A DNA stretch of 64,000 nucleotides, from NCBI GenBank assembly GCA_016873835.1, contig VGVY01000003.1, positions 1 to 64,000 of the forward strand. Direction: 5' to 3'. Shown here in pieces: positions 1-64,000 of the stretch. The position numbers and the translations under genes are program-made. Source of the stretch: Ignavibacteria bacterium (GTDB lineage Bacteria > Bacteroidota > Ignavibacteria > Ignavibacteriales > Melioribacteraceae). The notes under the pieces are model-generated. The model saw only the letters and a program-made list of their open reading frames with translations, ran no database searches and was not told where the DNA came from. Positions within the stretch are counted from its first letter, which is position 1, and each line of letters opens with the position of its first letter.

Positions 1-139
1 TGAAAACATCCGTGAGACTTTTATACATTATTAGAATATCAATTTTAGCAGAAGGGAATTCATCACTAAGTTTTTTTAGTGAAGGTGTGAACATTAAAGC
101 ATCGCCAATGCCTGATAATGCTATTACAAGAATTTTCAT
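1..139 (-). CDS. Glycosyltransferase family 9 (heptosyltransferase-like), N-terminus only
   Basis: Only the first 46 codons are present; the gene runs off the left edge. It starts at the ATG read from 139 leftwards and begins MKILVIALSGIGDALMFTPS, the Rossmann-type glycine-rich opening (GIGDALMFTP) typical of ADP-heptose:LPS heptosyltransferases and related GT9 enzymes, which add heptose or other sugars to the LPS core at the inner membrane. An LPS role would fit hldD elsewhere in the window. It lies just downstream of, and in the same direction as, the DUF2723 gene. The substrate cannot be told from so short a piece. Confidence 0.7.
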   Translation of the reverse strand, partial: MKILVIALSGIGDALMFTPSLKKLSDEFPSAKIDILIMYKSLTDVF

Positions 140-178
140 TTGAAAGGTTTTTAGGGTGCAAGAACTGCACCCAATAAA

Positions 179-3082
179 TTATTTTATTTGTAATTCTTTT
201 GGCGCAGTTTCACTTTTACTCATTCCAGCGCGAACTTTATATTGGTTTAGCAAATCTTTAACTGACTCATCATTTGGGACAAGCAATTGAAGCTGCTGCA
301 AAACTTCAACTGCATCTTTATATCTGCCTAAATAATCGTAGTGAGTCAATAAAATATCATAAGGATTATACCAGCTTGAAAAATTTCTAGGATTTTTTTC
401 TAAAGATTTTTTTGCTTCATCGATTACTTCATTTGCGTATTCATTGTATTGTTTCATTGCATCGGCATTAAAATAAATTTTTGCAACGTCATGTTTAATT
501 CTGTAATCAAGCGGTATTACAGAACGCGGAATTTTTGTTTCCATCATGTCTAATGTCTCAACAACTTTAGAGTTGTTCGATTCATTATAAAGGTAATGAA
601 TTGCTAATCTAATAAATGCATTACGATAATTTTGAGTTAAACGTTCGTGGTTCTCATCAAAGAAAATCGTTTTGTCATTCAAACCGCGGAATTTAAAGCC
701 GGGTTTATATTCCGTACTTACTTCCTCAGATTCATTAAATAATTGTTGTCTCATTACTGGTTCGTTCAAATACTCATTTGATTTTGATTCAGATTTTTTA
801 GGAATAACTCTCATAGCCATACCTTCCATTATCAAATAATCATCAAGACTTAGTCTACTGTCTTCTGAACATGTTACAGCATAATATACTGGTCGTTTCC
901 ATTGACTTTGCATAATTATATCAAGACAAACAATATCTTGAACTCTAATAGCTTTATACTCTCCAAAAGTTACACTGTTTTCCATCTTCCATTTGATTTT
1001 ACCGGAATTAAGTGCTGCAGTATCTTTTACACCAAACTCTTTTATTACTTCCGGTGTAATTGCAATTGACATTTCTTGAGGCTCAAAACGGATTGGCGAA
1101 AGCTGATCAATTTCTGTATCAGTAAAACTAATATTGACTTTTTGCGCACCATGCGGTGTATTATTTTTTAATTGTTTAATGTACCAAGGAGTGTTCAACA
1201 AACTGAGATTTGCAATTCGTACATCTCTTCTTATTCCTTCAACATCTTGTAAATACCAAAGAGGGAATGTATCATTATCACCATTGGTAAATAGAATTGC
1301 ATTTGGCGCAACACTCTGTAATAAATTGTATGCATAGTCCCACGGAACATAATTTCTTGCTCTATTATGTTCAAAGTAATTTACGTTTAACATGTTCGCT
1401 GGAACAGCTATAAATCCAAGTACCAGTAAACTGCCAAGTACCGGTTTTACTACTTGTGTTTCTTTTAACTTTTGCCGTACAATTTCAATAAGTCCATGCA
1501 TGCCGAAGGCAATCCAAATAGAATAAACAAAAAATGCGCCTACATAAAAATAGTCTCGTTCGCGCGGTTGAGGCTGCTGTTGATTCTGATAAAATGCTGT
1601 TAAATATCCAAGAAAAACAAACATAACTAAGAACACAGATGCCATTTTCCAATCACGGCGGAAATGATAATACAATCCGAAAAGTCCTAGGAAAAAGGGA
1701 ATTCCATATAGGTCTGTCCAATCAATGCCAGTATCTTGAATAGTTGATTCTCTTCCAACGTAATTCCACATCAAGTATCTATTAAACATATGATTCATCT
1801 GATAGCTCCAGAAAAAATCAAGATCACTTGAGTAATCATTATATATATCTAATTGATGCGGTTCGTTTGAGTATCGTCGTTTGAATGTAGGAAAGTCACC
1901 GTATTGTTCACGATTTAGATATGATTCTAATTCCGTGAATGTTTTTGGACTATTCATGTTTATAGGCGGTTCTTGATTTGCACGGATGATAATCATTGTA
2001 TAAGAAGTGACGCCTATAAGCGTAAAGAAGATACATTTAAAAACTAGGTTAAGAGTAGGTTTGTTATTTTTAGCACTCCAAAAAATACCTCCTCCAATTA
2101 AAGCAAATATTCCGATGGCAACAATTAAATCAACAATTGTATTATTCTTTCCAATGATTGTAATAAGCTTAGGAATAAATTTTACCATTCCGGGATAAAC
2201 AGCAACAAGCGTGATACCGCCAATCATAATAGGAATGTAAAATGAATTTTTTTGAAAAATCTTTTTATACATTGCCGCCATAAAAGCAACGCTGATGATA
2301 ACAAAAATCATCAGAAATCTTGAATCAGTTGCTTTATAATCTTCCATTCTTGGAGGCACTGCATCAGTTAATGAACCCCACAAAATTAATGCAACTACAA
2401 GAATAAGCGCAGAATGCATTAGGAAGATATAGCCGGTCTTTTTCAGAATTTCTTCATCAGTTAAATATTTTCTGAAAATTACAACCATCACTACGGGCAC
2501 AATTGCAAGCACTGACATTAAGTGTACGCCGGTGGATAAGCCAATTAAATAGGCAATGAAAATCAGATACTTTTCATTGTCTGGCTGATCTGCTCTTTCA
2601 TTCCATTGAATCATCAACCAAATAACATAAGCAATAAAAAAAGTAGAGAATGCATATACTTCAGCTTCTACAGCATTAAACCAAAATGTATCGCTAAATG
2701 CTAATGATAGTGCTCCAATTGCTGCTGAAACATAAATTACTAATGCATTAAAATTATCTTCAATCTCTTTTTTGACATAAGTTTTTATCAATTGAACGGC
2801 AACCAAGTACAAAAACATTACAGTAAATGCACTTGATAGAACTGATATCATATTAACTCTTAAACCAATATTCTCTGTAAATGGAATCATTGAGAAAAAT
2901 CTTCCAAGAATTAAAAAGAATGGTGTTCCCGGAGGGTGCGGTACTTGCATTAAATATGAAGTTGATATAAACTCACCACAATCCCAAAAAGAAGTTGTAG
3001 GCTGAACAGTGGATAGATAAACTAAAAAGCTAATTAGAAAAATTGCTGCTGCAAAAATTCGATTTAATAATTTCTGATTCAT
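179..3082 (-). CDS. DUF2723 family polytopic membrane protein with C-terminal TPR-like region
   Basis: 967 residues. The N-terminus is membrane embedded, with an early signal-anchor and the family signature FWDCGEFISTSYLMQVPHPP at about residues 32-51, which marks the DUF2723 (TMEM260/PMT-like) family. About a dozen hydrophobic segments fill residues 1-560. A second conserved block, NGDNDTFPLWYLQ near residue 600, opens a soluble part that ends in helical TPR-like sequence (residues about 830-950). The fold resembles GT-C glycosyltransferases, with the acidic WDCGE loop where those place catalytic Asp/Glu; a role in O-linked protein glycosylation is inference. It is the second gene of a probable two-gene unit with the small gene ending 19 bases upstream, and it precedes a GT9 gene. 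Confidence 0.9.
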   Translation of the reverse strand: MNQKLLNRIFAAAIFLISFLVYLSTVQPTTSFWDCGEFISTSYLMQVPHPPGTPFFLILGRFFSMIPFTENIGLRVNMISVLSSAFTVMFLYLVAVQLIKTYVKKEIEDNFNALVIYVSAAIGALSLAFSDTFWFNAVEAEVYAFSTFFIAYVIWLMIQWNERADQPDNEKYLIFIAYLIGLSTGVHLMSVLAIVPVVMVVIFRKYLTDEEILKKTGYIFLMHSALILVVALILWGSLTDAVPPRMEDYKATDSRFLMIFVIISVAFMAAMYKKIFQKNSFYIPIMIGGITLVAVYPGMVKFIPKLITIIGKNNTIVDLIVAIGIFALIGGGIFWSAKNNKPTLNLVFKCIFFTLIGVTSYTMIIIRANQEPPINMNSPKTFTELESYLNREQYGDFPTFKRRYSNEPHQLDIYNDYSSDLDFFWSYQMNHMFNRYLMWNYVGRESTIQDTGIDWTDLYGIPFFLGLFGLYYHFRRDWKMASVFLVMFVFLGYLTAFYQNQQQPQPRERDYFYVGAFFVYSIWIAFGMHGLIEIVRQKLKETQVVKPVLGSLLVLGFIAVPANMLNVNYFEHNRARNYVPWDYAYNLLQSVAPNAILFTNGDNDTFPLWYLQDVEGIRRDVRIANLSLLNTPWYIKQLKNNTPHGAQKVNISFTDTEIDQLSPIRFEPQEMSIAITPEVIKEFGVKDTAALNSGKIKWKMENSVTFGEYKAIRVQDIVCLDIIMQSQWKRPVYYAVTCSEDSRLSLDDYLIMEGMAMRVIPKKSESKSNEYLNEPVMRQQLFNESEEVSTEYKPGFKFRGLNDKTIFFDENHERLTQNYRNAFIRLAIHYLYNESNNSKVVETLDMMETKIPRSVIPLDYRIKHDVAKIYFNADAMKQYNEYANEVIDEAKKSLEKNPRNFSSWYNPYDILLTHYDYLGRYKDAVEVLQQLQLLVPNDESVKDLLNQYKVRAGMSKSETAPKELQIK

Positions 3083-3101
3083 TTACTCACCAAATTTTGG
3101 A

Positions 3102-3350
3102 TTAATTGGAGTTATCTTCTGGAGCTATTTCATCCTTAGTCTTAAATAGATTATCCAGATTAGGTTTAATTCTATTAACATGGTATTTTTCATAAAGTGC
3201 AATTAGTCTCTGCATCGATAATTTATCGAGATCTTCATCATCTTTATTCCGTTTTACAAGCATTTTATAATCTTCTAACTCTGTTTTATCAAATTTCCGC
3301 TCGTATTTTTTGAGAATTTCAAAATACTTTCTTTGCTCGCGAATTCCCAT
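3102..3350 (-). CDS. Small charged hypothetical protein
   Basis: 82 residues, highly charged and predicted helical, with many Lys/Glu/Asp and no Cys, signal peptide or membrane segment. I do not recognise a family. It is kept as a real gene because its codon use looks like that of its neighbours, it lies on the same strand 19 bases ahead of the DUF2723 gene, and no better frame occupies the space. Upstream is a 79-100 base divergent region shared with the GT2 gene. Function unknown; a small cytoplasmic partner of the following gene is only a guess from position. Confidence 0.6.
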   Translation of the reverse strand: MGIREQRKYFEILKKYERKFDKTELEDYKMLVKRNKDDEDLDKLSMQRLIALYEKYHVNRIKPNLDNLFKTKDEIAPEDNSN

Positions 3351-3415
3351 TAAAATTCAACTGTTGTTGTTTTGTCGAGTGGTGAAATTAATCAAAAATT
3401 CAAAGAATAAAAAAC

Positions 3416-3423
3416 TATATTTG
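3416..3423 (+). promoter_or_regulatory. Candidate TAnnTTTG -7 element upstream of GT2 gene
   Basis: TATATTTG matches the Bacteroidota-type -7 consensus TAnnTTTG. A transcript beginning about 7 bases downstream would start near 3430, so the GTG at 3430 could not serve as start codon, which supports the ATG at 3457. No clear TTTG -33 box was found at the expected distance, so confidence is modest. Confidence 0.35.
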
Positions 3424-3456
3424 CCATAAGTGTTAAAGACATCCAATTATTTTATT

Positions 3457-4098
3457 ATGATACAAGTTTACAAAGATTATCTGCCAGAAGTTTCCATAAT
3501 TATGCCAACCTTTAACAGAAAAAATTATGTAAAACGTTCTATTGATTCTGTAATTATGCAATCATTCCGGAATTGGGAATTAATTATTGTCGATGATGGT
3601 AGTACAGACAGCTCGAATCTTTTAATAGACGATTACATTTTCAAGCACACAAATATCAGATATTTAAAGCACTCAAATAGAAAACCACCATTATCAACTA
3701 ATGCTGGTATTTTAGCATCTGTAGGACATTTTATTACTTTTATTGGTAGTGATGATGAATATAAAGAAGACCATTTAAAGTTAAGGTACGATCTAATGGT
3801 GCGTAATAATAGCTTGGATATTATTCATGGAGGGTTCAAAGTAGTTGGACATCCTTATGTTAAAGATAAAAATGATTTGTCAAAAGAAATTCATTTATCA
3901 GAATGTGTAATTGGCGGTACTTTTTTTGGGAAAAGAAACGTATTCATTGAATTAAATGGATTTCAAAATCTAGCTTATAGCGATGATTCAGATTTCTTAG
4001 AAAGGGCTATGATAAGGTACAATGTATTAAAAGTGGAATACCCAACATATATTTATTACCGTGATATTCCTGATAGCATTTGTAATACCATCAAATGA
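3457..4098 (+). CDS. Glycosyltransferase family 2
   Basis: 213 residues from the ATG at 3457; a GTG at 3430 in the same frame would add 9 residues but probably lies at the transcription start. The GT-A nucleotide-sugar domain is plain: VSIIMPTFNRK at about residues 8-18, then IIVDDGSTD near residue 45 and a GSDDEY acidic motif near residue 100 in the place of the DxD metal-binding motif. It is short for GT2 (usually 250-350) and has no membrane segment, so it is probably a soluble or peripheral sugar transferase acting on a lipid-linked or surface glycan. It stands alone, convergent with the thioesterase gene. Acceptor unknown. Confidence 0.85.
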   Translation: MIQVYKDYLPEVSIIMPTFNRKNYVKRSIDSVIMQSFRNWELIIVDDGSTDSSNLLIDDYIFKHTNIRYLKHSNRKPPLSTNAGILASVGHFITFIGSDDEYKEDHLKLRYDLMVRNNSLDIIHGGFKVVGHPYVKDKNDLSKEIHLSECVIGGTFFGKRNVFIELNGFQNLAYSDDSDFLERAMIRYNVLKVEYPTYIYYRDIPDSICNTIK

Positions 4099-4109
4099 AA
4101 CTTGATATT

Positions 4110-4523
4110 CTAAATCAAATACTTTTGAATTAAATCATCTGGAATTCTGGTTGGTCTTCCGTTTTTAAGGGAGATCAATGTATAAACTGCCCAGCCTTCT
4201 GCTGCAACTTTGTTAGTTTCTTTTTTAACAAACCAGAAATTCACTTTTATTTGTGCGCCGGCATAGGAATCAACTTGAGTTTTCGCAATAACTACATCTT
4301 GCATTTTTACTTCTCTTTTGTAGTTAATATTTACAGTTGATGCAACCCATGAATAACCAAATGCAACGAAATCTTCCATAGACACTTTGTAACACCTTTT
4401 CATTTGATCATATCTGGCGAGAAGCAAATAATCTAAATATTTTGAATAGTGAACATGTTGATTGATGTCAAGGTCGCTTGGGCGAACTATTATTTCAGTT
4501 TCAAAAATGGAATAATTACTCAT
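4110..4523 (-). CDS. Acyl-CoA thioesterase, hotdog fold (4HBT/YbgC-FadM-like)
   Basis: 137 residues. The hotdog signature is visible near the N-terminus: RPSDLDINQHVHYSKYLDY at about residues 14-32, with the Asp and the N-x-H arrangement of the 4-hydroxybenzoyl-CoA thioesterase branch; the central helix follows. Members hydrolyse acyl-CoA or acyl-ACP thioesters as dimers or tetramers in the cytoplasm. The start ATG lies 4 bases after the stop of the membrane protein gene upstream, so the two are probably co-transcribed. The acyl chain preference cannot be read from sequence. Confidence 0.85.
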   Translation of the reverse strand: MSNYSIFETEIIVRPSDLDINQHVHYSKYLDYLLLARYDQMKRCYKVSMEDFVAFGYSWVASTVNINYKREVKMQDVVIAKTQVDSYAGAQIKVNFWFVKKETNKVAAEGWAVYTLISLKNGRPTRIPDDLIQKYLI

Positions 4524-4527
4524 TTAT

Positions 4528-5034
4528 TCAATTAACTTTTTTAAACAAGAAATGAGTATAAACTGATAATGTAACTGCAACAATTATTTGCAAATAAATT
4601 GGAGTTGATAGTAAAACTCCATCTATCAGTCCCGTACTTAACAATCCAAGCTTAAGTGTATAATAATAGAATTTACTTATTAAAATACTTGAAAACATAG
4701 CAAGGAATAAATTATTAATTCGTTTTACCAAAAAGAAAAAAAGCCAAACGTTTAATGAGAGTTCGGAAAAAATTAATAATGTTTTAAAGATTGAAGGGTG
4801 ACTTGAAATTAAATATGAGAATAAAGGAAGTATTAAAGCAATTAGATATGTATTATTTTTTGATGTATGAATTAAAGAAATTATTGCTAGAATTCTCATT
4901 GGTTCCAATAGATAAATTGGAACAGAAAGCATGTGAGAAATTGCCGGTGTGAAAGAAATAACTAGAAGAGCAATAATATCAATTGTAATTGCCTTTACGT
5001 TAGATTTAGAAAGAGCAGTTGATAAAACGTTCAT
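4528..5034 (-). CDS. Small integral membrane protein, unknown function
   Basis: 168 residues with about five to six hydrophobic segments filling nearly the whole chain and a short basic C-terminus (FKKVN). I do not recognise the family with certainty; size and layout recall ECF-type transporter substrate-binding (S) subunits or MreD-like proteins, but no diagnostic motif is seen. It ends 4 bases before the thioesterase start and is divergent from the DUF362 gene across 94 bases. Confidence 0.6.
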   Translation of the reverse strand: MNVLSTALSKSNVKAITIDIIALLVISFTPAISHMLSVPIYLLEPMRILAIISLIHTSKNNTYLIALILPLFSYLISSHPSIFKTLLIFSELSLNVWLFFFLVKRINNLFLAMFSSILISKFYYYTLKLGLLSTGLIDGVLLSTPIYLQIIVAVTLSVYTHFLFKKVN

Positions 5035-5128
5035 TTTTCATCCCATCTTTTTTAATCCTTGAATACAATATAATATGTTTATATCTTTTTCGTATAAAAT
5101 TTGAGCATAAAAAATATATTGGACTGAA

Positions 5129-6055
5129 ATGAAAAGAAGAGAATTTTTATCAAAAAGTTTCAAAGTTGGAGCATTTGCCGGCTCGGTATTTACTATTCCT
5201 GGATTTTATAATAATAATTTTTCGAGCAAAAGCTATGCCTCCTCAAATTATGATTTAGTAGCTATAAAAGGTGGTGAACCTGATATTATGTTTGATGAAG
5301 CAATCAAACAGCTAGGAGGAATGCAAAACTTTGTAAAGAAAAATCAGAAGGTGGTAGTAAAACCTAATATTGGATGGGATGTTGTTCCGGAATTAGGTGC
5401 GAATACAAATCCCAAATTAATTTCACGAGTTATTGAACACTGTTTTAATGCCGGCGCAAAAGAAGTTTATGTTTTTGATAATACTTGTGATGATTGGCGT
5501 AGGTGCTATGATAGAAGTGGAATTGAATCCGCAGTAAAAAATGCAAAAGGACAAATTGTACCTGGGAACTCTGAAAGTTATTATCAATCTGTTTCCATTA
5601 AGAATGGCAAAAAATTAACTAACGCAAAAGTTCATGAACTTGTTTTGGATTGTGATGTATTCATAAATATACCAGTTTTAAAGCATCACAGCTCAACTCA
5701 GCTTTCAATTGCGATGAAGAATTTAATGGGTATTGTTTGGGATCGTCGTTACTGGCACAGAAATGATTTGCATCAATGCATTGCAGACTTTTCAGCCTTT
5801 GGCAATAAACCAACTTTGAATATTATAGATGCGTATAATGTAATGAAGAAAAATGGGCCGCGTGGTGTTTCAAAAGCTGATGTTGTAGTAATGAAATCGC
5901 AGATAATTTCAAAAGATATTGTTGCTGCAGATGCAGCTTCGGCAAAATTATTTGGAATGGAACCAGAAAATATTGGTTACATAAAATTAGCAAATCAACT
6001 TGGTGCCGGAAAAATGGATTTGAATTCGCTTCAAATCAAAAGAATTATACTATGA
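5129..6055 (+). CDS. DUF362 domain protein with Tat-type signal
   Basis: 308 residues. The N-terminus KRREFLSKSFKVGAFAGSV is a twin-arginine signal, so the protein is probably exported folded, perhaps with a cofactor. The DUF362 domain covers about residues 45-300, with the conserved blocks KPNIGWDVVPELGANTNP and LKHHSSTQLSIAMKNLMGI. No Cys-rich ferredoxin cluster is in this protein; the neighbour supplies those. DUF362 proteins often sit beside iron-sulfur proteins and are of unknown function. The polyferredoxin gene starts 27 bases downstream, implying a joint periplasmic redox role (inference). Confidence 0.88.
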   Translation: MKRREFLSKSFKVGAFAGSVFTIPGFYNNNFSSKSYASSNYDLVAIKGGEPDIMFDEAIKQLGGMQNFVKKNQKVVVKPNIGWDVVPELGANTNPKLISRVIEHCFNAGAKEVYVFDNTCDDWRRCYDRSGIESAVKNAKGQIVPGNSESYYQSVSIKNGKKLTNAKVHELVLDCDVFINIPVLKHHSSTQLSIAMKNLMGIVWDRRYWHRNDLHQCIADFSAFGNKPTLNIIDAYNVMKKNGPRGVSKADVVVMKSQIISKDIVAADAASAKLFGMEPENIGYIKLANQLGAGKMDLNSLQIKRIIL

Positions 6056-6082
6056 TTTTGAAAAATATGCTCACACTATTCT

Positions 6083-7672
6083 ATGAATAGATCAAACTTG
6101 TGGAAACTTAGAGTATTCCTATCTATAATATTTATTTTACCAATCACTATTATTCTTGCTGATTTCAGCGGTTTAATCCCATCTTCAATTATAAATTGGA
6201 TAACATATTTTCAATTTGTTCCTTCAATTTTAAAGTCTTTTACATTTTTCTCATACATAACGACTGGATTTATTGTAGTAATAATTTTGACAGCATTATT
6301 TGGTCGGATTTATTGTTCATCAATATGTCCGCTTGGAATTCTTCAAGATATAGTGAATTTCATTTCAAGAAAAATTGCGAAGAAACGTAAGAAAAAAAAT
6401 TACCGTCAGAAATATCTATATATAAAAGAAAATAAAATTTTAAGATGGACTCTTGTTGTTATTCCAACTGTTCTGTTAGTTTTCGGTATTTCTCTTGGTA
6501 TCAATTTACTCGATCCTTATAGTTTATACGGAAGAATAATTGGAAATTTTATTAGACCAGTTGTAATTGGAATTAATAATATTACAGCTTTTACTCTTGA
6601 GTCTTTCAAAGTCTACGCAATTTTTCCATACGACCTAAAAGTTTTTAATCTAATTCCATTTGTAATTACATTATCATTTTTTCTTCTTGTTTTAGTAATG
6701 TCAATTATTAAGGGGAGATTATACTGCAATACAATTTGTCCGGTTGGTACTGTTTTGGGAGTTATATCAAAATATTCGCTGTACAAAATAGTTATTGAAA
6801 ATGAAGAATGTATTAATTGCGGCATATGCGAAAAAGACTGTAAAGCAAATTGTATTGACAGCGAAAAAATGAAAGTAGATTTGAATAGATGTGTGGCTTG
6901 TTTTAATTGCATTAGTTCTTGTCCAACTGATGGAATAAAATTCGAACATTCGTTGCCAAAATTTAATAACAGAAAAGATGTTTTTGATCAAACAAAAAGA
7001 AACTTTTTAATAGCCTCTGGAATTTATATTTCAACACTTTCAGCACTATTAGCTCAGGCGAAAAAGAAGATTGTTGCTACAAAACCAAGTACAGTTCCAG
7101 TTTTCAGAAAGTTTGCAGTTTCGCCGCCCGGTTCAATTAGTCTTGATAAGTTTAACAGCAAATGTACATCTTGTCATTTATGTGTTTCATCATGCCCAAC
7201 TCAAGTATTACAGCCTTCGTTTCTTGAATATGGTTTTACTGGAATGCTTCAACCAAGATTAGATAATCTCGCTGGGTTTTGTAATTACGACTGCGTCATT
7301 TGCAGCGAAGTTTGTCCAACTGGTGCAATACTTCCAATTAATGCTGAAAAGAAAAAACTTACTCAGCTGGGTAAAGCAAAATTTGTTAAAGAAAATTGTA
7401 TAGTGGAAACAGAAAAGACTGACTGCGGCGCATGTTCTGAACATTGCCCAACAAAAGCTGTGCATATGATTCCATATCAAGGGAAGCTGTTCATTCCAGA
7501 AACTCGAGATGAATTTTGCATTGGTTGTGGTGCGTGTGAATATGCTTGTCCGACTATTCCATATAAAGCAATTTATGTTGAAGGTAATGCAATTCATCAA
7601 ACTGCAAAGAAGAATGAAGAGAAAGATAAACCGATACAAAAAATTGATTATAAAGAAGAATTTCCATTTTGA
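6083..7672 (+). CDS. Membrane polyferredoxin, NapH-like part fused to NapG/MauM-like part
   Basis: 529 residues in two halves. Residues 1-230 hold about five membrane segments and two CxxxCP motifs (CSSICPLG, CNTICPVG), as in NapH/MauN/NosR-type quinol-linked proteins. Then come two 4Fe-4S clusters (CINCGICEKDC, CVACFNCISSC). Near residue 307 a second hydrophobic stretch with KRNFLIAS before it looks like an internal Tat-like or membrane segment, and it is followed by four more Cys groups (CTSCHLCVSSC, CNYDCVICSEVC, a CGACSEHC group, CIGCGACEYAC) as in NapG/MauM. The layout suggests electron transfer from membrane quinol to a periplasmic acceptor, plausibly the DUF362 protein encoded just upstream. 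The substrate is unknown. Confidence 0.85.
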   Translation: MNRSNLWKLRVFLSIIFILPITIILADFSGLIPSSIINWITYFQFVPSILKSFTFFSYITTGFIVVIILTALFGRIYCSSICPLGILQDIVNFISRKIAKKRKKKNYRQKYLYIKENKILRWTLVVIPTVLLVFGISLGINLLDPYSLYGRIIGNFIRPVVIGINNITAFTLESFKVYAIFPYDLKVFNLIPFVITLSFFLLVLVMSIIKGRLYCNTICPVGTVLGVISKYSLYKIVIENEECINCGICEKDCKANCIDSEKMKVDLNRCVACFNCISSCPTDGIKFEHSLPKFNNRKDVFDQTKRNFLIASGIYISTLSALLAQAKKKIVATKPSTVPVFRKFAVSPPGSISLDKFNSKCTSCHLCVSSCPTQVLQPSFLEYGFTGMLQPRLDNLAGFCNYDCVICSEVCPTGAILPINAEKKKLTQLGKAKFVKENCIVETEKTDCGACSEHCPTKAVHMIPYQGKLFIPETRDEFCIGCGACEYACPTIPYKAIYVEGNAIHQTAKKNEEKDKPIQKIDYKEEFPF

Positions 7673-7700
7673 TTTGAAAGCTTACTTTTAAATTATTGAT

Positions 7701-7790
7701 ATCACACGGATGACACGGATTTGGCAGATTTTCACGGACTATGATCTGCGTAAATCCGTTAAATCACCGTAATCTGAGTTCTATTAATCT
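7701..7790. repeat. Imperfect palindromic intergenic repeat (CACGGAT-rich)
   Basis: The left arm carries CACGGAT at 7705 and 7714 and CACGGA at 7733; the right arm (7744-7775) reads ATCTGCGTAAATCCGTTAAA followed by tcaccgta and largely complements it, giving a long imperfect hairpin. This vocabulary (CACGGAT and ATCCGTG in facing arms) is one I recognise from interspersed repeats in many environmental bacterial genomes. It lies between convergent genes and could also act as a transcription terminator. Confidence 0.65.
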
Positions 7791-7820
7791 TAGTTGTTAA
7801 TCACTCATCAAATAATTTTC

Positions 7821-8819
7821 CTATCGCTCTATTTTTTTTAACGCTTCTTCGTCAACCTTCAACAATCCATTCGGTATTAATCGTGGAGTTAACAATTTCC
7901 ATTTTGAATCCTTGCTAAAAATTTCTTTGAACATTGGGAGCGCTTCATTCAATCTGTTATTATTAGCAAGTGTAACAGCAGTCCAATATTTCATTTCAAG
8001 ATTATCAGGAAACATTTTCATTGCTGCAGTATATTCATTCATAGCAGTAATCATATCATTTTTTTCAACTGCAATATCGCCTTTGTTCATATGTTCGTAA
8101 GCTCTATGGACTTTAAGTAACCTTCTTAATTCAATTAATGGTTCATTAGCATCATCAACACGAAGCTCAACCAGGCGATCTTCCCACACATTTCCAGTTG
8201 ATTTTCCCCTAACAACCAAAAGCGCTGCAGACTGCTTTCCGCGAATATCTCCGCCGGCTTCTTCTGCTGCTTCAAGAGCGATTAACATTCTTTCTGCTAA
8301 TGGTCCATTTGAATTTTCAAATGCTTCTGCCATTGCCGGCCATACTTTATCATTCAACATTAAATTTGCTTGAACAGAAAAGTTCTCGCCAACTATATTT
8401 CCAGCGGGTTGTATACATTTTACGCCGGTAAATGATGCTGCACTGCCCTTAGCATCTAAAACTGCAAGCTGCCGAAATTCTCTTCCTTCATCACTCTTAA
8501 TTAATTCATCTACTGCTTGTTGTGCAGAGAATCCCTTTTTGAGTAATTCTAATCCACGAGGACCAAAGGATACATTTACAAACGATTGAGTTGCGATTAC
8601 ACCAACACCAGCTTCACCCCACGAAACAATGGTGCCGACTGAATACCAATGCGATTGAACTGCAACTCCCATGTCACCAGTATCTTTATCGTAAGCTACA
8701 ATAGAATAAGTATGAGCGAAAGGTGAATTCGTTTTATAAAATTGTGCGAAGGAAATTGTCAATTGGGAATTAAGAATTACAAGAGATATAATTATTAAGT
8801 AATTTACATGCAGTCTCAT
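7821..8819 (-). CDS. Exported DUF1028 (Ntn-hydrolase-like) protein with TPR-like tail
   Basis: 332 residues. A signal peptide (about residues 1-25, ending near SFAQ) is followed by the DUF1028 domain, about residues 35-240, with the conserved start HTYSIVAYDKDTGDMGVAVQ and the GVIATQSFVN block; this family has an Ntn-hydrolase-like fold and is often annotated as a putative amidase or peptidase. Residues about 245-332 are helical and TPR-like (YEHMNKGDIAVEKNDMITAM). Many DUF1028 proteins have a C-terminal peptidoglycan-binding or TPR extension. Real substrate unknown. It is a single gene, divergent from the FKBP gene. Confidence 0.85.
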   Translation of the reverse strand: MRLHVNYLIIISLVILNSQLTISFAQFYKTNSPFAHTYSIVAYDKDTGDMGVAVQSHWYSVGTIVSWGEAGVGVIATQSFVNVSFGPRGLELLKKGFSAQQAVDELIKSDEGREFRQLAVLDAKGSAASFTGVKCIQPAGNIVGENFSVQANLMLNDKVWPAMAEAFENSNGPLAERMLIALEAAEEAGGDIRGKQSAALLVVRGKSTGNVWEDRLVELRVDDANEPLIELRRLLKVHRAYEHMNKGDIAVEKNDMITAMNEYTAAMKMFPDNLEMKYWTAVTLANNNRLNEALPMFKEIFSKDSKWKLLTPRLIPNGLLKVDEEALKKIER

Positions 8820-8937
8820 AAAGTCCTCTATTCTTTTTGCTTCAAGTTATATTTTTAGATTATTTATAACAAACACATAATAATTTAGAAACTTTATCTA
8901 ATTATGAAATGTTCAATTTGCTAATGAAATAAAACGC

Positions 8938-8951
8938 AGTTATTTTCGTTC
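8938..8951 (+). promoter_or_regulatory. Possible promoter element upstream of the FKBP gene
   Basis: AGTTATTTTCGTTC ends 32 bases before the ATG. A near copy (AGTTAATTTTCGTTC) lies at 18476-18490, 26 bases before hldD. Both resemble a degenerate TAnnTTTG -7 element. The match may be chance in AT-rich DNA. Confidence 0.25.
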
Positions 8952-8983
8952 CCCAGAATTATTAATGAAATGTTGGAGATGAT

Positions 8984-9673
8984 ATGAAAAAAATAGTAAT
9001 AATCTTAATCGGATTATTTGTTGTTAGCCTAACAAATGCGCAAACAAAAAATGTTCTTAAGACTCAAGAGGACTCTGTGAGTTATTGCATTGGGCAAAAT
9101 ATTGGCACTAATCTTAAAGATCCAAACATGAAAATCAATTTTGATCTTTTAATAAAAGGTGTTAAAGATGCTTCCACCAATGCGAAATCAATATTGACGG
9201 AGGAAGTTATGCAAAAGGTCATGATGGAATTCAATCAAAGATTAATGGCAAAAAGAAGTGAAGAAATGAATGCTGCCAAAGAAAAAAATAAGAAAGCTGG
9301 TATTGAATTTCTCGAAGCAAATAAAAAGAAAGAAGGAGTAAAAGTTTTAGAGAGCGGATTGCAGTATATAGTGCTTGTGGAAGGACAAGGACCATCACCT
9401 ACCAAAGATGATAAAGTTAAAGTTCATTACAGAGGCACTTTAATAGATGGAAAAGAATTTGATAGTTCTTACAGCAGAAATGAACCAGCTGTTTTTGGAG
9501 TCTCTCAAGTCATAAAAGGTTGGACAGAAGCACTGCAATTAATGAAAGCCGGAAGCAAATGGATGCTTTATATCCCATCAGAATTAGCATATGGTGATAG
9601 TGGGGCCGGAGATGTTATTGGTCCAGGCTCAGTTCTAATCTTTGAGGTTGAATTAATCGAAATTGTCAATTAA
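8984..9673 (+). CDS. Exported FKBP-type peptidyl-prolyl cis-trans isomerase
   Basis: 229 residues with a signal peptide (about 1-20, ending TNAQ) after a good Shine-Dalgarno (GGAG, 5 bases before the ATG). Residues about 25-120 form the helical FKBP_N dimerisation domain; residues about 135-228 are the FKBP catalytic domain, with VKVHYRGTLIDGKEFDSS, the VIKGWTEAL helix and ELAYGDSGAG. It matches FkpA/Mip-type periplasmic folding helpers in order and length. It is transcribed alone and followed by a strong bidirectional terminator. Confidence 0.95.
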   Translation: MKKIVIILIGLFVVSLTNAQTKNVLKTQEDSVSYCIGQNIGTNLKDPNMKINFDLLIKGVKDASTNAKSILTEEVMQKVMMEFNQRLMAKRSEEMNAAKEKNKKAGIEFLEANKKKEGVKVLESGLQYIVLVEGQGPSPTKDDKVKVHYRGTLIDGKEFDSSYSRNEPAVFGVSQVIKGWTEALQLMKAGSKWMLYIPSELAYGDSGAGDVIGPGSVLIFEVELIEIVN

Positions 9674-9677
9674 AAAA

Positions 9678-9706
9678 AATGCCGGCATTTAACCGGCATT
9701 TATTTA
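9678..9706. terminator. Bidirectional intrinsic terminator
   Basis: The 8-bp stem AATGCCGG (9678-9685) and CCGGCATT (9693-9700) with a 7-base loop has an A-run on the left and a T-rich run on the right. It sits between the convergent FKBP and YhcH-like genes and can serve both. Confidence 0.9.
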
Positions 9707-10300
9707 TTCTTCAGGTTTTACTTCAGATATGTCTGTTGAGTTTTGTTCTTCTTCAAGCTGAGAAACATCATTAGTTGATGATTGTTCTATTGATGAGAAT
9801 TCTTCCACTGCAGATTCTTCAGTAATAACCTTTTCATTTAGAAGTTCTTGTTCAACTTTTACTTTTACAACTACTTTTCTTACGGTTGTAGAAATGTTTA
9901 GTGCAATGCAAGGCATGTGAATATCTGTAGGGAAGAAAAGCGCAAAGTAACCAGATTCAGCGGTTAAGAAATTTCCTTCGCCCTTTAAATACATTACATC
10001 TTTCTCATTGTTGTAATCTTGAGTAACTATCATTTTTTGAAAGTTAGAGTAACCTATTTTTTCTTTCCCGAAAACAATAAATTGAATATCAGCATATTTC
10101 TTATGTGCTTCCCATTTACCAGCAGTTGCTGGTTTTGTATCATATTCTTGAACAATGGCAAATATATTTTCACCTTCAATTTCGTATTTACCAGGTTCAA
10201 GAGAATTAAAGTCAGTTGAAGATAAGTATTCGAATGCTCGTGTGAAATTTTCACCGAGCGTGTAATAATTTTTTGAATTTTTTAACTGATCGAAAATCAT
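9704..10300 (-). CDS. YhcH/YjgK/YiaL family protein with acidic C-terminal tail
   Basis: 198 residues. Residues 1-148 match the YhcH/YiaL (DUF386) cupin-like family: the GKYEIEGENIFAIVQEYDTK strand pair near residue 38, then KWEAHKKYADIQFIVFGKEKIGY and the metal-site-like FFPTDIHMPCIAL. Such proteins are linked to sugar or sialic acid metabolism, possibly as anomerases. The usual family length is about 150; here residues 150-198 are a low-complexity Glu/Ser/Thr tail (VEEFSSIEQSS, QLEEEQNS), which is unusual. Start: ATG with GAGG 4 bases upstream. It is 24 bases downstream of an outer-membrane protein gene. Confidence 0.85.
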   Translation of the reverse strand: MIFDQLKNSKNYYTLGENFTRAFEYLSSTDFNSLEPGKYEIEGENIFAIVQEYDTKPATAGKWEAHKKYADIQFIVFGKEKIGYSNFQKMIVTQDYNNEKDVMYLKGEGNFLTAESGYFALFFPTDIHMPCIALNISTTVRKVVVKVKVEQELLNEKVITEESAVEEFSSIEQSSTNDVSQLEEEQNSTDISEVKPEE

Positions 10301-10324
10301 AATACCTCGAGTTTAAATTTTTGA

Positions 10325-10855
10325 TTAAAGTCTGAACATCACTCCGCCTACAATTGCAATGAAGTCACTTTTTAAATTACTTACATTTTTTAAATCTTTT
10401 AATTCACCCATTTTTACATAACGAAGATCAGCGGTTAATAATAAATTACCAAGTTCTATTTCGGCGCCAGCACCAGCATGGTAACCAACTTCTTTTTGAG
10501 TTGAAGAAGGGATCGCACTTAGTGCTCCTTTGTAGGTTATTTTAGTATTGTACCATCCTAATCCGGCTTCTGCATGGATGAACGGAAGTATTTTTAGAAG
10601 TGCTGTAACCATTATTGGATAACTTGTAGTTTCAATCAATCCGTCAAAAAACTCTTCTACTTTGTAACCAACGGAACCTTCAATTCCCAGTCCGCCTAAG
10701 TTTAAACGAATTGCACCAGCTGGCATAATTACGCCTTTTTCTGCATCAGAAGTTTTTATATATGCTGCTTGCGGACCTATTGCGATTGATTGAGCAAATG
10801 TCAATCCAGAAACTGAAACTGCAAGAAGAACAATTACAAATAATTTCTTAAACAT
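10325..10855 (-). CDS. Outer-membrane beta-barrel protein
   Basis: 176 residues with a clear signal peptide (1-21, ending TFAQ) behind a strong Shine-Dalgarno (GGAGG). The mature part alternates polar and hydrophobic residues in strands, has many Gly and Tyr, and ends in a short strand with terminal aromatic/basic residues (GGVMFRL), as in small 8-stranded OprF/OmpW-like barrels. No more exact family is recognised. It is probably co-transcribed with the peptidase gene 30 bases upstream and the YhcH-like gene downstream. Confidence 0.75.
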   Translation of the reverse strand: MFKKLFVIVLLAVSVSGLTFAQSIAIGPQAAYIKTSDAEKGVIMPAGAIRLNLGGLGIEGSVGYKVEEFFDGLIETTSYPIMVTALLKILPFIHAEAGLGWYNTKITYKGALSAIPSSTQKEVGYHAGAGAEIELGNLLLTADLRYVKMGELKDLKNVSNLKSDFIAIVGGVMFRL

Positions 10856-10885
10856 ATTTCCTCCTTATCGTGAATTTAAAATTCT

Positions 10886-12742
10886 TTATCTCACCACTGT
10901 AAATTTAATACTTGATGGATAATTTTCCGAGAAATAAACTCGATTAAATGCTTTTTGAAAATCTTCTTCCTTTGCCTCGTAAATATCGCAAAACTTTTGA
11001 GGATTTCGGTCGATAAAAGGGAAGAAACTGCTTTGTATTTGTACCATAATTTTATGACCTTTCAAAAAAGTATGGTCAATATCTTGCAATGGGATTTTAA
11101 TATTTGTGACCTCATTTGGAATAAATGGTTCAGGAAATTCATAACTATTTCTGAATTTTCCTCTAAATGCTTCAAACCGAATTAATCTCTGGTAACCACC
11201 TAGTTCAATACTATTTGGATTAGGATTTGGATTTACTTCTCCATCCGGAAAAACATCAATAATTTTTACTATCCAATCTGAATCGGTTCCAGTAGTTGAA
11301 ACAAATAAATCAGCTAATAGTGGACCGCATATTGTAATACTTTCTGTAAGAGGTTCTGTTTCGTATACTAATACATCAGGACGGGAAGAAGCAAATCTTT
11401 GATCTTCACTCATGTAGGTTCTATAATACATCTGCTGTGAATCATGAAACTTAGCTGTGTAAGGAACGGGTCTATTTGGATCGCTTAAAAATTCATCGAA
11501 TGATTCATTGTTCTTTATTGTTTCCCAAGTCAATTTATTTTTTTGATTAAAAAATAAATTCTTTTGAGTTCCATTTTTTGGCGGCCATTCAGAATGGTAA
11601 ACCCACTCATTTGTCCCGGTTCTGAAAGTTACAGCTTCCGGCAGATTAATTTCACCTTCTTCTTTGAGGTAAAAATTGAAAAAGGGGAGTAATAAATTCT
11701 TGTTATAATATTCTGAAGTGTTTTCTTTAAATTGAAAATCACCAAATTTACTTCCATCACTTCGCGCCCAGCCTCCATGACTCCATGGACCCATAACCAA
11801 ATGGTTTTTGTTTTCGTGATTTTTTTCTTCGATTGAGCGGTAAATATTCAATGGCCCGTATAAATCCTCAGAATCATACCATCCGCCAACAATTAATACA
11901 GCCGGTTTTACGTTTTTAAAATGAGGAATATTATTTCTGGTTTGCCAGAATGAATCATAATTACCATGCTGAACTATATTATTCCAAAAAGGAAGTTTAT
12001 TAAAAAAATATTTTGATTGAATATTAGAAATTGGTCCAAGCCTTAAAAAGAAATTATACATATCCGGGGAATCATATTTATCGATTGATTTCCACGTTGT
12101 TGTCAATCCTTCGCGTGGCTGATCAAATCCCTTAAAAAAATTAAATGACATTGATAGAGTTATTGCTCCATGATGATGCATATCATCAGCAATAAACCAA
12201 TCTGCAATTGGAGCTTGAGGAGAAACTGCTTTTAGAGCTGGGTGCGATTCGATAAGACTCATTGCAGCATAAAAACCGGGATAAGAAATTCCCCAAATGC
12301 CGACCTTACCGTTATTTAATTTTACATTATTGATTAACCAATCTATTGTATCATAAGTATCAGTTGTTTCGTCTATTTGTTCTTTTGAGTTTTTATTTGG
12401 AATAAATGCTCGCATATTATCAAATTCGCCTTCACTCATAAATTTTCCTCTAACATCTTGAAAAACAAAAATAAAACCTTGTTTTGCAAATTCATCGTTC
12501 GGACCAAGATTATTCGGGAAATTTTCTTCGCCATATGGAGCTACAGTATATGGTGTTCTTATCATAAGGATTGGATACGTTTTAGAAGTATCTTTTGGAC
12601 TATAAACAGAAGTGAACAATGTAAGACCATCTCTAACCGGAATCCTATATTCTTTTTTAAAATAATTTTGTTTTATCCAATCTCTGCCTTGTGCAGCTAA
12701 CAGAGAAGTTGAAATAATTACAATAAAAAAAAGTTTTTTCAT
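10886..12742 (-). CDS. Exported CocE/NonD hydrolase, X-Pro dipeptidyl-peptidase (S15) family
   Basis: 618 residues from the ATG at 12742, which has GGAG 6 bases upstream; a TTG 12 bases earlier is less likely. A signal peptide spans 1-17. The alpha/beta-hydrolase domain shows the nucleophile motif GIWGISYPGFYAA (near residue 150), the acid in GGWYDSEDLYG and the His in GPWSHGGW. Residues about 370-615 form the C-terminal jelly-roll (PepX_C) domain. Family members cleave X-Pro dipeptides, glutaryl-acylated beta-lactams or cocaine-like esters; the secreted form here is most simply a periplasmic peptidase or esterase. Substrate not determinable. Confidence 0.9.
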   Translation of the reverse strand: MKKLFFIVIISTSLLAAQGRDWIKQNYFKKEYRIPVRDGLTLFTSVYSPKDTSKTYPILMIRTPYTVAPYGEENFPNNLGPNDEFAKQGFIFVFQDVRGKFMSEGEFDNMRAFIPNKNSKEQIDETTDTYDTIDWLINNVKLNNGKVGIWGISYPGFYAAMSLIESHPALKAVSPQAPIADWFIADDMHHHGAITLSMSFNFFKGFDQPREGLTTTWKSIDKYDSPDMYNFFLRLGPISNIQSKYFFNKLPFWNNIVQHGNYDSFWQTRNNIPHFKNVKPAVLIVGGWYDSEDLYGPLNIYRSIEEKNHENKNHLVMGPWSHGGWARSDGSKFGDFQFKENTSEYYNKNLLLPFFNFYLKEEGEINLPEAVTFRTGTNEWVYHSEWPPKNGTQKNLFFNQKNKLTWETIKNNESFDEFLSDPNRPVPYTAKFHDSQQMYYRTYMSEDQRFASSRPDVLVYETEPLTESITICGPLLADLFVSTTGTDSDWIVKIIDVFPDGEVNPNPNPNSIELGGYQRLIRFEAFRGKFRNSYEFPEPFIPNEVTNIKIPLQDIDHTFLKGHKIMVQIQSSFFPFIDRNPQKFCDIYEAKEEDFQKAFNRVYFSENYPSSIKFTVVR

Positions 12743-12797
12743 TTGAAGCTCCAATCACAGTTAATATAAAATGAAAAAATTTTTTGATTTACTGATA

Positions 12798-13037
12798 TTA
12801 AATTATTGCATTTGGTTTATCAAAATACCATTCAATTCGTGTACAGCTAGTACAGATCAATGCCGATGCGGTTCTGTTTGCCCAGTCAAATCCAAAAAAT
12901 GTCATCGCAGATGTGTTTAGCAATACATCTCTAACTTGGAATTTTTCATTTCCACAATTTGGACAGATGATTTTTTTGTCAAATAGCTTATAAGCTGAAA
13001 TGAAAGGATCTTTAGGTTGCTTATCAAAAATACCCAT
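12798..13037 (-). CDS. Small zinc-ribbon protein
   Basis: 79 residues. Two Cys pairs, CPNC (near residue 25) and CTSC (near residue 62), could bind one zinc. The block between them (FQVRDVLLNTSAMTFFGFDWANRTASALICTSC) resembles small zinc-ribbon, putative nucleic-acid-binding proteins. There is no signal peptide. The ATG has GAGG 5 bases upstream. It lies between two exported hydrolase genes on the same strand. Function unknown beyond likely metal binding. Confidence 0.7.
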   Translation of the reverse strand: MGIFDKQPKDPFISAYKLFDKKIICPNCGNEKFQVRDVLLNTSAMTFFGFDWANRTASALICTSCTRIEWYFDKPNAII

Positions 13038-13106
13038 AATAGCCTCTGTTATTTTATCATTTTAAATATAACCTCTAATAATTCAGAGGTTATATTCATA
13101 GAATAA

Positions 13107-14663
13107 TTAAAATCTCATTCTTCTTTGTGGTTCTGCATTAGGATCGAAAAATTTTCTTGGAAGTTTTTCATCACGCATAGAAGCATTATAAACAAATGCT
13201 GCCATTATAACTGCAGATTGAATTAAATCACCTCTAATTGCTAAATCATACACATCCATATTTGAATGATGTGTTCGAGTATCATAATGAATTTCATCTT
13301 GAATAAATTGAAAACCGGGAAGCCCAACGCCATCAAATGATTGATGATCTGTACCGCCGGTATTTCTTATAGTTACTGTTTTTGCATCAAAGCTGTGAAA
13401 GGGTTTCAGCCATTCTTCAAAAATTGATACAACAGCTTCATTCCCTTGAGCATAAATTCCACGAATCTTTCCAGTTCCGTTATCATAATTGAAATATGCA
13501 GACAGTTTATCATACTCAGGCTTCTTCTCTTTTTTCCCTCGATCAAAGAAGTGAGCTTTAACATACTCTCTTGAACCAATTAATCCAATTTCTTCAGCAT
13601 CCCATAATGCAAGGCGAATTGTTCTTTTAGGCTGCACACCTAAGGCCTTCAAAATTCTTAGAGCTTCGATTGCTATCGAACAGCCGGCAGCATTATCAGT
13701 CGCACTAGTTCCGGCATGCCAGGAATCAAAATGACCGCCGAGCATTACAATTTCATCCTTCAACTTTTTGTCGGTTCCTGGAATTTCGCCTATAATATTG
13801 TAACCAAGAGAATCTGCATCAGTATAATGAACATTAATTTCTAATTCGATAGTTACTGGTAATTTCTTTTTAAGAATTCTAACAATTCTGTTGTAATGTT
13901 CTACTGCAATAGCAACTTGGGGAAGAGGTTTATCAGAATTTCTTTGGTATGAACCACCGCTCTGAATAAAAATAGTTCCGTGCTTTCCACGAGCTGGTTC
14001 AACAATAACTGCAACACCCTCGTCTTTGAAGAACTTTGTCATTTTTTGCTGCAATTCTCTTCTTGCAATAAATTCAGCCATTCGATCAGCAAATGGATTT
14101 CTTCCACTAAGCTCCGGCATTTTCATCAACTGTATTAAATCTTCGTCATTTCTTCTTTTGGCATCAGCTTCAAATGAGTTTTCGTATTCTTGTTCTCCCT
14201 GAGTTAATACAATTGCATCTTTTAGTTTTCCAGAAAATTTATCTAAATCCTCTGGTTTTTTAATATCTAGCAAAATAGGTGGTCCTTGAATTGTTCCGGG
14301 TGTTCCTGGAGTCCATGCCTTTGGATAACCAATTATTGGCATATATTGAGGTTCGGTCATAGCCATGTAAAACTTTTGTAATTCCCAGCCTTGTCCATTT
14401 AAAGGGAATGGTTCCATTGAAGTATTTGTTACGCCAATTTCCTTTAATTGATCTATAACCCACTTAGCAGCAGATCTATATTGCTGTGAAGCAGAGAGCC
14501 TTGGCCCATGAACATCTGTTAAATAACTTAGATATTCCATCACTTTAGAATTTTGTGTGCCTTCACTTTTAATTCTCTGCATCATTTGATGATCAATTTT
14601 TTCTTGTGCAAACGATGAGATAAAAATGAAAAGCAGAACCAAAGAGTAAAACCGAATTTTCAT
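13107..14663 (-). CDS. Exported M28-family zinc metallopeptidase (carboxypeptidase Q-like)
   Basis: 518 residues, signal peptide 1-19 (ends SSFAQ), Shine-Dalgarno GGAG before ATG. The M28 metal ligands are in order: His in LGGHFDSWH, Asp in SATDNAAGCS, the Glu pair in WDAEEIGLIGS, Asp in NYDNGTGK and His in DTRTHHSNMD. An insert between residues about 110 and 270 is in the place of the PA domain of related enzymes. Two zinc ions would activate water for aminopeptidase or dipeptidase activity in the periplasm. It is a single gene between metH and the zinc-ribbon gene; all are on the minus strand but gaps of about 70-80 bases separate them. Confidence 0.93.
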   Translation of the reverse strand: MKIRFYSLVLLFIFISSFAQEKIDHQMMQRIKSEGTQNSKVMEYLSYLTDVHGPRLSASQQYRSAAKWVIDQLKEIGVTNTSMEPFPLNGQGWELQKFYMAMTEPQYMPIIGYPKAWTPGTPGTIQGPPILLDIKKPEDLDKFSGKLKDAIVLTQGEQEYENSFEADAKRRNDEDLIQLMKMPELSGRNPFADRMAEFIARRELQQKMTKFFKDEGVAVIVEPARGKHGTIFIQSGGSYQRNSDKPLPQVAIAVEHYNRIVRILKKKLPVTIELEINVHYTDADSLGYNIIGEIPGTDKKLKDEIVMLGGHFDSWHAGTSATDNAAGCSIAIEALRILKALGVQPKRTIRLALWDAEEIGLIGSREYVKAHFFDRGKKEKKPEYDKLSAYFNYDNGTGKIRGIYAQGNEAVVSIFEEWLKPFHSFDAKTVTIRNTGGTDHQSFDGVGLPGFQFIQDEIHYDTRTHHSNMDVYDLAIRGDLIQSAVIMAAFVYNASMRDEKLPRKFFDPNAEPQRRMRF

Positions 14664-14742
14664 ACCTACTCCAATTGGGTGTTATTAATTTTCCCTTTAA
14701 TCAAAAGTTCTTTGTAATAATAGCAAAAATATCTTTAAATAA

Positions 14743-17700
14743 TTATGAAGTAATTTCGTAGTTAAGAATAGTACTTAGCCATTTTTCCATTTCATTTATA
14801 CTCATTCCTTTGCGTCTTCGGTAATCGTCAACTTGGTCCTTTCCGATTTTTCCAATAGAGAAATATTTTGCATGAGGATTTGCAAAGTACAATCCAGAAA
14901 TAGAAGCAGTTGGATACATAGCCATGCTTTCAGTCAAAGTAACAGAAATATTTTTTTCAACTTGCAGCAAATTCCAGATTGTTAATTTTTCTGTATGATC
15001 TGGTTGAGCTGAATATCCAGGCGCGGGTCTTATGCCTTGATATTTTTCTTCGATCAATTCTTCATTTGATTTTTTATCATCAAATTCATAACCCCACAGC
15101 TCGCGCCTTACTTTTTCATGCAATAATTCCGCAAAGGCTTCTGCTAACCTATCAGATAAAGCTTTTACCATGATTACATTGTAATCGTCGTGTTCTTCAT
15201 TATAATGTTGGATTAGTTTTTCAATCCCAATGCCAGTAGTTAAAGCAAACATGCCGATGTAGTCATTTGCTCCGCTTCCCTTTGGGGCAATGAAATCTGC
15301 AAGTGCAATATTGGGCAGTCCGGATGATTTTACTAATTGCTGGCGCAGAGTGTGAGTAGTTCCAATTATTCCATTTCTTGAATTATCACAAAAAATTTCA
15401 ATATCATCTCCAATTGAATTTGCTGGAAACAAACCTACAACTGCATTTGCATGTAGTAAATTTTTATCTATTATATTATTTAATAAGTTAGTTGCATCAT
15501 CAAAAAGTTTTAATGCTTCATGTCCATATGTTTTATTTTCAAAGATTGATGGATATTTTCCTCGCAATTCCCATACTTTGAAAAATGGAGTCCAATCGAT
15601 GTAGTTTTTAATTTCTTCAAGTGAATATTTTCTGAAAACATGAACCCCAAGTTTATTTGGAGTTTTAATTAAAAAGTTTGTCCAATCTAATTTGTATTTG
15701 TTTTCTCTAGATTCAAGAATTGTTAAATATTCTTTCGAAGTAATTTTTTTGTTGTATTCTTCTCTTAGTTTTTTATAGTCAGTATTCAGCTTTGCTATAA
15801 ACGATTTTTTTGTTTGTTTGTTTGAAAGTTGATTTACCACAGAAACTGATTTTGAAGCATCTAAAACATGAACAGTTGTGCCATTATATTCTGGCGAAAT
15901 TTTTATTGCTGTGTGAACTCTTGAAGTAGTTGCTCCTCCAATTAAAAGTGGAATATCTAATTTGAGCCTCTCCATCTCATTAGCAATATGAACCATTTCA
16001 TCTAAGGAAGGAGTTATTAATCCGCTCAGTCCAATAAAATCGACTTTCTTTTCGATAGCTTCTCTTAGAATTTTGTCTGTCGGTACCATTACTCCAAGAT
16101 CAACCACCTTATAATTATTACAACTTAGTACAACACCTACAATGTTTTTCCCAATATCATGAACATCACCCTTTACAGTTGCGAGTAAAATTGTCGCAAA
16201 TTCTTTATCTGTAGTCAAATGGGTTTTGGAAATAATTGGTTCTAACTTTGCTACAGCTTTTTTCATTACCCGTGCACTTTTAACAACTTGAGGCAAAAAC
16301 ATTTTACCTGATCCAAAGAAATCACCAACGGTATTCATTCCTTCCATCAAAGGACCTTCAATAATTTCTAAAGCAGAATTATGAATACTCAAGGCTTCAT
16401 TTAAGTCTGTATCAATAAATTCTTCAATTCCGTGGATTAGAGCGTGTTTAAGCCTTTCATCAACAGAACTGATTCGCCATTCTTCATCTTCCTTTTTTAT
16501 TTTCGAATCACTTGAAATATTTTGTGCATATTTAATTAATTCTTCGGTTGCGTTTATGCTTCTGTTGAAAAGCACATCTTCAATTTTATTGAGCATTTCA
16601 GATGGAATTTCTTCATAAACAGCTAATTGACCGGCATTAACAATTCCCATATCCAAACCAGCTTCTATAGCATGAAATAAGAATGCTGAATGCATAGCTT
16701 CTCTAATAGCTTCGTTACCTCTGAAAGAAAATGAAATGTTGCTTACGCCGCCGCTGACTTTTGTGAACGGATAATTTTTCTTTATCCATTTAACTGCTTC
16801 AATAAAATTGAGAGCATATGAATTATGTTCCTCAATTCCAGTTGCAATTGCAAAGATGTTTGGATCGAAAATAATATCTTGTGGCGGAAATCCAACTTGT
16901 TCGGTTAATATTTTATAAGCTCTCTTACAAATCTGAATTTTTCTTTCAAAAGAATCAGCTTGGCCAATTTCATCAAACGCCATAACAATGACCGCAGCAC
17001 CATACATTCTTGCTTTTTTTGCATGTTCAATAAATATTATTTCACCTTCCTTAAGTGAAATTGAATTTATTATCCCTTTACCTTGGATGCACTTCAGGCC
17101 AGCTTCAATTACATTCCATTTTGATGAATCAATCATAATTGGAACTCTCGCAATATCAGGTTCTACTGCAAGAGCATTGAGGAAATTTGTCATCATTTCT
17201 TCAGAATTAATTAATCCTTCATCCATATTGATATCAATAATTTGAGCACCGTTCTCAACTTGTTCGCGTGCAATCGATACAGCTTCATCATAATTTTCTT
17301 CTTTTATTAGTTTTGCAAATTTTCTCGAACCAGTTACATTTGTTCTTTCGCCTATGTTTACAAAATTTGTGTTTGGTCTGAATACTAATGGTTCCAATCC
17401 GCTTAGTCTTAAGTAAGGATGAATAGCTGGAATTTTTCTCGGCGCGTATTTTTCTGCAATTGATGTAAAAGCTTTTATATGATCTGGAGTGGTACCGCAG
17501 CAACCGCCAATAATATTAAAATATCCTTCGCTTGCAAATTCTTCTAAAGTAGCTAACATAGACTCTGGTGATTCATCATATCCGCCGAATTGATTTGGCA
17601 GACCAGCATTCGGATATAAACTCACAAAAACATCGGCTACTTTTGATAACTCATAAATAAATGAGCGCATTTGTTTTGGACCGAGTGAACAATTTAGTCC

Positions 17701-18444
17701 CACGCTTAATAAATTTTTAGTATGTGAAATGGAATTCCAAAATGCTTCTGTTGTTTGTCCCGAAAGTGTTCTTCCGCTCATATCAATTATGGTTCCTGAA
17801 ATCATGATTGGGAGGTCAATATTTTTCTCATCTAATAATTCCATGATCCCGTAAAGAGCAGATTTTGCATTAAGTGTATCAAAGATTGTTTCTACTAATA
17901 ATATATCAACGCCGCCATCAATCAATCCTAATGCTTGTTTTTTGTAAGCATCTTTCATTTGGTCAAAAGTAATTGATCTGAATCTTGGATTCATAACATC
18001 TGAAGAAAGGGAAAGAGATTTATTTGTTGGTCCAATTGCACCAGCTACAAACCTTGGTTTATCTGGATTTTTGATTGAAAATGAAATCGTTGATTCCTTT
18101 GCAATTTTAGCAGCTTCAAAGTTTATTTCGTAAACATAATCTTCAGTTTTATAGTCTGATTGAGAAATTGAGGTCCCATTAAAAGTATTTGTTTCAATAA
18201 TGTCAGAACCAGCATCCAAATACGCGGAATGAATTTCCCTAATTATTTGAGGCTGGGTCAAAACGAGAATATCATTATTGCCTTTGAGATCAACGTTATG
18301 ATTGGTAAATCTTTTTCCGCGATAATCAGCTTCTGTCAGTTGATAGCGTTGAATCATTGTCCCCATCGCACCATCAAGAACAAGAATTTTTTTCCTTAGG
18401 AGATTTGAAAGTATTTCTATTTTATTCTTACTATCATTTATCAT
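14743..18444 (-). CDS. metH: Cobalamin-dependent methionine synthase
   Basis: 1233 residues, full length (E. coli MetH is 1227). The order is complete: homocysteine-binding barrel with its zinc site (GLNCSLGP and [10 protein letters not shown], residues about 10-330), pterin-binding barrel ([14 protein letters not shown] onward, 355-620), cap domain (650-740), B12-binding domain with the DxHxxG base-off motif in [13 protein letters not shown] (near 760), and the reactivation domain binding S-adenosylmethionine (about 900-1210, [12 protein letters not shown]). It makes methionine from homocysteine and methyl-tetrahydrofolate. The 72-base divergent region with hldD is too short for a cobalamin or SAM riboswitch. 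Confidence 0.98.
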
Positions 18445-18475
18445 TAGTAGTAAATTTTCTTTATTATTTAATAAT

Positions 18476-18490
18476 AGTTAATTTTCGTTC
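18476..18490 (+). promoter_or_regulatory. Possible promoter element upstream of hldD
   Basis: AGTTAATTTTCGTTC ends 26 bases before the hldD ATG and almost repeats the 14-mer found before the FKBP gene at 8938. It might be a variant -7 box; chance cannot be excluded. Confidence 0.25.
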
Positions 18491-18516
18491 AAATATAATA
18501 AATAAAAGAGTTTCAT

Positions 18517-19500
18517 ATGATAATTGTAACTGGAGGCGCCGGGTTTATTGGAAGTGCAGTAGTCTGGAAGTTAAATAAATTGGGAGCTGATAGAATAATA
18601 ATTGTTGATGAACTTGGAATTGAAAATAAGTGGAAAAACTTAAATGGTCTTAAGTATGAAGATTTTTTGCACAAAGAAGATTTTATGAGTATGATTTTGA
18701 GAAGAGCAATACCATTTAAGATCTCATCGATCATTCATCTTGGTGCTTGTTCTGCAACTACAGAAAAAGATGCAGATTATTTGATGGATAACAATTTCCA
18801 TTATTCTCAAGAATTGGCTAAATACTGTTTAGAGCACGGGGTTAGATTCATTTATGCTTCCTCTGCAGCAACTTATGGAGACGGCAGTAAAGGTTATTCA
18901 GATGATGAGAATTCGCTTGATAAGCTTCTGCCTTTGAACATGTATGGTTACTCTAAACATCTATTCGATCAATGGATTAAAAGAAATGGATTGATAGACA
19001 AAGTTGTTGGACTGAAATATTTCAACGTTTATGGACCAAACGAATATCATAAAGGTGATATGAGAAGTGTTGTTCATAAAGCATTTGAACAAGTGAGAGA
19101 TTCTGGCCAAGTTCGATTGTTTAAGTCATATAATCCTGAATATAAAGATGGAGAGCAGAAAAGAGATTTTATTTATGTGAAAGATGCTGTAGATATGACA
19201 TTATTTTTTTGGGAACATTCTGATAAGAATGGAATTTTTAATATAGGCACTGGCAAAGCTCAAACTTGGATAGAACTTGTGACTGCATTATTTAAAGCCG
19301 TTGGAAAGCCAGTTAAAATTGAATTCATCGAGATGAATGAAAAGATAAAAGATAAATATCAATATTACACACAAGCTGATTTGACAAAATTAAAAAATGT
19401 TGGTTATAATAATCCCATAATGAGTGTTGAAGAAGGCGTTAAAGATTATGTACAAAAATATTTATTGAAAGATTTTCATCTTGGAATGAGAAAAGATTAA
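18517..19500 (+). CDS. hldD: ADP-L-glycero-D-manno-heptose 6-epimerase
   Basis: 327 residues. An extended short-chain dehydrogenase fold: NAD(P)-binding GGAGFIGS at residues 6-13, the family-specific DELGIENKWKNL stretch, and the active-site YxxxK in MYGYSKHLFD near residue 147. The C-terminal part (FNIGTGKAQTWIELVTALFK, IEMNEKIKDKYQYYTQAD) is specific for HldD rather than for other sugar epimerases. It converts ADP-D,D-heptose to ADP-L,D-heptose for the LPS inner core. It heads a tight group with the four-helix-bundle, Nudix and membrane protein genes. Confidence 0.95.
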   Translation: MIIVTGGAGFIGSAVVWKLNKLGADRIIIVDELGIENKWKNLNGLKYEDFLHKEDFMSMILRRAIPFKISSIIHLGACSATTEKDADYLMDNNFHYSQELAKYCLEHGVRFIYASSAATYGDGSKGYSDDENSLDKLLPLNMYGYSKHLFDQWIKRNGLIDKVVGLKYFNVYGPNEYHKGDMRSVVHKAFEQVRDSGQVRLFKSYNPEYKDGEQKRDFIYVKDAVDMTLFFWEHSDKNGIFNIGTGKAQTWIELVTALFKAVGKPVKIEFIEMNEKIKDKYQYYTQADLTKLKNVGYNNPIMSVEEGVKDYVQKYLLKDFHLGMRKD

Positions 19501-19510
19501 TGGAGGAAAA

Positions 19511-19858
19511 TTGATTACTGAATCATCAAAAGGAGAGTTTAGAAGAAGGCTTTATTTTCTTACTCTTAAGCTAATTGAATTTATAGATCAGCTCCCTAAA
19601 GATACAGTATCTCAGAGAATGGGAGATGAATTATTCAATAGCGGTACGAGTGTGATCAGCAATTATATTGAAGCAACTTCAGCGTCCGAAAAAAAGGATA
19701 TGAAAAATTACACTAATTCATCATTGAAGTTTGCTAATGAATGTAAGCTATGGCTTGCACTTGTTAGAGACAGTAAAAGAGCAAAGCCAGAGAAAGTAAA
19801 ATGGTTTTTGGATGAGCTCGATGAAATTTCAAAAATTCTTTCTGAATCCATGAATTGA
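19511..19858 (+). CDS. Four-helix bundle protein (S23/23S rRNA intervening-sequence family)
   Basis: 115 residues from a TTG start with GGAGG just upstream, 10 bases after hldD. The family pattern is plain: RRRLYFLTLKLIEFIDQLPK, then GDELFNSGTSVISNYIEATSA, and the second helix pair NSSLKFANECKLWLAL. Relatives occur inside 23S rRNA intervening sequences and, far more often, as free-standing genes, as here; they form pentameric helical bundles related to diversity-generating-retroelement Avd proteins. Biological role unresolved. Unlike the copy at 53.4 kb it has no flanking inverted repeats and is embedded in an operon. Confidence 0.85.
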   Translation: MITESSKGEFRRRLYFLTLKLIEFIDQLPKDTVSQRMGDELFNSGTSVISNYIEATSASEKKDMKNYTNSSLKFANECKLWLALVRDSKRAKPEKVKWFLDELDEISKILSESMN

Positions 19859-19877
19859 TAATTTTGAAAGGAATTGA

Positions 19878-20336
19878 ATGCAGCTTGCAACATTATGTTA
19901 TGTGATGAATAAAAACAGAACTTTAATGATACATCGTACAAAAAAGAAGAATGATTATCACGAAGGGAAATGGAATGGACTCGGTGGAAAATTTGATTCC
20001 GGTGAATCACCTGAAGAATGTGCAATTAGAGAAGTTAGAGAAGAAAGCGGATTGATTGTTGAAAAACCTAAGTTAAAAGGATTTATTACTTTCCCAATGT
20101 TTGATAATGTAAAAGATTGGTATGTTTTTGTTTTTACTTTTAATGAATTTAAAGGAGAATTGATTGAATCAAATGAAGGAAGACTAGACTGGATTCCAAA
20201 TGAAAAACTGATCGAACTTAATTTATGGGAAGGAGACCAAATTTTTATCCCATGGTTATTCCAAGATAAATTCTTTAGTGCAAAGTTTAATTATTCAAAT
20301 GGTAAATTCGTTGATTACAGTGTACAGTTTTACTGA
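19878..20336 (+). CDS. Nudix hydrolase, 8-oxo-dGTP diphosphatase-like
   Basis: 152 residues. The Nudix box is complete: GGKFDSGESPEECAIREVRE then ESGL (about residues 37-60), giving G-x5-E-x7-REVxEExG. The context WNGLGGKFDSGE and the C-terminal W-x-P (LDWIPNEKL) resemble MutT/MTH1-type sanitising enzymes that hydrolyse oxidised purine nucleotides to monophosphates. The Shine-Dalgarno AGGA lies 5 bases upstream. It starts 19 bases after the four-helix-bundle gene. Other nucleotide substrates remain possible. Confidence 0.85.
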   Translation: MQLATLCYVMNKNRTLMIHRTKKKNDYHEGKWNGLGGKFDSGESPEECAIREVREESGLIVEKPKLKGFITFPMFDNVKDWYVFVFTFNEFKGELIESNEGRLDWIPNEKLIELNLWEGDQIFIPWLFQDKFFSAKFNYSNGKFVDYSVQFY

Positions 20337-20352
20337 GATAGTGGCATGAATC

Positions 20353-20913
20353 ATGGCTAAAAGAAAAATACCCCAAATAGAAATTCCAACGCAAGCTCCA
20401 ACAATTAATAAAAATCAGGAAAAAATATCATATGAGACTCTATTAAGTCAGAGGATACATTTTATTATATTATTCTTTGTAATTGTAATCGGAGGTACAT
20501 TAGTAACGTTAAACTATTCAAAAAATTATTTGATTTTAGTATTATCATTGGGTGCAATAATTAGTTGGGCATTAACTTTTTCAGTTCTTCAACTTTCTTT
20601 AAAATTAAGAGCAATTGAAAAAACTTCTGGAAATATAATTACTAAACCAATTAAACTAATTCTTAAAATTCCTAGAATTATACTTGGTTGGCTTGGAGAT
20701 CTTTTTATTCCAATTTTTTGTTCATTAGTAATTACTGTTAGTTTGGGAATGGCATTTACTGGCTATTTTGATATACCTTTAATACCTAATAAAATGGATG
20801 AAAAAATAAAAGATGTTCTCCCAACTGATAAAAAGATTAAGTTGGACACAACTAAAAAGAAAAGCGAGTACATCAAAGAATTTCAGAATTTAGACAGCTT
20901 ACTTAAAAAGTAA
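20353..20913 (+). CDS. Membrane protein of unknown function
   Basis: 186 residues. A polar N-terminus (1-32) is followed by two close hydrophobic segments (about 34-55 and 59-80), a basic linker and a further segment (about 112-138), then a Lys/Asp-rich tail (about 140-186). No family is recognised. It is the last gene of the hldD group, 16 bases after the Nudix gene, and ends 3 bases before the convergent hydrolase gene. Codon use is ordinary for the region. Confidence 0.65.
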   Translation: MAKRKIPQIEIPTQAPTINKNQEKISYETLLSQRIHFIILFFVIVIGGTLVTLNYSKNYLILVLSLGAIISWALTFSVLQLSLKLRAIEKTSGNIITKPIKLILKIPRIILGWLGDLFIPIFCSLVITVSLGMAFTGYFDIPLIPNKMDEKIKDVLPTDKKIKLDTTKKKSEYIKEFQNLDSLLKK

Positions 20914-20916
20914 TGA

Positions 20917-21717
20917 TTATTTTTTTTTAAAAAACTTTCTAAGCAAATAATTTGAAACTACATTGTAAAACTCTTCCGGTTGCTCTAAAGGCAAAGTGTG
21001 CCCGGCGTTTTTAATAATAACAAACTCTGACCCAACCATTTTTTCTGCAAGCTTTTTTACTGAACCAGTATCAATCAATTTGTCATCTTCACCAGAAATT
21101 ATAAGAGAGGGAATTTTAATTTTTGGTAAATAAGATGTTGTTGAAGTTCTAGTCATCATTGCTAATATCGATCCCTTAACACCAAGCGGATAGTGTTTTA
21201 ATGCATTATTATAAGTTGATATGAATAATGACTCATTATTCTTAAGCGTGTAATCTGAAAAACATTTTTTTAAAAACTTATCAATGTATTTTCCCAATCC
21301 TTCTATGTTGATAAGATTTATGGAATCGGATCGGGTAAGTTTACACTGATCATCTTCAGATTCAGAATTTGTGTTGCAAAGAATTAAACCCGAAAAAGAT
21401 TTTTGATTTCTTTCAACAGCTCTTAGTGCAATATAACCGCCCTTAGATAATCCGCATAAAATTGGTTTTTCAAAACCGAGCTGATCCATAATTGAAAATA
21501 AGTCCTCAACATAAAATTCCATTGTGTACTGCCCATCGCCAACATAACTTTCACCAAGCCCTCTCAAGTCATAAGTAATACAATAAAAGTCCGAAAATTT
21601 TTCAGCTAAATTAAACCAAATTGACTGATCGTAAGGAAAACCTTGAATGAAAACAATAGACTGGTTTGTTGATTCTCCAAAAGTATTAACTGTCATTCCA
21701 CTGATATAATGTTTCAT
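20917..21717 (-). CDS. Alpha/beta hydrolase (copy A of a tandem pair)
   Basis: 266 residues from the ATG at 21717, chosen because GGAGG lies 5 bases upstream; the frame stays open further but gives a non-family N-terminus. The catalytic triad can be read: oxyanion region FIQGFPYDQSIW, nucleophile Ser in GLSKGGY, acid in ISGEDDKLID and His in NAGHTLPLEQP. It has no signal peptide. It is closely similar to the gene at 21872-22663 over its whole length. It belongs to the broad esterase/lactonase/haloperoxidase-like group; substrate unknown. Confidence 0.88.
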   Translation of the reverse strand: MKHYISGMTVNTFGESTNQSIVFIQGFPYDQSIWFNLAEKFSDFYCITYDLRGLGESYVGDGQYTMEFYVEDLFSIMDQLGFEKPILCGLSKGGYIALRAVERNQKSFSGLILCNTNSESEDDQCKLTRSDSINLINIEGLGKYIDKFLKKCFSDYTLKNNESLFISTYNNALKHYPLGVKGSILAMMTRTSTTSYLPKIKIPSLIISGEDDKLIDTGSVKKLAEKMVGSEFVIIKNAGHTLPLEQPEEFYNVVSNYLLRKFFKKK

Positions 21718-21871
21718 TGTATCCTCCATTAATTTTGCGTAATCGTTAAAATATTCCATAAAGTCTGCTAATATATTAATAATCAAAAAGTCAATTAAAA
21801 GCAATATTTACAAGGGTTTTTTTAAGTGTGGAACTACCTGAAATTGACTAAATAAGAGTCAATAAAAAAGC

Positions 21872-22663
21872 TTATCTATTTTTTGAGAGGAAGCCGATTA
21901 TTAAGTCGTTAACACAATCAGAATTTTCTAAAGGTGCTAAGTGACCGGCTCTTGGAATAACCGCAAATTCTGAGTTTGGAATTTTTTCTGCCATCATTCT
22001 CATTAATGATGGTGAAGTTAATGCATCGAATGATCCGCACAATACTAAAGTAGGGATTTTTATTTTCGATAAATATTCGGTTGTATCTGTTCTTGTTAAA
22101 ATTGCAATGAAAGCACCTTTAACTCCAATTGGATTATTTCTATTTGATTTGTTAAGCGTTTCAAAAAATAGATATTCATTTTCATCTATTGTTATATCTG
22201 AAAAACAATTCGTAATAAATTGTCTATTAAATTTTTCTAATCCATCTGTGTTTATTTGATTTATTCCAGCAGAACGTTTGATTTTTGCGTTATTGTCGTC
22301 TGCTTCAGATTTTGTATCGCAGAGAATCAATGCTGAAAAAAGATTCTGGTTTCTTTCAATTGCTCGTAAAGCAACGTATCCACCCATTGAGAGTCCGCAA
22401 AGAATTGGTTTATTCAACTTTAATTCTGAAATAATTGAGAAGAGATCTTCTACCATAAATTCTAACGTATATTGTCCATCACCCACTATGCTTTCGCCTA
22501 ATCCGCGGATGTCATATGCAACACAGTAAAAATCATTTTGCAGAACTTCAATTTGGAATTTCCACATTGAATGGTCAAAAGGGAAACCATGTACAAATAT
22601 TATTGGGTGGTTGTTAGGATTACCAATTAGATTGACGGACAAACCATTAATGATTTTTTTCAT
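21872..22663 (-). CDS. Alpha/beta hydrolase (copy B of a tandem pair)
   Basis: 263 residues. Same plan as its neighbour: VHGFPFDHSMW, nucleophile GLSMGGY, acid in LCGSFDALTSP, His in RAGHLAPLEN. Shared blocks such as YDIRGLGES/YDLRGLGES followed by VGDGQYT and the ALRA/ERNQ helix show recent duplication. The oxyanion position follows the usual HGFP here, while copy A has QGFP, so the two may have diverged in substrate. The ATG has a GAAGAAG purine run upstream. About 150 bases separate the two genes. Confidence 0.88.
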   Translation of the reverse strand: MKKIINGLSVNLIGNPNNHPIIFVHGFPFDHSMWKFQIEVLQNDFYCVAYDIRGLGESIVGDGQYTLEFMVEDLFSIISELKLNKPILCGLSMGGYVALRAIERNQNLFSALILCDTKSEADDNNAKIKRSAGINQINTDGLEKFNRQFITNCFSDITIDENEYLFFETLNKSNRNNPIGVKGAFIAILTRTDTTEYLSKIKIPTLVLCGSFDALTSPSLMRMMAEKIPNSEFAVIPRAGHLAPLENSDCVNDLIIGFLSKNR

Positions 22664-22855
22664 TTCTTCTTCAATTGTTATTTAAAAATTGGGTGTAAAG
22701 TTAAGTTATAATCTCTAAAAAGTCATTTATTAGAAGAATTTTGTGTAAATCTGTAACGCAATTATTGTTAGTTTATTTATGATTTTATTTATTAAATTAA
22801 ACCGAACAAAAAAATTAAATGTCAAAATAATAAAGAAAAAAATTATGAGGGTAAT

Positions 22856-23545
22856 ATGAAATACAGTAAGTTATTTATATTCATTATAAGCCTCACGTTT
22901 TTATTCTCAGCTTGTAACCAAAGCAACGAAGTTGAAGTTTCGAAACAAGTAAACTTCGATTCGCCAGTTTTTGCAACTATAGATTATTCAGATGTATTAA
23001 ATGGAATTGACGATGCAACTCTTACATCTGATTTATCTTTTAATTCCTCACTGCTTAGTTATTCATTTATAACAACTCTGCAATCATTTTCAATGAATAA
23101 CGTATCAATGATAAATACCAGATGGATGGCTCTTTATGATTGGGGTAAACATCTTGGATTGATTCTTAGAAAGCTTGACCTTAATGATAGGCAAAAGGAA
23201 GCTGTTCAAGGATTTATGAAAGAATACCATGAAGGAATGAAAATTCTTGTTAATCAATTCCATGAACTAAACAAACCAATTTTTGAGCAAGCCAGACTTG
23301 ACAGAAAAGCAATAATGGATGACCTTAAAGCTGGGAAAATTACTCGCATGGAAGCTGCGCTTAAGTTAAAAGAACTTAATGAAAAAGTTAGAAAAGAAAT
23401 TACTGCAAACCCAGCAAACGAAAATATTAAGAAAGAGATGTGTGAACTTGGTAAAGCACTTTTTGCAAATATTAAATCAATTTTAAATTCCGAGCAAAGT
23501 GAAAAGTGGGAACAAATGATAAAGAGAATTAAGAGACCTTGCTGA
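22856..23545 (+). CDS. Lipoprotein with Spy/CpxP-like helical region
   Basis: 229 residues. A lipoprotein signal ends at Cys20 (FLFSAC). Residues about 100-229 are helical and carry two degenerate LTxxQ-like stretches, LDLNDRQKEAV and ILNSEQSEKW, which recall the Spy/CpxP family of periplasmic chaperones and metal sensors. The similarity is weak, so the family call is tentative. The gene is single, follows a 190-base divergent region in which I see no further feature, and ends at a strong terminator. Confidence 0.65.
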   Translation: MKYSKLFIFIISLTFLFSACNQSNEVEVSKQVNFDSPVFATIDYSDVLNGIDDATLTSDLSFNSSLLSYSFITTLQSFSMNNVSMINTRWMALYDWGKHLGLILRKLDLNDRQKEAVQGFMKEYHEGMKILVNQFHELNKPIFEQARLDRKAIMDDLKAGKITRMEAALKLKELNEKVRKEITANPANENIKKEMCELGKALFANIKSILNSEQSEKWEQMIKRIKRPC

Positions 23546-23582
23546 TTTATTTTTTGAATTAAGAACTGTCTTCACAAATTTT

Positions 23583-23618
23583 AGTCACGCTTCATAAAAA
23601 TGAAGCGTGACTTTTTTT
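23583..23618. terminator. Bidirectional intrinsic terminator
   Basis: A perfect 13-bp stem AGTCACGCTTCAT (23583-23595) / ATGAAGCGTGACT (23600-23612) with an AAAA loop and a T-run to 23618. It separates the lipoprotein gene from convergent rtcB, whose stop is at 23620. Confidence 0.93.
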
Positions 23619-23619
23619 G

Positions 23620-25074
23620 CTAACCTTTTATCACTCCAAGCGGTCTTAACTTTGCAACTTTCTTACTAATTCCCGAAAAATGCATTGTGTCTACCACATC
23701 CGATACATCTTTATATGCATTAGGCATTTCTTCTGCAATTGTTTTCATTCCTTTTGCTTGGATCACTATTCCATTTTTTCTTAATTCAGCAAAAAGATCT
23801 TTTCCTTTGGAGCTCTTTAAAGCTTGTGTTCTACTTTGTAAACGTCCGGCTCCATGACAAGAACTCCCAAATGTTTCATCCATTGCTCTTTCAGTTCCAA
23901 CGGCAACATAAGAGTATCTACCCATATCGCCGGGAATTAAAACTGGTTGACCAACATTTCGATATTTCTCTGGAATGAATTTACTATTTGGAGGAAAGGC
24001 GCGTGTAGCTCCTTTTCTATGAACACAAACTTTTTTTAATATTCCATCAATTTTGTGTTCTTCAATTTTTGCAATATTATGGCTTACATCATAAACTAGT
24101 TTAAAACCAAGTTCAGTGTCAGAAATTTTTAATTCATTTTGAAGAGAATTTTTAGTTAGATGCATTATGATTTGTCTATTGTTCCAAGCAAAATTTGCAG
24201 CACATTTCATTGCGGATAAATAAGCTTTTCCTTCTTTTGAGTTTAAGGGAGCACATGCCAATTGTTTATCCGGAAGTTTGAAATCAAATTTTTTCTCAGC
24301 CTCCAGCAAAATTTTTAAGTAGTCATCACAAATTTGATATCCCAAACCCCGAGATCCGGTATGTATTTGAATTACAATTTGATTTTTGAATAATTCGAAT
24401 ACATCTGCAATGACTTCGTCATAAACTTCTTCAACCACATCAATTTCTAAAAAATGATTTCCAGAACCGAGTGTACCAGCTTGATCAAGTCCGCGTTCTA
24501 TTGCACGTTCACTTACAAATTCTGGCTCAGCATCTGCCAGCTTTCCGCATTCTTCAGTTAATGTTAAATCTTCACTCGTACCAAATCCATTTTCAATTGC
24601 CCATCCAGAGCCAGTTATTAAAATTTTCTTTATTTCCTTGGGTGATAATTTCTTTATTGCTCCGCTTGATCCAACGCCGGTAGGAATATTTCGAAACACG
24701 CTGTTAGTTAAATTTTGAATTTTGTCTTTAATATAATTGTATTCTAATGAAGTTCTTGCTAACCGGACACCGCAATTAATATCATAACCAACTCCGCCTG
24801 GAGAAATTACACCATCATTAAAATCCGTTGCAGCAACGCCTCCAATTGGGAATCCATATCCCCAATGAATATCCGGCATTGCAAGACTAAATTTTTGTAT
24901 TCCCGGTAAATGAGCAACATTAACAACTTGTTTAATTGCTTCATCATTTGTTAAAGAATTCTTAACCATTTTTTCTGAAAGATAAATCTTGCCAGGCACT
25001 TTCATTGAACCGTGTTTTGGAATTTCCCAAACCGTGTCTGTCATTTTGTTTATTTCGATTCCATTAATATTCAT
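23620..25074 (-). CDS. rtcB: RNA-splicing ligase RtcB
   Basis: 484 residues, normal length. Hallmarks: PDIHWGYGFPIGGVAA near residue 67, the metal-binding DINCG in GGVGYDINCGVRLA, HTGSRGLG, the SHNIAKIE block and the guanylated His in SSCHGAGR. It joins RNA 2',3'-cyclic phosphate (or 3'-phosphate) ends to 5'-OH ends using GTP and Mn2+, acting in tRNA or rRNA repair in bacteria. The ATG has GAGG 5 bases upstream. Archease, its activating partner, is encoded 39 bases upstream on the same strand, supporting full RtcB activity. Confidence 0.97.
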   Translation of the reverse strand: MNINGIEINKMTDTVWEIPKHGSMKVPGKIYLSEKMVKNSLTNDEAIKQVVNVAHLPGIQKFSLAMPDIHWGYGFPIGGVAATDFNDGVISPGGVGYDINCGVRLARTSLEYNYIKDKIQNLTNSVFRNIPTGVGSSGAIKKLSPKEIKKILITGSGWAIENGFGTSEDLTLTEECGKLADAEPEFVSERAIERGLDQAGTLGSGNHFLEIDVVEEVYDEVIADVFELFKNQIVIQIHTGSRGLGYQICDDYLKILLEAEKKFDFKLPDKQLACAPLNSKEGKAYLSAMKCAANFAWNNRQIIMHLTKNSLQNELKISDTELGFKLVYDVSHNIAKIEEHKIDGILKKVCVHRKGATRAFPPNSKFIPEKYRNVGQPVLIPGDMGRYSYVAVGTERAMDETFGSSCHGAGRLQSRTQALKSSKGKDLFAELRKNGIVIQAKGMKTIAEEMPNAYKDVSDVVDTMHFSGISKKVAKLRPLGVIKG

Positions 25075-25113
25075 AATTACCTCAGCTTAATACATTTCTT
25101 ATATTAAACGTTG

Positions 25114-25539
25114 TTAAACATCAAAAATGATTTTTGTCATGAATAATCCGTTGATTTCTTCAATTTTCATTTGATGAAAAGTTACGGCTTTTATTTCTTC
25201 TTTTATTTTATGATTAATAGAATTAAAGCACTGTCCAAATACTTCTGCATCCAATTGAATATTTAATTCTGTTTTTTGGAATAGTAGATTTTTACATGAT
25301 ATGAAGCACCATTTTTTGGTATAAAGCTGAAAATTTAATTCGCTTAAAAAATCTACAAGTAATCCTTCCATTGAAACTGAATTGAAAATAAATTTTTTTG
25401 ACGATTCCATCAAAGTATTTTCAAATTCAAGTATGGTATCCCGCCACGCTTCACTAGCTGCGATGAACAGACTTGAAATTGAATTACCGGTAACTTCAAC
25501 TGCTATATCTGCAGTATGATCAATTAATTTGTAAGGCAT
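25114..25539 (-). CDS. Archease, RtcB-activating protein
   Basis: 141 residues from the ATG at 25539, where the family start MPYKLIDHTADIAVEVTG begins; the frame is open for 24 codons further up but those residues overlap the palindromic element and are not archease-like. DHTADI carries the conserved metal-binding acidic residue, and SEAWRDTILE forms the expected second helix. Archease speeds guanylation of RtcB and broadens its nucleotide use. Co-directional with rtcB. Confidence 0.92.
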   Translation of the reverse strand: MPYKLIDHTADIAVEVTGNSISSLFIAASEAWRDTILEFENTLMESSKKFIFNSVSMEGLLVDFLSELNFQLYTKKWCFISCKNLLFQKTELNIQLDAEVFGQCFNSINHKIKEEIKAVTFHQMKIEEINGLFMTKIIFDV

Positions 25540-25601
25540 ATTTGAAAATTTCTTTATAGTGAATTTAACAAAGGAGTGGAAGAGGGGCAATTTAATAAAC
25601 C

Positions 25602-25695
25602 GGACTTGCAATAATATGGTATACTATGCTCAGATATTGGTTGTTAGCTGAGAGGTGTGATTTTAATGAAATCACAGCATGCCAATTGCAAGTCC
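25602..25695. other. 94-nt palindromic element, possible structured RNA or MITE-like unit
   Basis: The ends are perfect 11-bp inverted repeats, GGACTTGCAAT (25602-25612) and ATTGCAAGTCC (25685-25695). Inside, TGGT/GCCA and ATGCT (25626-25630)/AGCAT (25676-25680) extend the stem, and two hairpins follow: CTCAG (25629-25633)/CTGAG (25648-25652) and TGTGATTT (25656-25663)/AAATCACA (25669-25676). The fold is a branched, three-way-junction shape on either strand. It lies between the DUF5916 stop and the archease start. No target duplication is seen, and no known RNA family is recognised. Confidence 0.6.
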
Positions 25696-25708
25696 AGATT
25701 TAAATTTT

Positions 25709-27862
25709 TCATAAATAATACAAGTACTTTAATTTAAAAACAGATATTCTGTCACGAAGTTCCATTGTTCTAAAATTATTATCTCTGTCATGCGATTCAT
25801 TTATAGCTAAATAAATCCAGCTCTTTGGTAAAAATTGATAGGAGAAAAGAGCTCCGATAAAAACTCGTTCCATTTTATCCGATGATTTTATAAAGAGATT
25901 ATCAACGTATAAATAAAAATTCAAATCGTTAACTGGTGTAAAAGATAACCATGGCCGCGCATTATAAGTTATGTCTTCAATCTCATTATTTGGATTTCCT
26001 TCAATCCACATATTAAAAGAGGTCCCCAACTGCAAAATATCTGTTGCTTTCCATGATAGATGAGAGCCCATCCATGAATAAAAAGCTAAAAAATCTCTGG
26101 AGAAATTGTAAGTTTTTGAATATCCTCCGTATAAATTTGCATTCCACTTTGGATCAACATTAAACCAAGAAGCGAATGAAAGTTCATATGAATTGTATTT
26201 CTTGTCCAAATCTTTTGATTTTCCGAAACCCAAACCAATTTCGTAGCCCCAATTGCTTCTAAATTGCATATCGAATCCAAAGTGCCATCCATAGTCAGTA
26301 TAACTATCTGCTTTTTCATAATCAAGGAACGGTCCAGTATAAATTAGGATTTGTGATATCGAACCTTCATTTATATACCAAATTGGACCAGTAAAACTTA
26401 CAAACTGGGCAGTCCCCCGCCAAGGAACATAGCCGACTTGATCTACATCAAACTTTTCTCCGATATATCGAGAACGGATTCCAGTAACCCAAGTTTCACC
26501 AATATTTATATATCCGGCAGAAGCAGCAAAATCTCCTTCAGAATTTTTTATTGATCGCGCAAGTTGATATGATAATTGCCATGATGAAGTTCTGAATGCT
26601 CCATCAATATCAAGTACTCCATATGTATCGTTTGATGTTTGCTTGCCGACAAATAAAACTCCAATGTTAGAGTTATCAAGAAATTGTTTTTTTACTCTTC
26701 CTGAATAAAACATAGCAGAAGGTTCAATAGCTTTTTCATCATTACTTTTTATGTAATCTTCTTCAGGAGTTCTTGCCACAAAACCACCATATTCCCAATC
26801 ATCATATCTTCCAAAAGCCTTAGCACCGAAGGTAATTGGAATCACAGAACCGTCTGATAATATTTTACCAATTCTTCTTGAATAGAATAAATCTAACGGC
26901 CGGTAAAAACCGGTATTTCTTTGTCTGCCAGAAGGCATAAATATTTCATTCCCTTGAACAAAGAACGGTCTTCTCTCTGAGAAAAAAGTTTCGTACCGAG
27001 AAATATTAAATTCATATGGATCAGCTTCAATTTGTGCAAAGTCTGGATTTGCGGTGGCTTGTAAAGTGAGTTGCGGCGAAGGATTGTAGAAAATATCAAG
27101 CCCGGTATTCGGATCAACTTTATATTTTGAATTCCCGATGTATGTTACTTTTCCCAATGCAGTTGGGTAAAATTCTAAGTTTAATCCTTTTATAGTCGGT
27201 TTGAAATTTTCAAAAACTAATTTGCCAAATTTAGAAATACGCTGACCTTCATTCTGCTCATAACTGCACCAGTAGAGATCTTCTTTAGATTGCGGAATCC
27301 ATCTATCAATGTCCATTCCCCAATAGTCTAAATTCTCATTGTATTGGATTGATTTATAAGGAATTTCCATTTCAACAACATAACCCCAGTCATATATTTT
27401 ACTGTCAGAAAACCAGATTCCATCCCAGCTATAATCTCTATTTCTAGCATCATCAAGTAATCTACAATCTGCTCTCACTCCGGAAGCAGAGACGGAAAAT
27501 TTATATGCAGTTCTTTTATCACCAAATGTATCTAACATCAGAGAGACGACATCCCCCCCGAAGTCGTCAAGCTTTCCGGTATTTTGTTGAATATTACTAA
27601 TATCATCATAACATACAATTAAGCAGTAGAGAGCAGTTTCTGTAGTTAAAATTTTTGCATAAGTATTTTTTGAGGGTTGTTTTCCATGAAAAGGCTTAAA
27701 CTGAAAGAAATTATTTATCTCGTCCGCTTTTGACCAAACTTCATCTATTATTCCATCTAAGATTATTGGAGAATCAACTTTTTTTAAGAATGTAACTTTT
27801 TGATTACTTGCAGAGAAGATTATTAATGGAAAGCATAATAGACAAGCTGTTACATATTTCAT
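25709..27862 (-). CDS. Exported DUF5916 protein: CBM9-like domain plus outer-membrane barrel
   Basis: 717 residues from the ATG at 27862 (AGGA about 7 bases upstream), giving a clean signal peptide MKYVTACLLCFPLIIFSASN; an upstream ATG in frame is less likely. Residues about 25-215 are a carbohydrate-binding family 9-like domain (PIILDGIIDEVWSKAD, DIDRWIPQSKED). The rest matches DUF5916, with NPDFAQIEADPYEFNISRYE and FSERRPFFVQGNEIF as signatures, and runs into many beta-strands ending in LKYLYYL, as in outer-membrane barrels. Ligand and function are unknown. Confidence 0.88.
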   Translation of the reverse strand: MKYVTACLLCFPLIIFSASNQKVTFLKKVDSPIILDGIIDEVWSKADEINNFFQFKPFHGKQPSKNTYAKILTTETALYCLIVCYDDISNIQQNTGKLDDFGGDVVSLMLDTFGDKRTAYKFSVSASGVRADCRLLDDARNRDYSWDGIWFSDSKIYDWGYVVEMEIPYKSIQYNENLDYWGMDIDRWIPQSKEDLYWCSYEQNEGQRISKFGKLVFENFKPTIKGLNLEFYPTALGKVTYIGNSKYKVDPNTGLDIFYNPSPQLTLQATANPDFAQIEADPYEFNISRYETFFSERRPFFVQGNEIFMPSGRQRNTGFYRPLDLFYSRRIGKILSDGSVIPITFGAKAFGRYDDWEYGGFVARTPEEDYIKSNDEKAIEPSAMFYSGRVKKQFLDNSNIGVLFVGKQTSNDTYGVLDIDGAFRTSSWQLSYQLARSIKNSEGDFAASAGYINIGETWVTGIRSRYIGEKFDVDQVGYVPWRGTAQFVSFTGPIWYINEGSISQILIYTGPFLDYEKADSYTDYGWHFGFDMQFRSNWGYEIGLGFGKSKDLDKKYNSYELSFASWFNVDPKWNANLYGGYSKTYNFSRDFLAFYSWMGSHLSWKATDILQLGTSFNMWIEGNPNNEIEDITYNARPWLSFTPVNDLNFYLYVDNLFIKSSDKMERVFIGALFSYQFLPKSWIYLAINESHDRDNNFRTMELRDRISVFKLKYLYYL

Positions 27863-28024
27863 CAAATTTCCTTTCATCAACATTATTTTAGACGCCGTTT
27901 TCTTCAAAAAAGTTGCAAATGAAAATATATTTTTTACTCAAAATGAATTTTTTTGTGGATTGCTTTTAATATTTCATTGTTACTATGTTAGTTCAAGGCA
28001 TGAAAGTAAAAATTGAATTAGTCA

Positions 28025-30154
28025 ATGAAATTCTCCCTATTAATATTCCTTTTTGTCACTGAATTAATCTGCAGTTCTAATGGACTTATGCAGAAGAATT
28101 TCCAAGCTTTTTCCTTTGAGGATGAGGAAAAGACTATTCTACATTTAAAGGGTTTAGAAGCATTAAAAGCACGAGACACTCTTAATGCTGAATCCTTATT
28201 TAAAGATTCAATCAGAAAATTTAATGATGCAGCTTCTCACTATCTTTTAGCACAAATATTACTGAACAGAAACACATTCAATTCTCGAGACCAAGCATTC
28301 GAGCATCTACGTTCTGCGGTTATGATTAAACCAGATAATTTGGAATACCGATTTGCATTTGCAAATCTAATGAAAGATTTTGCTCGAATCAGCTCTTTTG
28401 AAGAATTTAAGAAAATCATCGAAATGGATAGCTCCCAAGTTCAAGCATGGATTAGTCTGGGAGAAATGAAAGCAAGAGATTTTTCAGAATTCAATAAATC
28501 AGTCAGAGATATGGGTGAAATATACGGCTCGCTCCAAGAGTATGCAGATAAAGACTATGAGGAGTCCGAAAAATATTTTCTTGCAGCTTTATCAAAGGAT
28601 TCTTTGAATTATGATGCGATATTGAATCTCAGCTTGCTTTATGAAAAAGTTGGAAAATCAGAATATGGAATTCCACTTCTTAAAAAATTAGTGAGACATA
28701 CTAAAGATGATAAAAAAATTCATCTCTGTCTTGGGCTCCTCAATTATAAAAATAGAAATATTGAAGAAGCCCATAAAGAATATCAAATAGCAATTTCATT
28801 AATGAGTGAAGACGAAAAAAAAGATTTTATTTTCAATTCTGTCAAAATGATGTTGGATCCAGTATATCAGGGCGAGCTGAATTTATACAGTGAAGAAGAG
28901 CTTATAGAATTTTTCAATACTTATTGGAAAGCTTCAGATCCGCTTTACTTAACAGATCAGAATGAAAGGTTGATAGAACATTATTCTAGAGTTGCATATG
29001 CAAATTTAAATTACGGAATTCCATCAAAAGGAGTTATTGGCTGGAAATCAAACATGGGAGAAACCGTCATTCGCTATGGCGAGCCAATAGATAGAATGAG
29101 AATAAGACCCCAGTTTAATAATAACGGCATTGGTATGAAAACAGAAGTTTGGCATTATAAAGACATGACTTTTGCATTTTCAGATTTAGCTTCCAGCGGA
29201 AATTTTCAATTTGTTTGGCCAGCCGGTGAGAAAGATAAATTGGTTCCTCAAGTTGCCGGAAATTTTCATGACTATGCAGAATATCTTAGAACTGCGCGAC
29301 CGACGTATTATATCCCAAAATTTGAAGGACCAAATTTTACAACGGAATTTTCTATATCGCAATTCAAAAGTAATGAACGAAGAAATCATACAGATGTTTT
29401 GTTAACTTATAAAATTGAAGCAGAGGACAGCCTTTTTGAGAAGGGAATAACAGAGTTAAATCATAAAATTGGATTTTACTTTTTCGACAAAAACTATGAT
29501 GAATTAATTAAAAAAATTGATGAGCAAAAAATTTATAAGAACAATAATTCTGTAAACCGTAATCTCATATTCACTGCAAGACCTGATTCTGGAGTTGCTT
29601 CATTTGAAATGATTAGAGAATTGGATAAAGGAGTTTCAACAAATAAAATTCCTTTGAAGATAAATAAATTCAGCAGCGACCGGCTTGATATCAGCAACAT
29701 TGTTTTTGCATCTGATGTCTCAAGTGAGAATTTAGGAGCAGCATATTTTGAAAGGGATGGATTGTTTATTAAACAAAAGACCTCGAACAATTTTGGTATA
29801 AAAGAGCAGTTCTTTATCTACTTTGAAATTTATAATCTAAAAAAAGATGAAGAAGGTTTAACAAATTTTGAACAAAGCATTACAATAAGTGAGGTAACGG
29901 AAGAGAAATTCGGATTAGAAAAATTCTTTACTTCAATTGCAGAATTTATTGGCTTAACAAGTAATGAGAAAATTACTCTTTCATCTAATTACAAAACTCT
30001 TGTGTCTGATCCTAAAATTTATTTCCAATTGGATTTTAGCCGTTATCAGGCGGGGAATTATTTGGTTACTGTAAAAATAAAAGACAATATAAAAGGAATT
30101 GAAACTGAAGTTAGTAAACCGCTGACTTGGATTAATGATTTAGAGTCCAATTGA
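28025..30154 (+). CDS. Exported TPR and GWxTD-domain protein
   Basis: 709 residues with a signal peptide (about 1-20). Residues about 35-280 hold TPR-like helical repeats (ALKARDTLNAESLFKDSI; ALSKDSLNYDAILNLSLLYEKVG). The GWxTD domain follows: the FFNTYWKASDPLYLTDQNER helix, HYSRVAYANLNYG, GWKSNMGETVIRYGEP. The motif that names the family is altered to GWKSN here. The C-terminal half is beta-rich. GWxTD proteins are found in Bacteroidota, Acidobacteriota and relatives and have no proven role. Single gene, divergent from DUF5916. Confidence 0.85.
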   Translation: MKFSLLIFLFVTELICSSNGLMQKNFQAFSFEDEEKTILHLKGLEALKARDTLNAESLFKDSIRKFNDAASHYLLAQILLNRNTFNSRDQAFEHLRSAVMIKPDNLEYRFAFANLMKDFARISSFEEFKKIIEMDSSQVQAWISLGEMKARDFSEFNKSVRDMGEIYGSLQEYADKDYEESEKYFLAALSKDSLNYDAILNLSLLYEKVGKSEYGIPLLKKLVRHTKDDKKIHLCLGLLNYKNRNIEEAHKEYQIAISLMSEDEKKDFIFNSVKMMLDPVYQGELNLYSEEELIEFFNTYWKASDPLYLTDQNERLIEHYSRVAYANLNYGIPSKGVIGWKSNMGETVIRYGEPIDRMRIRPQFNNNGIGMKTEVWHYKDMTFAFSDLASSGNFQFVWPAGEKDKLVPQVAGNFHDYAEYLRTARPTYYIPKFEGPNFTTEFSISQFKSNERRNHTDVLLTYKIEAEDSLFEKGITELNHKIGFYFFDKNYDELIKKIDEQKIYKNNNSVNRNLIFTARPDSGVASFEMIRELDKGVSTNKIPLKINKFSSDRLDISNIVFASDVSSENLGAAYFERDGLFIKQKTSNNFGIKEQFFIYFEIYNLKKDEEGLTNFEQSITISEVTEEKFGLEKFFTSIAEFIGLTSNEKITLSSNYKTLVSDPKIYFQLDFSRYQAGNYLVTVKIKDNIKGIETEVSKPLTWINDLESN

Positions 30155-30164
30155 AATTTGTGTT

Positions 30165-30240
30165 TGTAATGTCCAGCGAAGGGAGACATCTAAAAGATTT
30201 CTCAGTCGTCTAGACAAAACGTGACTCCTTCAAAATGACA
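30165..30240. repeat. Interspersed palindromic repeat (GTCATTxTGAA...AGATT type)
   Basis: Read on the minus strand it begins TGTCATTTTGAAGGAGTCAC and ends with CTCCCTTCGCTGGACATTAC; the two ends are imperfect inverses, with GAGAAATCTTTTAGAT near the middle. This matches the vocabulary of a widespread bacterial intergenic palindrome (TGTCATTCTGAA...GAATCTC...AGATT...TTCAGAATGACA). It sits between convergent genes. Confidence 0.65.
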
Positions 30241-30264
30241 ATAGAAATTTTTTTTGCAAAAAAA

Positions 30265-32691
30265 TCAGCTTCGTTTCAGAACAACCATTGTCATATCGTC
30301 ATGCTGGGGATAATTATCAACAAATCTTTTTACATCTTTCAAAATTAGATTTAATAAATCCCTAGAGTTTAATCCTTTGTTGTTTTCAATTAAATCAACA
30401 AGTTTTTTTTCGCCGTATTGTTCTTGTTTCTCATTCATTGCTTCAGTAAAACCATCAGTATAAAGAACAACAACATCGCCAGAATCGAGATTTATTTCTT
30501 CTTCATTTAATGTTGATGTAAATTTACTTCCTTCCTCAAGACCTAAAGCCATTCCTTTACTTAATAATAATTTTGGCTCCATCCCTTTTTTACTGCAGAG
30601 AATTGCTGGATTATGACCAGCACGTGAATACAAAAGTGAATTATTATTTACATCCAAAATTGCATAGAACATGCTCACGAATGAATTTTTTTCAATTGTT
30701 TTATAAAGAAGCCGATTTACTTTAGTCAGTACATTACTCGGAGAAACATTCTCTTCAGCATGTGCTTGAAGTATACCCTTAGTTAAAGTCATGTATATAG
30801 CGGCTCCAATTCCTTTGCCGGAAACATCTCCAATAGCTATTCCAATTTTATTTCCGCTGAGTTTAACAAAGTCGAAATAATCTCCGCCGGCTTCAACTGC
30901 CGGGATGCTTGTACTGGCAATATCATATCCTGGAATTTTTAATTCTTCTTTTGGCAATAAACTTAATTGTACTTTTGCAGCAATTTCCATTTCTTTTCGC
31001 AGTCTTTCTCTTTCAGAAATTCGTTGAACGTGTGCTGGCAAACCATAGCTTTCTAAAATAAATTCTTCATTTTTAATTCTGCTGATGAAATAAATTATAG
31101 GAATAGTTAATAGAACGATTGCAACTATTATTAAGTTTATTGTGAAAAATGGGTTATCTGCTGCAACTAAAATATAACTTCTCGAGATAATTCCAGCAGT
31201 AAAATGAAGACTGATTAGAGTGAGAAGATCGAACATAAAATAGAGATAAGCTACTGCAGAGCCAAAAATAAACCAGGCAAATATGTTAACTGTCAAATCG
31301 TTTAAGGAGGGAGGCGTTGAAGCAATTACAAACCCAATTGATGTAACCAAACCGGCAATTACAATTGAAATCCATTTTTTCTTCCATCTTTGATATGAGA
31401 TATTAACTATAAAGAATGTTACAACAACAGCTGAGAGAATCGCAAAGCTTGCAGAATCCAAAACAATAGAAAGTGCCGGAAACCAAGGCATCAAATTTTC
31501 AAAAAATCCGGCTGGTGAAATAAATATACTTGCATTAGGCTGATTAACAATTATTCCAATTACTAAATAACTCATTGCTAAGGTACTTCCTAATACAAAT
31601 CCTTTTAATAACGATGAACCGGAGTCCAATGCAAAAATATGTCCTTTTAGAAAAGCATCCGTTCCTTTTAATTTGTTAGGCCATAAACTTCTTGCATAAG
31701 ATTCTCCAACAGTCCATGATGCAAAAATTAATAGTGCAATAAAGAAGTTTACAATCAAGCCGTTAATAATTGCAAAGATTATTCTCACGTTTGTAAAGGA
31801 AAGATTTCCAATACTTGCATTCAGTCCAATTGCCGGCCAAAAATTTATTAAGCTAACAATTGACATAAGAAAATAAATTAGGAACATTGTACGACCAACA
31901 TTAATCCATACTTCACCTTGATGATATTTTTTAAGGAAAAGATAAAATGCAATTAAAATTAGGATGACAACAAAAATGACAGAACCGGTTCCAAAAATTG
32001 CTAGATCAGCTTCAAAATATTCTCTTTCGCTTTGAGGTACTTCAAAATAGTGGCTGAAACTTCCAACACTGTTTCCATTGACTCTTGAGGTAATAACAAT
32101 TTTAGCATTTAATATCGGTTCATCTTTTTCCCATCTGAATGAATAATCAGTTCTAGCTCTTAGATTTTCCTCACGAGTTTCAATTAATTTGTATTCATTA
32201 AAATCTTCTCCAATTTCTTCTTGCAAATAATTCTCAACTAAATTAGTAGCTTCTTGTTTTGAAAGTGAAGGGAGTGATAAAGAATCAGGAATATTCATTC
32301 TAAAACCAAAAACTTTTCCATCACTAGAAATATCAATCCAATAAGTACTTTGTTGAATTTGGCGTGGTAGATTTTGGTGAATCATTACCATCCAACTTAG
32401 GTTAGACCATTTTTTCTTTTCATGATATTTCTTGAAATCTTCATTCCCAAGTTGTTTGAGTATGTATTTAATTTCAATCGGAGAATTATCCAAGAATGCT
32501 TCTTCTTCAAATCCTTCAATATTCACCTTTTTTGCTTTTAGAAAATCCTTTGCTGTTTCAATTGCTTGCGGTCTTGTTGTTTTCAAATTTAGACCATTAT
32601 AAATATTTAATGGATAGAGAATCATTATCAATCCGAAAACAGCCAATGCACTTATTAACCAGTATCTATTATTTGAAAAATCAGTTCGCAT
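30265..32691 (-). CDS. Membrane-anchored PP2C/SpoIIE-type serine phosphatase (RsbU-like)
   Basis: 808 residues. The N-terminus has one membrane segment (about 12-30), then an extracytoplasmic part (about 35-225), then about ten hydrophobic segments (230-545). A helical linker (VQRISERERLRKEMEIAAKVQ) leads to the phosphatase domain (about 570-808): GGDYFDF, GDVSGKGIGAAIYM, RAGHNPAIL, LYTDGFTEA and the final QHDDMTMVVL, with all Asp needed for two metals. Such enzymes dephosphorylate anti-anti-sigma proteins in partner-switching pathways. No sigma, anti-sigma or STAS gene is adjacent, so the partner is elsewhere. The signal sensed is unknown. Confidence 0.9.
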   Translation of the reverse strand: MRTDFSNNRYWLISALAVFGLIMILYPLNIYNGLNLKTTRPQAIETAKDFLKAKKVNIEGFEEEAFLDNSPIEIKYILKQLGNEDFKKYHEKKKWSNLSWMVMIHQNLPRQIQQSTYWIDISSDGKVFGFRMNIPDSLSLPSLSKQEATNLVENYLQEEIGEDFNEYKLIETREENLRARTDYSFRWEKDEPILNAKIVITSRVNGNSVGSFSHYFEVPQSEREYFEADLAIFGTGSVIFVVILILIAFYLFLKKYHQGEVWINVGRTMFLIYFLMSIVSLINFWPAIGLNASIGNLSFTNVRIIFAIINGLIVNFFIALLIFASWTVGESYARSLWPNKLKGTDAFLKGHIFALDSGSSLLKGFVLGSTLAMSYLVIGIIVNQPNASIFISPAGFFENLMPWFPALSIVLDSASFAILSAVVVTFFIVNISYQRWKKKWISIVIAGLVTSIGFVIASTPPSLNDLTVNIFAWFIFGSAVAYLYFMFDLLTLISLHFTAGIISRSYILVAADNPFFTINLIIVAIVLLTIPIIYFISRIKNEEFILESYGLPAHVQRISERERLRKEMEIAAKVQLSLLPKEELKIPGYDIASTSIPAVEAGGDYFDFVKLSGNKIGIAIGDVSGKGIGAAIYMTLTKGILQAHAEENVSPSNVLTKVNRLLYKTIEKNSFVSMFYAILDVNNNSLLYSRAGHNPAILCSKKGMEPKLLLSKGMALGLEEGSKFTSTLNEEEINLDSGDVVVLYTDGFTEAMNEKQEQYGEKKLVDLIENNKGLNSRDLLNLILKDVKRFVDNYPQHDDMTMVVLKRS

Positions 32692-32858
32692 TTTTACCTC
32701 AATTCAAATTTTGAGCAATTGTCAATTAAGACGGCTAAAAGATAGAAATGTTAGGATTATCAAGCAATTTCAAAACAATTTGATTTAAAGAATTCTAATT
32801 CCTATTGGAAGGCAAATTATAAATAAGTGATATTAATTCGAGGAAAAACACAAATGTG

Positions 32859-32866
32859 TTATATTT
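32859..32866 (+). promoter_or_regulatory. Candidate TAnnTTTG -7 element of purL
   Basis: TATATTTG, an exact match to TAnnTTTG, lies 30 bases before the purL ATG in the 205-base region between divergent genes. A start about 7 bases later would give a leader of some 24 bases. No convincing -33 TTTG was found. Confidence 0.4.
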
Positions 32867-32896
32867 GCTACTCTAATTTGAGAATTATTAGAATTT

Positions 32897-35134
32897 ATGA
32901 TTGAACCAAAAGTAGACTTAAACCTAGCAATTGATCATGGTTTAACTGAAGATGAATACAATTTGATTTGCAAGCGGTTAGGCCGCGTTCCAACATTTAC
33001 TGAATTAGGAATTTTCAGTGTAATGTGGAGTGAACACTGTAGTTATAAAAATTCTATTGCATTATTAAAAAAATTGCCAAGAAGTGGCGGAAGATTGCTT
33101 GTAGGTGCCGGCGAAGAAAATGCCGGTCTTGTTGATATTGGAGATGGTTTAGCTATTGCATTTAAAATTGAAAGTCATAATCATCCTTCAGCTGTTGAAC
33201 CTTACCAAGGTGCGGCAACCGGTGTTGGCGGAATTCTTAGGGATATTTTTACAATGGGTGCACGACCAATTGCTTGTTTAAACTCACTAAGGTTTGGTTC
33301 GTTAACCAATGCTCGTACAAAATATTTATTTGAAGGAGTTGTAAAAGGAATTGGTGATTATGGAAATTGTTTCGGAGTTCCAACAGTAGCTGGTGAAGTA
33401 TACTTTGATAATTCTTATAAATCCAATCCGTTGGTTAATGCAATGGCAATTGGACTTGTTGATAAAAAATATTTAGCCTCTGCAACTTCTCACGGTAAAG
33501 GAAATCCGGTAATGATTGTCGGCTCTTCAACCGGCAGAGACGGCATTCATGGCGCAACATTTGCATCAGAAGAAATTTCTGAAAAATCTGAAGCAAAGCG
33601 TCCTTCTGTTCAAGTAGGCGATCCATTTATTGAAAAATTGTTACTCGAAGCAACGCTTGATGTTATAAAACAAGGATTAATTGTTGGAATTCAAGATATG
33701 GGTGCTGCTGGAATCTCTTGTTCCACTTCTGAAATGAGCGCAAAAGGGAAATCAGGAATGAAAATAAATTTAGATAAAGTTCCTTTGCGTGAAGATGGTA
33801 TGTCTGCCTATGAAATTATGCTTTCTGAAAGTCAAGAGAGAATGCTTGTTGTTGCAAAAAAAGGATTTGAAGAGAAGGTAAAAGAAGTTTTCAATAGGTG
33901 GGATTTGAATTGCGAAATTATTGGTGAAGTGACTGATGATAAAGAACTTGTGATTATGCATCACAATGAATTGAAAGCTGAAATGAATCCGTATGAATTA
34001 GTTTTGGGTGGTGGTGCTCCAGTATATCACAGAGATACAAAGGAACCAGAATATTTAAAATTGGCTCACTCATTTAATTTGAAAAGTGTTGCAGAACCAG
34101 AATCAATTAAAGAAGTCTTTAAGAAAGTATTTGCTTCTCCAAATATAGCGTCCAAGAGATGGGTTTTCGAACAGTATGATTCCATGGTTAGAACAAATAC
34201 AATAGTTGGTCCCGGTGATGCTGATGCAGCAGTTGTTTATATAAAGGAAACAAATAAAGCTATTGCTGTGAAGACTGACTGCAATAGTAGATATGTGTAT
34301 TTAAATCCAAAAGTTGGCGCTAAAATAGCAGTTGCTGAGTCGGCGAGAAATGTTGTTTGTACCGGTGGTGTGCCATTAGCAATTACAAACTGCTTGAACT
34401 TTGGCAATCCATATAAGCCGGAAATTTATTGGACTTTCAAACAAGCTGTTGAAGGGATGGGAGAGGCATGCAGATTTTTCCATACTCCAGTCACTGGTGG
34501 AAATGTAAGTTTTTACAACGAGAGTCAAGATGCTGCTGTTTACCCTACACCAGTTATTGGAATGGTCGGATTGATTGAATCATTAGATCATATAACAACA
34601 GCAGAATTTAAAAAAGAAGGGGATTTGATCTATCAGCTTGGTGTTGATTATGAAGAAATTGGCGGAAGCGAGTATTTAAGTATAGAACACAACTTAGTTA
34701 CTGGCGATATTCCCAAAATTGACTTACAAGCTGAAAAGGATTTACATTCATTATTGCTCGAATTAATTAGAAATAATTTTATTAATTCAGCTCATGATGT
34801 TTCTGATGGCGGTGTTTTAACTGCTTTAGCAGAATGCTGTATTATGAATAGAGAAAAAATGATTGGTGCAACGGTACACTTACCTATAAAATCGAGAGAA
34901 GATTTTACATTTTTTTCTGAGAGTCAATCTAGAGTACTTGTTTCAGTTAATCCAGAGAATCAAGAAAAATTTGAGCAATTAACTTCAAAAAGTTTTACAC
35001 CTTATAAATTATTAGGTAAAATAGGCGGAAAAGAATTAACAATTAATGATAATTATTGTTTTTCACTTGAAGAGCTTGAAAATTTATATTTTAATTCAAT
35101 TGCTAGTAAAATGAATATTGTTAAAGGTGAGTAA
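32897..35134 (+). CDS. purL: Phosphoribosylformylglycinamidine synthase subunit PurL
   Basis: 745 residues, the length of the small PurL form that works with PurS and PurQ. Conserved blocks: the [11 protein letters not shown] active-site His near residue 45, [20 protein letters not shown] near 96-115, [14 protein letters not shown], then a second AIRS-like half with [17 protein letters not shown] and [15 protein letters not shown]. It makes formylglycinamidine ribonucleotide from FGAR, ATP and glutamine-derived ammonia in purine synthesis. The BrkB-family gene begins directly after the stop codon. Confidence 0.97.
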
Positions 35135-36061
35135 ATGATTCGTTTAAAATTATTTAAACGAATAAGTACATTTATTTCGTTATCAACACTGAAAAAAATT
35201 ATAGAATTTTTTAAACATTATTTCGGTGGAATTTATCATCGTATTGATGAGCATCATTTATTTATTTCAGGTGGAGGAATTGCATATTCGCTTTTCTTAG
35301 GATTAATTCCTTTCCTACTTTTAGTTTTTTCATTACTGAGTAACATTTTTGATGTTGAAACTCTCGAATTACAAATCTATCAAGTCATTGATACAGCAAT
35401 TCCATATCCGGCTTATGCTGATTACATGAAAAGAGTAGTTACAACTCGTTTGCCGGAACTTATTGAATATAAAACTATAGCTGCGTACGTTGGATTAATT
35501 GGATTGATTTTGACTTCAACGTGGATTTTTAGCAGCATGCGTACCATTTTAAATCGCATTTTTCATACAGAGATAAAAAAGCATTTACTCGTTGGAATCC
35601 TTCGTGATGTGGGAATGGTTTTACTTTTAATTGTCTTCATTTCACTTTCGACATTTGTATTCCCGGCTTTGAATTTATTTTTAGAGATTGCAGAAAATGC
35701 ACGTATGATGGGAATTATTGATCTTGGGTGGCTTTCAAATTTTAGTTTTTGGATTTCTTCCGTTCTAATTATTCTTGTAATGCTATTTGCTCTCTACTAT
35801 TTAATTCCTTATGAAAAATTACCCAAAAGAGTTGCTTTGTTAAGTGCAATATGGACAACTGTACTCTGGGAATTTGCAAGAAGTATATTTGGCTACTACG
35901 TTCAATATTTTTTAGGTTCAAGCGCATTATATGGGGCATTTGTTTTAATTATTGTTATTCTTTTTTGGGTATTCTATTCCTCATGCATTTTTATTATTGG
36001 TGCCGAGATTGGGCAGTTATATAGAGAACGGTTGGAACAAAAATGGGGAATACAAAATTAA
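35135..36061 (+). CDS. YihY/BrkB family inner-membrane protein
   Basis: 308 residues with about six membrane segments. Family marks: GGGIAYSLFLGLIPFLLLVFS (near 47) and the later region with ATTVLWEFARSIFGYYVQYF-like sequence (near 250) ending in GAEIGQLYRER. YihY/BrkB proteins were once called ribonuclease BN; the true function is unclear (transport or envelope roles have been proposed). The ATG abuts the purL TAA, so translational coupling is likely although a functional link to purines is not evident. Confidence 0.88.
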   Translation: MIRLKLFKRISTFISLSTLKKIIEFFKHYFGGIYHRIDEHHLFISGGGIAYSLFLGLIPFLLLVFSLLSNIFDVETLELQIYQVIDTAIPYPAYADYMKRVVTTRLPELIEYKTIAAYVGLIGLILTSTWIFSSMRTILNRIFHTEIKKHLLVGILRDVGMVLLLIVFISLSTFVFPALNLFLEIAENARMMGIIDLGWLSNFSFWISSVLIILVMLFALYYLIPYEKLPKRVALLSAIWTTVLWEFARSIFGYYVQYFLGSSALYGAFVLIIVILFWVFYSSCIFIIGAEIGQLYRERLEQKWGIQN

Positions 36062-36110
36062 AGTGAAAAACTATTTTTACATTATTGAAATATTTTGAAG
36101 GATTATTAGG

Positions 36111-37076
36111 ATGAATTATTTAGCAAATTATCTTTTCTCAAAATCGAATTTTCTTTTACTCGTAATTTCATTTATTGTTTTTATTTCTTGTGGGAATTCT
36201 AAAAATGAATCAACAGAATTTCAAGATAAAAAAATTGTTAAAAAAGAAAGAATAAAAGAACAAAGTGAAAAAGAATTAAATAAAGCAAAAGCATCTTTTG
36301 TAAAAGTCAGAAAAAAATACGCAGCAATTTATCTGCCTGATGGATCGCTCCCATTAGAAAAAACTTTAGTCGAAGAATTGCATTTTGATGAAAATGGCAT
36401 AAGAACAGAATTAATTCGATATAGATCTACCGGATTAGTTGATATGGTTTATTTATTTGAACACGATTCGTTGGGTAATTTAACTATGATAGAAACACAA
36501 AATGCAACTGGTCTATTATTGAACAGAACGGAATTTAAATTTGATTCTAAAGGAAATGAAATTACTAAAATAATTATTGATGGAAAAAATGCTGGAGAAT
36601 TAAAAACCACCACGAAATATGACGATACAAACAATCCAATTGAAGTAAATGTATTTGATTTACGTGGAAATCTTTTTTCAACACAAACACTTGAATATAA
36701 AAATGATATTTTAATCAAATCAATAACAAAATCATCTCAAGGAATAATTGTTCTGGAGTCTGTCTTTAAATATGATGAAAATGGAAATTTGATAAAGGAG
36801 TTAAGGATGGAACAAAAGCATGAATTAGTATTCATCCACAAATATGATGAGATGGGCCGGGTAATTGAATCTATTAGTCCAGAAACAAAAAGAATATATG
36901 ATTACAATTCGAATGGAGATTTAATTGAAGACAAATTATTTTTTACCGATGGATCGCGACAGTTTAGAGTAACATTTAATTATTCTAAGATTGGTTTGAT
37001 GAATGAGGAGATAAGGTATTCAAACGATGAAACTCCGGCATTCTATACAAAATATGAATACGAATTTTATAAATGA
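36111..37076 (+). CDS. Lipoprotein with YD-like repeats
   Basis: 321 residues. A long signal region ends in a lipobox with Cys27 (VFISC). After a Lys/Glu-rich linker there are about seven repeats of some 25-30 residues built on YDxxGN or FDxxGN (HFDENGIRTE, EHDSLGNLTM, KFDSKGNEIT, KYDENGNLIK, KYDEMGRVIE, DYNSNGDLIE), similar to RHS/YD repeats but without the long beta-shell or toxin region. Probably a periplasm- or outer-membrane-facing beta-rich protein. Its TGA overlaps the ATG of the damaged beta-CASP gene (ATGA), implying former translational coupling. Confidence 0.75.
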   Translation: MNYLANYLFSKSNFLLLVISFIVFISCGNSKNESTEFQDKKIVKKERIKEQSEKELNKAKASFVKVRKKYAAIYLPDGSLPLEKTLVEELHFDENGIRTELIRYRSTGLVDMVYLFEHDSLGNLTMIETQNATGLLLNRTEFKFDSKGNEITKIIIDGKNAGELKTTTKYDDTNNPIEVNVFDLRGNLFSTQTLEYKNDILIKSITKSSQGIIVLESVFKYDENGNLIKELRMEQKHELVFIHKYDEMGRVIESISPETKRIYDYNSNGDLIEDKLFFTDGSRQFRVTFNYSKIGLMNEEIRYSNDETPAFYTKYEYEFYK

Positions 37077-38439
37077 TTAAATTTTTACCGCTCTGCGGTG
37101 ATGATCACATTAGAACAAACTGTTTTTATTTAAATATTGATGGTCCCGGTCTTCTTCTGAATTGCGGAATGCATCCCAGAAAGATTGGATTAGAATCCCA
37201 TCCCGACTTTCATTTGATTAGAGATCAAAATTTAGATTACGTTTTATTTTCCATGCGTATCAAGATCATATCGGTGCTCTTCCTTTTTTAATCCAGGAAT
37301 TTCACCACACAATTATTTATTCCACATATGAAACAAAAGAAATAGCAGATGTAACTCTTCATAATGCTGTAAATTTTTTTTCGAAGAATTTTGATCTGTC
37401 ATTGGAAAACCAGTTCTATTCCCATGATGAGATAAATTTATTGGTTAATACAATTCGTACAATAAAATATAACATTCCATTATTTCTGTGAGAGATGATA
37501 CATAAATCCAAAGAAAACATTAGCGTTACATTTTTCGATGCCGGCCACATCTTGGGTTCAGCATCCATTCTAATACAATATGGAGAGAAAAAGATTTTTT
37601 ACACTGGTGATATTGATTTGTCAAATCAAACAATTATGATTAGAGCAGATATTTCTAAAATTAAAAACATCGATACACTAATTTTAGAAACTACATATGG
37701 TGCATTCGATTCACAAATGATTGGTTCTTGAGAGTCTGAAACAAATAGAATAGTGAAGAAGAGTAATTCAATTTTACATAAAGGCGGTTCTGTTCTTATT
37801 CCAGTTTTTGCATTAGGTAAAACTCGGGAGTTAATTTCGTTACTGCATCATCAAATTAAGAAAAGGAAATTGACTGAAGTACCAATTTATTCGGGTGGAG
37901 TTTCAACAGATATCTCAAGGATTTACGATCGAAACAGATATTTAACAAGACGGAAAGACAAAGAATTTGAAATTGGGAATGTCCCCAAAATAAACCTTCT
38001 TGATGTTGATGATTACAACGTCTTCAAGAAAAATCCAGGAATTGTATTAGACTCAAGCGGAATGATGATTGAGAGAACAACATCATTTCTGTTTCTTGAT
38101 TTTTGGCTAAGTCAGAAAAACTTTACTATTTATGGAGTTGGATATATGGAACATATAACTCCGGGTTTTAAAGTAATGAACTCAAAGTGCGGGGAAATCA
38201 TCCAGTATTCTGAATTTAAACCAGAACAAAAAGTAAATTGTGAAATAGAACGTTTTTACTTTCCATCACATGCTAAACGAGAAGACCTCGAAAAAAATGT
38301 TGAATTAACCAATTCTAAACATGTAATCTTGGTTCATGGCGATCCTAATGAGAAAGACTGGGTTAGAGTAAGTATTATAGGCAAATTAAACCACATAAAA
38401 CTTTTTTCTGCTCAAACTGGATATCTCCTCAATTTATAA
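37073..38439 (+). pseudogene. Broken beta-CASP metallo-beta-lactamase (CPSF/YSH1-like RNase family)
   Basis: Three pieces of one gene. Frame one (37073 to about 37250) encodes the start, including LLLNCGMHPRK. A one-base deletion near 37251 then shifts to the frame holding HAYQDHIGALPFLI (37252-37293), where the family has HAHQDH, so a metal-ligand His is Tyr. In that frame TGA stops occur at 37489-37491 and 37729-37731, each followed by GAG, yet family sequence goes on: DAGHILGSASI, LETTYG, GGSVLIPVFALGKTRE, FPSHAKRED and HVILVHGDPNEKDW. Restored, it would be about 455 residues, the normal size. Intact relatives process or degrade RNA. Two stops, a frameshift and an active-site change together point to decay rather than one sequencing error. 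Confidence 0.8.
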
Positions 38440-38613
38440 ATCATAAGATTGCTAAATAATAGATTTACAGTTATTAGCTGAATATTTATATTAGAGTGTC
38501 AATCAAATTAAATAAACGAGCAAACTGAATCGCACAATCTCATGAATGTTAGTAACATCTTTTATTAATTAAATAACTTCTAGTTCCTTTCCGAAATTGA
38601 AAAAGGAGGAATT

Positions 38614-39015
38614 ATGAAAAACAAATCTTCTTGGTTAGTATTAGTTTTAATTTTCAGCATTGGTTTTTTAAATTGTTCAGATCGAAGCACTGAACCAAAT
38701 GAGCAAGTTAAAATATATCCTCAAATCCCTAATTCACAAATAATCACTTCACCTTCTCATGGTGAGATAATTAAACCTGGTACAACTTATACAATTCGAT
38801 GGTCTTATCTTTCAGATTTTGGGAAAGTGCAAATTAAGCTTTATAGGAAAGAAGAATTAAAAGCCATACTTGCAACTGCATTAGAAAGCAACGGAACTTT
38901 TGTATGGAAGGTACCGATTGATATTCAAAACTCAGTTCATTACAGAATAAAAATAACTTGTTTAGATGTACCTACCGTTTCTGCATTAAGTGACTATTTT
39001 TATATAGTTGAATAA
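38614..39015 (+). CDS. Small lipoprotein with Kre9/Knh1-like Ig-type domain
   Basis: 133 residues, strong Shine-Dalgarno (GGAGGA) before the ATG. The lipobox Cys is residue 21 (GFLNC). Residues about 45-132 match the Ser-Thr-rich/Kre9-Knh1-like N-terminal domain: ITSPSHGEIIKPGTTYTIRW, then VQIKLYRK, GTFVWKVPIDI and YRIKITCLD. This Ig-like module is common in secreted Bacteroidota-group proteins, usually as part of longer ones; here it stands alone on a lipid anchor. Its end overlaps nothing; the DsrE-like gene follows after 28 bases. Confidence 0.7.
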   Translation: MKNKSSWLVLVLIFSIGFLNCSDRSTEPNEQVKIYPQIPNSQIITSPSHGEIIKPGTTYTIRWSYLSDFGKVQIKLYRKEELKAILATALESNGTFVWKVPIDIQNSVHYRIKITCLDVPTVSALSDYFYIVE

Positions 39016-39043
39016 CAAAACTAATATCAATTGGAGGAGACTC

Positions 39044-39538
39044 ATGCGAATTTCAAAAATTTTACTTCTCTTGTTAATTATTTCTTTCGTAGGTTCCATA
39101 GGACAGACAAAAAGTTCTTCTAAATCAAAAACAACAAAAGCTAAAGAAGAAACGGTTCAATACGTTCCTCCACCACCGCCTCCTAAAGACGGTGTAATAA
39201 TCCATATCAGCAGCGGACTTGATAGTCCAACTTCTGTCTTAGCTGGATTAACGAAAGCTTTAAAAATGTCTGATCGTTATGATGTTTATGTTTTTTTTGA
39301 TGTCAATGGTCCTGAAGTTGTTCTGTCATCATCAAAAAGTCTTGAGTATAAAAAATATGAGCCTTCAAAACTAATTATAACTAAGTTAATTGATAAAGGT
39401 GTACCAATTGCTGCTTGTTCTATGTGTTTAGAAATGATGAATAGAACACAGTTCGATTTGATGAAAGGGGTACGATTAGCAAACTTGGAAGATTTTTTTG
39501 ATTTCACTAAAGGAAGAATTTTAACTCTCGATTATTAG
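39044..39538 (+). CDS. Exported DsrE-like protein
   Basis: 164 residues from the ATG at 39044, chosen for its GGAGGA Shine-Dalgarno 5 bases upstream. A signal or anchor segment (about 5-22) is followed by a Lys/Ser-rich and proline-run linker (YVPPPPPPKDG). The DsrE/DsrF-like domain covers about 52-160: VIIHISSGLDSPTSVLAGLT, YVFFDVNGPEVV and a Cys pair in AACSMCLEMM that could serve in sulfur relay or thiol chemistry. DsrE relatives are mostly cytoplasmic; an exported form is unusual. Probably co-transcribed with the lipoprotein upstream; a perfect terminator follows. Confidence 0.75.
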   Translation: MRISKILLLLLIISFVGSIGQTKSSSKSKTTKAKEETVQYVPPPPPPKDGVIIHISSGLDSPTSVLAGLTKALKMSDRYDVYVFFDVNGPEVVLSSSKSLEYKKYEPSKLIITKLIDKGVPIAACSMCLEMMNRTQFDLMKGVRLANLEDFFDFTKGRILTLDY

Positions 39539-39546
39539 TAGGAGGT

Positions 39547-39579
39547 GTCCGATTAGCTTTTCAGCTAATCGGACTTTTT
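39547..39579. terminator. Intrinsic terminator
   Basis: A perfect 12-bp stem GTCCGATTAGCT (39547-39558) / AGCTAATCGGAC (39563-39574), loop TTTC, then TTTTT. It ends the DsrE-like transcript and precedes the convergent HEAT-repeat gene. Confidence 0.93.
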
Positions 39580-39597
39580 GGTTTTGGGACTCTCGAG

Positions 39598-40047
39598 TTA
39601 GAACTTGATGTAGGTAAGTTCTGTAGCTTTTTCAGGATGTTTTTCTAAGAATTTTTTCATCAAATAAGAGAGATAAAACTTTTCACTCATCTTTCTTACC
39701 CCTTCAATCTCGTTAAAAAGTGAAGTACGGTGAACAAAATAAACACCTTTAGGATTATCAATCTTAATCAACGACAATGCCGCAACAATACGAGCTGCAT
39801 AACATCCATCCTCGCGGAGTATTGACATCAATTGATTAACGGCCTTTTCAGATTTCATTTCACCTAGATAATATGCGCAGCTTATTTTCAATCCTTCATT
39901 ATCAGAATTAAGGCCAACTAATAAATTAGCTTCGATTGTTTTGTACTTAGCTTTCACAATAGGGTCGAGTTCTTGATTCGCTAGAATTGTTGTTGATAGG
40001 ATAAAAATAGATAAAATAATAACTGAAATGATTCTTGTTATTTTCAT
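39598..40047 (-). CDS. Exported small HEAT-repeat protein
   Basis: 149 residues from the ATG at 40047 (GGGGG shortly upstream); an in-frame start further up would place residues before the signal peptide. Signal peptide about 1-22 (ends ILAN). The rest is helical with HEAT-like pairs, for example ISCAYYLGEMKSEKAVNQLM and GCYAARIVAALSLIKI, ending in a basic region. It is likely a periplasmic protein-binding adaptor; no partner is evident. Convergent with the DsrE-like gene. Confidence 0.7.
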   Translation of the reverse strand: MKITRIISVIILSIFILSTTILANQELDPIVKAKYKTIEANLLVGLNSDNEGLKISCAYYLGEMKSEKAVNQLMSILREDGCYAARIVAALSLIKIDNPKGVYFVHRTSLFNEIEGVRKMSEKFYLSYLMKKFLEKHPEKATELTYIKF

Positions 40048-40260
40048 ATGCCCCCCATACGATTTATAATTTTCAAAGAAGAAATTCAGCAACATTACTT
40101 AAGACGATTAATTTTGCGATTAGTTCAATAGTGTATTGTTTATTGCATTATTGAAGAAAACAGAATAAAAATTTCATCCAAACTAATTTTTTGTTTAAAA
40201 TGTTAATATTATTTTGGCACGTAAGTGAAAATAGTTATTAATATTAATCGAACTTATTTT

Positions 40261-40833
40261 ATGAAATTATCCTTTGTTCAAACATTGTGTAATAGAGAAA
40301 ATTTTCTTTTCTACAAAAATTTTCATCTGGCGTTCATTACTTTATTTTTTTCATCAACTGTTTTTTGTCAAGTTGAATTAGATTCATATGGACTAAGAAG
40401 CGGTTTATATGCTAGCAGAGGTTATGTTGATTTTCATCAAACCGAGCTTTATATAAATTGGAGTTTGCCAATGGATTATGCGATTAATGATGAATATACA
40501 ATTAAAAATAAACTAGAATTTACGATTGGTAGATTAGCTGCAACGGGGGAAGAAGCGTTTATAACATCTTTTGGAGGAAAATTTCTTCTTGAAAAGAAGG
40601 ATTTCCCCGTAACATTTGCATTCGCTAGCGTTCCTACCTTTATTAGCAGATATAAATTTCCTAGAAGAAATCTTGGTACTAAGCTACAATTTATTACTTC
40701 GTTCGGTTTGGAATTTAAGATTACAAAATCTTTTGAAGTTTCATATCGATTTCAACATATGTCAAATGCAAGTTTAAGCAGAAATAATCCTGGTTTAAAT
40801 TTAAGTATGTTCTCATTTGGGTATCGATTTTAA
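40261..40833 (+). CDS. PagL-like lipid A 3-O-deacylase (acyloxyacyl hydrolase family)
   Basis: 190 residues from the ATG at 40261. A GTG at 40225 in frame would lie almost on the probable transcription start (TTATTTTG at 40209-40216), so the later ATG is preferred, though neither has a strong ribosome site. The N-terminus has a signal-like hydrophobic stretch ending TVFCQ. The C-terminal motif RFQHMSNASLSRNNPGLN matches the PagL catalytic region with its His-Ser pair, and the chain ends SFGYRF as an outer-membrane barrel does. PagL removes the 3-O acyl chain from lipid A in the outer membrane. Single gene. Confidence 0.75.
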   Translation: MKLSFVQTLCNRENFLFYKNFHLAFITLFFSSTVFCQVELDSYGLRSGLYASRGYVDFHQTELYINWSLPMDYAINDEYTIKNKLEFTIGRLAATGEEAFITSFGGKFLLEKKDFPVTFAFASVPTFISRYKFPRRNLGTKLQFITSFGLEFKITKSFEVSYRFQHMSNASLSRNNPGLNLSMFSFGYRF

Positions 40834-40899
40834 CTAACAACATGAATATAGATTTTGACAATTACCTTAACTTAAAAGAAATCACTAAGGAGAATAAGT

Positions 40900-43566
40900 A
40901 TGAAAAAACTTTCTGTAGTTCTTTTATTTGTATTTATCAATATTTCTTTTGCTCAGCAGACGCCATTAATCGATCGAGAAATATTTTTTGGAGATCCAGA
41001 AATATCTGCAGCTCAAATTTCACCAAATGGTAAGTATATAACATTTGTAAAACCGTTTAATAATGTTCGCAATATTTGGGTAAAAGAAAGAAATCAAAAA
41101 TTCGATGAAGCTCGCCCGATAACGGCAGATACAAAACGTCCGGTGACTAGTTATTTTTGGTCGCACGACAGCAAGTATATTTTATTTGTTCAAGATCAAG
41201 GCGGTAATGAAAACTTCAGAGTATACGCGGTTAATCCAATGGAAAAAGGAGATCCAGTACCTACTGCACGTGATTTAACACCAATGGAAAATGTTCGCGC
41301 TATCATAATTGATGTTCCTAAAAATAATCCACATGAAATATTAGTTGGATTGAATGATAGAAATCCTCAACTGCATGATGTTTACAAATTGAACTTAATT
41401 TCTGGTGAAATAACTTTAGTAAGAAAAAATGATGAAAATATTGCTGGTTGGGCAACCGACCTTGATGGAAATTTGAGACTTGGCGTTAGGTTAATGTCAG
41501 ATGGAGGAACTGAAATTTTAAAACTCGATGGAGAAAATTTAGTACAAATTTATTCTGTCAATAATGAAGAAACTGCCAGCCCAATTCAATTTACTCCAGA
41601 CGGGAAAAATTTCTATATGATTACTAATAAAGGGGCTCGGGACAAAACAGAATTTTCTATTTTCAATCTTGAGACTGGTGATGTAAAATTGATTGAGAAA
41701 GATCCCTTAGATGAAGTTGATTTTGCTGGTGCAGTTTTTTCTGATGTGACTAATGAATTATTAGCTACTTATTACTTGGGTGATAAAGTCAGAATTTATT
41801 TTAAGAACGATGAATTCAAAAAAGCTTATGAAAAAATGAAAAGTTTATTGCCAGACGGTGAAATTGGATTTACTTCGATGACAGCAGATGAAAATGTATG
41901 GCTTGTTTCTGTTTCTCGTGATGTTGACCCAGGTTCTGTTTATCTTTTTGATAGAGTTGCTGGAAAGACCGAATTATTATATCGTTCTCGTCCAAACTTA
42001 CCAAGTGAACATCTAGCAACAATGAAACCAATGAGAATTAAAGTTCGTGATGGTTTAGAAATACCAGGTTATCTAACTTTGCCAAAGGGAGTTGATTCTA
42101 AAAAATTTCCACTTGTAATGTTCATTCATGGAGGTCCATGGGCAAGAGACAGATGGGGATACAGTTCATATCCGCAATTTTTAGCAAATAGAGGTTATGC
42201 AGTATTTCAACCAAATTTTAGAGGATCCACTGGCTATGGGAAGAAATTTTTAAATGCTGGCAACAAACAGTGGGGCACGGGTTCGATGCAGCACGATATT
42301 ACAGATGTTGTTAATTATCTTGTAAAAGAAGGAATTGCTGATCCTAAAAAAGTTGCGATAGCTGGTGGTTCTTATGGCGGTTATGCTACATTGGCTGGAT
42401 TAGCTTTTACTCCGGATCTTTATGCATGCGGATTTGATATTGTTGGACCATCAAACATAATTACTTTGTTAAATTCAATTCCTCCTTATTGGGCTCCTCT
42501 CAAAAAAATGTTTGCTGTACGTGTTGGTGATATGGAAAATCCAGACGAATTGAAAATGCTTGAATCTCAATCGCCACTTAACTTTGCAAAAAATATTAAA
42601 GCTCCGCTATATGTAGTTCAAGGAGCAAATGATCCGCGTGTTAAAAAAGCTGAATCAGATCAGATTGTTGTTGCTCTTCGTGAATTAGAAAGAAATGTTG
42701 AATATATGGTTGCGCCAGATGAAGGACATGGATTTGCGGGCCTTGAAAATAGATTAGCAATGGTTGTAGCCATGGAAAATTTTCTTGCTAAATATTTGAG
42801 TGGCAGAGTCCAAAAGGATGTTTCAGAAAAGATTCAAAAGAGATTAAATGAAATTACAGTTGATATTAAAACAGTTGAGTTACCAAAGAAAAAAGAAACG
42901 TCAGAATTAAAAATTCTCGAATCATTTGATGGCTCGAAAATCAAAGAAGAAAATTCAAAATACAAAATGACTGTTGAAGCTCGTGGACAAACTATCCCAA
43001 TGGGAGTATCAAGTGAGTTAATTAAAACGACTCTTAATGGGAAAAACGTTTATAGAGCAATTGATGTAACTTCTGGCATGATGGGAGGCGCTGATACTCT
43101 TTATGTTGATGTTGAAACACTTCTGCCAATTCAGAGAAATGTTAAACAAGGTCCAGCAGTTGTTAATGTATTTTTTGAAAAAGGAAAAGTTGTTGGTAAT
43201 ATTATTGCTGGTCCTCAAAATATTCCTATCGATGTTAAATTAAATCAAGCTGTAGTAACCGATGGCTCTGGAATTGGACTTTTAATCGAATCACTTAATT
43301 TGAGAGACAATTTTACAGCGCAGTTTAATCTTTTTGAATTACAAACAGCTCATGCAAAGAAAATGAAATTAAAAGTTATTTCCAGTGAAAAGATCAAAGT
43401 CCCAGCTGGAGAATTTGATTGTTATAAGATTGAAATCAATCCAGTTGAAGGGACTGACGGCGCATCAGTAGTTTGGGTAAAAAAGTCTGATCAAAAAATG
43501 GTAAGGCTGCAAATGAGTTTAGGCGGCCAAATGGCTGGCGCTACAATTACAATGGAATTAGAGTAA
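40900..43566 (+). CDS. Exported S9 prolyl oligopeptidase-family peptidase with C-terminal extension
   Basis: 888 residues, signal peptide 1-18, AGGAG before the ATG. Residues about 30-370 form the beta-propeller. The catalytic domain (about 390-635) has HGGPWARDRWGY, nucleophile Ser in AGGSYGGYATLAG, Asp in GANDPRV and His in DEGHGF. Residues about 670-888 form an extra beta-rich domain beyond the usual S9 end, with KIKVPAGEFDCYKIEINPV resembling DUF3108-type domains. It cleaves peptides in the periplasm, probably as acylaminoacyl- or dipeptidyl-peptidase. The added domain is the odd part; its role is unknown. Confidence 0.92.
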   Translation: MKKLSVVLLFVFINISFAQQTPLIDREIFFGDPEISAAQISPNGKYITFVKPFNNVRNIWVKERNQKFDEARPITADTKRPVTSYFWSHDSKYILFVQDQGGNENFRVYAVNPMEKGDPVPTARDLTPMENVRAIIIDVPKNNPHEILVGLNDRNPQLHDVYKLNLISGEITLVRKNDENIAGWATDLDGNLRLGVRLMSDGGTEILKLDGENLVQIYSVNNEETASPIQFTPDGKNFYMITNKGARDKTEFSIFNLETGDVKLIEKDPLDEVDFAGAVFSDVTNELLATYYLGDKVRIYFKNDEFKKAYEKMKSLLPDGEIGFTSMTADENVWLVSVSRDVDPGSVYLFDRVAGKTELLYRSRPNLPSEHLATMKPMRIKVRDGLEIPGYLTLPKGVDSKKFPLVMFIHGGPWARDRWGYSSYPQFLANRGYAVFQPNFRGSTGYGKKFLNAGNKQWGTGSMQHDITDVVNYLVKEGIADPKKVAIAGGSYGGYATLAGLAFTPDLYACGFDIVGPSNIITLLNSIPPYWAPLKKMFAVRVGDMENPDELKMLESQSPLNFAKNIKAPLYVVQGANDPRVKKAESDQIVVALRELERNVEYMVAPDEGHGFAGLENRLAMVVAMENFLAKYLSGRVQKDVSEKIQKRLNEITVDIKTVELPKKKETSELKILESFDGSKIKEENSKYKMTVEARGQTIPMGVSSELIKTTLNGKNVYRAIDVTSGMMGGADTLYVDVETLLPIQRNVKQGPAVVNVFFEKGKVVGNIIAGPQNIPIDVKLNQAVVTDGSGIGLLIESLNLRDNFTAQFNLFELQTAHAKKMKLKVISSEKIKVPAGEFDCYKIEINPVEGTDGASVVWVKKSDQKMVRLQMSLGGQMAGATITMELE

Positions 43567-43607
43567 ATAATTTACAAATCTGACAAAGATTGATTTCATG
43601 TTTTCTG

Positions 43608-43650
43608 AAGGGAGAATTCTTTTATTATATAAATGGTTCTCCCTTTAATT
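43608..43650. terminator. Bidirectional terminator between convergent genes
   Basis: A 9-bp stem AAGGGAGAA (43608-43616) / TTCTCCCTT (43637-43645) with a 20-base AT-rich loop, followed by a T-rich stretch. The right arm reaches the stop of the convergent GMC oxidoreductase gene. Confidence 0.75.
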
Positions 43651-45210
43651 TTTAAGTGGAATTTTGCTCATTGCTCTTTCACTTAAAGCAAGAATTGTAA
43701 GTGAAGGATTAACTCCTGGATTTGCAGAAATCATTGAACCATCACACACATACATATTTTCGTAACCAAAAACACGATTGTTTTTGTCAATTACTCCTTC
43801 TTCAGTATTTGCACCCATTGTAGCTCCGCCAAGAATATGTGCAGTAGTTGGTATTCCAAAAATTATTTCCGAAAGTAATGCTCCGGGAGTACCATTTACA
43901 ATTTCAGCATATTTTTTTGCAAGTTTGTTTGCTTCTGGTAAAAATGCAGTTGGTAAAGTTCCTTCTCCAATAGCACTTTTCATTCTGAACCAACCATTTT
44001 TGAATCGGAGAGTTCCACTGATAGTTCTCATGTATAAAAGTATTTGAGTTCTTTTTGCCCAATCTCTAACAAAGTAGAGTTTAAAATATTTTATTGGATG
44101 TTTGATGATTTCAAAAATTGATTTTAATAATCTTGTAAAAACATTTTCTCCGATGACCAAAGGCGCAATTTGCAATCTCCAAAATCCTGATCCTGATGGA
44201 TAACGTACTGGCTCTAAATGGCTGTGTTCATCGGTATGTAGAATTGATCCGATTGCAATACCATCTGAAAAAACAGTTTCTTTTTGAGGAGCAACAATTC
44301 CCATCAGACTTTCTGAATTTGTTCTTACATTATATCCAACTTTCTCTGAAAGTTTTGGAAATGTAGTTTTTTTCAATTTGAGTAAAAGGGGAAGGGTGCC
44401 TAAAACACCGCCAGCAAACACAATTCCCTTGGTGACATATTTCCCTTTTTTCTTGAAAAATTTTGTTGAGCTTTTCCAATAGACTTCGTAACAGTTTTGA
44501 TCATATAAATGAACGATATCATAAACTATAGATTCAGCTTTTATTTGAGCACCTTTTTTTTGCGCAAGGTATAAATAGTTTTTGTCTAATGAATTTTTTG
44601 CATTTTCACGACATCCAACCATACAAGCACCACAAAAAATGCAGCCCGCTCTTTCTGGTCCATCGCCATTAAAATATGGATCTTCAACAGTTTTACCTGG
44701 TTCTCCAAAATAAACTGCCACATCAGTCGGTTCAAATGCAGTTTCTTTGTTTATTTCTTTTGATAATTTTTTTAGTGCTAGGTCACCATTTTCCAATCTT
44801 GGATTTTTTACAACTCCCAACATTTTGGAAGACAATTCATAAAATTTTGAAAGTTCTTTTTTCCAATCTGCAAGGTGTGCCCAAGATTTTGCAATGAAAA
44901 ATTCATCTTTTGGGACTGGTAATGTATTTGCATACACTAGTGATCCGCCTCCAACTCCAACACCTGATAAAATTCCCACATGGCGGAAAAAAGTAATTTT
45001 AAATATTCCGTAAAATTTAAATAACGGGATCCAAAGCCATCGTTTAAGATTCCAATTTGTTTTAGCAAAATCTTTTGCGTGATACCATCTTCCTTTTTCG
45101 ATTACAAGTACTTTGTAACCTTTTTCTGAGAGTCGAAGTGCTGCAACTGAACCGCCGAATCCGCTGCCTATGACAATGTAATCAAAATCGAGTTGTCTAT
45201 TTTCTATCAT
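43645..45210 (-). CDS. GMC-family FAD oxidoreductase (cholesterol oxidase-like)
   Basis: 521 residues. The FAD dinucleotide motif is at the N-terminus (VIGSGFGGSVAALRLSEKG, about residues 11-29). GILSGVGVGGGSLVYAN matches the GMC signature. The C-terminus has HILGGATMG and CDGSMISANPGVNPSLTILA, which binds FAD and bears the catalytic His/Asn region. A Cys group (CIFCGACMVGC, near residue 193) sits in the substrate domain, as in a bacterial subgroup close to cholesterol oxidase. It probably oxidises an alcohol; sterol use is not shown. There is no signal peptide. Confidence 0.88.
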   Translation of the reverse strand: MIENRQLDFDYIVIGSGFGGSVAALRLSEKGYKVLVIEKGRWYHAKDFAKTNWNLKRWLWIPLFKFYGIFKITFFRHVGILSGVGVGGGSLVYANTLPVPKDEFFIAKSWAHLADWKKELSKFYELSSKMLGVVKNPRLENGDLALKKLSKEINKETAFEPTDVAVYFGEPGKTVEDPYFNGDGPERAGCIFCGACMVGCRENAKNSLDKNYLYLAQKKGAQIKAESIVYDIVHLYDQNCYEVYWKSSTKFFKKKGKYVTKGIVFAGGVLGTLPLLLKLKKTTFPKLSEKVGYNVRTNSESLMGIVAPQKETVFSDGIAIGSILHTDEHSHLEPVRYPSGSGFWRLQIAPLVIGENVFTRLLKSIFEIIKHPIKYFKLYFVRDWAKRTQILLYMRTISGTLRFKNGWFRMKSAIGEGTLPTAFLPEANKLAKKYAEIVNGTPGALLSEIIFGIPTTAHILGGATMGANTEEGVIDKNNRVFGYENMYVCDGSMISANPGVNPSLTILALSERAMSKIPLKN

Positions 45211-45270
45211 GGAATTTTAGATTATTTCGGTGAGAAATTAAGAAGAAAAAAATCAACAATCATTAAAATA

Positions 45271-45296
45271 AAAAATCCGACATAAGTCAGATTTTT
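45271..45296 (-). terminator. Terminator-like hairpin after the tRNA-tail duplicate
   Basis: Read on the minus strand: AAAAATCTGACTTATGTCGG then ATTTTT, a stem AATCTGAC/GTCGGATT (one G-U pair) with T-run. It follows the damaged duplicate of the tRNA 3' end just as the next hairpin follows the real tRNA. Confidence 0.6.
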
Positions 45297-45370
45297 ATTT
45301 TTGTAGCGGAGGTAAGATCCAGATTTATTTCGGGATTTCGCTCATTGCATTTGCACAGCTGAAAAGCAGA
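45292..45370 (-). pseudogene. Relic duplicate of the initiator tRNA 3' portion
   Basis: 45292-45314 repeats 45424-45446 with 22 of 23 bases identical: this is the end of the T stem, acceptor strand and flanking T-rich DNA of the tRNA. Leftover likeness continues (CCCGAA on the minus strand, at the place of the anticodon stem) with a gap of about 4 bases, then fades. No cloverleaf can form. It could be a decayed tandem tRNA copy or the remains of an integration site. Confidence 0.5.
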
Positions 45371-45395
45371 TTCTGTTTTTATCACTATTTAAAAC

Positions 45396-45428
45396 AAAAA
45401 ACCCCACACATACGTATGAGGTTTTTTT
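45396..45428 (-). terminator. Terminator of the initiator tRNA
   Basis: On the minus strand: A-run, CCTCATAC/GTATGTGTGG imperfect stem, then GGTTTTTTG. It begins 8 bases after the tRNA 3' end. Confidence 0.7.
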
Positions 45429-45435
45429 ATTTTTG

Positions 45436-45508
<73 letters not shown>

Positions 45509-45662
45509 GTTTAATTTTTTATTCAGAAGAACAAACTATTTCAAACTTGGGTTTCAAATATATTAAACCATAACTGTTCTGTCAAATAATCATTTTATGT
45601 AAAACAAAAACTTGCTTAATACTGATTCATTCATAATATTCGTGAAAATCAAATCAGAGAAA

Positions 45663-47360
45663 ATGCTTAAATCAATCCAGATAAAAGATTACGCGCTTAT
45701 CGAGAATATTTTTGTAGAATTTGGCGAGGGCTTGAACATCATAACCGGTGAAACCGGCGCCGGGAAATCAATTATTATTGATGCAATGAGTTTATTGTTG
45801 GGCGAAAGAGCGACGATAGAGGTAGTTAGAAAGGGAACAGAGAAATCAATAGTAGAGGGAATTTTTGATGTCAAAAAAAATAATAAGGTTAAAGAAATTT
45901 GTAAGCTGAACGAGATTGAATATTCCGATGAACTAATTATTCGTAGAGAAATTTCTCTCAAAGGCACAAATAGATGTTTTCTGAACGATACACCAGTAAC
46001 ATTAAATCAGATAAAAGAAATTGGAGATTTGCTTGTCGATCTTCATGGGCAGCATGAACATCAATCTTTATTAAAAGCAGAAACTCATATTGATATGTTA
46101 GATGATGTTGCGGATTTGACAGATCAGTTGATACTTTTTTCCGAAGCTTATTATAAATTGAATCATTTACTTAAGGATCTCAAGAATTTACAAGAAAAGG
46201 AAAGTTTGTTAAAAGAGAAAAAGGATCTCCTCGAATTTCAAATTAAAGAAATAGATTCTGTATCGCCCGAAATTGATGAAGATGAAAAAATTGAAAATGA
46301 TTTGCGGATATTAGAGAATTCTGAAAAGTTATTATCGTTGACAAATGAAATCTATGAATCGATTTATGAAGATGAAAATTCCATTCAAGACCGCCTTTCA
46401 GAAATAAAATCAAAATTGAATGAACTAAGTCATATTGATATTACGCTTAATGAAAAAGTAAATGAATTTGAATCCGTTGTTGCAATCTTAAATGATATAT
46501 CTTCTTATTTAAGAGGGTATAGAGATAAAATTGATATTGACCCAGATTTACTTGAAAGCATGAGAGCAAGAGTAAGCTCAATTAATATGTTAAAGAAAAA
46601 ATTCGGAGTAACTTTAAAGTCTGTACTAGAGCATCGCAAAAAAATAGGAGATGAATTTGATCTCGTTGAAAATTTTTCATCCAAAATAAGTGAAATAAAT
46701 AATTTAATTGAAATTGCAAGGAAAGAATGTGGTTCGTTAGCTAAATCAATTTCAACAGAAAGAAAAACAGTTGCAAAGAAAATTAAAAAGGAAATTGAAG
46801 CTGAGTTAAAAAATCTGGGAATTGCCGACTCAAAATTTGAAGTAAAAATTGTTAATGAAAAAGCAGAGGATAATTATATTCTTATTGATGGACAAAAGTT
46901 TACATATGATCATAAAGGATATGACAAAGTAGAATTTTATATTTCAACGAATTTAGGAGAAGATCCAAAACCGTTAATTAAGGTTGCTTCCGGCGGTGAA
47001 GTTTCGAGAATAATGCTTGCTTTAAAGTCTATACTTGCAAAATCCGACAAGCTTCCTATTCTGATCTTTGATGAAATTGATATTGGAATAAGCGGACGAA
47101 TTGCGCAGAAAGTTGGTAACGCATTAAAAGCATTGGCATCATATCATCAAATAATTGCAATAACCCATTTGCCTCAGATAGCTGGAGTTTGTGATCATCA
47201 TTATTCAGTTGAAAAGAAAAAAATTGCCGATAGAATTGTGAGTTCAATTCGCAAATTAGAGTTTGATGAAAGGGTTAATGAAGTTGCAAAATTGATGAGC
47301 GGTGAAAAAATTACTGAAGCAGCAATCAACGGAGCAAAAGAATTAATTGCTTCGAAATAA
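45663..47360 (+). CDS. recN: DNA repair protein RecN
   Basis: 565 residues from the ATG at 45663, where the SMC-like head begins (MLKSIQIKDYALIENI); 17 further in-frame codons upstream are not family-like. Walker A is GETGAGKS at 29-36, the coiled-coil arms fill about 150-370, and the ABC signature region VASGGEVSRIMLALK and Walker B ILIFDEIDIGISG follow, then ITHLPQIA. E. coli RecN is 553 residues. RecN holds broken DNA ends or sister duplexes together in RecA-dependent double-strand break repair. No LexA-type box was identified upstream. Confidence 0.97.
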   Translation: MLKSIQIKDYALIENIFVEFGEGLNIITGETGAGKSIIIDAMSLLLGERATIEVVRKGTEKSIVEGIFDVKKNNKVKEICKLNEIEYSDELIIRREISLKGTNRCFLNDTPVTLNQIKEIGDLLVDLHGQHEHQSLLKAETHIDMLDDVADLTDQLILFSEAYYKLNHLLKDLKNLQEKESLLKEKKDLLEFQIKEIDSVSPEIDEDEKIENDLRILENSEKLLSLTNEIYESIYEDENSIQDRLSEIKSKLNELSHIDITLNEKVNEFESVVAILNDISSYLRGYRDKIDIDPDLLESMRARVSSINMLKKKFGVTLKSVLEHRKKIGDEFDLVENFSSKISEINNLIEIARKECGSLAKSISTERKTVAKKIKKEIEAELKNLGIADSKFEVKIVNEKAEDNYILIDGQKFTYDHKGYDKVEFYISTNLGEDPKPLIKVASGGEVSRIMLALKSILAKSDKLPILIFDEIDIGISGRIAQKVGNALKALASYHQIIAITHLPQIAGVCDHHYSVEKKKIADRIVSSIRKLEFDERVNEVAKLMSGEKITEAAINGAKELIASK

Positions 47361-47451
47361 ATATCATAATTCACTTTCTATGAAAAAAATTTTACATCTA
47401 TTTTATGATTCATTAAATTGAATCAAGTATTTAGAACTGAGAGGAAAAACT

Positions 47452-48528
47452 ATGAGAAAGATAATAACAATTTCATTTGCCTTAATTGGTATTCTCTTTT
47501 TTGTTCAAAAATCTAATGCTCAAAACCTTGAAGAGTCATTATCAAAGCTGACTTCAACTGTAAGCACAAAATATTTATCACCCGTAGTTAATGCATTTGG
47601 TTCAAATTTAAATTCTGGCTGGGTAAACAATGTGCCGTCAGCCACAAAATTAGGATTCAATTTCAATATTAAACTAATTGGTATGGCTTCTTTCTTTGGT
47701 GATGAAGATAAAAGTTTTTCAGCTTCTGGAAAATTTTTCTTCGATGAAAATCAAATTCAGTCTATACTTCAAAACTCCAATATCACGCCGCAATCAATTG
47801 GGCAAACAAGCTATAATGATTTGGTCAACCAAATTAAAAAAGATGAATTCACTGTAACCTTCTCCGGTCCAACAGTCGTCGGCGATAAAAATGACAAATT
47901 AAAAGTTTCATTTCCCGGGAAATCTTATACTGTAGCAAGCGGAACTTTTAATGTTAATCCTTATAACGTATTCATAGATCAAGTGAAAGGGTACATTAAT
48001 AAATTTTTCCCGACTGGCGCCATTCAACTTACCGTTGGAACTGTTGCTGGCACAAATGTAGCTATGCGATACTTTCCAAGTATTGAAATTGAAGATTTTG
48101 GGAAATTTAGTTTTTGGGGATTTGGTGCAATTCATAATCCTGGTGTATGGTTAAAAAATCCTCTGCCGTTAGAAATTGGATTAGGATATTTTTTCCAGAA
48201 GATGACTGTAGGAGATATTTTTGAAAGTAGTGCAAATCAGTTTGGGATTTATTTAGGAAAACGAATTGGCGGAATTATTGCAGTTGAACCCTATGCTGGA
48301 TTAACATTTGAATCAGCTAAAACTAAAGTCAATTACGATTATCAATCCAATGAGACCATTAATGGTGTTAAGGTTAAGCCCGTTAATTTAGGATTTGATA
48401 TTAAAAGCCAGAATTCAGCTTCATTTGTAGTTGGATTGAGTATTAAGCTTGCCGTTATAAATATTAATGCAGATTATAAAATGGCTAATATCAATACTGC
48501 AAGTGCCGGAATCTCATTAGGTTTTTGA
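47452..48528 (+). CDS. Outer-membrane protein, DUF6588-like
   Basis: 358 residues with signal peptide 1-24 (ends SNAQ) and GAGG 7 bases before the ATG. The mature part has strand-rich sequence with regular Gly and aromatic residues and ends SAGISLGF, a C-terminal aromatic as in outer-membrane barrels. The layout (N-terminal YLSPVVNAFGSNLNSGWVNN, later a barrel) recalls DUF6588 proteins of Bacteroidota; that name is a tentative match. It is followed by a strong terminator and is probably transcribed alone. Confidence 0.7.
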   Translation: MRKIITISFALIGILFFVQKSNAQNLEESLSKLTSTVSTKYLSPVVNAFGSNLNSGWVNNVPSATKLGFNFNIKLIGMASFFGDEDKSFSASGKFFFDENQIQSILQNSNITPQSIGQTSYNDLVNQIKKDEFTVTFSGPTVVGDKNDKLKVSFPGKSYTVASGTFNVNPYNVFIDQVKGYINKFFPTGAIQLTVGTVAGTNVAMRYFPSIEIEDFGKFSFWGFGAIHNPGVWLKNPLPLEIGLGYFFQKMTVGDIFESSANQFGIYLGKRIGGIIAVEPYAGLTFESAKTKVNYDYQSNETINGVKVKPVNLGFDIKSQNSASFVVGLSIKLAVININADYKMANINTASAGISLGF

Positions 48529-48557
48529 TTGAATGTTTAGATAAATACCTTTTATTT

Positions 48558-48585
48558 ATCGCCAGTTTTACTGGCGATTTTTTTT
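48558..48585 (+). terminator. Intrinsic terminator
   Basis: Perfect 8-bp stem ATCGCCAG (48558-48565) / CTGGCGAT (48571-48578), 5-base loop, T-run. It ends the outer-membrane protein transcript, so hemW, 17 bases on, needs readthrough or a promoter inside this interval. Confidence 0.9.
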
Positions 48586-48601
48586 GATTGGAATTCCCTT
48601 T

Positions 48602-49741
48602 ATGAACGAAACAGCAATTTATATTCACATCCCTTTCTGCGATCATAAATGTATTTACTGCGATTTTTATTCAATCATCAATTATGATAATGTTTCAAGT
48701 TATCTTGCTTCGCTTAAAACAGAAATAAATTATTATTCAAAAAAATTTTCTAACGACAGAAAAATTATTTCAATTTTTTTTGGCGGCGGAACTCCGTCAT
48801 ATATGGAACCGCAATACATTCAGCAAATTATTGATATAGTGAAAGAAAATTTTTTTGTTGCTGATGAAGCAGAAATAACACTTGAAACTAATCCCGGAAC
48901 AGTTGATAAAGAGAAATTAATTGAGTTTAAGAAATCTGGAATAAACAGAATAAGTATTGGCGTTCAATCCTTTGATGATGATGAATTAAAATTTCTAACT
49001 CGAATTCATAATTCTGAAACTGCTGTAAAAACTGTGCGCGATTCATTTGAATCTGGAATTGAAAATATTAGTCTTGATCTAATTTTTAATCTGCCAAAGC
49101 AGTCAAAGCAAAAATGGCTGTCAAATCTTGAAAAAGCTGTGGCATTGCCGATTAAACACTTATCTGCATATAGTTTAATTCTTGAGCCGGGAACTATTCT
49201 AAATAAAATGGTGATGGATGGAAAGGTAAAAATGCAAAGCGAAGAGCATGATGCTGACTTGTACGAAATGACAATCGATTTTCTAACTCAAAATGGGTAT
49301 GAGCAATACGAAGTTTCTAACTTTGCAAAACCCGGTTATCAATGCATTCATAACATTGCATATTGGGAATACAATGATTACATCGGTTTTGGTACTTCTG
49401 CACACTCATTTGTAAATGGAGAAAGATGGTGGAATTATTCGAGTCTTAATTTTTACAATGCTGCAGTTAAAGCAAAATACAATGCGGTTTGCGGAAGTGA
49501 AAAACTAACTGATAAACAAAAACTTGAAGAGTATGTCATGCTTTCTTTGCGGAGTGAAGGATTAGATATTGATGCTCTTAAAAATCGTTTTGACCTTAAC
49601 TGGTTTGCAGAAAATCAAAAATTAATCACTCAACTAATTGAAGAAAAATATTTAATCCTTACAGATTCGTTTCTAAAGTTAACTCCAAAAGGTTATGCAG
49701 TTTGTGATGAAATTCTTACGAAAATTGTAAATAGAGACTAA
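48602..49741 (+). CDS. hemW: Radical SAM heme chaperone HemW
   Basis: 379 residues from the ATG at 48602; a TTG 18 bases earlier overlaps the terminator T-run and is unlikely. The radical SAM cysteines are C13, C17 and C20 in FCDHKCIYCDF, with the aromatic before the last Cys. FFGGGTPSYM and ISIGVQSFDDDELKFLTRIH are the expected GGGTP and SAM-binding parts. The length is that of HemW rather than HemN (about 450), and the HemN N-terminal extension is missing, so this is probably a heme-trafficking protein and not a coproporphyrinogen oxidase. Confidence 0.93.
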   Translation: MNETAIYIHIPFCDHKCIYCDFYSIINYDNVSSYLASLKTEINYYSKKFSNDRKIISIFFGGGTPSYMEPQYIQQIIDIVKENFFVADEAEITLETNPGTVDKEKLIEFKKSGINRISIGVQSFDDDELKFLTRIHNSETAVKTVRDSFESGIENISLDLIFNLPKQSKQKWLSNLEKAVALPIKHLSAYSLILEPGTILNKMVMDGKVKMQSEEHDADLYEMTIDFLTQNGYEQYEVSNFAKPGYQCIHNIAYWEYNDYIGFGTSAHSFVNGERWWNYSSLNFYNAAVKAKYNAVCGSEKLTDKQKLEEYVMLSLRSEGLDIDALKNRFDLNWFAENQKLITQLIEEKYLILTDSFLKLTPKGYAVCDEILTKIVNRD

Positions 49742-49818
49742 ACCTCTTTATTCAAAATTTTTTGAATTGTTTTTTAATTTAATATTGATAAATTAGACTA
49801 AAAGCTTTTATAATTGAG

Positions 49819-52410
49819 TTGAAAAGTTTAAAACCATTCATATCGATTTACTTAATTCTAATTTCAAATCTGTTAATAACACAAGTCAACTTATGCCAAG
49901 TTCAACCTCAACACTATTATAAACACTATTCAAAATTTAACATCAATAAGATTTCCACTTATATTTTTAATAATGGCGAGGCTGATATTAATATTAATGG
50001 AAATTCTGGTTTCGTATATCCAAGGAATTTGATTGGGCATTATGGAAGTTTAACTTCAATTTTTCAATCAGGTTTTTTATGGGGCGCAAAAATAAATGGT
50101 CAAATAAGAACTGGCGGTTCTGCTTACAGAAGCGGTTTAACACCTGGGAGAATTTTAAATCATGGAAAAGCTGAAAATCCAAATTCAGTAAGTGTTCGCG
50201 TCTATAGAGTAAGAAGAGATTATAAAACTGCAGATTTAACTTCTGAAGCACTTGATGAAAGAAAAATTGTTCTGGAAGTATATAATCAATATCAAAATGA
50301 TTGGAATGAATGGCGCGGGAATGATGGCGCTCCATTTGAAGATATTGATAAAGACGGTAAATATAATCCATCAATAGATATTCCCGGAATTCCTGGTGCA
50401 GACCAAACTCTATGGTTTGTTGCAAATGATCTTGATTCTAATCAAACAAAATATTTATACGGTTCTTTACCAATGGGAATTGAGATGCAGACAACTGTTT
50501 GGGGATATTTTAATCCGACACCTTTTTCAAACATAGTATTCAAAAAATATATACTTATAAATAAAAGTAGCACAACATTTAATGATATGTACATTGGAAT
50601 ATGGTCTGATCCAGATTTAGGATATGCTTCGGATGATGCTGTTGGTTGTGATAGTTTATTGGAAGTTGGGTACATATATAACTATAATCCGACTGATGGA
50701 ACATATTTGCCTCTAAATCCTCCAAGCGTTGGTTTTGCATTATTGCAAGGTCCAATTGTTAATGCCAATACTAATGATAATGCTTTATTCTTAGGTAGGA
50801 GTATCAAGGGTAAAAAAAATCTAAAGATGACAGCTTTTAGTTGGATTTATAAAAATGGACCTTATCCATGGCATGATCCACAACAAGGAAATTATGAGCG
50901 TGGTACACTTTTTCTTTATAATCTATTCCAGGGTTTGCTTGGAAATGGTGAAGGTCACCCTCTAGAGTTATCATTAGGACCAGGAACCACTAAATTCCCA
51001 TATTCTGGGGATCCATTGACTAAAACTGGTTTTGTTGATGGAATAATAAATTTTAACACTACCGGCAGTACGCAACCTGGCGATAAAAGATTAATGGTTT
51101 GTTCCGGTCCATTTAATATGGCACCGGGTGATACACAAGAAGTGATTTTTGCTCAAGTTGCTGGCGGTACTGAATTCAGCATAGATCATTTAAATGCAAT
51201 TACAGTGATGAAGTCATATGTTGCAAAAGCTAAATTCTTTTACAATCAAAATAAACCGTTTGCAAATTTTGAAACAATTAATCCTACAGTTATTCAACTT
51301 GATAGGAAGATTATTTTATCATGGGGTGAAGAGATTGAAAAATTAGAGAGAATTGAAAAGGGAATTTACTTACATAAATTCCAAGGATATAATGTTTACC
51401 AACTTCCATTATATAATTCCAAAATCTCTGATGGAAAATTAATTGCAACTTATGATGTTGTTGATGGAATAGGAAAAATATTTGATTATGAATTTGATCC
51501 AATCACTCAATCCTTAAATAAAAGGGTAAAGTTTTTTGGAACGGATTCTGGCATTAAAAGATTTATAGAAATCAATAAGGATTATTTGAAAGATCAACCG
51601 CTTGCAAATGGAAGCAGTTATTATTTTGGTGTAACAAGCTATTCCAATGTAAATAATTTTGAATTCCCCTCAAGTTATGAAACGCCGTTGTTAATAAAAA
51701 AAGTAGTTCCTCAAACGAGAAATCCGGGGATTACAAAAACTTATGACTATGGCGAGGAAATAATCCCTCAACATGTTTTTGGAAACTCTGATGCAAAAGT
51801 ATCTGTAATGATAATTGACCCTACAAAGTTAAAAGATTGCGAGTATGAAGTTACCTTTCAAAAGGTAAACGGAGTTTTAAGTTTTACTATAAAAAACAAA
51901 ACAGAGAATAAAGTTTTGGCTGTCAATCAAACCAACTTTAGTGGAGATTATGACTATTACATTACAGATGGATTTTTGGTGCGGGTAAAAAATAATAGTT
52001 TAAGACCACTGAATGAAAGTGATGTTTATAAATTCAGTTTAACAAAACAGACATATGAAAAGAATTTAGCAAAATCTGATGTTGAAAAAATAAATGTATT
52101 TCCAAATCCATATTATGGAGTTAATTCTCAAGAATTAAGTAAGTATGAAAGGATTGTTACATTTAGTCATCTTCCAGATAAAGCAACAATAAAAATATTT
52201 AATCTAGCTGGTCAGCAAGTAAGAAAGTTGGATAAAAACTCAACAGAACAATTTTTAAGATGGGATATGCTGAATGAAGATCGTTTTCTAGTTCCGAGCG
52301 GAATATATATAGCATATATAGAAATGCCTGAATTAGGAAGAAAAAAAATATTGAAGCTTGCTATTATACAAGAAGAAATTGTACCGGATTGGTTTCCTTT
52401 GGGATACTAA
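49819..52410 (+). CDS. Large secreted protein with type IX/FlgD-like C-terminal domain
   Basis: 863 residues from a TTG start, the only start that keeps the signal peptide (about 1-27, ends NLCQ). The body (about 30-740) is beta-rich with many Asn/Gly/Tyr and no recognised catalytic domain; a fibronectin-like part is possible around 480-600. The last 100 residues are a FlgD-Ig/T9SS type A-like domain: INVFPNPYYGVN, TIKIFNLAGQQVRKL, LVPSGIYIAYIEM and the final KKILKLAIIQ. This suggests export across the outer membrane by a type IX system. The short tail after it (EEIVPDWFPLGY) is unusual. Function unknown. Confidence 0.8.
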   Translation: MKSLKPFISIYLILISNLLITQVNLCQVQPQHYYKHYSKFNINKISTYIFNNGEADININGNSGFVYPRNLIGHYGSLTSIFQSGFLWGAKINGQIRTGGSAYRSGLTPGRILNHGKAENPNSVSVRVYRVRRDYKTADLTSEALDERKIVLEVYNQYQNDWNEWRGNDGAPFEDIDKDGKYNPSIDIPGIPGADQTLWFVANDLDSNQTKYLYGSLPMGIEMQTTVWGYFNPTPFSNIVFKKYILINKSSTTFNDMYIGIWSDPDLGYASDDAVGCDSLLEVGYIYNYNPTDGTYLPLNPPSVGFALLQGPIVNANTNDNALFLGRSIKGKKNLKMTAFSWIYKNGPYPWHDPQQGNYERGTLFLYNLFQGLLGNGEGHPLELSLGPGTTKFPYSGDPLTKTGFVDGIINFNTTGSTQPGDKRLMVCSGPFNMAPGDTQEVIFAQVAGGTEFSIDHLNAITVMKSYVAKAKFFYNQNKPFANFETINPTVIQLDRKIILSWGEEIEKLERIEKGIYLHKFQGYNVYQLPLYNSKISDGKLIATYDVVDGIGKIFDYEFDPITQSLNKRVKFFGTDSGIKRFIEINKDYLKDQPLANGSSYYFGVTSYSNVNNFEFPSSYETPLLIKKVVPQTRNPGITKTYDYGEEIIPQHVFGNSDAKVSVMIIDPTKLKDCEYEVTFQKVNGVLSFTIKNKTENKVLAVNQTNFSGDYDYYITDGFLVRVKNNSLRPLNESDVYKFSLTKQTYEKNLAKSDVEKINVFPNPYYGVNSQELSKYERIVTFSHLPDKATIKIFNLAGQQVRKLDKNSTEQFLRWDMLNEDRFLVPSGIYIAYIEMPELGRKKILKLAIIQEEIVPDWFPLGY

Positions 52411-52584
52411 ATTGAAAATTATGTGGAGGATTTTTGAGAACTGAAACAAAAATATTTCGTATAGGTGTTTAGTCTATCCATTGGTATTTATTTTTGCAGA
52501 TTTCAAACCAGTGACTATTCCCAAATAAAATAGATGATAATTCTAAATTAATTATTTGAAATTCCTATCTGTTGTTTTATATTG

Positions 52585-52600
52585 CCCTCAAATAAGAGGG
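52585..52600 (+). promoter_or_regulatory. Hairpin covering the ribosome binding site of the SIMPL gene
   Basis: CCCTC (52585-52589) pairs with GAGGG (52596-52600), loop AAATAA. GAGGG is also the Shine-Dalgarno of the ATG at 52608 (7-base spacing), so the hairpin would hide it. Confidence 0.4.
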
Positions 52601-52607
52601 TATATTT

Positions 52608-53339
52608 ATGAAAGAGAAAAATAATTTAATCATTCCGTTTTCAGTCATAGCTGGATCATTAGTTCTATCTGTAATAATTTTCTCGATGGTTTGGAAATCA
52701 GCAAAAAATGCTGATCAAACTATTACTGTAACCGGTTCAGCCAAAAAAGCAATTGTAAGCGATCTTGGAATTCAGAGAGGAACTCTTCAAGCATCAAGTA
52801 TAGATCGGAGATCAGCATATCAAATAGTTGTTCAGCAGATGCCAATAATAATGAAATATCTTGAATCTCAAGGATTTAAAAAAGAGCAGATTGAAGTGTT
52901 CGCCATTAATGGCTATCCTATTTTTGAATTGAATTCTCAGGGCTATCAAACTCAAAGAGTATTAAGCTATGTTTATAGCCAAAGATTTGAAGTAAGATCA
53001 AATGACGTTCAAAAGATTAAAGAATTGTCGCTGTCATTAAGTTCGCTTGTTGAAAAAGGATTAGATATTAGCGTAGATATGCCAGAATATTTATTCACAA
53101 AGCTTGATGACTTAAAAGTTGAAATACAAGCAGAAGCAGCTAAAAATGCCATGGAACGAGCAGAAAAAATTGCATTGGCGACCGGACGTTCTCTGGGTCC
53201 ATTACGTACAGCACGAATGGGTGTAATACAAATTACTCCTCTCAACTCTACTATGATTTCCGATTATGGATTAAATGATGTTTCATCAATTGATAAGGAG
53301 ATTACCGCCGTAGTTTCGGCATCGTTTGAAATCAACTAG
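52608..53339 (+). CDS. SIMPL-domain (DUF541) membrane-anchored protein
   Basis: 243 residues. One N-terminal membrane segment (about 8-29) anchors a periplasmic SIMPL/DUF541 domain (about 35-240): ITVTGSAKKAIVSDLGIQRG, QKIKELSLSLSSLVEKGLDI and AAKNAMERAEKIALATGRSLG, the helix before the final strand. SIMPL proteins (BP26, YggE) form ring or barrel oligomers in the periplasm and have unclear stress roles. Single gene; preceded by a 200-base interval with no other gene. Confidence 0.9.
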   Translation: MKEKNNLIIPFSVIAGSLVLSVIIFSMVWKSAKNADQTITVTGSAKKAIVSDLGIQRGTLQASSIDRRSAYQIVVQQMPIIMKYLESQGFKKEQIEVFAINGYPIFELNSQGYQTQRVLSYVYSQRFEVRSNDVQKIKELSLSLSSLVEKGLDISVDMPEYLFTKLDDLKVEIQAEAAKNAMERAEKIALATGRSLGPLRTARMGVIQITPLNSTMISDYGLNDVSSIDKEITAVVSASFEIN

Positions 53340-53370
53340 TTTTTAGAGATTAAACCAAATTAAGAACTAC

Positions 53371-53394
53371 AAATTTCGAAGTACGAGTTACGAT
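53371..53394. repeat. Left inverted repeat flanking the four-helix-bundle gene
   Basis: The 24-mer that starts AAATTTCGAAGTACGAG and ends TTACGAT is the inverse of 53798-53820 with one mismatch and two single-base gaps. Nearby, TACGAGTTAC (53382) is echoed by TACGAGTTGC (53410), and AAGAACT (53362) faces AGTTCTT (53401), so this leader is densely palindromic. Confidence 0.7.
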
Positions 53395-53441
53395 ATTTAA
53401 AGTTCTTATTACGAGTTGCAAATTCAAATTGAATGTTAAAT

Positions 53442-53804
53442 ATGAAAACAAATTTAATCGATAGAACTAAGAAATTTTCGCTGGATGTTATTTCTTTTGT
53501 TAATAAAATAGAAAAAAACAATACAAATAAAATATTATCATCTCAATTAGTAAGAGCGGCGACTTCAATTGGAGCAAATTATAGGGCTGCTCTTCGAGCA
53601 AAATCAAAAGCTGATTTTATTTATAAAATCAAAATTGTTGAAGAAGAAGCAGACGAAACGATTTATTGGTTAGAATTAATCAAGGAGACAAATATGATAT
53701 TGAACGCAAATATTGACTTTATTTTACAAGAAGCAAATGAATTAACAGCAATTTTCTCCCAAATTTCAATTACAAGTAAAATTAATAAAAAATTTAAATC
53801 GTAA
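53442..53804 (+). CDS. Four-helix bundle protein (S23 family) bounded by inverted repeats
   Basis: 120 residues from the ATG at 53442 (one at 53433 adds three). Family blocks: LIDRTKKFSLDVISFVNKIE, LSSQLVRAATSIGANYRAAL, KSKADFIYKIKIVEEEADET then IYWLELIKE. It is free-standing, not in an rRNA gene. Inverted repeats flank it and the right one overlaps the stop codon, so gene and repeats look like one unit inserted between the SIMPL gene and the rimP operon. Role unknown. It is only distantly similar to the 19.5 kb copy. Confidence 0.85.
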   Translation: MKTNLIDRTKKFSLDVISFVNKIEKNNTNKILSSQLVRAATSIGANYRAALRAKSKADFIYKIKIVEEEADETIYWLELIKETNMILNANIDFILQEANELTAIFSQISITSKINKKFKS

Positions 53805-53820
53805 TTCGACTTTCGAAATT
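53798..53820. repeat. Right inverted repeat flanking the four-helix-bundle gene
   Basis: ATCGTAATTCGACTTTCGAA and the next three bases (ATT) mirror 53371-53394. The arm begins inside the last sense codons and covers the TAA at 53802-53804. Confidence 0.7.
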
Positions 53821-53882
53821 AGTACCTCCATAAAGACTGTTTGCAAATTCCATTAATTATAGCTAAGTTTGTTCATTCATTT

Positions 53883-53904
53883 TCGCCCCTCGAGGGCGAT
53901 TTTT
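53883..53904 (+). terminator. Hairpin with T-run just upstream of rimP
   Basis: TCGCCC (53883-53888) / GGGCGA (53894-53899), loop CTCGA, then TTTTT after A/T. It lies 12 bases before the rimP ATG. It may end upstream transcription or attenuate the rimP-nusA operon. Confidence 0.7.
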
Positions 53905-53915
53905 GTTTATAGAAT

Positions 53916-54362
53916 ATGGAAAAAGCTCAAATATTTGCAAAATTCGAAGAAATTGTTGCATCGCTCGGTTGTCTTCTCATTGACTTACAATTTCGGGGTG
54001 ATGACCGGTTTCGAATTGTTGAAGTCTACATCGATAATGAAAAAGGAATTACTACTGATGATTGTTCTGCAGTTAGTAGAGCTTTAAATGAAGTCATTCA
54101 GTTAGAAAATTTGATTGATTCAAATTTTCGATTGGATGTGTCTTCTCCTGGAGTTGATAGACCGCTTAAATATTTGGTTCAGTATACAAAACATATTAAT
54201 CGAAAATTAGAAATTGAATTCACAAAAGATTTAGAAACCAAAAAGATTATTGGAAAACTTGTTCGAGTAGAAGGCGAAGATATTTTTCTTCAAGAAAAAC
54301 AAAACGAGTATAAAATAAATTTCAAAAATGTAATTAAAGCAAAAGTACAAATTAGCTTTTGA
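53916..54362 (+). CDS. rimP: Ribosome maturation factor RimP
   Basis: 148 residues. The two-domain RimP plan is seen: the N-terminal alpha/beta part with GCLLIDLQFRGDDRFRIVEVYI and the hallmark DDCSAVSRALNEVI, then RLDVSSPGVDRPLK, and a small SH3-like C-terminal barrel (IIGKLVRVEGEDIFL). It assists 30S assembly. It opens the cluster leading to nusA and infB, as in most bacteria; nusA starts 16 bases after its stop. Confidence 0.95.
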   Translation: MEKAQIFAKFEEIVASLGCLLIDLQFRGDDRFRIVEVYIDNEKGITTDDCSAVSRALNEVIQLENLIDSNFRLDVSSPGVDRPLKYLVQYTKHINRKLEIEFTKDLETKKIIGKLVRVEGEDIFLQEKQNEYKINFKNVIKAKVQISF

Positions 54363-54378
54363 TCACGGAGGAGTATAG

Positions 54379-55626
54379 ATGAACACCGAAATAGTAGAAT
54401 CCTTTTCGCAGATGGTGCGCGAAAAAAGTCTTGACAAAGATGTTCTTGCCGGTATTATTGAAGAAATTTTTGGACTTATGGTAAAGAAAAAATTTGGACA
54501 AGAAGCAAAATATGATGTTGTTGTAAATATGGACAAAGGTGATATTGAAATCTTTCTAGAAAGAACGATAGTTGATGAAGTCCAAGATCCTGGAACAGAG
54601 ATAAGTATTAATGAAGTTAATGAAAAAGGAAATGATGATGAACTTGAAGTGGGAGAAGACTTTGTAGAAAAAATAGAGCTTAATCATTTTGGCAGAAGAC
54701 TAATAAATCTTGCTAGACAAAGTTTAAATCAAAAAATTCGCGAAATAGAAAAAGAGATAGTATATAATGAATACAGTGAGATGATTGGTGAAATTGTTGT
54801 TGGTGATATTTATCAAGTTAGAAGAAATGATGTTCTGGTTAATCACAATAAGAATGAATTGCTGCTTCCTAGAATTGAACAAATTCCACGAGAGAAATAT
54901 AGGAAAGGTGATACAATTCGTGCGGTTATTAAAGAAGTTAAGAAAACACCGAATGGACCAGTAATAATTGTTTCGCGTGGAGATAATTTATTCTTACGAA
55001 GATTGTTTGAAATTGAAATCCCGGAAATTTATGACGGAGTGATAGAGATAAAAGGAATTGCACGGGAACCCGGAGAACGGGCAAAGGTTGCAGTTGAATC
55101 TCAGGATGCTAGAATTGATGCAGTTGGCGCTTGCGTTGGAATGAAAGGTGTTCGTATTCACGCTATCGTTCGCGAATTAAATAATGAAAACATCGATGTT
55201 GTTAATTACTCTGAAGATTCTTTTGTGTTTGTACAAAGATGTTTAGCTCCGGCAAAACTTAAACAGATAGAAATTGATGACGATGCAAAAAAATGTATTG
55301 TAACGGCAGATAGCGACCAGGTTTCTCTAATAGTTGGAAGAAGCGGTGTAAACATTCGGCTTGCAATGAAATTGAGCGGATATGATATTGAAGTCATTCG
55401 AGTTGAAAAACCACTCGAAGAATATGAAGAAGATGTTGAATTACCAGAACTAAGAGAAGAACTTGGAAGTGACATAGTTGATCTGTTGATCAACCATAAT
55501 TTTGAAACTGCTGTTGAAGTATTAAAAGCTGGTGTTGATAAATTGATAGAAATTGAAGGAATTGATGAAGAAAAAGCAAAAGAGATTGTTGAAATCCTTG
55601 AGAATCAATTTGAGGAAGAAGAATAG
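54379..55626 (+). CDS. nusA: Transcription termination/antitermination protein NusA
   Basis: 415 residues, the length usual in this group (no long C-terminal acidic repeats as in E. coli, 495). N-terminal RNA-polymerase-binding domain 1-125, S1 domain about 130-200 (GEIVVGDIYQVRRNDVLV), then KH domains with IKGIAREPGERAKVAVES, GACVGMKGVRIHAIVREL and LIVGRSGVNIRLAMKLSG; the C-terminus has a helix-hairpin-like LIEIEGIDEEKAKEIVEIL. It binds RNA polymerase and nascent RNA. GGAGGAG precedes the ATG. Confidence 0.97.
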   Translation: MNTEIVESFSQMVREKSLDKDVLAGIIEEIFGLMVKKKFGQEAKYDVVVNMDKGDIEIFLERTIVDEVQDPGTEISINEVNEKGNDDELEVGEDFVEKIELNHFGRRLINLARQSLNQKIREIEKEIVYNEYSEMIGEIVVGDIYQVRRNDVLVNHNKNELLLPRIEQIPREKYRKGDTIRAVIKEVKKTPNGPVIIVSRGDNLFLRRLFEIEIPEIYDGVIEIKGIAREPGERAKVAVESQDARIDAVGACVGMKGVRIHAIVRELNNENIDVVNYSEDSFVFVQRCLAPAKLKQIEIDDDAKKCIVTADSDQVSLIVGRSGVNIRLAMKLSGYDIEVIRVEKPLEEYEEDVELPELREELGSDIVDLLINHNFETAVEVLKAGVDKLIEIEGIDEEKAKEIVEILENQFEEEE

Positions 55627-55710
55627 GTACAAGATTAAAAATTAGAACAAGTATAAATTATTACTTAGAAAACAAATTATAGAAAAAATCTCAAAATCGG
55701 GTAAATACTA

Positions 55711-58320
55711 ATGACTGAAGCTGCAAAAGGAAAGAAATTAAGAATTTACAAATTTGCATCAGAATTTAATCTATCTACTGACTCAATTATTGAGTTTCTT
55801 ACTAAGAAAAATTATGATGTAAAATCTCATATGGCACTTCTTACTGACGAAATGCTAGCTGATGTTAAAGCACATTTCAAAAAAGATATAGAGAAAGCTG
55901 AAAAACACTATAAGAAAATTTCAGATTTCCAAAAGAAAAGAAGCGAAAGATCGGATACTGAAATTGCACCATCAGTGCCCGAAACGGTTGAATTAGAAGT
56001 AAAAGAAACAACAAAAACCTCTGCTGAAGCTGAAGAAATACAATCAAAAATTGAAGAGACTGAACCTCAAGTTACGGAAGAAGCTACTGAATCAGAAGCT
56101 GAAGAATTAGCAGAGACATTTAAAACTGAAGCTGAGATAGAATTTCAAGCTAAGAAAAAAGGATTGACTATTGTTGGCAAGATGGATCTTTCGAAAAAAC
56201 GAAAAGAAAAAATTCAACCCAAGTCAAAAGTAATTGAAGAACCTGAAACTAAGCCGCAAGTTGTAGAAGCTAAGAAAACTGAAGACCAAGCAGCAGAAGA
56301 TTCTGATAAAAAGAAGAAGAAGAAAGTTTTAAAATCCAAGAAAAAAGTAAAAGCCGCAGATGACACTTCAGAAGAAGCAGTTTCAAAAAGAAAAAGAAAA
56401 ATTAAAAAGTTAGAAATTGATAAACGTGAAGTTGATGAAGCAATAAAGAGAACTATGCTTAGTATTGATGAATCGTCAGTTGGTGAAAGAGCTCACGTTC
56501 GTAAAAAGAAAAGAAAAGAGAAGCAAGAAATTCAAGAAAAAATACTTGAGCAAAAACAATTAGAAAAAAATAAAATTCAGGTAACCGAATTCATTGCTGT
56601 CAACGAGCTTGCAAATTTAATGAGCGTTCCCGTTAGCGATGTAATTCAAAAGTGCATAGGACTCGGATTAATGGTTTCTATAAATCAGCGGCTTGATGTA
56701 GAAACAATTACACTTGTTGCTGATGAATTTGGATTTGAAATAGAATTAGAAGATGAATATAAATCTGAAATTGAAGCCGAAGTTCCTGATTTAGAGGAAA
56801 CACTAGAGCCCCGTCCGCCAGTTGTAACTATCATGGGTCACGTTGATCATGGAAAAACTTCTTTGCTTGATTACATTAGAAGAACTAATGTTGTTGCTGG
56901 TGAATCCGGCGGTATAACTCAACATATTGGTGCTTATCAAGTTGAATTAGAAGATTCAAGAAGAATTACATTTTTAGATACACCAGGTCACGAAGCATTT
57001 ACTGCTATGCGAGCACGTGGTGCAAGAGTAACAGATATAGTAATTCTTGTAGTTGCTGCCGATGATGCTGTAATGCCTCAAACAGTTGAAGCAATTAATC
57101 ACGCTCAAGCTGCTAATGTTCCGATTATTGTTGCCATTAATAAAATTGATAAACCAAATTCCAACTTAGAAAAAATCAAACAACAGCTAGCTGAAAGAAA
57201 TATTTTAGTTGAAGATTGGGGTGGAAAATATCAATGTGTAGAAATCTCTGCTAAATTTGGAAAGAATGTTGATCTGCTTCTAGAAAAAATAGTTCTTGAA
57301 GCTGAAATGATTGATATGAAAGCTAATCCGAACAGATTGGCGCATGGGACAATTATTGAATCGCAGATGGATAAAGGAAAAGGTGTAACTGCAACAGTTC
57401 TTGTTCAAAAGGGAACATTAAAAATTGGCGATTCGTTTATAGCTGGTGTAGTTCATGGTCGTGTTCGTGCTATGCTTGATGAACGAGGTCATAAAATTAA
57501 AGAAGCTGCTCCATCAACCCCAGTTTTAGTTCTAGGTTTTGAATCTGCACCGCAAGCTGGTGATATATTTGTTGCAACAGAATCCGAAAGAGATGCTAGA
57601 GAAATTAGTTCTAAACGTCAGCAATTAAAACGAGAACAAGATCATCGCCAAGTACGTCACATAACTCTGGATGAAATTGCAAGTCAAATTAGCCGTGGCG
57701 GTTTCAAAGAATTACCTTTAATTGTTAAAGGTGACGTTGATGGATCAATCGAAGCATTATCTGATTCATTAATGAAATTGTCGAATCAAGAAGTTGCAGT
57801 GCGTGTAATTCATAAAGGTGTTGGTGCAATCTCGGAAGGAGATGTTCTTTTAGCTGCTGCTTCAGGTGCCATCATTATTGGTTTCCATGTGAGACCAAAT
57901 ATTGGAGCTCGAAGATTAGCTGACCAAGAGAAAGTTGATATCCGTCTTTACAATATAATTTATGATGCTATCAGTGAAGTAAAATCAGCTTTAGAAGGAT
58001 TGTTATCTCCAGTTCTTTCTGAAGAAGTAGTAGGAACTATTGAAGTGCGCGAAATATTTAAGGTGCCAAAAGTTGGAACTGTGGCTGGTTGTTATGTGCA
58101 AGATGGAAAGGTTGCAAGAGCAAATAAAGTCCGTTTATTTAGAGACGGTATTGTTGTTTACGAAGGTGAACTAACATCTTTAAAGAGATTTAAAGATGAC
58201 GTTCGTGAAGTTGAAAAAGGTTTTGAATGCGGACTTGGAATATCTAATTATAACGATATTAAAATCGGCGACATTGTTGAATCATATAAAATAATTGAAA
58301 CTAAAAAGAAGCTAAGCTAA
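55711..58320 (+). CDS. infB: Translation initiation factor IF-2
   Basis: 869 residues. IF2_N motif at the start ([20 protein letters not shown]), a long Lys/Glu-rich low-complexity linker (about 75-285), a second IF2_N-like part ([20 protein letters not shown], near 290), then the GTPase: [15 protein letters not shown] (G1, near 375), [16 protein letters not shown] (G3) and NKIDKPNSN (G4). Domains II-IV follow to the end. It brings fMet-tRNA, whose gene is at 45.4 kb, to the 30S subunit. Its TAA overlaps the rbfA ATG by one base. Confidence 0.98.
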
Positions 58321-58679
58321 TGTCATTTAGGTTGGATAAGGTATCAAGTTTAATAAAAGAAGAATTGAGTTTAATTTTTCTTCATAAAGTACAAGATTCA
58401 AATTTGGGATTAGTTACTGTTACTAATGTTAAGATGAGTCCGGATTTGCGTCATTCAAAAATTTACTTATCTGTATATGATAAAGAAAAGCGTGAAGATG
58501 CATTAAAAAAAGTAAATGATTTAAAAGGAATGATTAGAAGTGAACTTGCTTCAAGAGTAAAAATGAGATTTGTGCCCGAACTTCATTTTTTTATTGATGA
58601 TACATTGGACTACGTTGAGAAGATGGAAGGAATATTTAAACAAATTCATGAAAATGATAACGAAAAAGATAACCAGTGA
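58320..58679 (+). CDS. rbfA: Ribosome-binding factor A
   Basis: 119 residues. The KH-like RbfA fold is recognised by SSLIKEELSLIFLHKVQDSN, VTVTNVKMSPDLRHSKIYLS and the closing FVPELHFFIDDTLDYVEKM. It binds the 30S subunit near the 5' helix of 16S rRNA in late maturation. The start codon overlaps the infB stop, and the 3' end overlaps truB by 32 bases, showing tight translational coupling. Confidence 0.96.
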   Translation: MSFRLDKVSSLIKEELSLIFLHKVQDSNLGLVTVTNVKMSPDLRHSKIYLSVYDKEKREDALKKVNDLKGMIRSELASRVKMRFVPELHFFIDDTLDYVEKMEGIFKQIHENDNEKDNQ

Positions 58680-59364
58680 TTACAATCCTGATTTTGAATC
58701 AGGTGAAGTTATATTAATTGACAAGCACTTGCGTGCTTCATCATTTAGTATTGTTTATAAAGTTCGCAAAGCCGTTAATGTTAAAAAAGTTGGGCATGCG
58801 GGTACGCTTGATCCCATGGCTACGGGTTTATTGATTATTTGTACGGGTAAAAAAACAAAAGAAATTTCTGAATTGCAGAACTTGGATAAAACTTATACTG
58901 GAATTATTTCTATTGGTAAAACTACTCCGTCATTTGATTTAGAGACTGATTTCAATACAGAAGAGAACATTAGTAATATTAACGAAGGAATAATATTTAA
59001 AGTACAGAAGAATTTTATTGGGAACTTGTTACAAACACCACCAATGTACTCTGCATTAAAGAAAAATGGTAAGGCTTTATACTGTTTTGCAAGAAAAGGT
59101 CAAGTCGTAGAGAGAAAAGCAAGAGAAATAAATATCTCTTCTTTTGAAATTTATAAAATAGAATTACCAGATATATATTTTAAAATTAGGTGTTCCTCTG
59201 GTACTTATATAAGGGTAATTGCTGATGATTTTGGTTCAGCACTTGGCTGTGGTGCTTACTTAAAAAGTTTAAGAAGGGAAATGATTGGGGAATTTAATGT
59301 TTCTGATGCAATGGATGTCAGGGAGTTTGTAGAATACGCAACTGAATTCTCTATTGCAGTTTAA
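58648..59364 (+). CDS. truB: tRNA pseudouridine(55) synthase TruB
   Basis: 238 residues from the ATG at 58648 (the one at 58654 is also possible); longer in-frame starts lie inside rbfA and give non-family sequence. The catalytic Asp is residue 55 in HAGTLDPMATGLL, and MYSALKKNGKALYCFARKG and IRCSSGTYIRVIADDFG are further marks. It isomerises U55 in the T loop of tRNAs. At 238 residues it is shorter than E. coli TruB (314) and lacks most of the C-terminal PUA domain, as in many members of this group. Confidence 0.95.
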   Translation: MKMITKKITSDYNPDFESGEVILIDKHLRASSFSIVYKVRKAVNVKKVGHAGTLDPMATGLLIICTGKKTKEISELQNLDKTYTGIISIGKTTPSFDLETDFNTEENISNINEGIIFKVQKNFIGNLLQTPPMYSALKKNGKALYCFARKGQVVERKAREINISSFEIYKIELPDIYFKIRCSSGTYIRVIADDFGSALGCGAYLKSLRREMIGEFNVSDAMDVREFVEYATEFSIAV

Positions 59365-59380
59365 TTCTGAAAGTTTATAG

Positions 59381-60319
59381 ATGAAAGTTTTAAGAGATTT
59401 AGAAAAGTTTGACGAAAATATCAAATCAATTGTAACTGTTGGTACTTTTGATGGATTGCATCTTGGGCATTTAAGTATTTTAGAAGCATTGAAGAGAATT
59501 TCTAAGGACGTAAAAGGTACGACAGTACTTGTAACTTTTGAACCGCATCCAAGGACTGTTGTTTCAAAAAATTATGAGTTAAAAATGCTTCTGTCATTTG
59601 AGGAGAAAGAAAAATTACTCAACTCTTTTGGAATAGAGCATTTAATTGTTATTACTTTCACAGATAAATTTGCAAACTTAACTTCTGATGAATTTATCAA
59701 AGAATATATTGTTGGAAAATTTAATGCTGTGCATATGGTTGTTGGTCATGATCATAAATTTGGAAAAGACAGATTGGGAGATGAGCAGAAATTGAAAGAT
59801 GTTGGTGAAACTTTGAATTTTACAGTTACTTCTGTTCCAGCAGAAACTGTGGATGGTGAGATCATCAGCAGTACAATAATCCGAAATTCGCTCCTAAATG
59901 GGAATGTAGAAAAGGCTAATCAATTTTTAGGAAGGTATTATTCATTTAGTGGTATAATTGTTAAAGGAGCTCAGCGAGGAAGAACACTTGGTTTTCCAAC
60001 GGCAAATTTAAAACTAGATTTTGAAAAAAAAGTTATTCCAAAAAAGGGAGTCTATTTAGTTAAATGTGAATGCGAATCTGAAATTAGATTCGGAATAATG
60101 AATATTGGGTACAGACCAACTTTTGAAGAGAGAAGTGAATTAGTAATCGAAACCCATTTACTCAATTTTGACCGAGATATTTATGGAAAGCGGATGAATA
60201 TCCAATTTTTAAATCGCTTGCGGGATGAAAAAAAATTTGGTTCAATGGATGAATTAATTCATCAAATCGAAGATGATAAAAAAAGGGCAATTGAATTAAT
60301 AAATATTTTAGTTAATTAA
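59381..60319 (+). CDS. ribF: Bifunctional riboflavin kinase/FAD synthetase
   Basis: 312 residues. The N-terminal adenylyltransferase half has VTVGTFDGLHLGHLSIL (HxGH nucleotide site, near 19-35) and VVGHDHKFGKDRLGD; the C-terminal kinase half has GRTLGFPTANLKLDFEKKVI and RPTFEERSELVIETHLLNFD. It makes FMN and FAD from riboflavin, cofactors used by the Dus enzyme encoded nearby. The truB-ribF gap is 16 bases; no FMN riboswitch is present in this gap. Confidence 0.97.
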   Translation: MKVLRDLEKFDENIKSIVTVGTFDGLHLGHLSILEALKRISKDVKGTTVLVTFEPHPRTVVSKNYELKMLLSFEEKEKLLNSFGIEHLIVITFTDKFANLTSDEFIKEYIVGKFNAVHMVVGHDHKFGKDRLGDEQKLKDVGETLNFTVTSVPAETVDGEIISSTIIRNSLLNGNVEKANQFLGRYYSFSGIIVKGAQRGRTLGFPTANLKLDFEKKVIPKKGVYLVKCECESEIRFGIMNIGYRPTFEERSELVIETHLLNFDRDIYGKRMNIQFLNRLRDEKKFGSMDELIHQIEDDKKRAIELINILVN

Positions 60320-60368
60320 TCCTGGTTAAATCTGGGATTGAATTGAACAATCAAAAAGGAGCAACAAA

Positions 60369-60638
60369 ATGTCTTTAACAAAAGAAGTAAAACATAACAT
60401 TATCAAAAAATTTGGTAAAAGTGATAGCGATAGCGGAACTGCTGAAGTTCAAATCGCATTACTAACAGAAAGAATTAATAATCTTACATCTCATTTTGAA
60501 GGGCATAAAAAGGATCATGCTTCAAGAAGAGGTTTATTGCAGTTAGTTGGTAAACGAAAAAGACTATTAAACTATTTGCAAGAAAAAGATATTGAAAGGT
60601 ATCGAACAATAATTAAAGAATTGAACATTAGAAAGTAA
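60369..60638 (+). CDS. rpsO: 30S ribosomal protein S15
   Basis: 89 residues, the standard length. The rRNA-binding pattern is intact: [40 protein letters not shown] and [16 protein letters not shown]. It binds the 16S central domain early in assembly. AAGGAG sits 7 bases before the ATG. The rpsO-pnp pairing (11-base gap) is conserved across bacteria. I see no clear pseudoknot-type autoregulatory leader in the 49 bases after ribF. Confidence 0.97.
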
Positions 60639-60649
60639 AGAGGAAATAA

Positions 60650-62770
60650 ATGGTATATTCCAAAGAAGTAGAGATTGGTGGAAAATTATTAAAAATAGAA
60701 ACTGGAAAACTTGCAAAACAATCAAACGGTGCAGTAACAGTTCAATATGGCGATACTGTTGTGCTTGTAACTGCAGTTGCTGGTGAATTAAGAGAAGATG
60801 TGGATTTCTTTCCACTCAATGTTGAGTATAGAGAAAAAGCATTTGCTGCAGGAAAAATTCCAGGCGGTTTTTTGAAGCGTGAAGGAAAACCGAGTGATAA
60901 AGAAGTGCTAAGCGCTAGACTAATTGATAGACCGATTAGACCTTTATTTGCTGATAATTATCTTAACGATACGCAAGTTGCTGCATTTGTATATTCTTTT
61001 GATAATGAAAATGATGCAGATGTATTAGGAGCTGTTGGTGCTTCAGCAGCTTTAGTTATTTCCGACATTCCATTTCTTGAACCAATTGGAGAAGTAAGGG
61101 TTGGCAGAGTAAATAGTGAATTTGTAATTAATCCAACTCATCAACAGTTGCTTGAAAGTGATATTGAGCTTGTTGTAGCCGGAACTGAGTCTTCTATTAT
61201 GATGGTTGAAGGTGAGGCGAAAGAAGTGAGTGAAGAAGATATGTTAAATGCTTTAAAAACAGCTCATGCAGAAATTAAAAAACTTATTGATATGCAGAAT
61301 GAACTTCGTAAAATGTGTGGTAAACCTAAATTGGAAGTTCAAGTAAAAGCAATTGACGAAACTTTAGTAAAAGATGTAAATGATTTAGCATATCAAAAAT
61401 TCAAAGAAATTGTTTCATCTGTCCTTTCTAAAGAAGAGAGATCTTCAAAGAATAAAGAACTTGAAGCAGAAGTATTAATTTCCTTAGCAGAAAAATATCC
61501 TGAACAAGAAAAAGTAATAAAAGTAATTTTGCATGATATCGAAAAAGAATTGATGAGAAAAAGGATTCTTGATGAAGGATTACGACTTGACGGCAGAAAA
61601 ACAAATGAGATTCGCCCAATTTCAATTGAACTCGGATTATTACCAAGAACTCATGGTTCTGCATTGTTTACACGAGGCGAAACTCAAAGCATAGCAACTC
61701 TTACATTAGGAACCAAACAAGACGAACAAATTATTGATGGGCTGCAAGAGGAATATCGAAAAAAATATGTACTTCATTACAATTTCCCTCCATTCAGTGT
61801 CGGTGAAACTGGCAGATACGGTGGTGTTGGCAGACGCGAAGTAGGGCATGGCAACTTAGCTGAGCGTTCATTGAAATGTGCAATTCCATCAGAGGAAAAA
61901 TTTCCTTATATGATTAGAATCAACTCTGATATTCTTGAATCAAACGGTTCTTCTTCGATGGCAACGGTATGTTCTGGATCTCTCGTTTTAATGGAAGGTG
62001 GAGTTCCGGTTACTTCTGCGATTGCCGGCATTGCTATGGGGCTTGTAAAAGAAGGAGAACAATACGCTGTTCTTTCTGATATTTTAGGAAATGAAGATCA
62101 TCTTGGCGATATGGATTTTAAAGTTGCTGGTTCTGAGAAAGGAATTTCTGGATTCCAAATGGATATTAAAATTCAAGGAATCTCATTTGAAATAATCGAA
62201 AAGGCGCTTGCTCAAGCAAAAGATGGTCGATTGCACATTCTTAAAATAATGAACCAAGCAATTTCTGCTCCAAGAGAAAATCTTTCTAAATATGCACCAA
62301 CATTGTTATCAACAAAAATAAGCACTGAGAAAATTGGCGCAGTTATTGGACCTGGTGGAAAAGTAATCCAGAAAATTCAAAAGGAATTCAGCGTAGAAAT
62401 AAATATTGAAGAAGACGGTACTGTTAGTATTGCTGGTCACGATCGCCAAAAAGCTAAAGAAGCAAAAGAATATATTAAGTTGTTAACTGCAGAACCTGAA
62501 GTCGGTAAGAATTATAATGGTAAAATTATGAAGATTACTGATTTTGGCGCTTTTGTTGAAATATTGCCCGGCATTCAAGGACTGCTTCATATTTCACAAG
62601 TTGATATTAAACGGATCGATAAAGTAACAGATGTGTTGAAAGAAGGTGAAATGGTAAAGGTTAAGTTGCTGAGTATCGAAGGTGGAAAATTTTCATTATC
62701 AAGAAAGGTTTTACTTAAAGAAAAACCCCAAGGTGATGAAGAAAAAAATGATGAAGAAAATAATAATTAA
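60650..62770 (+). CDS. pnp: Polyribonucleotide nucleotidyltransferase (PNPase)
   Basis: 706 residues, standard length. Two RNase PH domains (about 10-140 and 310-545) with GGFLKREGKPSDKEVLSARL in the first and the catalytic YNFPPFSVGETG, GRREVGHGNLAERSL, and ILGNEDHLGDMDFKVAG in the second; a KH domain (IGAVIGPGGKVIQKIQ, near 565) and an S1 domain (NGKIMKITDFGAFVEILPGI, near 623). It degrades RNA 3' to 5' with phosphate and can add tails. A hairpin follows directly at its stop codon. Confidence 0.98.
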   Translation: MVYSKEVEIGGKLLKIETGKLAKQSNGAVTVQYGDTVVLVTAVAGELREDVDFFPLNVEYREKAFAAGKIPGGFLKREGKPSDKEVLSARLIDRPIRPLFADNYLNDTQVAAFVYSFDNENDADVLGAVGASAALVISDIPFLEPIGEVRVGRVNSEFVINPTHQQLLESDIELVVAGTESSIMMVEGEAKEVSEEDMLNALKTAHAEIKKLIDMQNELRKMCGKPKLEVQVKAIDETLVKDVNDLAYQKFKEIVSSVLSKEERSSKNKELEAEVLISLAEKYPEQEKVIKVILHDIEKELMRKRILDEGLRLDGRKTNEIRPISIELGLLPRTHGSALFTRGETQSIATLTLGTKQDEQIIDGLQEEYRKKYVLHYNFPPFSVGETGRYGGVGRREVGHGNLAERSLKCAIPSEEKFPYMIRINSDILESNGSSSMATVCSGSLVLMEGGVPVTSAIAGIAMGLVKEGEQYAVLSDILGNEDHLGDMDFKVAGSEKGISGFQMDIKIQGISFEIIEKALAQAKDGRLHILKIMNQAISAPRENLSKYAPTLLSTKISTEKIGAVIGPGGKVIQKIQKEFSVEINIEEDGTVSIAGHDRQKAKEAKEYIKLLTAEPEVGKNYNGKIMKITDFGAFVEILPGIQGLLHISQVDIKRIDKVTDVLKEGEMVKVKLLSIEGGKFSLSRKVLLKEKPQGDEEKNDEENNN

Positions 62771-62807
62771 TTCATGTCCCAACATAGTTCGGGATTTGTT
62801 AATTAAT
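62766..62807 (+). other. Hairpin at the pnp stop codon
   Basis: ATTAATT (62766-62772) pairs with AATTAAT (62801-62807) and, inside, TCCC (62777-62780) with GGGA (62791-62794), with a few weaker pairs between and the loop AACATAGTTC. The arm includes the TAA of pnp. There is no T-run, so it is not a classic terminator; it could protect or process the mRNA between pnp and dus. Confidence 0.5.
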
Positions 62808-62841
62808 AAAGCAAAAACTGTAGAAATAAAAAGTATATGAG

Positions 62842-63909
62842 ATGAAGATAGGTAATTGTGATATAGGGAATAAGTTGTTTTTAGCACCAATGGCAGATGT
62901 AACTGATACAGCCTTTAGAAAAATTTCTGCAGAATATGGTGCGGGATTTACATTTACGCAGATGGTTAGTGCATTAGGAATTATTGAAAATGAATTTGAA
63001 TCATTACGTTATCTTACGTTCAATAGATCTGAGAAACCAATTGGAGTACAACTGCTTGGAAGTGATTTTGGAATAATTAGAGAAGCAGTCAAAGAAGTTT
63101 CTAAATTTAATCCAGATTTGATTGATTTAAATTGTGGTTGTTCTGTTGATAAGGTAACTAATTACAATTTTGGTTCAGCGCTGCTTGACGATCCAAAGAC
63201 AATTGGCAAATTGGTAGACACAATGGTCCATTCATCAAATGGAATTCCAATATCAATTAAGGTTAGATTAGGAAAAGATAAAAACCATATCAATGTAATT
63301 GAGACTGCAAAAGCCGCCGAAGAAAATGGTGCTTCGGTAATATTTGTTCATGCAAGAATGAGAAATGATAAATACAGCACCGTTGTTCAAACTGAATGGA
63401 TAAAAAAAGTTAAAGATGAATTAAAAATTCCGGTTGTGGGTAATGGTTCAGTATTTACTCCAGCAGATGCTAAAAAAATGATTAATGACACTGGTTGTGA
63501 TTCAGTTATGATTGCTAGAGGTGCTTTAGGGAACCCATTTCTTTTCCAGCGTTACAATGCAATGCTGGATACCGGAAACGACCCTGGTGAGCCGGAAATT
63601 GAAACTGTGACAGAAGTTTTACTAAAACACATAGCGTTAGTGGTTAAAGATTATGGCGAAATAAATTCATTCGATAAGATAAAAAAATTAGCAGTCTGGT
63701 ATTTTAAAAATTATCCAGGCATAGACAATTTTTTAGAAAAAGTTTTTGCGCTAACAAATGTAAGCGAGTTAATCAATTTGATTAATACCCATACTGGTGA
63801 TATTAAAAGTAAAAAGTTTAAGCTGATTGAAATGTCAGAAGTTCAAAATAAGTTTAAGGAAAGAGTACTTTTTTGGTTGGTTGATAATAAAACTGAGAGT
63901 GTAAACTGA
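62842..63909 (+). CDS. tRNA-dihydrouridine synthase (DusB-like)
   Basis: 355 residues. TIM-barrel flavoprotein: LFLAPMADVTDTAFRKISAE at the start, the catalytic Cys in DLNCGCSVDKVTNYNFGSAL near 95-110 (the family usually has GCP; here GCS, with Cys kept), HARMRNDKYS, VVGNGSVFTPADAKKMI and MIARGALGNPFLF for FMN phosphate binding. It reduces uridine in the tRNA D loop with NADPH. DusB is the best fit but DusA/C-like specificity is not excluded. It lies between pnp and an RNase E/G gene, in an RNA-processing neighbourhood. Confidence 0.92.
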   Translation: MKIGNCDIGNKLFLAPMADVTDTAFRKISAEYGAGFTFTQMVSALGIIENEFESLRYLTFNRSEKPIGVQLLGSDFGIIREAVKEVSKFNPDLIDLNCGCSVDKVTNYNFGSALLDDPKTIGKLVDTMVHSSNGIPISIKVRLGKDKNHINVIETAKAAEENGASVIFVHARMRNDKYSTVVQTEWIKKVKDELKIPVVGNGSVFTPADAKKMINDTGCDSVMIARGALGNPFLFQRYNAMLDTGNDPGEPEIETVTEVLLKHIALVVKDYGEINSFDKIKKLAVWYFKNYPGIDNFLEKVFALTNVSELINLINTHTGDIKSKKFKLIEMSEVQNKFKERVLFWLVDNKTESVN

Positions 63910-63934
63910 ACCAATAAAAGTATTTAAGTTTTTC

Positions 63935-64000
63935 ATGAATAAAGAAATTATAATTAATTCATCGACAACTCAAAACCGAGTTGCGATAACCGAGGATGGA
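63935..64000 (+). CDS. rng: Ribonuclease E/G family protein, N-terminus only
   Basis: The first 22 codons are present before the right edge cuts the gene. MNKEIIINSSTTQNRVAITE and the next two residues (DG) match the opening of RNase G/E proteins (IINxxxxxxRVAxxEDG), an endonuclease that matures rRNA and starts mRNA decay. The place, 25 bases after dus in an RNA-metabolism cluster, agrees. The rest of the protein is needed to separate RNase G from RNase E. Confidence 0.75.
   Translation, partial: MNKEIIINSSTTQNRVAITEDG

Follow-up and report, generated by a model that had tools for sequence, protein, structure and literature searches.

Inverted repeats around S23-family genes: a probable class of small mobile units, examined from one gene of an Ignavibacteria genome

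Introduction

An S23-family gene that lies between a SIMPL gene and rimP in an Ignavibacteria genome is enclosed by a pair of inverted repeats, and the same repeat-gene-repeat architecture recurs around S23 genes of many bacterial groups, in units that as a class are very probably mobile. For the class, units occupy sites where near-identical plasmids have none, one unit recurs at different sites, and there are derivatives that have lost the open reading frame (ORF); for the copy in the Ignavibacteria genome, there are the arms themselves and relatives in which the surrounding genes occur without it. Taken as a combined statement, mechanism included, it is on balance probable that a small mobile element carries the S23 gene as its only cargo.

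The spread of 23S rRNA intervening sequences (IVSs) and the role of S23 proteins are questions that are decades old, and the S23 family consists of tiny genes known mainly from rRNA insertions. The units described here give a way to study that spread. Since they are free-standing, come with exact empty sites and occur in culturable cyanobacteria, both questions can be put to the test in ordinary strains. The units also offer an origin for the heptamer arrays of Xanthomonas, cyanobacteria and Beggiatoaceae, for which the available portions of the reports on them name no mover. Finally, arms that tend to keep pairing as their sequence turns over make an unusual case of concerted change.

The unit in the window

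The window is the whole 64,000-nt stretch that was analysed (contig VGVY01000003.1, positions 1 to 64,000), and the features discussed here are collected in Table 1. The arms form an inverted repeat of 27 nt, 81% complementary and spaced 403 nt apart; when gaps are allowed they reach 53368-53411 and 53783-53824, with a score of 21.0. None of 5000 dinucleotide shuffles scored as high (maximum 18.5), nor did any of 624 other similarly spaced pairs across the window (maximum 14.0). The initial annotation had described repeats of 23-24 nt around an S23-family gene, the right one passing through the stop codon. Inverted repeats around the gene are confirmed, and the TAA stop codon does fall within the right arm; only the length needs correction, to 27 nt or more. 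Inside the leader, which the initial annotation had called densely palindromic, no inverted repeat of at least 12 nt was listed beyond the arm pair, and the gapped left arm extends inwards over part of it. When the RNA of the unit is folded in silico, the arms pair and their stem closes the whole gene (z of -2.39, with an equally good fold in 1 of 100 shuffles).

Table 1. Features at and around the S23 unit of the window
Feature	Position	Strand	Remarks
SIMPL gene (PF04402), upstream neighbour	52608..53339	+	adjoins rimP in four relatives without the S23 gene
Whole unit (left arm, S23/IVP gene, right arm)	53368..53824	+	457 nt
Left arm, ungapped core	53368..53394	+	27 nt, 81% complementary to right arm
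S23 / 23S rRNA-intervening-sequence-protein gene	53433..53804	+	123 aa; PF05635, TIGR02436
Right arm, ungapped core	53798..53824	+	runs through stop codon 53802-53804
rimP, downstream neighbour	53916..54362	+	

The encoded protein matches PF05635 with 63 bits (cut-off 33.8) and TIGR02436 with 85 bits (cut-off 24); an alternative ATG start is possible at 53442. The closest solved structure by sequence is 2rld (E of 8e-16), a relation that suggests a four-helix bundle, and a homopentamer, for the window protein. One near-invariant glutamate, present in 136 of 139 proteins, is an alanine here (A49), and since other conserved residues are lost as well, the gene may be decaying. The window also holds a second S23-like gene, at 19559-19843 (PF05635, 47.9 bits), whose flanks score 8.5 and show no inverted arms, perhaps a copy that has been domesticated or stripped.

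The same architecture at other S23 loci

There are seven PF05635 matches in the host genome. Among the six loci that were tested, the arm scores were 28.5, 21.0 (the window unit), 17.0 and 13.0 above the threshold, and 11.5 and 8.5 below it. It had been proposed that the unit should be sought elsewhere in this genome: its architecture is present at three of the five other tested S23 loci, and the repeats are different each time, so that the four above-threshold loci all differ in repeat sequence.

S23 matches occur in 53 of 57 genomes, the host included. In the host and its relatives, inverted arms exceeded the 99th shuffle percentile at 76 of 112 loci, as against 81 of 2240 pairs (3.6%) made from mismatched loci and 13 of 112 loci in direct orientation. 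The named loci, drawn from many groups, behaved alike: 53 of 76 were above their own 99th percentile, compared with 282 of 5700 mismatched pairs (4.9%) and 8 of 76 in direct orientation. At a common threshold of 12.5, the counts are 76 of 112 and 48 of 76, or 124 of 188 in total, the remaining 64 of 188 falling short of it. The pairing of the arms is specific to their own locus. The 48 named loci include members of the Bacteroidetes, Verrucomicrobiales, Clostridia, Omnitrophota, Deltaproteobacteria, Nitrospirae, Gemmatimonadetes, Phycisphaerales, Acidobacteriales, KSB1 and Betaproteobacteria. Across the 124 above-threshold units the median length is 465.5 nt, and at 39 of them the stop codon lies within the right arm or is overlapped by it.

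These numbers refer to 112 tested loci out of 116 collected from the host and relatives (L007 and loci with short flanks were left out) and to 76 out of 80 in the named set (again without short-flank loci); L028 and L162 are one locus taken from two sources. The loci of the relatives are a non-random sample, made up of the best matches listed plus 80 further places, with the weaker listed matches, and some that have internal stops, omitted. At one named locus, in Clostridia bacterium RGIG5713 (L195), the arms hold an additional conserved inverted piece, GGGCGGGACACCCGCACCCGAT, on the side that faces the gene.

Heptads and concerted change in the arms

The arms are typically built of tandem heptads. 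In the flanks of S23 genes of the host and relatives, autocorrelation at lags 7, 14 and 21 was 0.382, 0.370 and 0.346 near the gene versus 0.268, 0.265 and 0.285 far from it, and the peaks at these lags were sharp in both the relatives and the named set. G exceeds C in the left arm at 110 of 124 loci. The heptads of the left arm have a weak consensus, TNAGNNN, with an information content of 2.06 compared with at most 1.64 in five permuted controls. The window copy itself shows no significant 7-nt periodicity (best lag-7 score 5.0, 95th shuffle percentile 8.5). We also considered that heptads might be a general trait of mobile genes in these genomes. This was rejected, since 20 loci of Y1 transposases (PF01797), one from the host and the rest from relatives, had no lag-7 signal (0.2775), many of them having REP-type hairpins in their flanks instead; heptads accompany S23 and not mobile genes at large.

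Gene-less arrays are also found. With a strict threshold, a search of 458 kb of the host genome gave three arrays, each with a period of 7 and none with a partner; with a laxer threshold, arrays of other periods are as many or more. Unpartnered heptad arrays of the host at L310 (13096-13126), L311 (8534-8565) and L323 (1362-1387) resemble, by eye, the arms of another S23 locus, L002. In four loci of relatives (L242-L244 and L247), long inverted REP-type hairpins with scores of up to 65 flank Y1 transposase genes, which suggests a RAYT/REP-like system beside the S23 units.

Syntenic S23 loci common to different species form 17 groups with 50 loci. Arms of the same unit pair with a mean score of 14.86 (n=50), and arms swapped between species with 11.67 (n=130; Wilcoxon p of 2.9e-4); against its best swapped partner, the own arm wins at 28 of the 50 loci, ties at 4 and loses at 18. 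In the units between what appear by eye to be nuoC and nuoD, the heptads differ between genera. Because own arms outpair swapped ones, the pairing tends to persist during the turnover of sequence, and it tends to be kept either by selection or by copying between the arms. A tight, long-term bond between an S23 protein and one heptad sequence was rejected, since arms become more alike only for pairs of proteins that are more than about 60% identical. As this link holds only among close pairs, it does not follow that S23 specifically recognises the whole heptad.

Evidence of movement

All eight S23 loci on named cyanobacterial plasmids have inverted-arm scores of at least 17; two of them (L327 and L328) are near-duplicates, which leaves seven that are independent. 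The units sit between gene pairs such as cas6 and cas4 or two ribonucleotide reductase subunits. On plasmid pPg_01 of Pseudanabaena galeata (L329), the S23 gene between cas6 and cas4 is bordered on each side by very long arrays of heptads that run for the most part in direct orientation. Plasmid C of Trichormus variabilis carries a unit at a site that is empty in three near-identical plasmids, the insertion being 428 nt including a 5-nt duplication, GTAAT. Three more plasmid sites could be compared in occupied and empty form, less cleanly, owing to replaced target sequence (two of the three) or lower identity. At two of the four compared sites, heptad remnants are present in another plasmid: a left array with the start of a broken S23 gene (L344), and a hairpin without S23, as judged by eye (L347). 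The number of heptads varies between plasmid copies.

The Trichormus unit or its arms are matched at 101 places, which are spread over 39 plasmid records. In six of the records at least 80% of the unit is covered; many other matches span about 150-200 bp, and the S23 gene was absent in the five of these that were read. In Nostoc N6, a related ORF-less heptad element is inserted in an S23 gene, whose uninterrupted version lies in a near-identical plasmid region of Nostoc C052. This insertion has no target duplication (at most 1 nt) and lies directly before GATAA, a motif seen by eye at the same place in three of five other ORF-less copies.

A second line of evidence comes from two Desulfobacterota genomes (Deltaproteobacteria, Desulfobacterales), here called G057 and G058, where one S23 unit is found at different sites with 92% identity that ends at the ends of the arms. 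The shared unit gives 48 BLAST hits in G058, a number in which a single copy can count twice and which includes some heptad ends of other short elements. From these, 17 full or partial copies were extracted. Nine have a common internal deletion, bounded by 12-nt direct repeats of the ORF, which could have arisen more than once; others have different deletions, and one consists of the arms only. The ORF-less copies coexist in G058 with an intact S23 unit. Nine additional S23 loci of these two genomes were tested, and eight of them have inverted arms scoring above 12.5, of various sequences.

Most of the scored copies are flanked by an 8-nt target duplication: nine of 13 match at 7 or 8 of the 8 positions, as against a mean of 3.25 and a maximum of 8 of 13 in the controls, and the summed score of 89 exceeds those of all 5000 mispaired controls (maximum 82). 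For each copy the best of 16 offset pairs was taken, and the controls were handled alike. Fourteen copies were tried and 13 scored (C5 is without a right end), 12 from G058 and one, L198, from G057; C379, C44, C531 and C526 stood outside this test. Target duplications are thus not uniform over the class, being 8 nt in the Desulfobacterota, 5 nt in Trichormus and none, or at most 1 nt, in Nostoc.

We also looked for a bigger transposon in G058 that might own these ends. A search of 20 stretches with the end motif gave no larger element with the same ends, and neither did 14 end-only hits, whose context, viewed by eye, showed other short heptad hairpins; the search is not exhaustive, as 40 of 62 first-look candidates were scored. 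G058 also contains other families of short elements, which are made from inverted TTAGCNN-like heptads (L287, L290-L292, L294, L298 and L299), some of them apparently nested in another short repeated element with different ends.

The site in the host genome and its relatives

Among 30 rimP loci compared in the host genome and relatives, SIMPL adjoins rimP in five, and only in the host does an S23 gene lie between them. The initial annotation had proposed looking for relatives with an empty site, and these were indeed found: the gene is missing in four of four relatives with SIMPL beside rimP, and in two of them (G006 and G018) there is no heptad signal at the site either. The two relatives of the same genus (G001 and G002) have significant ORF-less heptad arrays there, of a sequence unlike the window arms, and because of these arrays the interval is not clean inside the genus. 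Either the unit was gained in the genus and the ORF then lost in two species, or the interval is a repeated target.

The window copy itself shows the inverted repeats and the site that is empty in relatives, two traits expected of a transposable element or MITE; the other two, a target duplication and copies at several sites, were not seen, as no duplication lies directly beside the unit and its left flank has no further match in the host genome. The proposal of a small mobile unit is borne out for the class; a recent movement of this copy, with its single left flank and no duplication, finds no support, and neither does the passive mode of mobilisation that the initial annotation suggested. 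It may be an old, single, possibly decaying and quiet member of a mobile class; it is also possible that the single copy is fixed and useful.

Just before rimP, at 53882-53908, a short hairpin (CGCCC...GGGCG) leads into a T-rich stretch (TTTTTRTTT). By eye, the hairpin and the T-rich stretch are present in 14 of 14 rimP upstream regions, from the host and 13 relatives, and they look like a conserved leader or a terminator-like element of the rimP operon.

How the units may move

The reading that we prefer, tentatively and at somewhat less than even odds, is a division of labour in which the S23 protein recognises the ends and an enzyme acts in trans. A unit would consist of a left arm, typically of G-rich tandem heptads, the S23/IVP ORF, and a right arm that is the inverted copy of the left. 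The arms would fold as a hairpin or cruciform to be recognised by the S23 protein, and cutting and joining would fall to a trans-acting enzyme that the unit does not encode. Heptad arrays would change fast, perhaps via slippage, with both arms changing together. As units age, they would lose the ORF and leave their arrays behind. The IVSs would then be units whose insertion site was an rRNA helix, the stem being removed from the transcript by RNase III. It was held at the outset that repeats occurring independently of the gene would tell against a mobile unit. Such repeats do occur in the class, as solo arrays and ORF-less elements, and they look like non-autonomous derivatives or remnants; since a mobile element would leave remnants of this kind, they do not count against mobility.

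One dedicated integrase is argued against by the different target duplications of different lineages. Three movers are entertained, namely S23 itself, other DNA transposases, and reverse transcription. A reverse transcriptase as a required partner was rejected, as 30 of 53 S23-containing genomes, the host among them, have no match to RVT_1.

The S23 protein could itself carry out the movement, as a minimal transposition protein that has no known catalytic domain, and the units would then be autonomous. They are too short for another sizeable gene, and S23 lies inside them in many groups; the intact S23 unit beside the ORF-less copies of G058 is consistent with this as well. Five residues of the window protein, Q35, R38, S42, N46 and E72, are kept in 133-139 of 139 proteins and might form an active site, but invariant residues may equally be structural, and the window protein is without the near-invariant glutamate. 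The two solved relatives that were found are both deposited as uncharacterized proteins, and one of them is a ring of four-helix bundles with no known function, according to the available text of PMC4990558. Together with target duplications that vary by lineage, these points make S23 an unlikely enzyme.

Alternatively, other DNA transposases, such as the Y1/HUH enzymes associated with REP sequences, may move the units as passive riders, with S23 irrelevant to the movement. The numbers of S23 and Y1 (PF01797) genes are correlated over 57 genomes (rho of 0.51, p of 5e-5), also after genome size is taken into account (0.46, p of 3e-4), and the placement of the Nostoc element and its relatives before GATAA, with no duplication, is reminiscent of Y1 target use. 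Against this stand the 8-nt duplications of fixed length in the Desulfobacterota, which do not fit Y1 chemistry, and four of 53 S23-containing genomes that have no Y1 match. The Y1 loci are flanked by REP-type hairpins at many places and by heptads at none of the 20, and passive riding gives no reason why S23 should so regularly be paired with heptad arms. We regard it as improbable.

An RNA route, by target-primed reverse transcription in trans with S23 acting like the related accessory protein of diversity-generating retroelements, appears to us more improbable still. Its appeal lies in S23-like proteins of Faecalibacterium phages that are annotated as the retroelement protein Avd (E of about 1e-6), and in the RNA stem that the arms are predicted to form. 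Variable heptad numbers, non-uniform target duplications and replaced target stretches recall such chemistry, and reverse transcriptase matches (1 and 4) are present in the two genomes in which the unit is shared at 92% identity. On the other side, besides the many S23-containing genomes without RVT_1, the numbers of S23 and reverse transcriptase genes are uncorrelated (rho of 0.02), duplications are fixed in length within one family, and the S23 profile matched no Avd structure in a search of PDB sequences.

That the units are not mobile at all, the arms being a processing or regulatory hairpin around a vertically inherited gene, would agree with the 17 syntenic groups and with the window copy, which bears no trace of recent movement, but is contradicted for the class by the exact empty sites on plasmids and the multi-copy derivatives, and is very improbable.

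A bolder reading is that S23/IVP proteins are the core of widespread, unrecognised single-gene mobile elements that end in inverted heptad arrays, that S23 itself, for all its want of a known catalytic domain, directs or performs their movement, and that the IVSs and many dispersed arrays are their products. In this full form we consider the statement possible and rather doubtful.

Comparison with known systems

The nearest relatives in content are the IVSs themselves. The available portion of PMC4990558 describes a 428-nt element in the 23S rRNA of Coxiella burnetii with an S23 ORF, terminal inverted repeats that form a 28-bp stem, and tandem heptamers, GACAGAT, upstream of the ORF in a number that varies between strains; its authors relay the hypothesis that the element is a remnant of transposition or that the ORF has a role in mobility. 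The same text reports a homopentameric ring of four-helix bundles for an S23 protein of Xanthomonas. The IVS and the window unit are alike in that an S23 ORF lies within complementary termini that form a stem, a predicted one in the window; they differ in that an IVS sits in an rRNA helix and is excised from the transcript by RNase III, whereas the window unit lies between protein genes. As for the heptamers, such heptads are strong in the class of S23 units and not significant in the window copy. S23 units inside 23S rRNA were rejected for the collected loci, none being convincing with crude motifs: a scan of 217 loci with three 23S motifs, one mismatch allowed, gave a single hit that was judged to be chance.

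Heptameric tandem repeats are known from Xanthomonas and Nostoc, many of them intergenic, and one Xanthomonas genome has 70 cases of two heptamer arrays close together and inverted (available portion of PMC4692102); the TAACTGA repeats of Beggiatoaceae are likewise 7-nt tandem arrays (available portion of PMC4679880). S23 or helix-bundle terms occur 0 times in the main texts of these two papers. Literature that links free-standing S23 genes to heptad arms was not recognised in the material searched, mostly titles and openings of abstracts, with few subscription journals.

Diversity-generating retroelements, the home of Avd, are not a fit for the host, whose genome has no RVT_1 match. MITEs resemble the S23 units in their terminal inverted repeats, target duplications and many ORF-less copies; they differ in their parent, since no parent transposon with a transposase is present in the stretches examined and the parent here carries S23. 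The window does not hold a Y1 gene flanked by REP palindromes, as in the REPIN/RAYT system; the flanked gene is S23. According to the available portion of PMC3116915, RAYTs are Y1 transposases with palindromic repeats, in contrast to the S23 units, which have no known catalytic domain and heptad arrays that are specific to each locus. What the two share are short inverted repeats that form hairpins, a single flanked gene, and dispersed gene-less copies, and by analogy, as far as that portion describes them, REPINs are the closest counterpart of the S23 units in design.
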